DNA of 37,778 bases from Deltaproteobacteria bacterium (GTDB taxonomy: Bacteria; Desulfobacterota; DSM-4660; Desulfatiglandales; HGW-15): NCBI GenBank assembly GCA_016931115.1, contig JAFGFM010000055.1, forward strand, positions 1 to 37,778, given 5' to 3'. Under the pieces are notes generated by a model. It saw only the letters and a program-made list of their open reading frames with translations. It searched no databases and had not been told where the DNA came from. Made by a program: the position numbers and the translations under genes. Shown in pieces: positions 1 through 37,778 of this stretch (position 1 is its first letter; each line of letters opens with the position of its first letter).

Positions 1-139
1 AACATCTATTCATAATTCAAGACGAAAAATCATTTCTCACACAAAGTCACAAAGCTCACAAAGTTAAGAAACAAAAAAATATTATGTAAAAAGCATTTGA
101 TTTTCTTAGTGTTCTTTGCGCCTCTGTGTGAGATATTGC
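1..139. repeat. Dispersed hairpin repeat, copy 1
   Basis: About 135 bp that recurs, in the same orientation, at 16373-16506 and 18251-18380. Each copy starts with AACATCTATTCATAATTC and ends near GTGTGAGATATTGC. The two ends are imperfect inverted repeats: TCTCACACAAAGTCACAAAG on the left against CTTTGCGCCTCTGTGTGAGA on the right, with a short A/T-rich middle, so the whole unit can fold into one long hairpin. There is no open reading frame inside. It resembles the small non-autonomous palindromic elements common in this group, but the family was not identified. This copy lies upstream of orn and may be cut by the window edge. Confidence 0.85.
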
Positions 140-221
140 AGTTTAATACCAATCATTGACACCTGATTCCAATTGCCCTATAAGTTCTGCATAAATAATT
201 TTTCACAGAGGAGACCATGAT

Positions 222-758
222 ATGGGCACTAACCTTGCCTGGATAGACCTTGAGATGACAGGGCTTGACCCTGACACAATGGTTATTCTTGAGATCGCTA
301 CCATAGTTACTGATGCGAACCTTAATGTAATCGCCGAAGGCCCCCATATAGCCATCAATTACCCTGAGGATGTCCTTGACCGGATGGAGGAGTGGAGCCG
401 CACACATCATCAGGAATCAGGGCTTCTTGCTCGTGTGAGGGCATCAGTGTGTTACTGTTCACAGGCAGAACAGGCCACCCTGAAATTTGTCTCTTCCCAT
501 TGCGGCAAAGGAGAATCCCCCCTGTGCGGCAACAGCGTGTGGCAGGACAGGCGATTTCTCGCAAAACACATGCCTCTTCTTGAAGGATATTTTCATTACA
601 GGATCATTGATGTAAGCAGCATCAAGGAGCTGGCAGCGCGGTGGTACCCGGCGCTTCCGCCATATCAGAAGAAAAAGGATCACCTGGCCTTGAATGATAT
701 CAGGGAATCCATTGAAGAGCTTAAATATTTCAGGAAGAATATCTTCATTCAGCCTTAG
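222..758 (+). CDS. orn: Oligoribonuclease (3'-5' exoribonuclease, DEDDh family)
   Basis: Oligoribonuclease degrades the 2-5 nt RNA fragments (including pGpG from c-di-GMP turnover) left by other RNases, in the cytoplasm. The 178-aa length matches the family (about 180 aa). The DEDDh residues are visible: Asp9 and Glu11 in [10 protein letters not shown], Asp109 in SVWQDRRFL, then His154 and Asp159 in HLALND. The start at 222 is supported by an AGAGGAG Shine-Dalgarno at about 207-213; the ATG at 217 is in another frame. The gene is convergent with the giant gene on the other strand and their ends overlap by 4 bp. The middle (about residues 60-95) diverges from typical Orn and contains extra Cys residues, but the catalytic set is complete. 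Confidence 0.93.
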
Positions 759-3700
759 CAGCTGGTTATAAGCCTTTTAATGCTCTCTTTTGACCTTGCC
801 ACAGCAAGGTCAAAATTCCTTGCCACAAGGCTTTCAAACTCCTTACCGGTAAACTGCCGGTTGTTAAAAAGATACCATTTGATGCTGTTCCAGTATTCAC
901 GAAGTTCGCGAGGATCATTTATCTTTTGTATGAGGCCGGTTATCTCATCAAGCTTGGTTCTTTTAAGGCTGTCATTTCTCAAATCATAAAGGTCATTCAG
1001 CCTGTTCAGATGCTCCTCTTTAAAACCTATCTCAAGGGACCTCTCCATGAGGTCATTATAGATGGCATAAACCTCCCTGAAATCCTCAACATGCATCATG
1101 CGCTCCTTTGTCTGTTCAAGCATCATTTCTATGATCTCATTAAAACGCCTATCATATGCCTTTTCAAGAAGCGCCTCATAGTCATCGGTATTGTAGCTGC
1201 TCTTTTTTAGAAACTTGAGGGTATAGTGAAAATAACTCTTGAGCTGATCCACATCCCTGATATTAACCATGCGGGAGATCCTGCCGGGCATGTTGATCTC
1301 ATCCCTGAAATGAATGGAGAGCACCTTTTTATTATTGTCCTTTTCAAGGATGATCCCGGAGCCGGCCTTGAAAAACCTGTCCAGTTTTTTCCTGTCATAC
1401 CATATCTCTTCAAGCGATATCCGGCTCAATGCGACATTTACCGCCTCATACCTCCTTTTTATTTCCCTGACAATGGTTAGATAACTGAGGCATGTCGGCC
1501 TGTGATCCTCGCTCCTGAACCTCTTTGCACCAAGAAGAGAGAGAAGTAAAAATTTTATCAGATTTTCATAGCTCATGTAGACCCCTACATTTTCAAGGCC
1601 GTAGAGCCTGATATTGTCTTCACACAAGTTTTTTAAGACAAAATGCCTGATGGCCTCTGGCAGTTTTCTTACATGGTTGTATGTACGTAACGCCTCATAG
1701 AGGTCCTTTTCAAAGGTGGCGTAACCGACGCTGGCATATTTCCTTTCCTGATATATGTACTGGAGCGGGATATGAACGATCATCATGGCAATATCGCTGA
1801 AATCTACATACCTTAAACCCCTCAGCTTGAACAGGCGCTCAAGTGCGAAGATGAGTTTGCCTGCCTCACAGAAACGCCCTGACCCTGAAAACTGCTTCCC
1901 CCAGGCAGAGAGATATTCGGAAGGGGTCTCTCCTTCAGGGATGCCCTTTCTGTAAAACTCCTCAATGGCAAAAAAGAGCCTCCCCTTTTCACTGTAAAGC
2001 CCTTCCATGTAGCTCTCAAGGGTGGTTTTACCTTTAATTATTCTGAGACATGTCTCCTTGAGGCTGAAAAGCCTGATGGCGAGGTCCTCCAGTATCTGGT
2101 CTTCGCCAAGGGCCGAGATCATTATTATTGAGCAGAGGAAAAAAGCCTTGAAAAGATCAGGGTCGCCTGTTTCGAGTATCTCCTTCATGGCATGCAGGGT
2201 ATACTCCCCCCTTACTATATGATGGAGCCTGTCATGGTGGGCTATAAGAAATGTCAGGTATCTCATGGCCTCTTTTCCCATGCCGTATTTTTCAGGGATA
2301 TTCTCCTTTAAAAGAAAAAACGATCCTGTCTGGGCCTGATCAGCTGCGTTTATTTCATTGCTGTATTTTTCCCTTAAAGCGGGGCTCATGCCTATGTCCT
2401 GGAGAATAAAGGCCTTGATGAGGGCATCAAAGAGGTCATGGTTTTTTCTTAATTCCCTTGCCATACCTGCCAGCTCTTCAAGCTGAGATTCATTTAACCC
2501 TACAATGCCTGCCGCATTAGGCCCGAATTCCCTCCTTGCAAGCCTGTGAAGCGCATCAACATCCTGGAAATCATTGAGGTTGCCGTTTATCAGGGTCTGG
2601 AATTTTTTGGCACATATCAGCAGGTGATCAATCACCGCTGATTTTCTGTAAAGATTACCCTCCCTACCAAGTTCACGAAGGTCATTAAGCTCAGGGAGGA
2701 CAAGGTTAAGTATTGTAGGTGAATAATTGAAGAGCCTTTCCAGATTGCTGAACAGGCTGTCGGGTTTAAATAATACCTTTTTAAAATTTTCCCGAATAAA
2801 CTGCCTGATCCCCTCTATGGTTTTTATCCATTCTGTCTGGCGCCTGGGGAACTTGATCTCGTCTGTATCCCGGTTAATGAGCCGCTGGTGGCCCTGGTAA
2901 AAATCCTCGATTTCAGAAAGCAGCTTTTCCATCTCCGCGAGTTTTTCAAGGGGGATATCAGACAGGCTGATATTCTCATATTTTTTGCTCAGTGCATCCA
3001 GCCGTTCAATGGTTTTATCCATATCAATGAAGGTGATATCGAGGCTCTGATCATTCTGACTTAATGATAGCTTGAAGCCTGTATTGACAATGAAAAGCAG
3101 TTTGGTCTCATACAGCTGATACGAAAACTGTTTAAGCATGCCAGGCGAAAGATATTCGGTATTTACCCTGCTTGCCTCTTCCTCAATCTTTTTCACCCTG
3201 TCGGCAAGGTCTGCATATATTGAATCCCCCAGCAGGGGGTTAAAATTGATAATGGTTCCCCTTGTAACATTTACTGTAAACCATAGAAGAATAAAGCCTG
3301 ACTGGCTGCCCAGTCTTTCAAACAGGTGTTCTGTGCCGTGAAAATCCATATTAAGAAATTTTCTGAAGATAGTGGGACGCTGCAGGGGGTCATCGCTCAG
3401 GAACTTTTCTTCAAAATATTCAACATTTTTTATTAAGGTGATAATACTTTCTATGCGCGCAAGCTTTTCATCTTCATAGTCGGCAAGGGATTCCTTTTCC
3501 ATCTCTCCCTTTTCGCTCAACGCCCTCCAGGTCTCTATATACTGAAAATATCTCATCATCATAAGAAGCTTGTTTATAAGCCTGTTGTGTATGCCCCCCA
3601 TTGATGAAATTTTTTCGTCAAGGAGGGCATCCCAGGTAAGCTCCCTGTTCATGGTAATCCTGAGGGCCGATTCAAAAAGATCAAAAAGCTCTGTCAGATG

Positions 3701-5488
3701 TACTATTTCCATATCCACCCTTCTCGATGCCACGATCTCTGCCATTGTCATGAGACGGCAGTATCTCAGAAGGTTGATAGCCTCCCTGTGGATCATTGAA
3801 CGGGCAAGGTCGGTGACCGGCTTTAGTTTTTTTTCACTCATCTTCCCTGCAAGAATCCTTCCGGCAGGGGTGTGCCCTGTCACAATAAGGGCTATCTCCC
3901 GGAGTTCCTCCTCGCTGAAACCGAAAAAGCTCAGTATCTCGATGTGCTTAAGTACCTTTGTCCTGTGGCCCTCTATCTTGCCAGGGTTAAGCTGTATCTT
4001 TATCTTTTCAAGCCTGTTTATCTTCCCTATCAGCTTAATAATCTGGGTTATGCCCCCGTAACGCATCTTTTTACTCTCAAAGGGCTCCCGTATCCTTTCA
4101 AGGTAGCTTTCGGGCATACCAGCATAGTTCTTGTTCTGTATCCTCTTTAACACCCTGAGTGTCCTTATGAGATAGTCAAATGAGTCCCTGTATTCGGCTA
4201 TATAGGCCAGGGGACAGCCTGCAAGTTCAGACCTGAATACTGACTGCTTTAATTCGAGGACACCCTTTCTGATCTTTCTCTTCTGGGCAAGACAGATGAG
4301 AAGGAAATCAGGCGTATAGCCCTTTATCTCAAACCTTCTATCCCATTCCGCCTTTACGGAATCGGGCAGCACAGATCTGAAAAATATCTCATCAAAATAG
4401 ATCGACATGATTTTGAGCCATGATTTTTCCTGGTCAGGGATATTATATCTGGGGGTAAGGGTTATATCCAGATATGGAAGGGCATTGATCTCATCAAAGG
4501 AGATGTCTGTCAGGTTTCTTCCCATTAAAAGCTTTTCCTTTGATTCCTGATCCTGATAGACCTGCTCTATATATTTCTCAAAATCAAAGATATTTACATC
4601 AACAGATGAGGTCTCTTTCACCTCATATCTCTTTTCTGTGCTGTAGATATGGGTGAAAACAAGAAAATTCTTCTGCTCCTCAATGGTTTTGAATGTTATT
4701 GTTGCCTCCCTGCTGCTCTTCTGTTTATTGCGGTGCGCCACAATAAACAGTTCTCCATCCGGTTTAAGTATTTTGTATATCTTGTCCAGGGTGTAGATCA
4801 GGTAATTTTCAAGCTGGCTCTTGTTTGGAGCAACAGTTGAGCGGTTTAAGGAGAGCTCCAGGTCGACTGTTTTATAAAGATCCCTTGTAATGATTACTAT
4901 GTCAAGGGTGGTTTTGAGGTCACGCAGTTTTTCCTGTGAATCGATTACAATAAACTCATGCTCTTTGAATCTGAGGGCAAGCTCATCAACTATCGGGTCT
5001 GTCGCATGTGTAAGTATGCCTATGGAATGGCTCTCCTGCATGTATTTTTTGGCATGACCCTTGATTATTTTACCGATTTCATCTGCCTTGATCCTGATAT
5101 TTGTAAGTGAAGTGGCGAGCAGGTGGCTCGGGATAAGGTAATATGGCCTGCCAAGGCTTGAAAAGCGGATCAGGAGGCTGATCTTTTTGTAGATAGTGTT
5201 GATCTTACGATAATTTGATTTTATATCATCAGCCCTGTTCAGGTCTATGGATTGAATTATGTTCTGATCTGCCCTGCTGAGCCTGCCGCATATCTCAAAA
5301 AAACCGAAGCCATAGGCGTTTCCACCGTAGCGGCTCGATAAAAGCGGGGGATGGCGTCTGGCAGCAACTGTTCCCGGGGGGATGTCCGATGGGTCAATGC
5401 CCAGTTGTCCATACTCCTCGGGTTTTATTATACCAAAGGGGTCGCCTGATAGATCTGCTGAGTCAATAATGTCATTTGCCTGTGTCAA
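755..5488 (-). CDS. Very large protein of unknown function with methyltransferase-like and degenerate HD-like regions
   Basis: A 1577-aa soluble protein with no signal peptide or membrane segment. I do not recognise it as a named family. Residues about 150-250 look like a Rossmann/methyltransferase-type fold (a strand ending in [10 protein letters not shown], then [20 protein letters not shown]), without a clear glycine-rich SAM motif. Residues about 925-1130 resemble the HD domain of GlnD-type uridylyltransferases: LVLPELNDL, a conserved-looking VIDHLL, then LQDIGM where HDIGK is expected, then AHHDRLHH. The usual HD histidine is Gln, so hydrolase activity may be lost. Much of the rest is charged and helical. 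Translation probably starts at TTG (5488), preceded by AAAAGGTG; the nearest in-frame ATG is over 140 codons in. It stands alone and is convergent with orn. Confidence 0.8.
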
Positions 5489-5600
5489 TCTTACACCTTT
5501 TCATGATAGCTCATCCGGCCAGTTATTACTTTATAGCGATATGTGACAATAATTTCAACTGATTAAAGTTCTTTTATAAAAGGGGGATTTAAGATATATT

Positions 5601-5632
5601 TTTTCACCACGGAGAGCACGGAGAACTAATTT
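5601..5632 (+). repeat. Short fragment of a CACGGAG-type dispersed repeat
   Basis: TTTTCACCACGGAGAGCACG followed by GAGAAC is the tandem CACGGAGA motif of a dispersed repeat type I have seen in intergenic regions of delta-proteobacterial and related genomes; it differs from the long hairpin repeat at 1-139. The last GGAG sits 9 bases before the ATG at 5633 and is the only plausible ribosome binding site of the next gene. Confidence 0.45.
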
Positions 5633-6058
5633 ATGGAGAAGACAAGCGGATTTAACAGGATTGAGAGGTCAGATAAAAAGATGTACGGCGTGAGGGGGCT
5701 TCTTGTTTGCGGATACCCTGAAGAGGAGAGAAATAATTTCATTGATTTCATATCGAAGCTGAATATGGAATCCCTGCCTGTCATCTTTTCGGTGAACACG
5801 GATATTGAAAGGGGTGCGGGAGAACTCCTGACCATGAAACACAAAGAGGAGATATCCGGTCCTTCTGATCTGCCCAGGGCAGTAATAATGTCCGGGTTGA
5901 GCCAGGATGAACTGCACATGCTCATGGATGCATACAGGGGTGCAGGGTTTGTGAGCCAGATATGGGCAACCCTTACACCCTCTAACGAGGCGTGGAGCCT
6001 CAAGGCACTGCTTATCGAGCTGCTGGCAGAGGCAAGGGCAATGAAGAAAAAGCAATAA
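5633..6058 (+). CDS. DUF3783 domain protein
   Basis: A 141-aa cytosolic protein of unknown function. The C-terminal half matches DUF3783 as I know it: PRAVIMSGLSQDELHMLMDAY, then GAGFVSQIWATLTPSNEAW and a terminal SLKALLIELLAEARAMKK. The N-terminal half (LLVCGYPEEERNNFIDFI) looks like a small alpha/beta unit. The chosen ATG has GGAG 9 bases upstream, contributed by the repeat fragment before it. An internal ATG at residue 17, preceded by GAGG, is an alternative start. It is convergent with the oadB-like gene, with only 8 bp between the stops. Family assignment is confident; function is unknown. Confidence 0.85.
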   Translation: MEKTSGFNRIERSDKKMYGVRGLLVCGYPEEERNNFIDFISKLNMESLPVIFSVNTDIERGAGELLTMKHKEEISGPSDLPRAVIMSGLSQDELHMLMDAYRGAGFVSQIWATLTPSNEAWSLKALLIELLAEARAMKKKQ

Positions 6059-6066
6059 ATCCCTTT

Positions 6067-7206
6067 TTATATAAGCCCCATGCCTGTTAGCACTGAGAGC
6101 ATAACAGCAACAGAAATAACAGAGCCCACCTGACCGCCTGTGTTTGCGCCCAGTGCGTGCATCAGGAGGTGATTTTTCGGGTTATATCTCTGTCCCTGTC
6201 TCTGCGCCACCCTTGCAGCCATAGGGTATGCGGATATGCCGGCAGCGCCTATGAGCGGGTTTATCTTTCCCTTTGTTACAAGGTTAATCAGTTTGGCAAA
6301 GATGATCCCGCTTGCAGTGTCAAGGCACATGGCAAGGAAGCCCAGCGCAAGTATCAGGATGGTCTGTGTGGTCAGGAATATCCTGCCATCCATGGTTGCC
6401 CCGATAGAAATACCAAGGAGCAGTGTTACCACATTGGCAATCTCATTTTCAGAGGCACTGGTGAGTCTTTTTACCGCCCCGCTCTCCTTCATGAAATTTC
6501 CCAGCATGATTGTGCCAAGAAGCGCCAGCCCTTTAGGGGCAATTAACCCACCTATTACAGTAGTAACAAGAGGGAACAGGAGCTTAGTGGTCTTTGAGAC
6601 AGATTTTTTCACTGTCCCCATTGTCATCATCCTCTCTTTTTTTGTGGTAAGGAGCCTCATTATGGGAGGCTGGAACATGGGGACCAGCGACATGTAGGAG
6701 TATGCGGCAACCGTGATCGGGCCTAAAAGATGGGGCGCAATCCTGGTGGCCACATAAACAGCTGGCGGGCCGTCACAGGCCCCAACAACACCTATTGCAA
6801 CCGATTCCAGCTGTGTAAAACCCAGGGCAAGGGCAAGGGCCACTGTAAAAAAGATACCAAAATTACCAGGTGCGCCAAGAAGAAATATCTTCGGGTTTTC
6901 AAGGAGAGGCCCGAAATCGCACATTACACCGATGCCTATAAAAATAAGCAGGGGAAACAACTCGTTTACAACCCCGGCCTCATATATGATCCTTATAAAG
7001 CCCTCTTCCTCCATAAGGCCGCCAAGCGGTATATTGACCAGTATGGCCCCGAATCCTATTGGTACAAGCAGCAGGGGCTCAAACCCCTTTTTAATACCCA
7101 GATAAAGGAGTATGCAGCCAATCGCTATCATTACAGGGTTTGACCAGTGGAGGTGCAGAAAGCCCTCAATAAGACCGCTGAATCCGATACCAATAGCCTC
7201 TAACAT
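6067..7206 (-). CDS. oadB: Sodium ion-translocating decarboxylase, beta subunit
   Basis: Integral membrane subunit of the oxaloacetate/methylmalonyl-CoA/glutaconyl-CoA decarboxylase class, which couples decarboxylation of a carboxybiotin to Na+ export. The 379-aa length fits the shorter (GcdB/MmdB-like) members, and about nine to eleven hydrophobic segments are visible. The family core VVGACDGPPAVYVATRIAPH is present, with Asp145 at the position of the essential membrane aspartate of OadB, followed by SYMSLVPMFQPPIMRLLTTKKER. The C-terminal NTGGQVGSVISVAV corresponds to the segment carrying the second conserved polar site. The start overlaps the stop of the OadG-like gene (ATGTTAG arrangement), so the two are translationally coupled. 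No biotin carrier or carboxyltransferase is nearby, so the substrate cannot be told. Confidence 0.92.
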   Translation of the reverse strand: MLEAIGIGFSGLIEGFLHLHWSNPVMIAIGCILLYLGIKKGFEPLLLVPIGFGAILVNIPLGGLMEEEGFIRIIYEAGVVNELFPLLIFIGIGVMCDFGPLLENPKIFLLGAPGNFGIFFTVALALALGFTQLESVAIGVVGACDGPPAVYVATRIAPHLLGPITVAAYSYMSLVPMFQPPIMRLLTTKKERMMTMGTVKKSVSKTTKLLFPLVTTVIGGLIAPKGLALLGTIMLGNFMKESGAVKRLTSASENEIANVVTLLLGISIGATMDGRIFLTTQTILILALGFLAMCLDTASGIIFAKLINLVTKGKINPLIGAAGISAYPMAARVAQRQGQRYNPKNHLLMHALGANTGGQVGSVISVAVMLSVLTGMGLI

Positions 7207-7358
7207 CTCCCGCTCTCCATGCCTTTTTTATCTTCATCATGTTTATATGGGAACAGTTTTTTCAGTATGCCTATGACAAGGCTCAGAAGCAGAAGGCATG
7301 CTGTGCTGCCCCCTATTCCAACTACGATTATTGTTACCCCGAAGGTCAGATTATCCAT
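7200..7358 (-). CDS. OadG-family small membrane subunit
   Basis: A 52-aa protein: one transmembrane helix (about residues 5-33, beginning LTFGVTIIVVGIGG and continuing CLLLLSLVIGIL), then a short charged tail (KKLFPYKHDEDKK). This is the layout of the gamma (OadG) subunit of Na+-pumping decarboxylases, which anchors the complex and helps its assembly. ATG at 7358 is preceded by AAAGGTG. The stop TAG at 7202-7200 overlaps the oadB-like ATG at 7206-7204, which supports both the reading frame and the functional pairing. The long periplasmic/cytosolic tail with a zinc-binding end seen in Klebsiella OadG is missing, as in other short homologues. Confidence 0.75.
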   Translation of the reverse strand: MDNLTFGVTIIVVGIGGSTACLLLLSLVIGILKKLFPYKHDEDKKGMESGRC

Positions 7359-7452
7359 TTTCAAAACACCTTTTATAATGATTGTATTTTAGATATTAAA
7401 CACATCACAGGACCTTTTATCAGAGGCTAGCTACCATGAAAACCAGGCAAAA

Positions 7453-7478
7453 ACAATCTTTTTAGATTGGTTTTTTTC
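7453..7478 (-). terminator. Possible hairpin terminator downstream of the STAS gene
   Basis: CAATCT and AGATTG arms around a TTTT loop, with T-rich sequence on both sides, so it could act in either direction. It lies about 50 bp after the stop of the STAS gene on the minus strand. The stem is only about 6 bp, so this is tentative. Confidence 0.35.
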
Positions 7479-7529
7479 ACGGAATCTATGGGTCAATTGA
7501 AGTACTGGAAAGAGCTTAACAAGATGCCA

Positions 7530-7904
7530 TTATCGCAAGCCTTCTAAAAGCCAGGCAACTGCTGCTCCCATTTCATCAAACACCTTTACCATGTAACCGG
7601 CATTATGGGCCACTGTCGCCTGAAAAGAGTGGGAGGTATCACCCGGGTCAGTTAAAATGGCTGCCCGGATATCGCCGGGCAGATTGAGTGCCCTTGTATC
7701 AGTATAGGCGAACTCATACCCGTCAGTAATACCCATTGCATCAGGCACACCGCGAACATCGTTCAGTATCCTTTTTATACCTGTTGACCTTATTATTTCG
7801 ACATATTCCCTGGTCAACTGCTGAATAGCTTCCCTGTCTAAGGGCTCATCCAGTTTACCAATAATATATTTGCTGTTTTCTGATATGGTTACATTATAAC
7901 CCAT
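7530..7904 (-). CDS. STAS/SpoIIAA-like small protein
   Basis: A 124-aa cytosolic protein. The pattern NVTISENSKYIIGKLDEPLD, then RILNDVRGVPDAMG, then a helical end with GYMVKVFDEMGAAVAWLLE matches the SpoIIAA-like/STAS-related family, whose alternating strands and helices usually serve in regulatory protein contacts. I chose ATG 7904 rather than the in-frame ATG at 7922, because GGGGAG lies 7 bases before 7904. This start lies 11 bp inside the end of the upstream hemerythrin gene, so the two are translationally coupled. A phosphorylatable Ser of anti-anti-sigma factors is not clearly present. Its partner is unknown. Confidence 0.7.
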   Translation of the reverse strand: MGYNVTISENSKYIIGKLDEPLDREAIQQLTREYVEIIRSTGIKRILNDVRGVPDAMGITDGYEFAYTDTRALNLPGDIRAAILTDPGDTSHSFQATVAHNAGYMVKVFDEMGAAVAWLLEGLR

Positions 7905-8442
7905 ACAAGTGCTCCCCTGCATCTTTTACAACAGCTTTATACTTCTCATGGATCATCTCTCTGTCAAACTCCCGGAATTCTGCAAGCATTGCCTGATCCT
8001 CCTGTTCTGAAAAGTAATTTCTGGAAGCAGGGAAGAAAATATCATCCTCCTTCTTGATGTGTTTTGGATAAAACTCAGTAAGTGTCTTAAGGCATGAAGT
8101 TAATTTAGAAAGTCCTTTTTTTTCGCCATTCCGGTATCTGGTGTTTGCCTCCACAAGCGTCTTTGTAATACTGCGGCCAAAAACATGGTCTGCTATCAGT
8201 TCATCCATCAATTGCCTGTCTTTGTCAGAAAGGGGCTTTTTACTTAGTTCCCTGAAAAGGATATCTTCTTCCTTTCCGTGGTGGGTACGATCCGCATATA
8301 CCCGGATAAAGTCAACCGCTGTATCCACAAACAATGGATCAATCTCCTGTGTTTGGGCAGCATGCTCCAATGTGCGTTGAATAGCCTTGAGCATCTTTTC
8401 AATCAGCCGGTGTTCTATCATGAGTGGGCCTCGTGCCTGCAT
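7894..8442 (-). CDS. Hemerythrin-like HHE domain protein
   Basis: A 182-aa four-helix protein expected to bind a di-iron centre and sense or carry O2/NO or store iron. Candidate iron ligands are His11 (IEHRLI), His54/His55 and Glu58/Glu59 (THHGKEEDILF), His86 (DHVFGR), and His128 and Glu132 (KHIKKEDDIFFP), in the order and spacing of the hemerythrin HHE family. A perfect AAGGAGGTGA lies just before the ATG. It forms a two-gene overlapping unit with the STAS protein, so the STAS protein may relay its state; this is inference. It carries no signal peptide and is cytosolic. Confidence 0.88.
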   Translation of the reverse strand: MQARGPLMIEHRLIEKMLKAIQRTLEHAAQTQEIDPLFVDTAVDFIRVYADRTHHGKEEDILFRELSKKPLSDKDRQLMDELIADHVFGRSITKTLVEANTRYRNGEKKGLSKLTSCLKTLTEFYPKHIKKEDDIFFPASRNYFSEQEDQAMLAEFREFDREMIHEKYKAVVKDAGEHLYGL

Positions 8443-8594
8443 ATTTCACCTCCTTGGTTTATACATAAGCACTGTTACTTAATCTTCATATCGAGACAAG
8501 AAATTTCCTTTCTCAGGAATTGTTAGCGCCCCCATTTTCTCCTATAAAATTAAATGATGCCGGGATAATTACTCGCTCCACCATTCTATTGGCC

Positions 8595-9524
8595 TTACTG
8601 CGGATTTATGGTCACTTGTATTGATTTCGTGTTGTTTGTTTCGCTTTGTTCATTAACCTTTTGTTGCGGATCGGTGGTCACAGTCCATGTGAAGGTTCCA
8701 GTTTGCAGTCTCATTGGAGAACATTGATACTCTATCGATTGACCGGCAGCCAGGTTCATGGAATTATACTGCATTCCACAGTTTGTTTCAGCGTTACTGA
8801 AATTTATCGCCTTCCAATATGAGGGAAGAGATATTGCGGTGCCACCGATATTTTTTACTATTGCTATGAGTTTAAAATTACCGGCAATAGTCGCATATGC
8901 TGGCTCAATCCTCAGACTTGAAATCACGAGATCACCGGGTGCTGCCTGTGGCGCAGTGGGTACATTAGCAACTGTTACCTGAATACTTTTTTCGTTATTT
9001 GCATAGTTTGATTCTGAGATCTGATTATCAGGATTGGCTTTTACCCAGACGGCCCAGGTTCCTGCGGGCGACAATTCGGCAGAACGAAAATTGCCGGCCA
9101 GAACTTCTTGCGAGACCCCTGGCGGCAAAGTGATGTTGTTCGTCTCATGATAGTTGAAGCTATTATAATCATCCCTGAATCCCATATTTTTAGATGCTGC
9201 CAGCCTCCACCCTTTTGGCAGAAAAGCCTGATCGCTCCCCTGGTTCTTGATCGTCGCATACACGAGAAATCCGGGGCCAAAATCTGTAGAGCTTGCTTGC
9301 CCGCCATTTTTGGGATTTGCAGGATTGATTCGAATAGACTGGACAATAAGGTCCGGTTTGATCTGCTGGATTTTTTCAATAGCAGGTATCTTTACCACTG
9401 GATTTAATTTATTCTTTATGTTGGGCGATGTCGAAGGAGTCACTTTGATTTGAGCAAAGGAATTGAAAGATAGAGAAAGGGCAGCAATACAGATAAACAA
9501 TATACAAACAATTCTTTTGACCAT
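8595..9524 (-). CDS. Secreted CARDB (Ig-like adhesion) domain protein
   Basis: A 309-aa exported protein. It has an N-terminal signal peptide (MVKRIVCILFICIAALSLSF, cleavage near NSFAQ), then two CARDB-type beta-sandwich repeats: residues about 58-190 (KPDLIVQSIRINPANPKNGG ... NPDNQISESNYANNEKSIQV) and about 197-308 (PGDLVISSLRIEPAYATIAG ... DPQQKVNEQSETNNTKSIQV). Each ends with the characteristic E-N-N-x-K-S-I-Q-V strand. Such domains mediate cell-surface or extracellular contacts. ATG 9524 is preceded by CAGGAG; the upstream in-frame TTG is less likely. It is monocistronic, with no catalytic domain. Confidence 0.82.
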   Translation of the reverse strand: MVKRIVCILFICIAALSLSFNSFAQIKVTPSTSPNIKNKLNPVVKIPAIEKIQQIKPDLIVQSIRINPANPKNGGQASSTDFGPGFLVYATIKNQGSDQAFLPKGWRLAASKNMGFRDDYNSFNYHETNNITLPPGVSQEVLAGNFRSAELSPAGTWAVWVKANPDNQISESNYANNEKSIQVTVANVPTAPQAAPGDLVISSLRIEPAYATIAGNFKLIAIVKNIGGTAISLPSYWKAINFSNAETNCGMQYNSMNLAAGQSIEYQCSPMRLQTGTFTWTVTTDPQQKVNEQSETNNTKSIQVTINPQ

Positions 9525-9616
9525 CACCAAACTCCTGAAAAATAGTTTTTTTTAATGATCAAAGTATATGGAGTAAGCTAAGGTATGTCAATCTGTAATC
9601 CATAGTTAACATGGGT

Positions 9617-9964
9617 TTACCTGATTGCTCGTGATGATCTTAAATCAAATAGAGAAAAACCAAGCAGGATTAGTAAAATAAACAGGCTTATAAATACCTG
9701 GGGCTGGGCCATCTTTAAAAAAATTAAAATACAAAAAATCAAAGCCAGTGCATTGCTTATGGAACACAGTATCTTCATCAACATCCCTGTTGTTTGGAGT
9801 CTGGAAATATTGATCAGGCCTAGAAACACAAATGCCATGCCGGTTCCTGCAAACCACAGGGCATTCAGATCAAATACTTTATAAAAGATCGGGGTAAATG
9901 ATGTATGGCAGACGCCTAAAACAATCAGCAAGACAGTAAATGTGTAATCAATTTTTGTTTTCAT
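9617..9964 (-). CDS. Small four-helix membrane protein, unknown function
   Basis: A 115-aa, very hydrophobic protein with four predicted transmembrane helices: residues about 7-25 (TFTVLLIVLGVCHTSF), 36-55 (ALWFAGTGMAFVFLGLI), 62-84 and 89-105. It ends with a basic tail. ATG 9964 has GGAG about 10 bases upstream. It resembles small uncharacterised inner-membrane proteins of the DoxX/DUF-type size class, but I cannot assign a family. It is the next gene after the CARDB gene on the same strand, with about 100 bp between, and need not be cotranscribed. Confidence 0.65.
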   Translation of the reverse strand: MKTKIDYTFTVLLIVLGVCHTSFTPIFYKVFDLNALWFAGTGMAFVFLGLINISRLQTTGMLMKILCSISNALALIFCILIFLKMAQPQVFISLFILLILLGFSLFDLRSSRAIR

Positions 9965-10000
9965 AGTAATTTTCTCCAGGTGCAAATGGTGAATAATTGC

Positions 10001-10050
10001 CCATCCAGAAAGAGGCTATTTCTAGATGGAGCTTTGATCTTTCAGCTTTG
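10001..10050. repeat. Small hairpin repeat, copy 1 of 2
   Basis: CCATCCAGAA and TTCTAGATGG form a stem (one mismatch), followed by a stretch ending CTTTCAGC. The same unit, with a perfect 10-bp stem, occurs at 29684-29732, also between two genes. Confidence 0.5.
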
Positions 10051-10119
10051 AGCCAGTCTTTGTTTTATATGCCTCTATTTACTAATACCCTTGCGGCTGA
10101 AATAGGTTCCCATTATTTA

Positions 10120-10368
10120 TTATGTTTTTGACGATTCATCAGAATGTATCCCCATTGAATGCAAATGATTTATCTGCTCCTTTGTTAATGGAGAATTTAT
10201 ATTATTAATAAATTCTTCAAATCGATCTGTAACCTCTTCCTGCCTTATAAAATGCAGAGCCCATGCAGCCTTTTCTATTGCCTGATATTCTTTTGACTCT
10301 TTAGCAAATTGCGAGGCTATCATATCTAAGATTTCAAATATTTCAATCGAGTCATTTTTGTTATCCAT
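10120..10368 (-). CDS. Small cytosolic protein of the PDZ operon, unknown function
   Basis: An 82-aa, acidic, helical protein (MDNKNDSIEIFEILDMIASQ ...; ends HSMGIHSDESSKT). I do not recognise it. ATG 10368 has GGGAG 9 bases upstream. An in-frame ATG at 10425 overlaps the stop of the upstream PDZ gene in a TAATG arrangement and would add 19 residues, so translational coupling from that start is a real alternative. It is third in an operon after the two PDZ proteins. Confidence 0.55.
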   Translation of the reverse strand: MDNKNDSIEIFEILDMIASQFAKESKEYQAIEKAAWALHFIRQEEVTDRFEEFINNINSPLTKEQINHLHSMGIHSDESSKT

Positions 10369-10424
10369 TTTCTTTTTCTCCCAAAAAATAAAAGATGTCG
10401 GGTTAATGCCTCGTATACGCCCCA

Positions 10425-11291
10425 TTACTGAGGAAACGCCGGTAGCGCTGATGTATAGTAAACCCCTGCTTTCATCCTGGCATTAACGCCAAGCGGGCCG
10501 CGTTCCATCTGTATCTGCATTTTTTCACCGTTGCGGATTATTTCAAGTGTCACAGGTTCACCTAACTCGCCATGTGCAGAAATATCCGCTAGTTCCATAT
10601 GATTATAAACGCGCTCACCATTATAGCTGATTATTTCATCTCCCTCTTTCAGCCCTGCCAGCTCACCGGGGGCTCCTTCTATAACATTACCTATAACAGC
10701 GCTTACATCAGACCCAATGGATTTAAGATACCGTTCATAACCCTCCTGGCCCAGACGATCCCTGATTTCCTCTGTAGCAGTCTTTCTCGTTGAGCCTTGC
10801 TCAAGGTATCGCTGATGCCTGCTTTCCCATTGTGAATAAAGGGAATCCAGAAACATATTTTCTCTCTTCTCTACAATCCATCGGGCTTCATCTTCTGAGA
10901 ATCCCCCCTCTACAAAACGGGCTATCTCTTTTTCTCTTTCGCCCTCTTTGTCTTTGCTGGTTTCATTCCCAATAACTACTCTTGTCAGGTTTTCTGTATT
11001 TGTAATCGGAGGCTTTTCTGGCTTTAATTGCATGCCGGCAGCATTAACAGGGATATTCGATCCACCCAGTAAATTTTCCAGGTGAATGCGCCTGTTCTTT
11101 TCATCCTGCATCCTTTCTTCAAAAACAGATAACCTCTTTTGAATGGCGGCAAGTGTCTCGGATATATGTGTATCTGGAAATTTAACGACCGACGTATCTT
11201 TATCTTGCATGCCTTCAATGCGGACAACTATAAATGAGAGCAAACCAATTATGATCCCAACCAGAATTATTATGACTGTTTTATTATACAT
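10425..11291 (-). CDS. Membrane-anchored PDZ domain protein (second tandem paralogue)
   Basis: A 288-aa protein: an N-terminal transmembrane anchor (residues about 4-23), a coiled coil (about 42-75), a low-complexity linker, a conserved helical region (EKEIARFVEGGFSEDEARWI, then DSLYSQWESRHQRYL and IRDRLGQEGYERYLKSIG), and a C-terminal PDZ domain (about 195-265) with IEGAPGELAGLKEGDEIISY and NGERVYN. No protease domain is attached, so it probably binds C-termini or acts as a periplasmic scaffold. It is clearly paralogous to the gene just upstream (9 bp gap), with the same domain order and many identical motifs. AGGAGA precedes the ATG. Confidence 0.8.
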   Translation of the reverse strand: MYNKTVIIILVGIIIGLLSFIVVRIEGMQDKDTSVVKFPDTHISETLAAIQKRLSVFEERMQDEKNRRIHLENLLGGSNIPVNAAGMQLKPEKPPITNTENLTRVVIGNETSKDKEGEREKEIARFVEGGFSEDEARWIVEKRENMFLDSLYSQWESRHQRYLEQGSTRKTATEEIRDRLGQEGYERYLKSIGSDVSAVIGNVIEGAPGELAGLKEGDEIISYNGERVYNHMELADISAHGELGEPVTLEIIRNGEKMQIQMERGPLGVNARMKAGVYYTSALPAFPQ

Positions 11292-11300
11292 AATGTTCTC

Positions 11301-12176
11301 CTATTTCTTTCCTTCTACCTGTTCAACAGAAATTAGCACTCCTGCGCCCCAGTCTGTTACGATTCCAAGAGGTCCTCGCGCCATAGGTATTTTTATCTTT
11401 TGCCCATCGCGGATTATCTCCAGTATAACCGGTTCACCAAGTTCACCGCGAACAGTGACCTCCGAAAGTTCCAGGTTGTAACAAATACGCTCGCCATTAT
11501 AGCTGATGATTTCATCACCCTTCTTTAATCCCGCCAGGTCCGCTGGTGATTTTTCCATAACACCCTCTACAATAACGCTCGCGGAAGTCCCCAGCGCCTT
11601 AAAGTACTTTTCATAACCATCAGGCCCTAACCGCTCTTTAAGCTCTTCCATCCCGCTCTTTCTTTTTGATTTTTCCTTTAAATAGTTCCTGCGAGCATTT
11701 TCCCACCCTTCGTACAGGGAATCTATACGGATATCATCTATCTTGTCTGCCAGCCACACGGCATCATTTTCGGAAAATCCTGCTTCTTTAAAACGGGCTA
11801 TCTGTGATGCGCGATCATTCTTTTCAGTTTCATTTTTCATCTGCATCTGCGCCATTTTAATGGCCTCTTCAATAGTCTTCGCAGTTTTTATTGGTGGTTC
11901 TGATTTAGTTTTAATATCTGCATTTAATGCCGCTTTCTTCTGGATATCATTTGCAAGTGCTTCAAGGTCCATAAAATGACCCGCTTCAATATCAAGCTGA
12001 TCTTCAAGGGCTGTAAGCCGATTTTGGATATCCTTAAGCGCAGAAGATATCTCCTCATCAGAATTTTTCATAACCGATGCATCAGTTATTTGAGATCTGT
12101 TAAAACGAATAATAAAAATTAGAAACAAACCGATTATTATAATACCTGATAATACACTAATGACCTTCTTGAACAT
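11301..12176 (-). CDS. Membrane-anchored PDZ domain protein (first tandem paralogue)
   Basis: A 291-aa protein with the same architecture as its downstream neighbour: an N-terminal membrane anchor (about 4-24), a coiled coil (about 42-80), a helical region with IARFKEAGFSENDAVWLADK and LKERLGPDGYEKYFKALG, then a PDZ domain (MEKSPADLAGLKKGDEIISY, NGERICYN, GELGEPVILEIIRDGQKIKI) and a closing RGPLGI motif. The two proteins share GDEIISYNGER, GELGEPV and RGPLG, which indicates tandem duplication. GGGAGG precedes ATG 12176. The gene heads a three-gene operon. Whether the pair forms a heterodimer is inference. Confidence 0.82.
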   Translation of the reverse strand: MFKKVISVLSGIIIIGLFLIFIIRFNRSQITDASVMKNSDEEISSALKDIQNRLTALEDQLDIEAGHFMDLEALANDIQKKAALNADIKTKSEPPIKTAKTIEEAIKMAQMQMKNETEKNDRASQIARFKEAGFSENDAVWLADKIDDIRIDSLYEGWENARRNYLKEKSKRKSGMEELKERLGPDGYEKYFKALGTSASVIVEGVMEKSPADLAGLKKGDEIISYNGERICYNLELSEVTVRGELGEPVILEIIRDGQKIKIPMARGPLGIVTDWGAGVLISVEQVEGKK

Positions 12177-12209
12177 TATGCCTCCCAGGTTTTTTCATTG
12201 GTAAAGTGC

Positions 12210-12266
12210 GTAGGTTGTGTTAAGCGGAGCAACACAACAATATCCAAGTCAATATTTCAAATAATG
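12210..12266. repeat. Palindromic GTAGG-type repeat, copy A
   Basis: GTAGGTTGTGTT-AAGCGGAGC-AACACAACA: perfect 8-bp arms GTTGTGTT/AACACAAC around a 9-base loop. About 57 bp here matches copy B at 13734-13787 in the same orientation (both continue with a TCCA-GTCAA-ATT-CAAAT core). It resembles the widespread REP-like palindromes of proteobacteria that begin GTAGGT. It lies 34 bp upstream of the first PDZ gene. Confidence 0.65.
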
Positions 12267-12338
12267 CTTTCTTTATATAGTAAGGGAATCATTTTCTTTT
12301 TCTACCGTAAATTTATGAGGTGTTGAGTTAATAATCTG

Positions 12339-13703
12339 TCATAACGTCTGTCCAGAAAAACCCTCCCATCTTCCGCCCTTTGTCGGTCCCACATGCTTAA
12401 TCACTCCATCTTCTTTAAGCCTGTTGATTTGGTGCTGCACACTGTAAACGCTCATCCCGGATTGTTCTGCAATCTCCCTGATACTAAGTGAAGGCAGTTC
12501 TTTCAGGATATTCAATATTATTTCTTTGGGGTTTCTTTTGGGTTTCTTTGGGGTTTCTTTGGGGGTCGGACTTTTTCCATTTTTGGTTTTTTCACCTTTT
12601 GCTGTTACATCCTTTAAGGCTCGGCGTTTAAAGCTGGTTATAAATAGTTTTGCAATCTCCTTAAATTCTACGTCAGGCTCCATTTCAAGGATAAGAGGGA
12701 TTCCCCGCCCCCAAGCCTCCACCATGTGGATACGTCTTAACAACTCAGCCACAAGGGGATTGCGACGTTTGCTTACATTCCCCATGCGAAGCTCTTCAAT
12801 GGTGAGGCCCTCTAACAACCCTCCGGGGTTTCTGATCTCCACGCGGTCTTTAAAAACCGCTACCTGAACATAATCGGGATCACGATAATCGCGGTGACAA
12901 AAGGCATTTATAATGGCTTCACGTATGGCGTCCTTGGAAATTTCAGGTATGTCTTCCCGATAAAGCCCCTTTACCTGCATGCCGATATGTATGTTTTTTA
13001 AAATATATTTCTGTGCCTCTTCTATTAGCATAAGAATATCGCCCTCAAAATCATGGCGATCGAGTATATCGGAGCTTGTTATACCGCTGAACACGGCACA
13101 GCGTAATAGTAAAAGAGGTGACTTGGCAAAAAACAGGGTTGCGGCGTTTAACACCTTGTCATTTTTCAACACATCAAGTTTTTTCAGGACATCAACAGGA
13201 CTGCTCCAAGACAGGCCAGTCTTTTTGATAAAGATTTTCAATTTTTCATGATCAATAGATCTGATCCCTTTGCCTGAGGGTTCACTGTCCCAGTTGAGGT
13301 TTACGTGCGCCTTCTCAAGGATGATATGCTTTAATTCACTAGCGCTGAGCTGTCGGTCTTCATCGGCCACACGGATATATGCCTTACCGTATGCAAAATA
13401 TGGAGTATCCTTACCTTTGAACACAACCTTAATGCAGATTTTACCTTCCAATTGCTCAAGGGTTATTTCAGGGAAGATTTTTGGCTCAATATGTGCTGCG
13501 ACTGTCTGGGAAAGGTCTCGCAATGTTTTTTCTCCCGCACTAACACCACCAGTAATTTCGCCATTGTTATCAACTCCAAACCACAGAGTCCCAGCCTGGT
13601 GTTTATTCAGGATTGAGGCTATGGAAATCAAGCCCTGCTTAAGCTCAGCAAGACTCTTTTTCAACTCTATTGTTTCACTTTCTTTTAGTTTCTGTCTCTT
13701 CAT
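12339..13703 (-). CDS. Schlafen/AlbA_2 domain protein with C-terminal winged helix
   Basis: A 454-aa protein of the COG2865 type (often called RNA-binding or RecG-like ATP-binding). Residues about 8-130 form the Schlafen AlbA_2 domain (SETIELKKSL, LNKHQAGTLWFGVDNNGEI, YFAYGKAYIRVADEDRQL). The middle contains the typical AIREAIINAFCHRDYRDPDY, DRVEIRNPGGL and a GMGN-like MGNVSKRRNPLVAELLRR. A Lys/Pro-rich linker precedes a winged helix-turn-helix (about 398-450, SIREIAEQSGMSVYSVQHQI). It probably acts as a transcriptional or post-transcriptional regulator, sometimes defence-linked. ATG 13703 has AAGG 7 bases upstream. The linker is coded by an 11-bp tandem repeat. It lies between two copies of a palindromic repeat and may be the last cassette of the adjacent cassette array. 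Confidence 0.85.
   Translation of the reverse strand: MKRQKLKESETIELKKSLAELKQGLISIASILNKHQAGTLWFGVDNNGEITGGVSAGEKTLRDLSQTVAAHIEPKIFPEITLEQLEGKICIKVVFKGKDTPYFAYGKAYIRVADEDRQLSASELKHIILEKAHVNLNWDSEPSGKGIRSIDHEKLKIFIKKTGLSWSSPVDVLKKLDVLKNDKVLNAATLFFAKSPLLLLRCAVFSGITSSDILDRHDFEGDILMLIEEAQKYILKNIHIGMQVKGLYREDIPEISKDAIREAIINAFCHRDYRDPDYVQVAVFKDRVEIRNPGGLLEGLTIEELRMGNVSKRRNPLVAELLRRIHMVEAWGRGIPLILEMEPDVEFKEIAKLFITSFKRRALKDVTAKGEKTKNGKSPTPKETPKKPKRNPKEIILNILKELPSLSIREIAEQSGMSVYSVQHQINRLKEDGVIKHVGPTKGGRWEGFSGQTL
12525..12567. repeat. 11-bp tandem repeat inside the Schlafen-type gene
   Basis: Three consecutive 11-base units (TTTGGGGTTTC, TTTTGGGTTTC, TTTGGGGTTTC) and a 10-base partial unit TTTGGGGGTC on the plus strand. 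On the coding strand they encode the Lys/Pro-rich linker between the AlbA-type part and the winged helix. The unit length is not a multiple of three. Confidence 0.8.
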
Positions 13704-13733
13704 ACAAACGCCTTTTATGTCAAAATCCAGATT

Positions 13734-13787
13734 GTAGGTTGTATTAAGCGAAAAAACACAACAATTTCCAGTCAACATTACAAATGA
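13734..13787. repeat. Palindromic GTAGG-type repeat, copy B
   Basis: GTAGGTTGTATT-AAGCGAAAA-AACACAACA, closely matching copy A at 12210 and in the same orientation, 31 bp upstream of the Schlafen-type gene. The copies therefore flank that gene as direct repeats. Its outer end merges with the proposed attC-like site at 13770-13863. Confidence 0.65.
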
Positions 13788-13863
13788 CTTTTTGATAACC
13801 GAACTGGTGGACGTTTTATCGCCCGGTCGGATTCATTAAATTGAAAGCCTTTTTTCATTGCTA
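13770..13863 (-). other. Candidate attC site 4 (degenerate)
   Basis: Read on the minus strand it begins TAGCAAT and ends GTTGACT. Inside, 13794-13834 matches the core of attC site 1 (15304-15343) over about 40 bp, both containing GATAACCG, CGTTTTATC and CCCGGTCGG. The core arms ACCGAACTGG and CCGGTCGGAT form an imperfect stem. The start TAGCAAT differs by one base from the complement of the next junction (GTTGCTA at 14239-14245 read on the minus strand). The outer boxes are imperfect, so this is a decayed or distant attC. Confidence 0.4.
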
Positions 13864-13925
13864 TTTAGCGACAATGTATTTTCGATAACCTGTTTTTTTT
13901 ACACATAAATATTGATTTATATTTT

Positions 13926-14120
13926 CTATTTAGCAATTTTGCCAACATTGGCATTTTTGCTAATGCTTTTAATAATGCCCCTCTTTACCATATAACTGGC
14001 AGAAGATGATAATGTATTCATAACCCGGGCAAATTCACGCTTCCTCGTACCCAGTTCTTCTTTACCCCGGAAGCATAATGAACCTAATATCAGTCCGCTT
14101 TTTGCTTTTCTATCTATCAA
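13926..14120 (-). CDS. Doubtful short ORF inside the cassette array
   Basis: A 64-residue reading frame starting at TTG 14120 with AGGA about 9 bases upstream (begins with DRKAKSGLILGSLCFRGKEE, ends ISKNANVGKIAK). It is basic, with no recognised domain. It is the only sizeable frame between candidate attC sites 3 and 4, so it would be that cassette's gene if the cassette codes for anything. About 120 bp separate it from the proposed junction, unlike the tight spacing of the other cassettes. Confidence 0.25.
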   Translation of the reverse strand: MIDRKAKSGLILGSLCFRGKEELGTRKREFARVMNTLSSSASYMVKRGIIKSISKNANVGKIAK

Positions 14121-14238
14121 ATAGCTCTGTTCCTATACCGGTGGATTCTGACAATTGCTCTATGTTTTTTTTTTTATCTTTTTACCAACGTCCCACAGTC
14201 CATTACCGAATCATAAATTAAGGAGTCTGGCGTATATA

Positions 14239-14330
14239 TAGCAACTAGCCTCATCCTCCTAAGATAGTTGAAAATATTTATTTTGCTTGCCCGGCGATAT
14301 AGTAGCCAGGTCACCTTGAACTTGTTGCTA
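14239..14330 (-). other. Candidate attC site 3
   Basis: The ends are perfect 7-base inverted repeats, TAGCAAC (14239-14245) and GTTGCTA (14324-14330), of the form expected for the outer attC boxes. On the minus strand the left box includes the TAG stop codon of the lipoprotein gene. The inner stem is weak. Unlike sites 1 and 2, the box does not match the complement of its own cassette's start (GTTAAAG), so support is only moderate. Confidence 0.4.
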
Positions 14331-14789
14331 ATAATTTTTTTCCATTATTTTTATTTTGTTGCCTTCTAAAAACACAACTAAGTTTGCTTCCATTGTATCA
14401 TGTCCATCTTCACAATAAATATGTACTTCAAATGGATTAATAAATTTAATTCCAGTAACAACCCACGTAGCACCTTGATTTTGTTGATCGTTTATAATTT
14501 CATTTATATTTTCTTCAATGTATTTTGACAGTTCCTTTTTATATAAATAGTAATTTTCATTAGTATTAATTTGATCCAATTCTTTTTTAATCAACTTCAA
14601 TTTGAAGTTTTCATCTTTTAGATTATTTACCTCTTCATTTGCCTGTATTAGTAGTTTTTCTGCTTCTTGTTTTTGTTTTATTAATAAAGCAACCTCTGCA
14701 TTATCTGATTTTGAATTGTAACAAGAAGTCAGTAGAAATATTAGAATGAATGAGATTATGACTTTTATTATGTTTTTTACTGGTTTCAT
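14328..14789 (-). CDS. Cassette-borne coiled-coil lipoprotein, unknown function
   Basis: A 153-aa exported lipoprotein: an N-terminal signal with lipobox LLTSC (Cys23), a Glu/Lys/Asn-rich coiled coil (about residues 35-75), then a small mixed domain (about 95-153) with GATWVVTGIKFINPFEVHIY and a DTMEANLVVF strand. No family recognised. It is strikingly A/T-rich compared with the flanking housekeeping genes. The ATG lies 16 bases after the proposed recombination point in GTTAAAG (14800-14806, minus strand), the tight spacing typical of integron cassettes. There is no strong Shine-Dalgarno; AAAGAG is the nearest candidate. Confidence 0.75.
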   Translation of the reverse strand: MKPVKNIIKVIISFILIFLLTSCYNSKSDNAEVALLIKQKQEAEKLLIQANEEVNNLKDENFKLKLIKKELDQINTNENYYLYKKELSKYIEENINEIINDQQNQGATWVVTGIKFINPFEVHIYCEDGHDTMEANLVVFLEGNKIKIMEKNY

Positions 14790-14799
14790 TTTAATAACT

Positions 14800-14867
14800 C
14801 TTTAACCGCGCTGCATAAGCGGTTTGGCAAGCTTTTTGCCAAATCCGACTTAATGGAATTGTTGGGG
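14800..14867 (-). other. attC recombination site 2 of the cassette array
   Basis: 68 bp. On the minus strand it starts CCCCAAC and ends GTTAAAG. Inside is a long imperfect stem: TAAGTCGGATTTGGCAA pairs with TTGCCAAACCGCTTA around AAGC, with unpaired bases as in attC sites. The decisive sign is that CCCCAAC is the exact reverse complement of GTTGGGG, the first bases of the same cassette (15292-15298), as expected if the circular cassette rejoins its own two ends. Confidence 0.7.
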
Positions 14868-15284
14868 AATGGTTTTGCCTTCCCTTAGTATATTGAGCAA
14901 TTCTTCATCAGAATGATCATGCCAGATTTTAAGCAAGTGAATAGCTTGCTCTACATTGCAATTTTTAAAACTATGCCAACCACCGCCGGGATGAAGGAAT
15001 GTGTGAATGATTTTCTTTAATCCTTTTGGTCTTTTTTCTGGGTCTGAAAAACTGATCTCAAATTTTCCCTTTGAAGTGCAACTACAAAAAAACATATTTT
15101 CTTTAGAATCCTCACCGACATCGAGCAGTGGAAACTCTTTATCCAAATTATTGATTTCTTCATATAATGACAGTCCATTTTCCCAAGGGTGGTTCCGAAT
15201 TAAGTTTTCAACGTCCGATATTGTTCCGTTTGTAGGTTTTACAACATACTCTTTGTTTGGATATAATACTGCATATTCCAACAT
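14850..15284 (-). CDS. Cassette-borne cytosolic protein, unknown function
   Basis: A 144-aa protein with no signal peptide or membrane segment and no family I recognise. It has a short Cys pair (FFCSCTSKGKFEISF), a Gly-rich turn (FLHPGGGWHSF) and a helical C-terminus (QAIHLLKIWHDHSDEELLNI). The ATG lies 13 bases after the proposed junction in GTTGGGG, and those G residues are the only plausible ribosome binding site. The last codons overlap the left box of attC site 2 and the stop lies within that site, a layout common in integron cassettes. A role in immunity or regulation cannot be judged from sequence. Confidence 0.72.
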   Translation of the reverse strand: MLEYAVLYPNKEYVVKPTNGTISDVENLIRNHPWENGLSLYEEINNLDKEFPLLDVGEDSKENMFFCSCTSKGKFEISFSDPEKRPKGLKKIIHTFLHPGGGWHSFKNCNVEQAIHLLKIWHDHSDEELLNILREGKTIPQQFH

Positions 15285-15291
15285 GGACTAT

Positions 15292-15363
15292 CCCCAACAA
15301 CAAGATAACCGGCCGGGCGGCGTTTTATCACCCGGTCGGTTACTAATCCTTTGTTTGTTATGA
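15292..15363 (-). other. attC recombination site 1 of the cassette array
   Basis: 72 bp. On the minus strand it begins TCATAAC (within TTTCATAAC) and ends GTTGGGG. It folds into a strong stem: AACAAACAAAG with CTTGTTGTTG, then GTAACCGACCGGG with CCCGGCCGGTTAT around a short loop. TTTCATAAC is the exact 9-base reverse complement of GTTATGAAA, the start of the same cassette at 15829-15837. The layout and the stem resemble Vibrio-type and environmental attC sites, which also open with ATAACAAA. Confidence 0.72.
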
Positions 15364-15388
15364 AATGTTATTTTTAAAACTGTAAAAG

Positions 15389-15814
15389 CTACTTTTTCAA
15401 GCTTGTACTTACCTTGCATTTCTTATCAACACAAACAGGTTTATTGATAAGGTCTTGATTTTTTATTTGATGAAAAGCCTTATCATCACAACGTTCGCAG
15501 TATTCTTCCATTCTCATCTTCATCGAAGTTACTTGGCTTGTCGGAAAAGGTACTGTTTCCCCGAAAGGCTTCTGATCTATTAAACTACAATCATTATCGT
15601 TATTACATTGATTTAGAGTATCAAGCTCATGAAGGATATTTTTAAGAAGATTTTCACAGTAGTCTTTTTCTGTTTTTGTTGTAGGTTTTATATGACTACT
15701 CATAAGCTCAAAATTTGATGACCAACTTTTTTGATCCTCGGCGACCAAACCATTCGAGGTGAATAATATACTGCAAACAACAAACGTTAATAAAATTGTA
15801 AAACGTCTTATCAT
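15389..15814 (-). CDS. Cassette-borne exported Cys-rich protein
   Basis: A 141-aa protein with a signal peptide (MIRRFTILLTFVVCSILFTS, cleavage near GLVAED), then a mature part containing seven Cys, among them CNNDNDCSLID, YCERCDD and PVCVDKKCKV. The spacing resembles small exported proteins, frequent in delta-proteobacteria and myxobacteria, that carry a C-x-D-x-D-C opening and a C-V-x-x-x-x-C close, all without known function. ATG 15814 has a perfect AAGGAGG 8 bases upstream. The earlier in-frame start at 15865 would add residues across the junction and is unlikely. The ATG is 22 bases after the proposed junction. The nearest attC site follows 24 bp after the stop. Confidence 0.75.
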   Translation of the reverse strand: MIRRFTILLTFVVCSILFTSNGLVAEDQKSWSSNFELMSSHIKPTTKTEKDYCENLLKNILHELDTLNQCNNDNDCSLIDQKPFGETVPFPTSQVTSMKMRMEEYCERCDDKAFHQIKNQDLINKPVCVDKKCKVSTSLKK

Positions 15815-15830
15815 TTCTTTTCCTCCTTTT

Positions 15831-15991
15831 TCATAACAAGGTATTGAACAGTTTCTGTTCAACATCCTATAATCTTTAAATTCGTCAAATCATTAAAATA
15901 ATCATAATAGCAAATCTGGTTGATTTAATTAGTTTATTTAACTTGTACAACACCCAAAAATAATTTCTTAGGAGGTTTCTGTTCAATACCT
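15831..15991 (-). other. Upstream junction of the first cassette (attI remnant or decayed attC)
   Basis: The minus strand reads GTTATGA at 15831-15837, the entry junction of the first cassette. Next to it AGGTATTGAACAG (15839-15851) is exactly inverted at 15979-15991 (CTGTTCAATACCT), and a second CTGTTCAAC lies between. No attC-type partner box is seen in this stretch and no integrase gene flanks it. It is either the old attI region or a degraded site. Confidence 0.35.
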
Positions 15992-16372
15992 CTGCTACCT
16001 GTACAAATATCAACGTAACTTTCTATAAGTTTGATGAAAACATATCTGATTAGACTTGGGCATTATGGAAAATAGCATAAGGTATGTCAATAGGTTTTGG
16101 GTTCGGTTAAAGCTTCCCCCTCCCATGGCCCATCCCGCCGCGAAGCGGGAATTTCTGAAAGGATTAAAAATGGATTTCCCGATCTAATCGGGGAATGACG
16201 GTGGTTGTGGATTCCCTGTTCAGACTTTCCAGTTTTGCCAGGGGTATCCATTTGATTTTGCATTATTTGGTATAAAGTGGATTTCCACCTTCTCGTATTG
16301 ATGTCAAGCTATGCAATATCGTACTGGAAACATATTGCTGAAAAGGGATATTAGATAAAAATCCCTGAGAAA
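15992..16372. repeat. Non-coding stretch with palindromic elements
   Basis: No convincing gene. At about 16128-16152 CCCGC-CGCGAA-GCGGG forms a small hairpin; at about 16173-16195 TTCCCGAT and ATCGGGGAA form another followed by TGACGG. Both resemble the widespread intergenic palindromes containing ATTCCCG/CGGGAAT. The stretch from about 16219 (GTTCAGACTTTCCA) to 16372 is partly shared with 18152-18250, upstream of repeat copy 3. Confidence 0.45.
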
Positions 16373-16506
16373 AACATCTATTCATAATTCAAGACGAAAA
16401 ATCATTTCTCACACAAAGTCACAAAGCCCACAAAGTTAATAAAAATATTATTTTAAAATGCATTTGATTTTCTTAGTGTTCTTTGCGCCTCTGTGTGAGA
16501 TATTGC
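16373..16506. repeat. Dispersed hairpin repeat, copy 2
   Basis: Same orientation and ends as copy 1, with a few substitutions and a small deletion. The right arm ends 41 bp from the stop codon of the 499-aa secreted protein. Extra upstream similarity to copy 3 extends the shared region to roughly 290 bp, with gaps. Confidence 0.85.
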
Positions 16507-16546
16507 TTTAGCCTGTGATTCATAAATCCGATCCTGGTTTGCCGCT

Positions 16547-18046
16547 TTATCTGGGCGCAGCCCGCAGAGGAACCCTGGAAAGGAGCCCCTGACGTCTATC
16601 AATCTCCTGGCCAAGCAGTTGCTCAACCTTTTCAAGGGTCTTGGGATCGTTTGCAAAGCGTTTTCTGGCTTCGGTAATGAGCTTAATGCGAGTTGCCTGC
16701 AGTTGTTGCTTGTCCTGATTTGCCATCAGCTCATCTGCGCGGGACCTAAAGGATTCATTAGCGCCTGCTGGCATGACCGGTTGCTGGATCGTCTGTCGTT
16801 TCATCTTGAGGTCATTCAAATTGCGATCGAGCGAACTCTTCCATGTGGCAGCCAGCGTCTGACCCTGATTGTGCACAGCGCCTATTCTTGCGAGTGCATC
16901 AGTCGTCATCTTTTGATGAGCAGGAAGGCTGTCGATACCGCGCGAACCTGCCAGGCGAGCCCCTGCAGGCTTAACCATTCCCCCTATTGGAACTCCACCG
17001 GCCATTGGACCAGTGCTGTTACCTGCCGGGGCCACAGCAACAGGGCCGGTTGAACCTCCGGACACGGTAGCTGTACTATTGCCTGCCGGAGTACCTGTTG
17101 TGGTGGGAGTGCCTCCCGCCATTGTTGCGGTTCCAGGAGCAGCGCCCATTACCGGTTGAGGAGGCAGCAGTGCGAGGAGCTGGTCCAGGGCGGCCTGATT
17201 CCTCTGAATGCTGGCAGCTTGCATAGCCTGAAAAATCTTCCTCGCGTGGGCAGCCTGGTCCATTGCCGACTGTGCCAGCGGACGTGCGTTCTGCAGGGTT
17301 GCATTGGCGCTATTGATGAGCTGATTGGTTACCTTTGTCATCGTCTGGTTCAATTGGGCGGTCACAGACATGATAATGGGATCTACCAGTGCGTTCGGAT
17401 TAATGATCTGTTGCGGATTCTTAAGAAGATTATCAAGAATGGCTTTTGCGGCATCAAGCGGCGCCATAAGAGCAGTCTGAACAATATCTCTGACTGTCTG
17501 GATATTGGCCTGAACCTGGTTCTTAGCCGTGGCAGCCGCCTGCTGTACTGTGCTGGCATTGACCATCAGGGGCGGCTTGATCTTCTCTATTTCGTCCTTG
17601 GCCCTGGGCAGAGTTTGCCTCAACATTGCATCTATGCTGGCTGCTTGCGGGGTGGCATTAGTGGCCGGGGCCTGGGCTTGTGCCGAGTTTGCAAGTTGCT
17701 GTGCTGATGTCAAAGCGATATTAAAATCATTTTGAGCGTTTTGGGTGAGCTTACCCAGGTCGGAACCGGCAGCAGTGATCGTCTGCATGGCCTGATTGAT
17801 AAGATTGTTGACGTTGGTCGTGATGGTAGCCTGAAGGCTCTGGACGCTGGCAATTATGGTCTTGATCGTATTGATGGCATCTTCAACCGCGCAACTTACT
17901 CCACCGGTTGCCACCACACCCACCCAGCACCAAAAATCATTGTCATTGCAGCAGGCATTAATGGTCAGGGGCCGCAGAAAAGAGAGCATGGCCAGAACAC
18001 AGGAAAGCACGATAAATAACTTAATCTTTTTCATTCTTTTTTTCAT
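16547..18046 (-). CDS. Large exported Ala/Gln-rich helical protein, unknown function
   Basis: A 499-aa exported protein. The signal peptide has a basic start (KKRMKKIK), a hydrophobic core (LFIVLSCVLAMLSFL) and probable cleavage near TINA. Four Cys lie just after it (CCNDNDFWCW, VSCAVED). Residues about 60-310 are a long Ala/Gln/Asn-rich helical region, probably coiled coil; about 315-380 is a Gly/Thr/Pro/Ala low-complexity linker (TPAGNSTATVSGGSTGPVAV); the rest is charged and helical, ending in a basic RLPLRAAPR-like tail. I recognise no family. ATG 18046 has GAGG 9 bases upstream. It is visibly richer in G+C than its neighbours and is flanked by two direct copies of the dispersed repeat, which suggests transfer; base composition was not calculated. 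Confidence 0.72.
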   Translation of the reverse strand: MKKRMKKIKLFIVLSCVLAMLSFLRPLTINACCNDNDFWCWVGVVATGGVSCAVEDAINTIKTIIASVQSLQATITTNVNNLINQAMQTITAAGSDLGKLTQNAQNDFNIALTSAQQLANSAQAQAPATNATPQAASIDAMLRQTLPRAKDEIEKIKPPLMVNASTVQQAAATAKNQVQANIQTVRDIVQTALMAPLDAAKAILDNLLKNPQQIINPNALVDPIIMSVTAQLNQTMTKVTNQLINSANATLQNARPLAQSAMDQAAHARKIFQAMQAASIQRNQAALDQLLALLPPQPVMGAAPGTATMAGGTPTTTGTPAGNSTATVSGGSTGPVAVAPAGNSTGPMAGGVPIGGMVKPAGARLAGSRGIDSLPAHQKMTTDALARIGAVHNQGQTLAATWKSSLDRNLNDLKMKRQTIQQPVMPAGANESFRSRADELMANQDKQQLQATRIKLITEARKRFANDPKTLEKVEQLLGQEIDRRQGLLSRVPLRAAPR

Positions 18047-18250
18047 ATATTGTATCCTCATTGATTAGAATGTCCTTTTTGAGGCAGGGAGTATATGGAG
18101 GTGAAAATTGCATGTCAATAACAAATAATCATTGTATATTTGAGATAGGTTCAGACTTTCCAATTTTTGTAGGGTCAGGATTCTTACATGCTCCCGGCAG
18201 GTATTCCTGCCCATTTTTGAATGTGGTATAAGATAAATATCCCTTAGAAA

Positions 18251-18380
18251 AACATCTATTCATAATTCAAGACAAAAAATCATTTCTCACACAAAGTCAC
18301 AAAGTTAAGAAATAAAGAATACTATGTTAAAAAGCATTTGATTTTCTTAGTGTTCTTTGCGCCTCTGCGTGAGATATTGC
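18251..18380. repeat. Dispersed hairpin repeat, copy 3
   Basis: Same orientation and ends as copies 1 and 2 (AACATCTATTCATAATTC ... GTGAGATATTGC), lacking one CACAAAG unit in the left arm. Shared sequence with copy 2 starts earlier, near GTTCAGACTTTCCA (18151). Between the two at about 18203 is a small GGCAGG-TATT-CCTGCC hairpin. The remaining bases to 18481 hold only a weak AAGATAC/GTATCTT hairpin just after the lipoprotein gene. Confidence 0.85.
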
Positions 18381-18481
18381 TTTAGTTGCTTTTGCCTGCT
18401 ATAGATCAATCCTTTCCTTCTGGCGGGTATTTTTCCATTACATGGCGGTGAAGAGGGTTGAAAGATACCCAGTATCTTCAT

Positions 18482-19231
18482 TTATTGTTCTCCATTAACA
18501 GGTTCTTTAGGTGATGCGCCACCCTTTATTTCCTGCACAACAGGATCATTCTCATACACTGTCAAATACACCTTACGCCCTGTGTCTGTTGCAAGGTATG
18601 GGATGGATGCTGCCATCAGTATGGGGAAGATACGCCTCAAATCATCGGTTGTGCCGGTGCTGTTTATGGTAGTCTTCCAGAGCTGCACCTCTGTTTCATC
18701 CTTTTTAAACTGGCTGTAATCATAGGCCGTGATAACAGCAAACCTCATGTAGGTGGTTACAGTATCTATATAGCTATTGTAACCGATATAGCCATATGAG
18801 GGTATGTATGTTGTATATGCCCTGTATGTTGTCTTGCCATCAACCGTGGTCTCCGCAACATTGGTTCTTGATGCGTAATAACCTGTTCGGCCCCAGATCG
18901 GCAGATCATATGAATACTGGTGTGTCTGAGGGTCACCCATGCCGTAGGCAAGATAAATAGCCACATCTGCCTCATCCTTTGACTCTGTGTATATATAGCC
19001 CCTTTTGTTAAGTACACGTTTCAGGTATTCCGCATACTCCTTGAACTGGAGATCAGCCGCTGTTACCCCCTGGTTACCGGGCAACAACAGGTATGTCTTT
19101 TTTGAGTCTGCACCCGAAGCAGCAAGTGAATCAACAGCGATATTGAACCTTGGCCTGCCGAAATTGGAAAGAGTTGAACATCCACACAGGGCGAGTATGC
19201 ACATGAGTGAAAATATTTTTATGTATTTCAT
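18482..19231 (-). CDS. DUF4136-like lipoprotein
   Basis: A 249-aa lipoprotein with a signal and lipobox LCGC (Cys18). The order of motifs, a strand-rich start (RFNIAVDSLA), FKEYAEYLKRVLNKRGY, ADVAIYLAYGMGDPQ, a Tyr-rich central loop (YSYDLPIWGRTGYYASR ... YIPSYGYIGYNSYI) and a late DDLRRIFPILMAA, matches the DUF4136 type of envelope lipoproteins of unknown role. GGAGG precedes the ATG. It is last in an apparent four-gene operon behind the MFS transporter (21 bp gap). Family assignment is likely rather than certain. Confidence 0.75.
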   Translation of the reverse strand: MKYIKIFSLMCILALCGCSTLSNFGRPRFNIAVDSLAASGADSKKTYLLLPGNQGVTAADLQFKEYAEYLKRVLNKRGYIYTESKDEADVAIYLAYGMGDPQTHQYSYDLPIWGRTGYYASRTNVAETTVDGKTTYRAYTTYIPSYGYIGYNSYIDTVTTYMRFAVITAYDYSQFKKDETEVQLWKTTINSTGTTDDLRRIFPILMAASIPYLATDTGRKVYLTVYENDPVVQEIKGGASPKEPVNGEQ

Positions 19232-19252
19232 GAAAGCCTCCTGTTAAAAATC

Positions 19253-20464
19253 TTATTGATTTATATCCTTACTTCTCTTTTCACCCTTCATTATAAGACC
19301 GAAAAAAAACATGAAAAGGCCAAAGACTGCGCCGGCAAAAAATGGCCCCCTGATACCCCACAGGGTTAATGCCACCCCCATTATAAGCGGCCCAAGTGTC
19401 TGCCCCAGGCGAAGCACCATGCCGTTTATGGACATGAATGTTGCCCTGTATTCAACAGGTGCAAGCCCTGCCAGCAATGTCTGAATACATGGGATGTTAA
19501 TCCCATGCCCGATCCCGAATATGGCCATCGGTATAAACATGAACCCTATGCCGGGCATGAACGGGATCAATAATACTGCAAAACCATACAGGAGAAAAGA
19601 GTATCTGAATATGATCCGCTCGTCAAATCGTTCAGAAATCTTACCGATCTGTGAAGAGATTACAGCCGTGATAAATGACATAGAGGTAAAGATCATGCCT
19701 ATCTGGGCAGAGGAGGCATTAAAGGCCTGCGCCATAAGTATGGGGATATATGTGAGGCATGTACCATAGAGTATTATAAAGAGGGTGACGCTCGCGGTAA
19801 AAAGCACCACAACCTGGCGGTTCATCATGCTTTTTAATGCCCCTTTAAACTGGTCAATGATCCGCTCATCGTTTATGATTACAGGGTTTTTAAGAAAAAA
19901 TAAAACGACAAACCCCATTGGTATGGCAAGCAGGGGCAGGAAAAAGGGCCAATTCCACCCAAGCATGGCAAGCGTCCCGCCAATAGCAGGGTAGGAGGCA
20001 GTCCCTATGCTGAGCACGCTGGCATTATATCCCATTGCCTTTGTCCTTTGCCTGCCTGGAAATATGTCGCCTATCAGTGTGACATTCATGGAGCCCAGGG
20101 ATGCTGCCCCTATGCCCTGAAACAGCCTCAATAAGAGCATTGTATTAAAATCCCTGCTAAAGGCGCAGGCAGCGCCTGCAATTCCAAATAGAAACATCGA
20201 TGGTATAAGCACCCTTTTTCTGCCGTAATGGTCTGCCAGTATGCCAAGCACAGGGGTGAGTATAACACCGGGCATGGTAAAGACTGTTATAAGCAGGCCC
20301 ACTGACCGGGCTGATATGCCCATCTCCTCAATAATTTTCGGAAAGGCAGGTGTAATACTGGCCACACCCATTACTGCTGTGAGGGTTACACCAAAGATGA
20401 TCCGGAGGTTTTTATCCAGATAGAGTTTCCCGCCCGGTATTAAATCCATGCCACTCTTATCCAT
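19253..20464 (-). CDS. MFS transporter (drug/metabolite exporter type)
   Basis: A 403-aa inner-membrane protein with about 12 hydrophobic segments. The loop 2-3 signature of the major facilitator family is clear: GILADHYGRKRVLIPSMFLF. The motif-C-like region and GIGAASLGSMNVTLIGDIFP in helices 4-5 fit proton-coupled multidrug/metabolite exporters. The substrate is not predictable. AGGG precedes ATG 20464. The gene lies 28 bp downstream of suhB on the same strand and probably belongs to the same operon as the kinase and phosphatase. Confidence 0.88.
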   Translation of the reverse strand: MDKSGMDLIPGGKLYLDKNLRIIFGVTLTAVMGVASITPAFPKIIEEMGISARSVGLLITVFTMPGVILTPVLGILADHYGRKRVLIPSMFLFGIAGAACAFSRDFNTMLLLRLFQGIGAASLGSMNVTLIGDIFPGRQRTKAMGYNASVLSIGTASYPAIGGTLAMLGWNWPFFLPLLAIPMGFVVLFFLKNPVIINDERIIDQFKGALKSMMNRQVVVLFTASVTLFIILYGTCLTYIPILMAQAFNASSAQIGMIFTSMSFITAVISSQIGKISERFDERIIFRYSFLLYGFAVLLIPFMPGIGFMFIPMAIFGIGHGINIPCIQTLLAGLAPVEYRATFMSINGMVLRLGQTLGPLIMGVALTLWGIRGPFFAGAVFGLFMFFFGLIMKGEKRSKDINQ

Positions 20465-20492
20465 AATTACCCTGGTTAGAGGTTGCCTCTTT

Positions 20493-21266
20493 CTATGCGC
20501 CCATTAACCTTAGCATATCATTATGTATGTGCCGGTTTGTGGCAATGATGCTCTTTAACCAGGGGTTAAAGCCCTTTCCGCTAAAGTCAGTTATCTCACC
20601 GCCTGCCTCTGTGAGTATGATGCACCCGGCTGCTGTATCCCAGGGTTTTAAATCCTGCTCCCAGAACCCGTCCAGCCTGCCATTAGCTACATAACAGAGA
20701 TCAATGGATGCGGCACCTGGCCTTCTTAAGCCCTGTGCCTCCACAATAATCCTTTTCATGCGGTCAATAATCTCATCACTCTTTTTATCTATATCATAGG
20801 GAAACCCGGTGGCAATAAGGGCATCCCTGATATTAGCTGTTGCAGATACATTTATTGGTTTTTTATTGAGAAAGGCCCCCTTCCCCTTTTCCGCCTCAAA
20901 GAACTCATCCATGACCGGGTTATAAACAACACCTGCCACAACCTCATCATTAGCCATAAACCCTATTGATACGGCAAAAAATGGGAATGAGTGGGCAAAA
21001 TTGGTGGTGCCGTCAAGCGGGTCAATAATCCATTTACGATCGGATATCTTTCCCTGCTCTCCACCCTCTTCCGCAATTATCATGTCATCAGGGAATGCCT
21101 TTGTTATTGCTGCAACAACCGCCTTTTCGGACATGAGATCCGCCTCTGTGACAAGGTCTCTCTTACCCTTTTTTCTAATCTCTTCAAGATTCCCATAAAA
21201 ACCCTTTATGATCCTGCCCGCCTCAAGCGCTGCCAAGCGGGCTGTTTCCATCTCTTTTTTAAACAT
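20493..21266 (-). CDS. suhB: Inositol-1-monophosphatase family phosphatase (SuhB-like)
   Basis: A 257-aa Mg2+-dependent phosphatase. The Li+-sensitive phosphatase signatures are intact: Glu66/Glu67 in IIAEEGGE, IDPLDGTTNF with Asp82 and Asp85, and WDTAAGCIILTEAGG with Asp210. Length and motifs fit the SuhB/IMPase family, which hydrolyses inositol-1-phosphate and related sugar phosphates; bacterial SuhB also binds the transcription antitermination complex. It is cytosolic. The stop is 28 bp from the MFS start and the upstream kinase gene is 21 bp away. The symbol is given by family; the exact substrate is not shown. Confidence 0.88.
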   Translation of the reverse strand: MFKKEMETARLAALEAGRIIKGFYGNLEEIRKKGKRDLVTEADLMSEKAVVAAITKAFPDDMIIAEEGGEQGKISDRKWIIDPLDGTTNFAHSFPFFAVSIGFMANDEVVAGVVYNPVMDEFFEAEKGKGAFLNKKPINVSATANIRDALIATGFPYDIDKKSDEIIDRMKRIIVEAQGLRRPGAASIDLCYVANGRLDGFWEQDLKPWDTAAGCIILTEAGGEITDFSGKGFNPWLKSIIATNRHIHNDMLRLMGA

Positions 21267-21287
21267 ATGAATAATCCTTTTTATATA

Positions 21288-23105
21288 CTAATTATAAACA
21301 ATCCTCTCATCAGACTTTTTATCCAGCTCCTCCCTTACCGCATATGCGACAGTCTCTGTCAGATAGGGTTTTTTAAGGTATGCCCCTGCGCCCAGTTCAA
21401 GTGCCTTTTTGAGGCGGTCAGTTTCTGAGTATCCACTTATGATTATTACCTTTTGTTTAGGTTTAATTTCATGGATTTTTATAAAGGTATCAAGGCCATC
21501 CATCCCCTTCTGCATGATCATGTCAAGCAGCACAAGGTCAGCAGGATGCTTTTTAATATAATCAAGGGCCTCTTCACCGTTTGATTTTACTGCCACGGAA
21601 TAGCCAAGCATGGTCAATATCTTTTTGGCAATATCCCTCTGCTCCTTCACATCATCCACAACAAGTATGGATTCGCCATTGCCATTTTTTAAAGGAAGGG
21701 CAGGTCTTGTCTTTTTTTCAGGCAGAGGTTCATGGGTTATTGGAAAATAGATGTTAAACGTGGTGCCCTTTCCCTTGACGCTGTCCAGAAAGATATATCC
21801 ATCATGATCCTTTACACTGTTCCATACAATCGTCATCCCCAGGCCTGTGCCGCTTCTCCCCATCTCTTTCTTTGTAAAAAAAGGCTCAAAGATCTTTTCC
21901 TTTTCCTCTTCGTTGATACCTTCACCCTCATCAGTTACCTGTAAAAGGGCATATTCGCCTTCAGCCATTTTACTGTCAGGCCTGTTATGTGCCGTGACAA
22001 TTTTCCTTGAGGTCTTTATAACTATTTTGCCGCCGTGAGGCATCGCCTCTGCTCCATTTGAGATAAGGTTCGTCAGGGTCTTGGAAAAATGAACAGGGAA
22101 TCCATTTATCTTCAGTGCCTCATCATCATAATCCACCTTTATTTCTGCCCTGGGATGAAAGGCCCTTATCCTGTCAACCTCGGGACCTGCAATACATTCC
22201 GCAACGATGGAGTTGATATCAAGCACCTCTTTGTTTGCCACCCTCCGCCTTGAAAGGGTAAGGAGGTCTTCAACGATCATTGCCGCCTTGAGGCCGGACT
22301 TTTTGATTGTTTCAAGGGGTTCCCTGAATGGGCTCTCTTCCGGCGTATTCATCAGGAGCAGTTCAGGGTAATTAATGGAGGCAGCAAGCACATTATTGAG
22401 ATCATGCACCACCCCTCCGGCAACAATGCCCACAAGCTCCATCTTCTGCGCCTGCTCAAGGCCGATCTTTAACTTTCTTTTTTCCTCAAGGGCATCGTTT
22501 AAGGCCCTGTTAGCTGTGAGGAGTTCTGCATTCTGTTTGTTAAGGTTTCTAACAAGCCCGATCAACTGGCTGTTTATCTTTGATATGATAATGACAATGA
22601 GCCCTGTTAAAAAAACCATGCTTACAGTACCCAGTATCCATGTAAAAGGGGAGCGGATATATCCCTGGATATCAAAACCGAATGTCAACGCCCCGTTAGT
22701 AAAAGATGCGCCAATAACCGCAAAAGAAACAGCGCTTAACAGGACAGCAATAATGCCTCCCCAGGTTCCAAAGAAGGCAGTCGCTACAATGCAGAAAATT
22801 AGCAGCATTGCTGAACCGTATCCGATAAGACCAAATTTTGCGAGACCTAATATGGCAAGCATAAAAATGATACCTGCCAGCAGGACGGACTTTATTGTGT
22901 GCGAAAGGTATTTTTTAAACAGGGCAATCCCGATGATGGTAATATAGGTGAATATATGAATATAGTGGAAATTTTGCCACCCCATAAAGAGTGCCCTTGA
23001 AAGGGATGCAACAAGTACAAAGGCGCCAATGATGGTAAGACACATTAATACACGGTCAAGCTGCTCTTCATGAATACTTTTCATCACATCTTCATTATTA
23101 CCCAT
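21288..23105 (-). CDS. Membrane hybrid histidine kinase with C-terminal receiver
   Basis: A 605-aa sensor kinase. Residues about 20-175 hold six hydrophobic segments with short loops, so the sensor is in the membrane. A coiled coil (about 180-220) leads to the HisKA domain with His234 in GGVVHDLNNVLA. The HATPase domain carries Asn350 (NLISNGAEAM), DEGEGI, EPFFTKKEMGRSGTGLG and GKGTTFNIYFP. A receiver domain (about 478-600) has Asp484/485, phosphoacceptor Asp528 (LLDMIMQKGMDG) and Lys579. No output domain follows, so a separate partner is needed. GAGG precedes the ATG. It heads a probable operon with suhB, the MFS transporter and the lipoprotein. Confidence 0.92.
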   Translation of the reverse strand: MGNNEDVMKSIHEEQLDRVLMCLTIIGAFVLVASLSRALFMGWQNFHYIHIFTYITIIGIALFKKYLSHTIKSVLLAGIIFMLAILGLAKFGLIGYGSAMLLIFCIVATAFFGTWGGIIAVLLSAVSFAVIGASFTNGALTFGFDIQGYIRSPFTWILGTVSMVFLTGLIVIIISKINSQLIGLVRNLNKQNAELLTANRALNDALEEKRKLKIGLEQAQKMELVGIVAGGVVHDLNNVLAASINYPELLLMNTPEESPFREPLETIKKSGLKAAMIVEDLLTLSRRRVANKEVLDINSIVAECIAGPEVDRIRAFHPRAEIKVDYDDEALKINGFPVHFSKTLTNLISNGAEAMPHGGKIVIKTSRKIVTAHNRPDSKMAEGEYALLQVTDEGEGINEEEKEKIFEPFFTKKEMGRSGTGLGMTIVWNSVKDHDGYIFLDSVKGKGTTFNIYFPITHEPLPEKKTRPALPLKNGNGESILVVDDVKEQRDIAKKILTMLGYSVAVKSNGEEALDYIKKHPADLVLLDMIMQKGMDGLDTFIKIHEIKPKQKVIIISGYSETDRLKKALELGAGAYLKKPYLTETVAYAVREELDKKSDERIVYN

Positions 23106-23545
23106 AATTACCTCACTGATTTCAACTGCAAAAAAGGAATATGATATTATGTTCTTCAGATTATTATGGTTCTACAACTATAGTAATGAATAAACCGGAA
23201 ATGTTTATGCTCAGGACATTATGTTCCCCCTTAATAGTCAGATATTGTTATAAAAAGGTTACAGCAAATGATATGCCTGCGGAAATCTACCGGTATAGAC
23301 TCAGAAAGGAAGACGGGCATGTGCCTATGGAAAAGAAGTTTGATCATAAAAACCGTTGAATGGTAAAAAATGATAAAAGATACCTTTAATACTCTTACTA
23401 CATATTTTATTTGTACTCTTTTTTTTGAAGAAGGAAAGTATTTTTTTTGCCTCATAATAAAAAACAGGGCTGTTCGTGATTGATAATTAAGGCCTTACCG
23501 GTTATTATCCCAAAATATTTTCCATTAGCTAATCAGGAGTAAAAA
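23106..23545. other. Intergenic region between divergent genes
   Basis: About 440 bp, A/T-rich, with poly-T runs near 23420 and 23450. A 72-codon frame at 23141-23359 shows no recognisable protein and no good ribosome binding site. The stretch should contain the promoters of the kinase operon (minus) and the following gene (plus), but no convincing -35/-10 pair was seen. Confidence 0.4.
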
Positions 23546-24313
23546 ATGATCCAGACTTCCATAACCCCTGCGGCAGGTAAACGTCTGATTGCCAGATCCA
23601 TTCTCAAGCACACTGCGATCAAGGCCGCTCTTGAATCCGGCACCATCGTTGTTATTGCAGGCACTACAAATGGATATGTGGCTGAGGAGCTGCTCACTGC
23701 ATACGGATATGATAATGAGTTTTCACGAAAACGCTTCTTTAGGGGTATAACACTCCCACCGAACTATAAGATCACTGATTCGGGCAGGCTATCTGATGAG
23801 AGTCGCTTCCCCGGGGATCTTATTATCCAAAAAGGGGCCATCATAAAGGGTAAGACCATATTTGATGTGGTTGATGAACTCAGGGAAGGGGATGTTATCC
23901 TTAAGGGCGCTAATGCTGTTGACCTGACACATAAACAGGCAGGTGTATTGATCGGGGATACAAAGGGTGGCACCATTGTGGCGGCGCTTCAGGCTGTTTA
24001 CGGAAGGCGTGTGCGGCTGATCCTGCCTGTGGGCCTTGAAAAACGTGTTACAACAGACCTGAACATTATTGCCAGTCTCCTTAACACACCAGGTGCACAT
24101 GGCGCCAGGATGCTCCCGGTTACCGGAGAGGTTATAACCGAGTTAGAGGCGATTATGATGATCACAGGTGCAAGCGCAGAACTGGTTGCAGCAGGCGGTG
24201 TCTGCGGCGCAGAGGGTGCGGTGTGGCTGGCAATATCAGGGACACCCGAGCAGGAAGAGGCAGTAAAGGAAATCCTTGCTGAAATCAGAGATGAACCCAA
24301 TTTCACATTGTAA
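23546..24313 (+). CDS. Conserved protein of unknown function, possible isomerase-type fold
   Basis: A 255-aa soluble protein. The N-terminal segment KHTAIKAALESGTIVVIAGT followed by TNGYVAEELL recalls the glycine-rich phosphate-binding start of the ISOCOT fold (DeoR C-terminal domains, ribose-5-phosphate isomerase); the rest has several strand-turn units (GDVILKGANAVD, GVLIGDTKGGTIVAAL, RLILPVGLEKRV) and a small C-terminal alpha/beta part ending EEAVKEILAEIRDEP. I recall similar proteins in anaerobic bacteria and archaea without assigned function. CAGGAG lies 7 bases before the ATG. It stands alone, 124 bp before the FIST gene. The fold call is inference. Confidence 0.7.
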   Translation: MIQTSITPAAGKRLIARSILKHTAIKAALESGTIVVIAGTTNGYVAEELLTAYGYDNEFSRKRFFRGITLPPNYKITDSGRLSDESRFPGDLIIQKGAIIKGKTIFDVVDELREGDVILKGANAVDLTHKQAGVLIGDTKGGTIVAALQAVYGRRVRLILPVGLEKRVTTDLNIIASLLNTPGAHGARMLPVTGEVITELEAIMMITGASAELVAAGGVCGAEGAVWLAISGTPEQEEAVKEILAEIRDEPNFTL

Positions 24314-24380
24314 TAAATAGTGGCAGATATCATGTTAAAGGCACCCTCTTATAGAATTGGAAATATTACCTGAAATGGTA

Positions 24381-24409
24381 TTGTCTTGACATATATGGGT
24401 TTAAGACAA
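24381..24409. promoter_or_regulatory. Inverted repeat upstream of the FIST gene
   Basis: TTGTCTT (24381-24387) and AAGACAA (24403-24409) are perfect inverted repeats separated by 15 bases, about 28 bp before the ATG. TTGACA at 24385 falls inside but has no -10 at proper spacing. It could be an operator or a leader hairpin. Confidence 0.3.
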
Positions 24410-24437
24410 AACCCTGTATATCTATTTAGGAGGAAAG

Positions 24438-25664
24438 ATGAAGGTCGGAATAGGATACGCAAATGAAACAGATGGGATGGCATCAGGCAGGAAGGTTGCT
24501 GAAAAGGCTATCAGAGATGGTAATATCAAAAATCCCTGTCTTGTTATTGCCTTTGCTGGCGGGAACCTTGATCATTTCGGTTTTTTTAATGGCATAAAAT
24601 CAATAGTGGGTAATGATGTGCCTGTTATTGGCGGTTCTGCAATCGGCGTTATTACAAACAGTGAGCTGGCATACGAGGGGCACCCCTCGGTTGCCGCTAT
24701 CATAGAATCGGATAACCTTAAAATAGAGCTGGGTGTAGCAGGTGACCTGGATAAAAATGAAAAAAAGGCCGGGCAATGGTTAGGTGCAAAATTTTCAGGT
24801 ACAGATGCAGGAAAGCTATTGCTGATACTCTATGATTCTGTAAAAAAGGGCCCTACAGAAAAAGGGCCGCCCGTGATCAATGCATCACCGCCCCTTATCA
24901 GGGGAATTGAGGAGAAGCTGAAGCAAAATATACCGATCCTAGGTGCGGGTGTTATAGGGGATTATGGTTTTGGAGTCACACATCAATTTTGCGGTTCATA
25001 TGTGGGCAGCCAGAGCGTTGTAGGGCTGATGCTTGGTGGTGACTTTACACCTTATTACAGGGTTATGCATGGGTGTATTCCAAAGGATGGAATCTATCAC
25101 AGGGTGACAAAGGCAGATGGCCCGGTTATTTATGAGATGGATGGCAGGCCGGTTGTTAAGATCATAGATGAACAATACGGAAGCAGTGAGTGGCAAAAAC
25201 AGAACCCTGTTAACAGGCTTACCCTTGCCATAAACCATAGTGAAAAATATGGAGATTTTTTAGAAGCAGATTTTGTTACCAGGTTGATTTCAGGTGCTCT
25301 ACCTGATGAAAAAGGGATAGTGCTCTTTGAACCGGATATCAGGGAGGGCGATGAGGTATTATTTATGTTGCGCAATGGCACAATGATGATAGATTCCGTT
25401 AAGAAGAACACCGTTGAACTGTTTGATGAGATACTCTCCAGGGGTGAAAAACCGGCGTTTGGCCTTTACATAGATTGTGCGGGAAGGACATCTGCTTACT
25501 CTGAAACCCTTTATGAAGAGGCGTCAGAGGTGCAGCAAATATGCAATAGATACAATGTCCCTCTGATGGGTTTTTATTCCGGGGTAGAGATTGCACCGGT
25601 AAAAGGTAAAAACAGGGGGCTTGACTGGACAGGGGTTCTTCTTGTGCTTGCTCAGAAATATTAA
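24438..25664 (+). CDS. FIST domain sensory protein
   Basis: A 408-aa cytosolic protein made of FIST N (about residues 25-210) and FIST C (about 215-390) domains, a ligand-sensing module usually fused to or encoded beside signalling proteins and proposed to bind small molecules such as amino acids. Seen: VIAFAGGNLDHFGFFNGIKS, PVIGGSAIGVITNSE, PILGAGVIGDYGFG, FCGSYVGSQSVVGLMLGGDF, then EGDEVLFMLRNG and the closing CAGRTSAYSETLYEEASEV and PLMGFYSGVEIAPV, which is the typical FIST C ending. AGGAGG precedes the ATG. The stop is 25 bp from the PAS kinase, so the pair probably forms one sensory system. Confidence 0.9.
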   Translation: MKVGIGYANETDGMASGRKVAEKAIRDGNIKNPCLVIAFAGGNLDHFGFFNGIKSIVGNDVPVIGGSAIGVITNSELAYEGHPSVAAIIESDNLKIELGVAGDLDKNEKKAGQWLGAKFSGTDAGKLLLILYDSVKKGPTEKGPPVINASPPLIRGIEEKLKQNIPILGAGVIGDYGFGVTHQFCGSYVGSQSVVGLMLGGDFTPYYRVMHGCIPKDGIYHRVTKADGPVIYEMDGRPVVKIIDEQYGSSEWQKQNPVNRLTLAINHSEKYGDFLEADFVTRLISGALPDEKGIVLFEPDIREGDEVLFMLRNGTMMIDSVKKNTVELFDEILSRGEKPAFGLYIDCAGRTSAYSETLYEEASEVQQICNRYNVPLMGFYSGVEIAPVKGKNRGLDWTGVLLVLAQKY

Positions 25665-25689
25665 TTAACAACAGGGTTCAGGATTCAAG

Positions 25690-27336
25690 ATGGTAACAGA
25701 ACTTGAAGATGCAAGAAAAGAGGCTGAATATTACAGGAAAATCGCCAAAAATACCGGCGACCAATTTCTAAGAGAGACAGAGGAGCTGTCAACCCTTGTC
25801 AACCGGATCAGGGGTGTTGAAAAGGCACTGAGAGAAGGTGAAGAAAGGCTCCGCAATATCATAGAACACAGTAACGAGATGTTTTACCTGTGTGATATTA
25901 ACCAAAAATTTATTTATGTGAGCCCGAAATCGCAGGAATTTTTAGGTTTCAAGCCTGACGATATGAAGAGCACATGGACCGACCTCATTACTGATAACCC
26001 GGATAACAGGGCAGGGCTAGAATCAACGGTTAAGGCCATCGAGTCAGCCATTAAACAAAAACCCTACATGATTGAATGCAGAAAAAAAGATGGTAATAAG
26101 ATCCTGCTTGAAATTGATGAGTCCCCTGTCCTGGATGAACAGGGCAGGGTTGTTGCCATAGCCGGTGCAGCCAGGGATGTGACTGGGCGTGAAAAACTGG
26201 AAGCAGATTTACGCCAGGCAATCAAGATGGAGGCTATAGGCACACTGGCAGGTGGGATTGCCCATGATTTCAATAACCTGCTTATGGGAATACAGGGAAG
26301 GGCATCCCTTATGCTCATGGATATTGACCGGTTCCACCCTTTTTACGATCATCTGAAGGGTATTGAAGAACATATACAAAGTGCCAGCGACCTTACAAAA
26401 CAGCTTCTGGCATTTGCCAGGAAGGGTAAATTTGAAGTAAAACCTGTTGACATGAACGGATTGATCAGACACGCTTCCCAGATGTTTGGCCGCACAAAAA
26501 AGGATATCAAAATAAACCTCCTGCTTCAGCAAGACCTCTGGACAGTTGAAACAGACAGAAGCCAGATGGAGCAGGTGTTTTTAAACCTGTTAATAAATGC
26601 CTGGCATGCAATGCCAAATGGCGGAGAGATATTTATCAGGAGCGAAAACAGGATGCTTGACATTGATTTCACGCATTCATTTTCCGCCCTGCCCGGTAAT
26701 TATGTGAAAATATCTGTAAGCGATACAGGGATGGGCATTGATGAGAATATTAGAGAAAAGATATTTGATCCCTTCTTTACAACAAAGGAGATGGGAAGGG
26801 GCACTGGCCTTGGCCTTGCATCTGTTTATGGGATCATAAAAAACCACAGTGGCATAATTGATGTCCAATCAAAAAGGGGAGAGGGAACCACCTTTGATAT
26901 ATATTTGCCCGGATCAAACAAAGAGGCGCCAGAGGTCAAGAGAATTGATGAAAAGGCATTACAGGGTGCAGGGACAATACTGCTTGTGGATGATGAGCCG
27001 ATGATCATTAATGTTGGAAAGGCCCTGCTTGAAAGACTGGGATACAGAGTAATAATTGCAGAAAACGGCATGGCCGCCATTGAGCTTTATGAAGAAGAGA
27101 AAGATAGGATTGATATCGTGATTCTGGATATAATTATGCCGGGCATGAACGGTATAGAGACATACAAGCGCCTTAAAAAGTGTAATCCTGAAATAAAAGT
27201 TCTTTTTTCAAGCGGATACAGCATGGATGAAAGTTCCCCTGAAATTATGAAGCTTGATACCAATGGATTTATCCAGAAACCCTATAAATTTGAAAAGTTA
27301 TCACAGAAATTGAGAACCATGATGGGTACGAATTAA
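25690..27336 (+). CDS. Cytosolic PAS hybrid histidine kinase with receiver
   Basis: A 548-aa kinase with no membrane segment. Coiled coil (about 1-50), PAS domain (about 50-168: [20 protein letters not shown] ... [11 protein letters not shown]), HisKA with His192 ([13 protein letters not shown]), HATPase with Asn303 ([13 protein letters not shown]), SDTGMGI and [16 protein letters not shown], then a receiver (about 428-545) with Asp434/435, Asp480 ([10 protein letters not shown]) and Lys530. The lack of a membrane domain fits a role downstream of the cytosolic FIST protein just upstream. The output partner is not in the window. It is convergent with the MATE gene, 16 bp apart. Confidence 0.93.
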
Positions 27337-27352
27337 ACCCTGTTTGGCCTTT

Positions 27353-28705
27353 TTATAAACTGTGTTTCTGCCGCTTCCTGTATTCTCTGACTAGAAAATA
27401 CAGCACCACATGAAAACTCAGGACATCTGAGACAGGGAGTGTGAGCCATATCCCGGTTAGTCCGAACAGGTATTCCAAAAGAAAAAGCACAGGGATAAAG
27501 AGTATGAACTGGCGGATGAGTGAGAGCCACAGGGCCATGCCCCCCATTGACAGCCCCTGAAATGCGGTAATAAAAAGTATGGATGGCCCGATAAAGGTAA
27601 GTGCCGAGAGCATAATGCGCATGCCGGGTATGGTGACTTTAAGGACTTCAGGGTCTTTCATGAAGATGGAAAGGACCTCCGGTGTCCAGATCTCAATTAT
27701 TATTGTGAAAATGAGCAGGAGTATGGCAGTACCCACTGATGAAAGCTTTATAGCCTTCCAAAGCCTGTCCTGTCTTCCTGCCCCCATATTGTATCCCACC
27801 ACTGGCAGCAGCGCATTTGAAACACCCATGATAGGCATAAATGCCAGATCAGATATCCTCATTGCAAGGCCAACAGCCGCAATAGGCGCAGATCCATAAG
27901 CTGAGACCACCTTGTTAAACAGAATAAAGGCCAGGCTTTCAGTAAGCTGCTGAATGGAGGCAGGTGCGCCCACATGATATATCCGCTTCAGGATATTCCA
28001 CCTTGGCACGAGGCTATCTGCGCTTATCCTGAATGTAGTCCTTTTTGCAAAGATAAAATATAGCCCTATCACCATTCCTGAGCACTGTGCAATGACCGTG
28101 GCTATGGCAGCGCCCTTGATCCCCATTTCCGGGAAAGGGCCTATCCCTAAAATCAGAAACGGGTCAAAGATTATGTTTATTACACTTGCTGTTATCATGA
28201 TTATTGTGGGTTTTACTATGTCCCCTGACCCGCGGATAAGGCTCCCAGCAAGAAAAACAAAGACATTGGCCGGTGCCCCGAATGCGGTAATGACCAGGTA
28301 TACCCTTCCCATATCCATAATGTTATCTGTAGCCCCGAGAAGGCGGAGTATGGTATCCGGCATAAACAAAGGGGGTATAAGAAATAAAAGCCCCCATATA
28401 ACACACAGGAAAAATATCTGCCCTGCAGCAAGGTTGGCGCCTTTTACATTTTTTTCACCAAAATATCTTGACACAAGGGCTCCTATGCCAGTGCCTGTAC
28501 CCATGCCCACTGCCATTGCAAGTATCTGGTACGGGAAGACGATCGTTAATGCTGCTATGGCCTCATGGCCGAGCCTTGCCACCCAGAATGTATCAACTAT
28601 ATTATAAAGGCTCCCTGCAATGGTGGCCGCTATGCCCGGGAGGCTTAACCGAATAAGTAAGGGACCCAGGGGAGCGGTTCCAAGCCGGGATGTATATTTT
28701 TCCAT
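27353..28705 (-). CDS. MATE family efflux transporter
   Basis: A 450-aa inner-membrane protein with 12 predicted helices in two related halves, of the multidrug and toxic compound extrusion family (Na+ or H+ antiport). Seen: a polar start leading to LSLPGIAATIAGSLYNIVDT, then FWVARLGHEAIAALTIVFPY, GMGTGTGIGALVSRYFGEKN, and in the second half GVSNALLPVVGYNMGAGRQD, which corresponds to the family's conserved turn after helix 7. GAGAG lies close before ATG 28705. It is monocistronic, with no adjacent regulator, so the substrate is unknown. Confidence 0.92.
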   Translation of the reverse strand: MEKYTSRLGTAPLGPLLIRLSLPGIAATIAGSLYNIVDTFWVARLGHEAIAALTIVFPYQILAMAVGMGTGTGIGALVSRYFGEKNVKGANLAAGQIFFLCVIWGLLFLIPPLFMPDTILRLLGATDNIMDMGRVYLVITAFGAPANVFVFLAGSLIRGSGDIVKPTIIMITASVINIIFDPFLILGIGPFPEMGIKGAAIATVIAQCSGMVIGLYFIFAKRTTFRISADSLVPRWNILKRIYHVGAPASIQQLTESLAFILFNKVVSAYGSAPIAAVGLAMRISDLAFMPIMGVSNALLPVVGYNMGAGRQDRLWKAIKLSSVGTAILLLIFTIIIEIWTPEVLSIFMKDPEVLKVTIPGMRIMLSALTFIGPSILFITAFQGLSMGGMALWLSLIRQFILFIPVLFLLEYLFGLTGIWLTLPVSDVLSFHVVLYFLVREYRKRQKHSL

Positions 28706-28903
28706 AAAACTCTCTCAAATATGCCTGCAATCAGGACTGGTTTTGTTGCGAGGGGCAAGGATGATTTACTTGATCAGGTTTGTCAATCACAAACCTTGTG
28801 AAAAGCTATCAAATGACATATTACATTTTATATAAATCGACTAATCATTTATTTCATCCCTGAGAAATGGTAGAAAAAAGAGACATTATTATATGGAACA
28901 AAA

Positions 28904-29668
28904 ATGAAGATAGGTATTACCACAGAGGGACCTGATCTAAATGCTATGGTGGAAAGCCGCTTCGGCATTTCAAAATATCTGCTTATCTGGGATTCTGAAA
29001 CCCGATCTCTTGAGGCGGTCAGGAATGAAGAAGACATAAGCGGCGGACAGCATGGAATCCAGATGGTCATACTTGCGATCAGTAAAAAGGTGGAGATTGT
29101 TATTACCGGTTATCTCAGCCCCAATGCAGAAAAATATCTGACTCAAAATGGAATCAGGGTCCTGTCAGGTTTCAGGGGGACTGCTTTAACAGCCATTGAG
29201 GCAGCGCTTGCTGATGATGTGTCCCGGCAGGTGTTAAAAAAAGATGGCATGGATCAAAAAGCAAAAATAGAGATTGTCCCAGCCCTTAGACAATCCCTTA
29301 GACAATTCTGGGGATTGGCGCCTGTCATGGTCTGCCTTAATCTATTTATCCACCCCGGCAGCATAGTCAAATTCGTGGGCGAAAAATCAGGGCTTCGCGG
29401 CGGTGCCCTGCTTGCAGCAGCCGCAGGAGTAGTATCAATGGGGCCGATCTATGCATGGTACCCCTTTCTTAAAGAGGTCCGGTCAAAGGGGGCAGGGTAC
29501 GAACCAATCGCTGTCTTTCTTAACAGCCGAACGGTCAAGCCGGTGCTTATGCCTGTGATGATTTCATATTTTGGATGGGTCTTTACGCTGCTGCTCACTA
29601 TTTTTACCATACTTGGCGCATTTACTATGGGCCATATAATGGGATATATTTTGAAAAACCGGAATTAA
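28904..29668 (+). CDS. NifX/NifB-like cofactor-binding domain fused to a permease domain
   Basis: A 254-aa protein with two parts. Residues 1-110 match the dinitrogenase iron-molybdenum cofactor binding (NifX/NifB C-terminal) domain: KIGITTEGPDLNAMVESRFG, SISGGQHGIQM-like SGGQHGIQMVILAI, VEIVITGYLSPNAEKYL, NGIRVLSGFRGTA. Residues about 135-250 hold three or four hydrophobic helices with GGALLAAAAGVVSMGPIYAW, SKGAGYEPIAVFLNSR and a terminal FGWVFTLLLTIFTILGAFTM, resembling the small DUF318/ArsP-type permeases. I infer binding of a metal-sulfur or Mo/W species coupled to transport, but this is not demonstrated. No strong ribosome binding site is seen (GGAAC). It is 99 bp upstream of the selenoprotein gene, same strand. 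Confidence 0.75.
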   Translation: MKIGITTEGPDLNAMVESRFGISKYLLIWDSETRSLEAVRNEEDISGGQHGIQMVILAISKKVEIVITGYLSPNAEKYLTQNGIRVLSGFRGTALTAIEAALADDVSRQVLKKDGMDQKAKIEIVPALRQSLRQFWGLAPVMVCLNLFIHPGSIVKFVGEKSGLRGGALLAAAAGVVSMGPIYAWYPFLKEVRSKGAGYEPIAVFLNSRTVKPVLMPVMISYFGWVFTLLLTIFTILGAFTMGHIMGYILKNRN

Positions 29669-29683
29669 TTTGTTATTTTATGT

Positions 29684-29732
29684 CCATCCAGAAAAAACAA
29701 TTCTGGATGGAGTGTTCAGCTTTCAGCCGTTT
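29684..29732. repeat. Small hairpin repeat, copy 2 of 2
   Basis: CCATCCAGAA (29684-29693) and TTCTGGATGG (29701-29710) make a perfect 10-bp stem with a 7-base loop, followed by AGTGTTCAGCTTTCAGC. Related to 10001-10050. It has no T-run, so it is unlikely to be a terminator for the permease gene. Confidence 0.5.
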
Positions 29733-29767
29733 AATAAAATATCAGCTTTTCCAAACAGGAGGTAAAA

Positions 29768-31495
29768 ATGAAAATAAGAGGTCTTATATTGAATCACATC
29801 TTGATCGCACTTATCCTGTCCTGCATTCTCATGATGCCGAACATCTCTGCTGCCGAATCTTCCAGTGACAAACTGATCACTGTAATGAACCCTGCAGTCA
29901 GAGAGATGCTGGCGCCACGTGTAGATCTGCCGTCAAGGCTTACTTCCCTTGAGGGTAAAACCATATACCTTGTAGATATGAACTATGAAGGCATAGACGG
30001 CACTCCTGTAATGGGTGAGATACAGGCGTGGTTTAAAGAGAACATGCCGGGTGTAAAAACAATCCTCAGGATCAAGAAAGGCAATTACGTTGCGGATGAT
30101 CCTGCCTTATGGAAAGAGATTTCCGATATAAAAGCAGATGGAGTAATCATGGGAGTGGCAGGTTGATGGGGTTGTATATCGGCCGTGAGCCGTTTTAATG
30201 GCGCATTTGAAAAACAGTATGGCATCCCCACGGTATCCCTTGCCAATGAAAACGTTGTAGAATTTGGTATCGGCGATCATGCAAAATACACAACAGGCAT
30301 GCCCTTGCGTTTTGTAGGTATGCCCTATCCCTTTACAGGCTTAAGTGAAGATAGACTGAAAAATTATCTCAAGGTTGGAAAAGACAATGTCACCGGCAAG
30401 CCAATAATGACCGCAATCGTGGAAGCCCTGACAACCCCGCTTACAAAGGCAGAGACCCACCCGGAAGCGCCGACTGAACCCAGATTTTTAAAACCTGATA
30501 CCGAAGAAAACCTTCAGCGGCTTTTTAAAGACAAGGGGTGGACAGACTATAACCCGGTCATTCTTCCCACCGAAGAAAGAGTATTGAGAATGCTTGCTGG
30601 GACAAGCCATGACCCCAATGAGATCGTCAAGGAGGCATCCGGGACCTTTGGAACAAGACGGCCTTTTACAGTTGAAAAGGTTGCCATTATTGCTGTAATG
30701 GCAGGGGCAAAGCCCGAATATCTGCCGGTTATTCTTGCCTTGTCCAGCCAGGTCCCCTATATGGATTCCACCACCTCAAGCTCCCGCATGGTACTTATAA
30801 ACGGGCCAATACGCGAGGAGATAGGGGTTAATTCAGGTATAGGAGCGCTTGGCCCAAATGCAGAGGCTAACTCTATAATAGGACGCTCAATGGTCCTGAT
30901 GCACAAGACAATCCAGGGCTACAAAGAGGGCAAAAGCGGTTTTTCTTCCCTCAGTAATCCCCTGCTGTACAATAACATCACCATAGGAGAAAACGAGGAA
31001 AATCTTCCCGAAGGGTGGAAGCCATTCCATGTGCAGATGGGGTTCAAGCCTGAAGAGAGCACGCTCACTGTATTCTTTGGATGGAACTTTGTTAACTGTT
31101 CAGGTTCGGTTGTTGAGCATTACGCACCCCAGCTCTTGATGAGGGATTTTACACAGGTGCTGGCCGCAACAGGCGCCGCAACGCTTATTATGGACCCCTC
31201 TGTGGCTGACCTTTTAAGGGACACACAGGGGTTTAAGACAAAGGAGGCCTTTGCCGAATGGATGTCTAAAAATTCCGAGATACCCGCAGGGATGTACTGG
31301 GCAAACTCCATTGTTTCAGGAATGAAAGGCCCTGATGATCAAAGCTCAAAAAAGGCATCAAACGATACCATGATCAAACACCTGAGTAACCCTAAAATGA
31401 TTAATACAGTTGTTGTAGGAGGAGAAACAGCCAGCGTCTGGTTCATTGCAGACTATATGCCTGGCCGGCCAGTGTCCATTGATGCATGGAGGTAA
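29768..31495 (+). CDS. Exported UGSC-like selenoprotein (in-frame TGA read as selenocysteine)
   Basis: A 575-aa protein if the TGA at 30164-30166 is read as selenocysteine (Sec133). Both halves are in the same frame, and conserved-looking coding sequence continues directly across the TGA: MGVAG-Sec-WGC-ISAVSRF, giving a redox Sec-x-x-Cys pair (Sec133, Cys136) like CxxC oxidoreductases. The motif position and QYGIPTVSL after it fit the UGSC family of (seleno)proteins. Residues 1-29 form a signal peptide (KIRGLILNHILIALIL, cleavage near NISAA). The second part (about 230-575) contains SSSRMVLINGPIREEIGVNS, GIGALGPNAEANSIIGRS and FHVQMGFKPEESTLTVFFGW. AGGAGG precedes ATG 29768. Its stop is 4 bp before the AOR gene. 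A simple nonsense mutation is the alternative. Confidence 0.85.
30164..30192 (+). promoter_or_regulatory. Candidate bacterial SECIS element at the UGA
   Basis: Directly after the TGA, CGGC (30180-30183) and GCCG (30189-30192) form a G/C stem with a CGUGA loop that contains G-U, about 13 bases beyond the stop-like codon. Bacterial SECIS hairpins recognised by SelB sit just 3' of the UGA with G/U in the apical loop. The stem is short, so folding should be tested. Confidence 0.5.
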
Positions 31496-31499
31496 TTAA

Positions 31500-33590
31500 A
31501 TGAACAGGGAAATGAAGGGCGGTTACACAGGGAAGATCCTCAGGGTGAACCTGACGAATAAATCAACCGGCACTATCCCCACTGAAAAGTATGAGGAGTT
31601 TGGTGGTGGCCACGGCATGGGCTCTGCCATATTCTTTGACCTGGTGGGTGATCAACTCCCTTTTGAGGCATTTGATCCCAAAAACCTGATCATTATCATG
31701 GGCCACCCATTTGCAGGCACCTTTATGCCGGGCTCAGGCAGAAGCGAGGTGCAGGGGCTTGCACCCATGCTCTACCCTGTTGAGTGGTTCGGCCACAGCA
31801 GCTTTGGGGGCAGGTTTACAAGTCAGCTCAAGTTTGCAGGTTGGGACGGCATTGTAGTTGAAGGGGCAGCAGATAAACCTGTATGGATAAATATTGTTAA
31901 TGACAAGGTCACCATCGAAAGCGCTGATGGTATATGGGGCATGGACACATGGGATACACAGGAGGAGATATCAAGGCGTGTAAACCCCTCTCTCAGGTTT
32001 GGTGAATGGGCAGAGTATAATGATAGCTATTCCACCCAGATACCTGCTGTTGTCTGCTGTGGGCTAGCAGGCGAAAATAAAAGCCGCATGGCAGCTCTCC
32101 TCCACGGCCCCGGATCACAGGCTGCCCTTGGCGGTTATGGAGGCGTATTCGGGTCTAAAAATCTAAAGGCCATAAGCGCAATAGGCACAGGGAGCGCACC
32201 TGTTGCTGACCCCAACGCCTTTATGGAGACACGCCTCTGGTACAACCAGTTTCAGTTTAATGTGGATAACCCCAGAAGAAAGGAGATGATGGGCGGGTTC
32301 TATTTCTGGATCAATGGCTCCCCTGCCGGTGCGAGTGTAACCAATAACCCCTATTTTATGCCTGATAACTCCCCTATTGTTCCAGCACGCGCAGCCGCAT
32401 GCGCATCTTGCCCAAGGGGTTGCCGCCAGAGGCTTGCGAGCGGGGACAATAATGAATCAGTATGTGCCGGCGCTGCCTCTGTATTCCTTGATAATGCAAC
32501 ACGCAAGATGAACCGCCAGGGTAATGACATGATGCAGAAATATGGCTTGAGCCACTGGCATTTCATGGCTACGACCCAGTATGTAAAGAGTCTCCATGCG
32601 GCTGGAATCCTGGGAAAAGGGAAGAGGATAGAGTGTGATCTTCCACTGGAAAAATCCGGGACATTAGGCTTTATGGATATGTTTATGAGGCAGATAGCCA
32701 CAGGCGATGGCATAGGTAAAGAGCTCTCACAGGGTCTAGCCAGGGCAGCAAAAAGCTGGGGCACCTATGATGAAGACTTTAACAATGGAAAACTCCAGCT
32801 CGCCTACTGGGGCACATCCATGCACTATGACCCAAGGGTAGAGGCAGAATGGGGTTATGGCTCACTCATGGGTGAAAGAGACCTCATGCTGCACGGCATG
32901 GCAAATTATCCCCTGCACTGGATGCCTGAGGCATTCCATATGGAGGGAAAAGAACCATACCTTTCAGCAGAGGAGGCTGTAAAATTCGCCTCCGATGCAA
33001 TGGTTCCATATGAAGGCGATCCCTTTATGCTTGACTACAGTGACGGACCTACAGGCATCTACTCTGAGCACAAGGTAAAGCAGGTGGCCTGGGTAAAACA
33101 TTATGAAAAATTCTGGCTCGGCTCAAACGGCTTCTGCGGATGGATGTGGCCCATGTGCTTTACCAATAACTCTGCTGATAACAGGGGTGCAACACCAGAG
33201 GCAGAGCCAAGGTTCTTTAATGCGGTAACAGGCAGGAACATCACCTTTGCGGACGGCATGGAGCTTGGGCACAAGATATTTACACTGGACAGGGCCATAT
33301 GGACATTGCAGGGAAGGCACAGAAACATGGAGGTGTTCCCTGATTATCTTCATGAACAGGGCTCTCCCGGAGCGCTCCTACCCATGTATGATGACAAGAC
33401 CAAAAAGTGGGCGTACGCGGATGGCAAAGGCAGGACACTTGATCGCAACAGGTTTGAAAATTGGAAGACAAAGTTCTATGAGTTTGAGGGATATAATAAG
33501 GAATCCGGCTGGCCGACAGGAAAGGCACTTAATGGTATGGGTTTAAAAAGGGTGGAGGATGTGATGAAGAGTAAAGGGAGGCTGGGTTAG
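31500..33590 (+). CDS. Aldehyde:ferredoxin oxidoreductase family protein (W/Mo-pterin)
   Basis: A 696-aa enzyme of the tungsten- or molybdenum-pterin AOR family. N-terminal domain: GGYTGKILRVNLTN, GGGHGMGSAIFFDL, HSSFGGRFTSQLKFAGWDGI. The [4Fe-4S] cysteines are visible: Cys301, Cys304 and Cys308 in CASCPRGC and Cys546 in GSNGFCGWMWP. This family oxidises aldehydes or other substrates with ferredoxin-type acceptors; other members reduce carboxylates or aromatic acids. It has no signal peptide and is expected in the cytosol, although its neighbour is exported. ATG 31500 is preceded by GGAGG that lies in the last codons of the selenoprotein gene, so the two are tightly coupled. The substrate cannot be told from sequence. 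Confidence 0.9.
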   Translation: MNREMKGGYTGKILRVNLTNKSTGTIPTEKYEEFGGGHGMGSAIFFDLVGDQLPFEAFDPKNLIIIMGHPFAGTFMPGSGRSEVQGLAPMLYPVEWFGHSSFGGRFTSQLKFAGWDGIVVEGAADKPVWINIVNDKVTIESADGIWGMDTWDTQEEISRRVNPSLRFGEWAEYNDSYSTQIPAVVCCGLAGENKSRMAALLHGPGSQAALGGYGGVFGSKNLKAISAIGTGSAPVADPNAFMETRLWYNQFQFNVDNPRRKEMMGGFYFWINGSPAGASVTNNPYFMPDNSPIVPARAAACASCPRGCRQRLASGDNNESVCAGAASVFLDNATRKMNRQGNDMMQKYGLSHWHFMATTQYVKSLHAAGILGKGKRIECDLPLEKSGTLGFMDMFMRQIATGDGIGKELSQGLARAAKSWGTYDEDFNNGKLQLAYWGTSMHYDPRVEAEWGYGSLMGERDLMLHGMANYPLHWMPEAFHMEGKEPYLSAEEAVKFASDAMVPYEGDPFMLDYSDGPTGIYSEHKVKQVAWVKHYEKFWLGSNGFCGWMWPMCFTNNSADNRGATPEAEPRFFNAVTGRNITFADGMELGHKIFTLDRAIWTLQGRHRNMEVFPDYLHEQGSPGALLPMYDDKTKKWAYADGKGRTLDRNRFENWKTKFYEFEGYNKESGWPTGKALNGMGLKRVEDVMKSKGRLG

Positions 33591-33600
33591 TTTATCAAAA

Positions 33601-33816
33601 TCATATTTATTACTATCAACTTGTCAACCTAACAGCATCCACCTTTTCACACAGAATGGCGAAGTAATATCCTATAAGTTTAAGGAATTTAGAACCGGAA
33701 AAGAAATAAGATTAAGGAGTGTTGGAATACCGACAAAACATCAGATGATATTACTCCAAAGGTTGAAGTTGGTTATGCCAAAAAGATTTATAAAAAAATG
33801 TAGTGGTACAAATTAA
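33601..33816 (+). pseudogene. Possible transposase C-terminal remnant
   Basis: An open stretch of about 72 codons ending at TAA 33814-33816, with no start codon near its left side. The translation contains FTQNGEVISYKFKEFRT, SVGIPTKHQMILLQRLKLVM and a basic PKRFIKKCSGTN end, which recalls the extreme C-termini of DDE transposases that finish with a leucine-rich stretch and PKR. It is followed immediately by a long inverted repeat, as at the end of an insertion sequence. The identification rests on memory of the motif only. Confidence 0.3.
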
Positions 33817-33818
33817 AT

Positions 33819-33870
33819 CCGCAGCTAGTAGTTTTAATTAGTTATCTGAACTAAAACCCTCTAACTGCGG
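33819..33870. repeat. Long hairpin after the transposase-like remnant
   Basis: CCGCAGCTAGTA-GTTTTAATTAG and the inverse of CTGAACTAAAACCCTCTAACTGCGG pair over most of 22-24 bases around a short loop. It could be the end of a decayed mobile element, or a terminator for the AOR operon, though no T-run follows. Confidence 0.5.
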
Positions 33871-33934
33871 AAGTTGGGTTAATAGTATATATCACTAAAA
33901 AAATAGATTTTCGACAGCCTTGTTGTTCGTAGTG

Positions 33935-34702
33935 CTACTCATGAGCTTTTAAATGATTAAACATAAACTCATGCTTTTCACCAGCCACTGTAACTATTAT
34001 TTTAACTTTATGAGTCTGGGCTGGATCAGGTATATTTTCTATAGCAAAGTATCCACGATACCACGTATCCGGTAAAACCGTTGTTTTTTTAAGCATAATT
34101 GAGTCAGCAACAGCCAATTCCTGTGCTGTTCTCTTTTCAATAGTGTCCTTTTGTGCCTGCATCTCTGCATTAATTTGATTTTGATCCCGTCCCAGAGAGC
34201 TGATATCATATTCGTAGCCCCCTGATGACATGCTCCCCACAGTATTCTTGCTGGAGGACGGATTATGACTCTCGAGGCTCGAAGAAGGTTTATAAGAGTT
34301 TTGAGCGATATTATTGGACATGGCGTCGTATTTAGTTTCTAATGCCTTAACTTCAATTTCCTGACGTTGCTTTATTTCTTTTACATACCCATCATATGTT
34401 AATACTTGATGGGGATTACCATCGACAAAGACCTTGATCTCTTCAGCTGAAAAATCATATTGTTGATTCGTACCATACACGCTGACAAGAATCATGGGAC
34501 GACCGTCCGGTGTATATCCATCCGGCGGCGGGCGAAGGGCTACGCTGGATTTACCTTTATGTGAAATTATTGCCTCAGAACCCTCCTGCGTGACTATTTT
34601 CTGCCCCTTTTGTTCTGCTGGCACAAGCTTCATTGTTATTTCTGCTGAAACAATACCCTGCATCAATAAACAAAAGACAAAAGTAAAAATTATCTTTTTC
34701 AT
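33935..34702 (-). CDS. Exported protein of unknown function
   Basis: A 255-aa exported protein: signal peptide (KKIIFTFVFCLLMQGIVSA), a beta-rich N-terminal part (about 25-105: ITMKLVPAEQKGQKIVTQEG ... PMILVSVYGTN), a charged helical segment, a Ser-rich linker (about 135-165) and a helical/beta C-terminal domain ending VTVAGEKHEFMFNHLK. No family recognised. AAGGAGGAG lies just before the ATG. It is on the same strand as the next lipoprotein gene but 119 bp away. Confidence 0.72.
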   Translation of the reverse strand: MKKIIFTFVFCLLMQGIVSAEITMKLVPAEQKGQKIVTQEGSEAIISHKGKSSVALRPPPDGYTPDGRPMILVSVYGTNQQYDFSAEEIKVFVDGNPHQVLTYDGYVKEIKQRQEIEVKALETKYDAMSNNIAQNSYKPSSSLESHNPSSSKNTVGSMSSGGYEYDISSLGRDQNQINAEMQAQKDTIEKRTAQELAVADSIMLKKTTVLPDTWYRGYFAIENIPDPAQTHKVKIIVTVAGEKHEFMFNHLKAHE

Positions 34703-34820
34703 TGTTTCTCCTCCTTTATTGAAGCCTGACTAATATCCATCCTCTATCACGAGATGGAGTAACAGAGGATAAAAAGGCGGTAATCGGCTCATTATTTTCT
34801 CTTTTTTGAACGGTAATAGG

Positions 34821-35237
34821 TTATTCAGATTCAACCTGAGCCTTTATCTTTTGTAACTTTTGCAGTAAAATTGCCCCGTCATTCATATATGTTAAATCCG
34901 CAGAATATGTGTCACGCCCGAATCCGGCCTCCGACTTTTGGAAGGCCTGCACGATAACTGTGTTTGCCACCCCGGTGGTTTCAAATTTAAATATGGCATG
35001 CATCAGATCCGAACCGGTAGAACCCAGTTTTCTTCCTTCAAGCATAAGAACATCATTTGTTTCAGAGACTACCTTATAATCCGATTTCTTTAACTCGTTG
35101 ATAATCGCAGATTTAATCTTCCCTGTGTCTGTCATGTTAAAAGTCACTTTGGGTTGTCCAGACTGTGTGGTGCCACAACCTGTAAGCATCAAGCCGATAA
35201 GAATTGTGCCCAAAACAACGACAACTGCTCTCTTCAT
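34821..35237 (-). CDS. Small lipoprotein, unknown function
   Basis: A 138-aa lipoprotein: lipobox LTGC (Cys21) after a short signal (KRAVVVVLGTILIGLM), then one compact alpha/beta domain (GKIKSAIINELKKSDYKVVS, ETNDVLMLEG, TVIVQAFQK) with a helical end. I recognise only a general resemblance to small uncharacterised envelope lipoproteins. GAAAGGAGAGC precedes the ATG. It is on the same strand as the TonB receptor gene, downstream of it and of the hairpin at 35358, and may be independently transcribed. Confidence 0.72.
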   Translation of the reverse strand: MKRAVVVVLGTILIGLMLTGCGTTQSGQPKVTFNMTDTGKIKSAIINELKKSDYKVVSETNDVLMLEGRKLGSTGSDLMHAIFKFETTGVANTVIVQAFQKSEAGFGRDTYSADLTYMNDGAILLQKLQKIKAQVESE

Positions 35238-35357
35238 TTTGCTCTCCTTTCTAATGGATAATAGGTTTCAGGCCCTGGTAACAACGTATAAGATTGATGA
35301 TAGCCCATTTGTCAAAATCATTAATAATAGTAATAAAGATAGTTGGTTTTTTAAGGA

Positions 35358-35399
35358 GTAAAGGGCTGGTACGCATGGTGGCCAGCCCTTTACTTTTTT
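35358..35399 (+). terminator. Strong hairpin with T-run
   Basis: GTAAAGGGCTGG (35358-35369) and CCAGCCCTTTAC (35382-35393) pair perfectly over 12 bp, followed by TTTTTTC in the plus direction. The T-run points in the plus direction, although the nearby genes are on the minus strand. In the minus direction only an A-rich stretch precedes it, so it may still stop the TonB receptor transcript as a bidirectional hairpin. Confidence 0.6.
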
Positions 35400-35430
35400 C
35401 ACACGATCATACTCCAAACATACTGGTTCA

Positions 35431-37778
35431 CTAAAAATTAATACTAAGGGTAACACTATATATCCTGGGGGCTATGAAATCACCGGAAATATATCCATTT
35501 CCAACTCCCCACGCCTGCTTAAAAACACCAAAATTCGAATCATCATTGTAGCTCTTAGAACTCAGGGCGTCATTGTCAAAGATATTATTCACAGAGCCGC
35601 GAAGACTCCACATCCTGCCCTGGCCAAGCCAGCGGTTAGATGAATACACCAATGAAAAATCTGCAGTTATATAATCATCCCGGCCAGGCATTTCATACTG
35701 AGCGACTGCATTTCCCCGATTCATAACAACATCAACTCCCTCACCTTCATAAAAAACACCAAGTGTGGTCATAAGGGTGTCAAAACCGCCGAACCTGAAG
35801 GTATGTGTGTAGGACACATTACCACGGATGGGCACTGTATTTGGAAATTCTTCACCGCCCAGGTCAAGATCCGGTTTAGCTTCATCGACATAGATACTGT
35901 CTGCTGACGGTTCAATCTTTAAAAGTGCTTGAAAATGGTTGTAACCCTTTTTGTATTCATTATGTCTCCATGAAGCGTTGAAGGAGATATTATCGTTCAT
36001 GGTGGGCATATAAAGTACGCTGACACTAAGACCCATCTGCTCTGCTCCGCCGGGAGAGTAACCAACATAATGGCTGGAAGAATAATCAGAACCGTCAACA
36101 GAACCATCCGGGTGAAGTACACCAGTAGCCGGATCATATGTTATACCAGGGTTAGTAGTACTATCCGGGTTTCCGCCAACATCATCGCACATATGATCAC
36201 CGGGCACTCCTTCTAAATCACTGGTGTTCAGGTCACTGTAACATGTGGTTACATTAACCCAGTCGCCGTAGTTTTTGTAGTCATAGTAGTAGAAACCTGA
36301 GTTAAACTGCAGTTTATTATCCAACCACCTGCTCTTTAAACCGATCTCATAGGAATCAAGCAACTCCGGCGGGGTAACGCCCCTCTCATATGATATATTG
36401 CCTGTTTTATATCCCTTGGCATAAGAGATGTAAGGCATAATATCGTCCTTAGCGATGTAGCTGATATTTGCCCTGTAGGTGAGTTCTGAAAAACCCTTTG
36501 AAGCTGGAAGGAATAAACTGCGATCATAGACACCCTCATCATTCCTTACGTTATAATTACCCCAATACTCTTTATCATCGTTATTCTGACGAACGCCAAC
36601 AGTAAAGTTCCATTTTGGTATAGGCATATATGAAGCCTGGCCAAATATGCCAGTTGTCTCAGTGTCTATAATGACCCTGAACCAGTTAGTACCTGTAACC
36701 GGATCAGTATCAACTGCGCCTTTAGCCATTTCCGTCTGCTCGTATGCCTGGTCTTTCTGTCCCATGACACCGGCGATCCATTCAAACTTGTCACCTGCAG
36801 CTATGCTTGATTTGGATGTGAGGCGTGCCTCCATTGTACTTGTCTTTCCTTCATTATGATTAATCATAAACAGCATAGGGCCAAATTTATTCAGCGCCAA
36901 TTGTGTCGCCGGTGCGACTGGTGACCAATCAGGCGCAGTCGCATAAATCGAGACCCACATAAATTCCTTATACTCTTTCTGGTTGCGATAGCCGTACTGT
37001 ACAGTGGCTGTTGCAAAGTCAAAATCATAGTCAAATTCAGCCATGAATCCATAATGTTCGTTTGTGGCGATATTTTCATCCTTCAAGTCACCAATGGCCC
37101 ATTTACTTTTATACCGTGATACTAACGGGCCGCCTTCCGGATAAAGTTCGGATGGCACGATGGTAGGGGTGGTTGGCCCATAGGGTATAAATAGGAGGCT
37201 ACCAGGGATAAACATGGAAGAGCCATCATCATCGGACTCCATATAATCACCGGTCAGTTTGATAGTTGTGCGATCATTCGGTTCCCAGAGGAAAGATAAA
37301 CGGTGTGACCAGGAGTCCAAATTACCCATTTCCGAATCACTGTAACCGTCGAATAAATTTCTGCGGCCGGAAATACGTATAGCCATATTATCAACGATCG
37401 GGATATTAACTGCCCAGTCTGCCCTGTAACGGCCGTAATTGCCGGCTTCGATAGAAGCGTTGCCGCTGAACATGTCTAATATCGGTTTTCGGGAAATCAT
37501 GTTCATACTCCCGGCAGTAGATCCGCGTCCATAAAGAGTACCCTGGGGACCCTTAAGAACTTCTACACGCTCAAGATCGAAGAAAAAGTTATCCAGACCG
37601 GCAAACCTGTTAAGCTGAATGCCGTCAAGGTGGGTTGCAACTGTTGTTTCAAAAATCGGGTTAAACTGTATCATTTGAACTTCGCGGATACTGATCTGTT
37701 GGAATGACCCGACTTGGGTGTTAACAGTGACATCCGGCATAATCTTCTGGATATCGTTTATCTGGTTTACATTATAAA
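35431..37778 (-). CDS. TonB-dependent outer-membrane receptor (5' end beyond window)
   Basis: At least 782 residues are visible; the frame stays open to the right edge, so the start and signal peptide are missing. The ATG at 37740 is internal to the plug domain (NQINDIQKIMPDVTVNT). Plug features: LDGIQLNRFAGLDNFFFDLE, then RVEVLKGPQGTLYGRGSTAG and MNMISRKP. A long beta-barrel follows, ending with alternating strands and a final Phe (SVTLSINF), the outer-membrane insertion signal. The family imports siderophore-iron, cobalamin, or other ligands with energy from TonB/ExbBD. The ligand is not predictable, and no TonB genes are in the window. Confidence 0.9.
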   Translation of the reverse strand, partial: YNVNQINDIQKIMPDVTVNTQVGSFQQISIREVQMIQFNPIFETTVATHLDGIQLNRFAGLDNFFFDLERVEVLKGPQGTLYGRGSTAGSMNMISRKPILDMFSGNASIEAGNYGRYRADWAVNIPIVDNMAIRISGRRNLFDGYSDSEMGNLDSWSHRLSFLWEPNDRTTIKLTGDYMESDDDGSSMFIPGSLLFIPYGPTTPTIVPSELYPEGGPLVSRYKSKWAIGDLKDENIATNEHYGFMAEFDYDFDFATATVQYGYRNQKEYKEFMWVSIYATAPDWSPVAPATQLALNKFGPMLFMINHNEGKTSTMEARLTSKSSIAAGDKFEWIAGVMGQKDQAYEQTEMAKGAVDTDPVTGTNWFRVIIDTETTGIFGQASYMPIPKWNFTVGVRQNNDDKEYWGNYNVRNDEGVYDRSLFLPASKGFSELTYRANISYIAKDDIMPYISYAKGYKTGNISYERGVTPPELLDSYEIGLKSRWLDNKLQFNSGFYYYDYKNYGDWVNVTTCYSDLNTSDLEGVPGDHMCDDVGGNPDSTTNPGITYDPATGVLHPDGSVDGSDYSSSHYVGYSPGGAEQMGLSVSVLYMPTMNDNISFNASWRHNEYKKGYNHFQALLKIEPSADSIYVDEAKPDLDLGGEEFPNTVPIRGNVSYTHTFRFGGFDTLMTTLGVFYEGEGVDVVMNRGNAVAQYEMPGRDDYITADFSLVYSSNRWLGQGRMWSLRGSVNNIFDNDALSSKSYNDDSNFGVFKQAWGVGNGYISGDFIAPRIYSVTLSINF

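Follow-up and report, generated by a model that had tools for sequence, protein, structure and literature searches.

The locus at positions 29,768 to 33,590 of the window (the whole 37,778-nucleotide stretch of Deltaproteobacteria bacterium contig JAFGFM010000055.1 that was analyzed) raises two questions: does a TGA that interrupts an otherwise open frame encode selenocysteine, and does the resulting protein act together with the AOR-family oxidoreductase encoded immediately behind it? UGSC selenoproteins were named in surveys of 2007-2008, and to our knowledge no function has been established for them to date. The features of the locus are as follows.

29757..29762, + strand: Shine-Dalgarno AGGAGG of the selenoprotein gene, from the sequence
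29768..31495, + strand: UGSC-family selenoprotein gene, ATG at 29768, 575 codons with TGA read as Sec
29768..29854, + strand: predicted N-terminal signal peptide, about residues 1-29, by hydropathy only
29882..30364, + strand: UGSC domain, residues 39-199, from Pfam PF24696 and the AlphaFold model
30164..30166, + strand: TGA read as selenocysteine 133 from the homologue alignment, partner Cys136 at 30173-30175
30180..30192, + strand: bacterial SECIS apical hairpin CGGC[CGTGA]GCCG, with its loop at 30184-30188 beginning 20 nt after the first TGA base
30491..31492, + strand: C-terminal conserved domain, about residues 242-575, from comparison with other genomes
31488..31492, + strand: Shine-Dalgarno GGAGG of the AOR gene, from the sequence, inside the selenoprotein's last codons
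31500..33590, + strand: AOR-family (AFOR_N/AFOR_C) oxidoreductase, 696 aa, Pfam 4.3e-48 and 4.5e-27

Evidence for selenocysteine decoding

The frame from 29768 to 31495 is broken solely by the TGA at 30164-30166 (codon 133), and its next in-frame stop is the TAA at 31493-31495. At the base composition of the window, the chance that 442 codons stay open past the TGA is about 1e-11. A mechanical gene caller returned two separate ORFs, of 132 and 436 aa. A preliminary description of this DNA had proposed a single frame interrupted only at 30164, a UxxC motif across the TGA (U133-W-G-C136), splitting by standard callers and an AOR-family gene 4 nt past the selenoprotein stop; all of this was borne out, with its coordinates free of error. 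A promoter scan scored too little above shuffles to be of use.

Alignment to homologues bore directly on residue 133, where the preliminary description had expected Cys or Sec. Among 120 homologous alignments spanning the site, the aligned codon was TGA in 102, drawn from many phyla, and TGC (Cys) in 13; TAA or TAG occurred in none of the 120. The second cysteine was retained in every TGA or Cys homologue. The host genome encodes 16 UGSC paralogues (10 to 28 per genome in relatives), 14 of which carry TGA in the same motif; in the other two, both the Sec and its partner Cys are gone. From the selABCD set named in the preliminary description, SelA (628 bits), SelB (367 bits) and tRNA-Sec (selC, 73.6 bits) were found in the host genome, all above cut-off. 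Comparison thus shows Sec133 and Cys136 to be a conserved UxxC pair, predicted to lie at a helix start, whose place CxxC can take in other bacteria.

The published bSECIS consensus places a hairpin shortly past the UGA, with a G among the first apical-loop bases. The hairpin CGGC[CGTGA]GCCG agrees with it in both position and loop G. Across homologues it covaries in three loop classes at constant spacing downstream of the TGA, and in Cys homologues, which serve as a Sec-versus-Cys control, it is weak or absent. Its codons (+6 to +9) are exactly those of the gene in genome G001, and the adjoining synonymous sites differ. Folded from the single sequence, the hairpin was not significant (codon-shuffle p 0.22; MFE z -1.2), the minimum-energy structure of the 54-mer being another fold, and an Rfam search of the locus gave no credible match. 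The G/C hairpin noted earlier is present and covarying, and it owes its significance only to the comparison across homologues. A genuine stop at the TGA, whether the gene is a pseudogene, carries an error of sequencing or yields a 132-aa product alone, is scarcely credible: the default caller does split the gene, and the hairpin is weak when judged from the present sequence alone, but this reading is effectively refuted by TGA as the sole stop type at the aligned codon in 102 homologues with Cys in 13 more, the covarying hairpin, full conservation downstream and SelA, SelB and tRNA-Sec in the genome. Together, these data very strongly support the view that UGA 30164 is decoded as selenocysteine by SelB and tRNA-Sec under the direction of the downstream bSECIS hairpin.

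Domain architecture and predicted export

Residues 39-199 matched Pfam PF24696 at 36.8 bits against a cut-off of 25, which, with the Sec/Cys alternation, upholds the proposed UGSC kinship. The same protein scored 25.8 bits against the equivalog NCBIfam NF041046 (UGSC_fam), below its cut-off of 125 bits; the single-domain UGSC form passes that cut-off at 140.7 bits. We built two structure models, the first from 15 sequences (pLDDT 78) and the second from 66 (AlphaFold pLDDT 89.6). In the latter, the UGSC domain is modeled as alternating strands and helices (Rossmann/flavodoxin-like), and its third helix begins at Sec. Neither model gave a confident PDB match, the top match of the better one having an E of about 2e-3 and a TM below 0.2 of the query.

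The C-terminal domain is encoded in other genomes by a separate adjoining gene, and this comparison identifies it as a conserved partner fused to the UGSC domain. Profile searches of Pfam, NCBIfam and the PDB found no relative of it; its invariant polar residues are D260, R373 and E408.

Hydropathy predicts that the selenoprotein is exported, as earlier proposed: it peaks at 3.1 over residues 11-23, and a plausible AxA-type cleavage site precedes E30. By the same measure, 14 of the 16 host paralogues have a hydrophobic leader, several with lipoboxes, and C14 has a Tat-type leader. Leaderless, cytosolic homologues adjoin genes for thioredoxin-reductase-like flavoproteins with a CASC motif, which at five loci (L091, L094, L103, L104 and L105) share the strand and are no more than 110 nt away. 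A Cys homologue of Ramlibacter also has a thioredoxin-reductase-like neighbor.

The AOR-family gene

Both AFOR domains and the four cysteines of the presumed [4Fe-4S] site (C301, C304, C308 and C546) place the downstream product in the AOR family. The CxxCxxxC motif and C546 are nearly invariant in the AOR tree, and the PDB relatives are AOR/FOR enzymes. No signal peptide was found in the window AOR. The preliminary description saw in this leader difference a pair on opposite sides of the membrane; most sister AORs (C13, C22, C64, C15, C72 and C75) are accompanied by a Tat-signal ferredoxin, and by analogy export with such a ferredoxin is probably the answer to the puzzle. The window AOR itself may be cytosolic, since no Tat ferredoxin is adjacent to it in the window and a search of the genome for an orphan one found none.

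Association of UGSC and AOR genes across genomes

UGSC and AOR genes recur together in the following arrangements.

C90 and G001:C34: UGSC, then AOR
C64 and G001:C48: Tat ferredoxin, AOR and UGSC, in that order
L039: UGSC and AOR divergent, with a Tat ferredoxin
L178: AOR, then a UGSC gene from another subfamily
L185: UGSC, Tat ferredoxin, Mo subunit; Tat ferredoxin, AOR; UGSC
G006:C126: UGSC and AOR 2.5 kb apart

By a rough count that excludes the window, 6 of 18 close-AOR loci had a UGSC gene within 3.5 kb, against about 1 expected (4 cases when orthologous pairs are counted once); none of 8 more distant AOR loci did. Such recurrence, in different gene orders and with different UGSC subfamilies, indicates from gene neighborhoods that the coupling is real but optional. 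An AOR adjoins only 2 of the 16 host paralogues; the other 14 have none in the stretch covered, where some contigs are short, which rules out an obligate partnership and implies that the UGSC family needs no AOR. Of seven named UWGC orthologue loci, one has an AOR in the stretch covered (some stretches stop at contig ends), and most of these orthologues have other neighbors. The expectation that homologous operons would always pair the two genes thus failed. Related AORs were found in 7/7 UWGC Acidobacteriota genomes and 0/3 UHGC genomes, a co-occurrence that is partly one of lineage because each UWGC genome has 6 to 15 AOR matches. Across homologues, the carbon-oxidizing neighbors also include xanthine-dehydrogenase (XDH)-type Mo subunits (6 loci), PQQ dehydrogenases (6) and SDRs (13), and a glycyl-radical enzyme gene lies near C58.

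Proposed mechanism and alternatives

We propose, at a confidence evenly poised between yes and no, that the selenoprotein works in the periplasm as a Sec/Cys redox enzyme, its electron-exchange partner being a W/Mo oxidoreductase that is itself exported. The Sec133/Cys136 pair would cycle between selenol/thiol and selenenylsulfide in a periplasmic oxidoreductase, a lipoprotein in some paralogues, and the C-terminal domain would pick or convert the substrate. In the window operon and its relatives, electrons would probably come from or go to an AOR-family W/Mo oxidoreductase exported with a Tat-signal ferredoxin; cytosolic cousins would probably draw them from the neighboring thioredoxin-reductase-like flavoprotein. 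The 4-nt gap and the Shine-Dalgarno inside the first gene suggest translational coupling, which fits joint expression of the pair. The joint action proposed in the preliminary description is partly supported: it gains from the recurring association and loses from its scarcity among paralogues and named orthologues.

That scarcity also makes it quite possible that the selenoprotein is redox active yet independent of the AOR, the shared transcript having arisen from two large, mobile gene families. The other neighbors of most UWGC orthologues and the abundance of both families in each genome agree with independence; the same-strand junctions and near neighbors that recur in various orders with various UGSC subfamilies, and the excess of UGSC genes near close but not distant AORs, argue against it. 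An improbable alternative is that the selenoprotein is an enzyme in its own right, catalyzing for example a reductive cleavage, with its AOR, XDH, PQQ and SDR neighbors supplying steps of varied catabolic pathways. Glycine reductase and proline reductase are selenoenzymes of this kind. Such a role would suit the several kinds of carbon-oxidizing neighbor, paralogue numbers that fit substrate diversification and a C-terminal domain with invariant polar residues, but no sequence or structural match to GrdB or PrdB was found.

Returning to the proposed periplasmic relay, we extend it tentatively, and with more doubt than belief, to a new, heavily expanded periplasmic selenium system. Its exported Sec-containing UGSC fusions (10 to 28 UGSC genes per genome) would each join a UxxC pair to a new catalytic domain, several would be served by Tat-exported AOR- or xanthine-dehydrogenase-type W/Mo oxidoreductases, and a four-Sec subfamily (UUGC plus UxU), with C155 as the paralogue predicted to have four Sec, would be included.

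Comparison with known systems

The fused partner domain, the AOR-family W/Mo operons and the thioredoxin-reductase-like neighbors of cytosolic forms offer handles on UGSC function, and the W/Mo-type neighbors hint at an uncharacterized redox system that would link selenium and tungsten on the outer side of the cell membrane. Standard annotation splits, and thus hides, UGSC selenoprotein genes. The 16 paralogues here and 28 in one relative are large numbers beside reported bacterial selenoproteome totals of 57 to 63 genes (PMC13188914), so the family could be one of the chief uses to which such bacteria put selenium.

UGSC-containing (seleno)proteins are listed in earlier work (PMC2398784, PMC9312934, PMC13188914; Pfam PF24696, NCBIfam NF041046). 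The window protein shares with them the UxxC after a strand, a UGSC domain above the Pfam cut-off and Sec/Cys alternation; it differs in having UWGC rather than UGSC, export, a second domain and a score below the NF041046 cut-off. A close precedent is a UGSC/Unknown_1 fusion selenoprotein in the Global Ocean Sampling survey (PMC2398784), likewise a UGSC domain with a conserved domain of unknown function, the second domains being compared by description; the part of that survey describing the fusion makes no mention of an AOR link, export or paralogue expansion.

Class V tungsten-containing oxidoreductases of clade 41 (Escherichia coli YdhV/YdhY) are periplasmic, with a small subunit that bears a Tat signal or a transmembrane segment and is encoded with the large one (PMC13328260). 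The window AOR has no adjacent small subunit, but it shares the AOR-family large subunit, and beside its sisters lies a gene for a 4Fe-4S small subunit with a Tat signal. It is 25 to 27% identical to YdhV (25% over 741 columns) and groups weakly with it in a tree without other clades. Finally, although the window model is Rossmann/flavodoxin-like and its top structure matches include no thioredoxin, the leaderless homologues beside CASC flavoproteins and the UxxC at a helix start recall the thioredoxin reductase/thioredoxin couple.

Recoding of the in-frame TGA

Comparison across homologues bears out the predicted selenocysteine (Sec) insertion, UxxC pair, fusion, leader and gene order of the following locus.

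28904-29668: NifX-type (dinitrogenase FeMo-cofactor) domain fused to an incomplete ArsP-like permease, immediately 5' of the selenoprotein gene; missing at the locus of relative genome G001, which otherwise matches
29768-31495, + strand: UGSC-family selenoprotein gene (ATG 29768, TAA 31493-31495), interrupted solely by TGA 30164-30166 (codon 133)
31500-33590, + strand: AOR-family W/Mo oxidoreductase gene, its own Shine-Dalgarno within the final codons of the selenoprotein gene

As the preliminary description anticipated, a mechanical gene caller cut the selenoprotein gene into two ORFs. The 442 open codons 3' of the TGA have a chance probability of ~1e-11 at the window's base composition. Among 120 homologous alignments covering the codon-133 site, 102 carried TGA with a Cys three residues on and 13 carried TGC with the same downstream Cys, matching the Sec or Cys expected at residue 133; none carried TAA or TAG, and the remaining 5 were poor alignments or divergent members. 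Sec machinery was likewise present in the window genome, with SelB (contig C183), SelA (C97) and a 94-nt tRNA-Sec (C204) each above its own cut-off. A hairpin stands at a fixed distance 3' of the TGA, with three loop classes among homologues.

Hairpin loop classes
Class 1: CGTGA at +20
Class 2: GGTC/AGTT at +20
Class 3: GTN at +19

Class-1 stems (CGGC/GCCG in the window; GCGGC/GCCGC, TCGGAGC/GCTCCGA, ATCGAC/GTCGAT and TCGCGGC/GCCGCGA in relatives) differ by compensatory changes. The hairpin was better than 90% of codon shuffles in 59% of 95 Sec genes versus 1/8 Cys genes scored, and 4/8 of the latter had no qualifying hairpin at all. Hairpin codons +6 to +9 were identical to those of the same-genus orthologue, and synonymous sites around them differed. 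Folding the window sequence alone against codon shuffles gave no significance; it is the comparison across homologues, with its compensatory changes, that supports the proposed SECIS-like element. We predict with very high confidence that this TGA encodes Sec; a true stop is extremely improbable given TGA-only conservation with Cys replacement at the aligned site, the covarying hairpin and the SelA/SelB/tRNA-Sec set.

Domain architecture and predicted export

Residues 39-199 scored above the Pfam cut-off for the UGSC family, agreeing with the initial UGSC-like assignment; the protein fell below the cut-off of the stricter NCBIfam equivalog. Pfam, NCBIfam and PDB searches returned no relative of the C-terminal part. 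Genomes at greater distance encode the two parts as adjacent but separate genes, in either order (at locus L136, 361 aa and 187 aa, with GDUGSC in the 187-aa protein), so the window gene is a fusion of the two. A 2008 survey (PMC2398784) already described a UGSC domain fused to a domain of unknown function, which may be the same as the C-terminal part here. In the structure model (pLDDT 89.6), the N-terminal domain alternates strand and helix, with Sec133 just ahead of helix 134-151. Its weak structure matches were Rossmann/flavodoxin-like, with no thioredoxin among the best, a suggestion only that this domain may depart from the thioredoxin fold guessed for UGSC proteins in PMC2398784 and PMC13188914.

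The window genome holds 16 UGSC members (17 matches, of which C49 and C2 hold two pieces of a single gene split between contigs at their ends), and 14/16 have TGA in the UxxC motif (UWGC, UDSC, UDGC, UHGC, USTC, UPGC, USSC, USVC, UGSC and UUGC). The export proposed earlier accords with a predicted hydrophobic leader in 14/16, several with lipoboxes. Paralogues on C14 (L022:3574-5418, Tat-like leader) and C220 (L023:1-1779) lack both Sec and partner Cys and retain the C-terminal domain, which may thus act without the redox pair. Relatives (G148, G149, G006 and others) carry 10 to 28 UGSC genes per genome, mostly with one TGA, and 14 control genomes carry none; for one family of selenoproteins this expansion is very large. 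In the tree, the window protein falls within a clade of Acidobacteriota (supports 97/89, 96/94, 100/100), and the nearest sampled relatives of several other paralogues are also Acidobacteriota, which suggests exchange between lineages; paralogy or binning error may also produce this placement.

One paralogue (L021:381-2189, G000:C155) has four in-frame TGA, at residues 142, 143, 577 and 579 (UUGC and HUVU/HUGU), as do L166 and L167, the three genomes sharing these residues at 76-79% identity. Directly 3' of the second TGA pair the DNA is identical and holds the hairpin GGCTC[GGTGC]GAGCC; L188, an Acidobacteriota relative, has UUGC too. Prokaryotic selenoproteins mostly carry one Sec, a few 2-3 (review, PMC13188914). 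Another UGSC relative, L187 (G003:C68:34362-35954), lacks Cys at the motif and carries an in-frame TAG outside the active site; it may be a decaying gene or be recoded in some other way.

Leaderless homologues (Ramlibacter, Rhizobiales, others) mostly carry Cys and adjoin TrxR-like flavoproteins with a CASC motif, at five loci on the same strand and at most 110 nt away. These neighbours provide the best hint that the UxxC pair may be a thiol/selenol redox centre. Elsewhere, at the C58 locus (L019:5806-8208), the UGSC gene is closely followed on its 3' side by genes for a pyruvate-formate-lyase-like glycyl radical enzyme and a protein with a Tat leader, and PQQ-dehydrogenase-like genes lie near UGSC genes, mainly in Acidobacteriota (L049, L050, L052, L053, L054, L089).

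Association with W/Mo enzymes

The coupling to AOR first described held in part: within the window genome, AOR adjoins a UGSC gene only on C90 (the window) and C64, but proximity recurs elsewhere.

UGSC-AOR loci in other genomes
G001:C34 and C48: two loci of a same-genus relative, orthologous to those above
G006:C126: convergent genes separated by 2.5 kb
L039, Acidobacteriota: divergently oriented AOR and UGSC, then a Tat ferredoxin
L178: AOR followed after 82 nt by a C58-type UGSC
L185: UGSC, Tat ferredoxin, XDH-type Mo subunit; Tat ferredoxin, AOR; UGSC

A UGSC gene lay at most 3.5 kb away at 7/19 AOR loci chosen by AOR similarity (identity at least 60%), and at 0/8 more distant AOR loci. 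A selenoprotein independent of AOR would fit the restriction to two loci in the window genome; this reading is rather doubtful, however, since with the window excluded a UGSC gene lies near 6/18 close-AOR loci (4 if orthologous pairs count once) versus ~1 expected by a rough density estimate. Related AORs (66-76%) occurred in 7/7 UWGC Acidobacteriota genomes and in none of three genomes with UHGC relatives, a difference that lineage may explain. Genes for XDH-type Mo subunits also recur as neighbours of UGSC genes (L038, L040, L042, L061, L064, L068, L160, L185).

The pair had been placed on opposite sides of the membrane. Against this, sister AORs (C13, C22, C64, C15, C72, C75) adjoin a Tat-signal 4Fe-4S ferredoxin, the arrangement defining periplasmic Class V enzymes (PMC13328260); in its favor, none lies beside the window AOR. 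The G001 orthologue also lacks one, no orphan Tat ferredoxin was found in the window genome, and the related L039 locus has one, an arrangement under which the window AOR may be exported in trans or may have lost its partner.

Proposed mechanism and relation to known systems

In the proposed mechanism, the UxxC pair would undergo reversible selenenylsulphide chemistry, the C-terminal domain would perform the substrate work, and electrons would be exchanged with an exported W/Mo enzyme at the window locus and, in cytosolic relatives, with proteins resembling TrxR. We consider the whole picture, an exported UGSC Sec/Cys redox protein exchanging electrons with an exported W/Mo enzyme, to be evenly poised; that the selenoprotein is instead an enzyme of its own is unlikely. 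The literature searched, with subscription journals mostly outside it, yielded no description of an exported, expanded UGSC fusion with W/Mo-enzyme neighbours. The window AOR resembles YdhV only distantly (25% identity) and is therefore not classed as Class V; the sister AORs share the Class V ferredoxin arrangement, whereas the window AOR does not. The UGSC selenoprotein family itself is already known.
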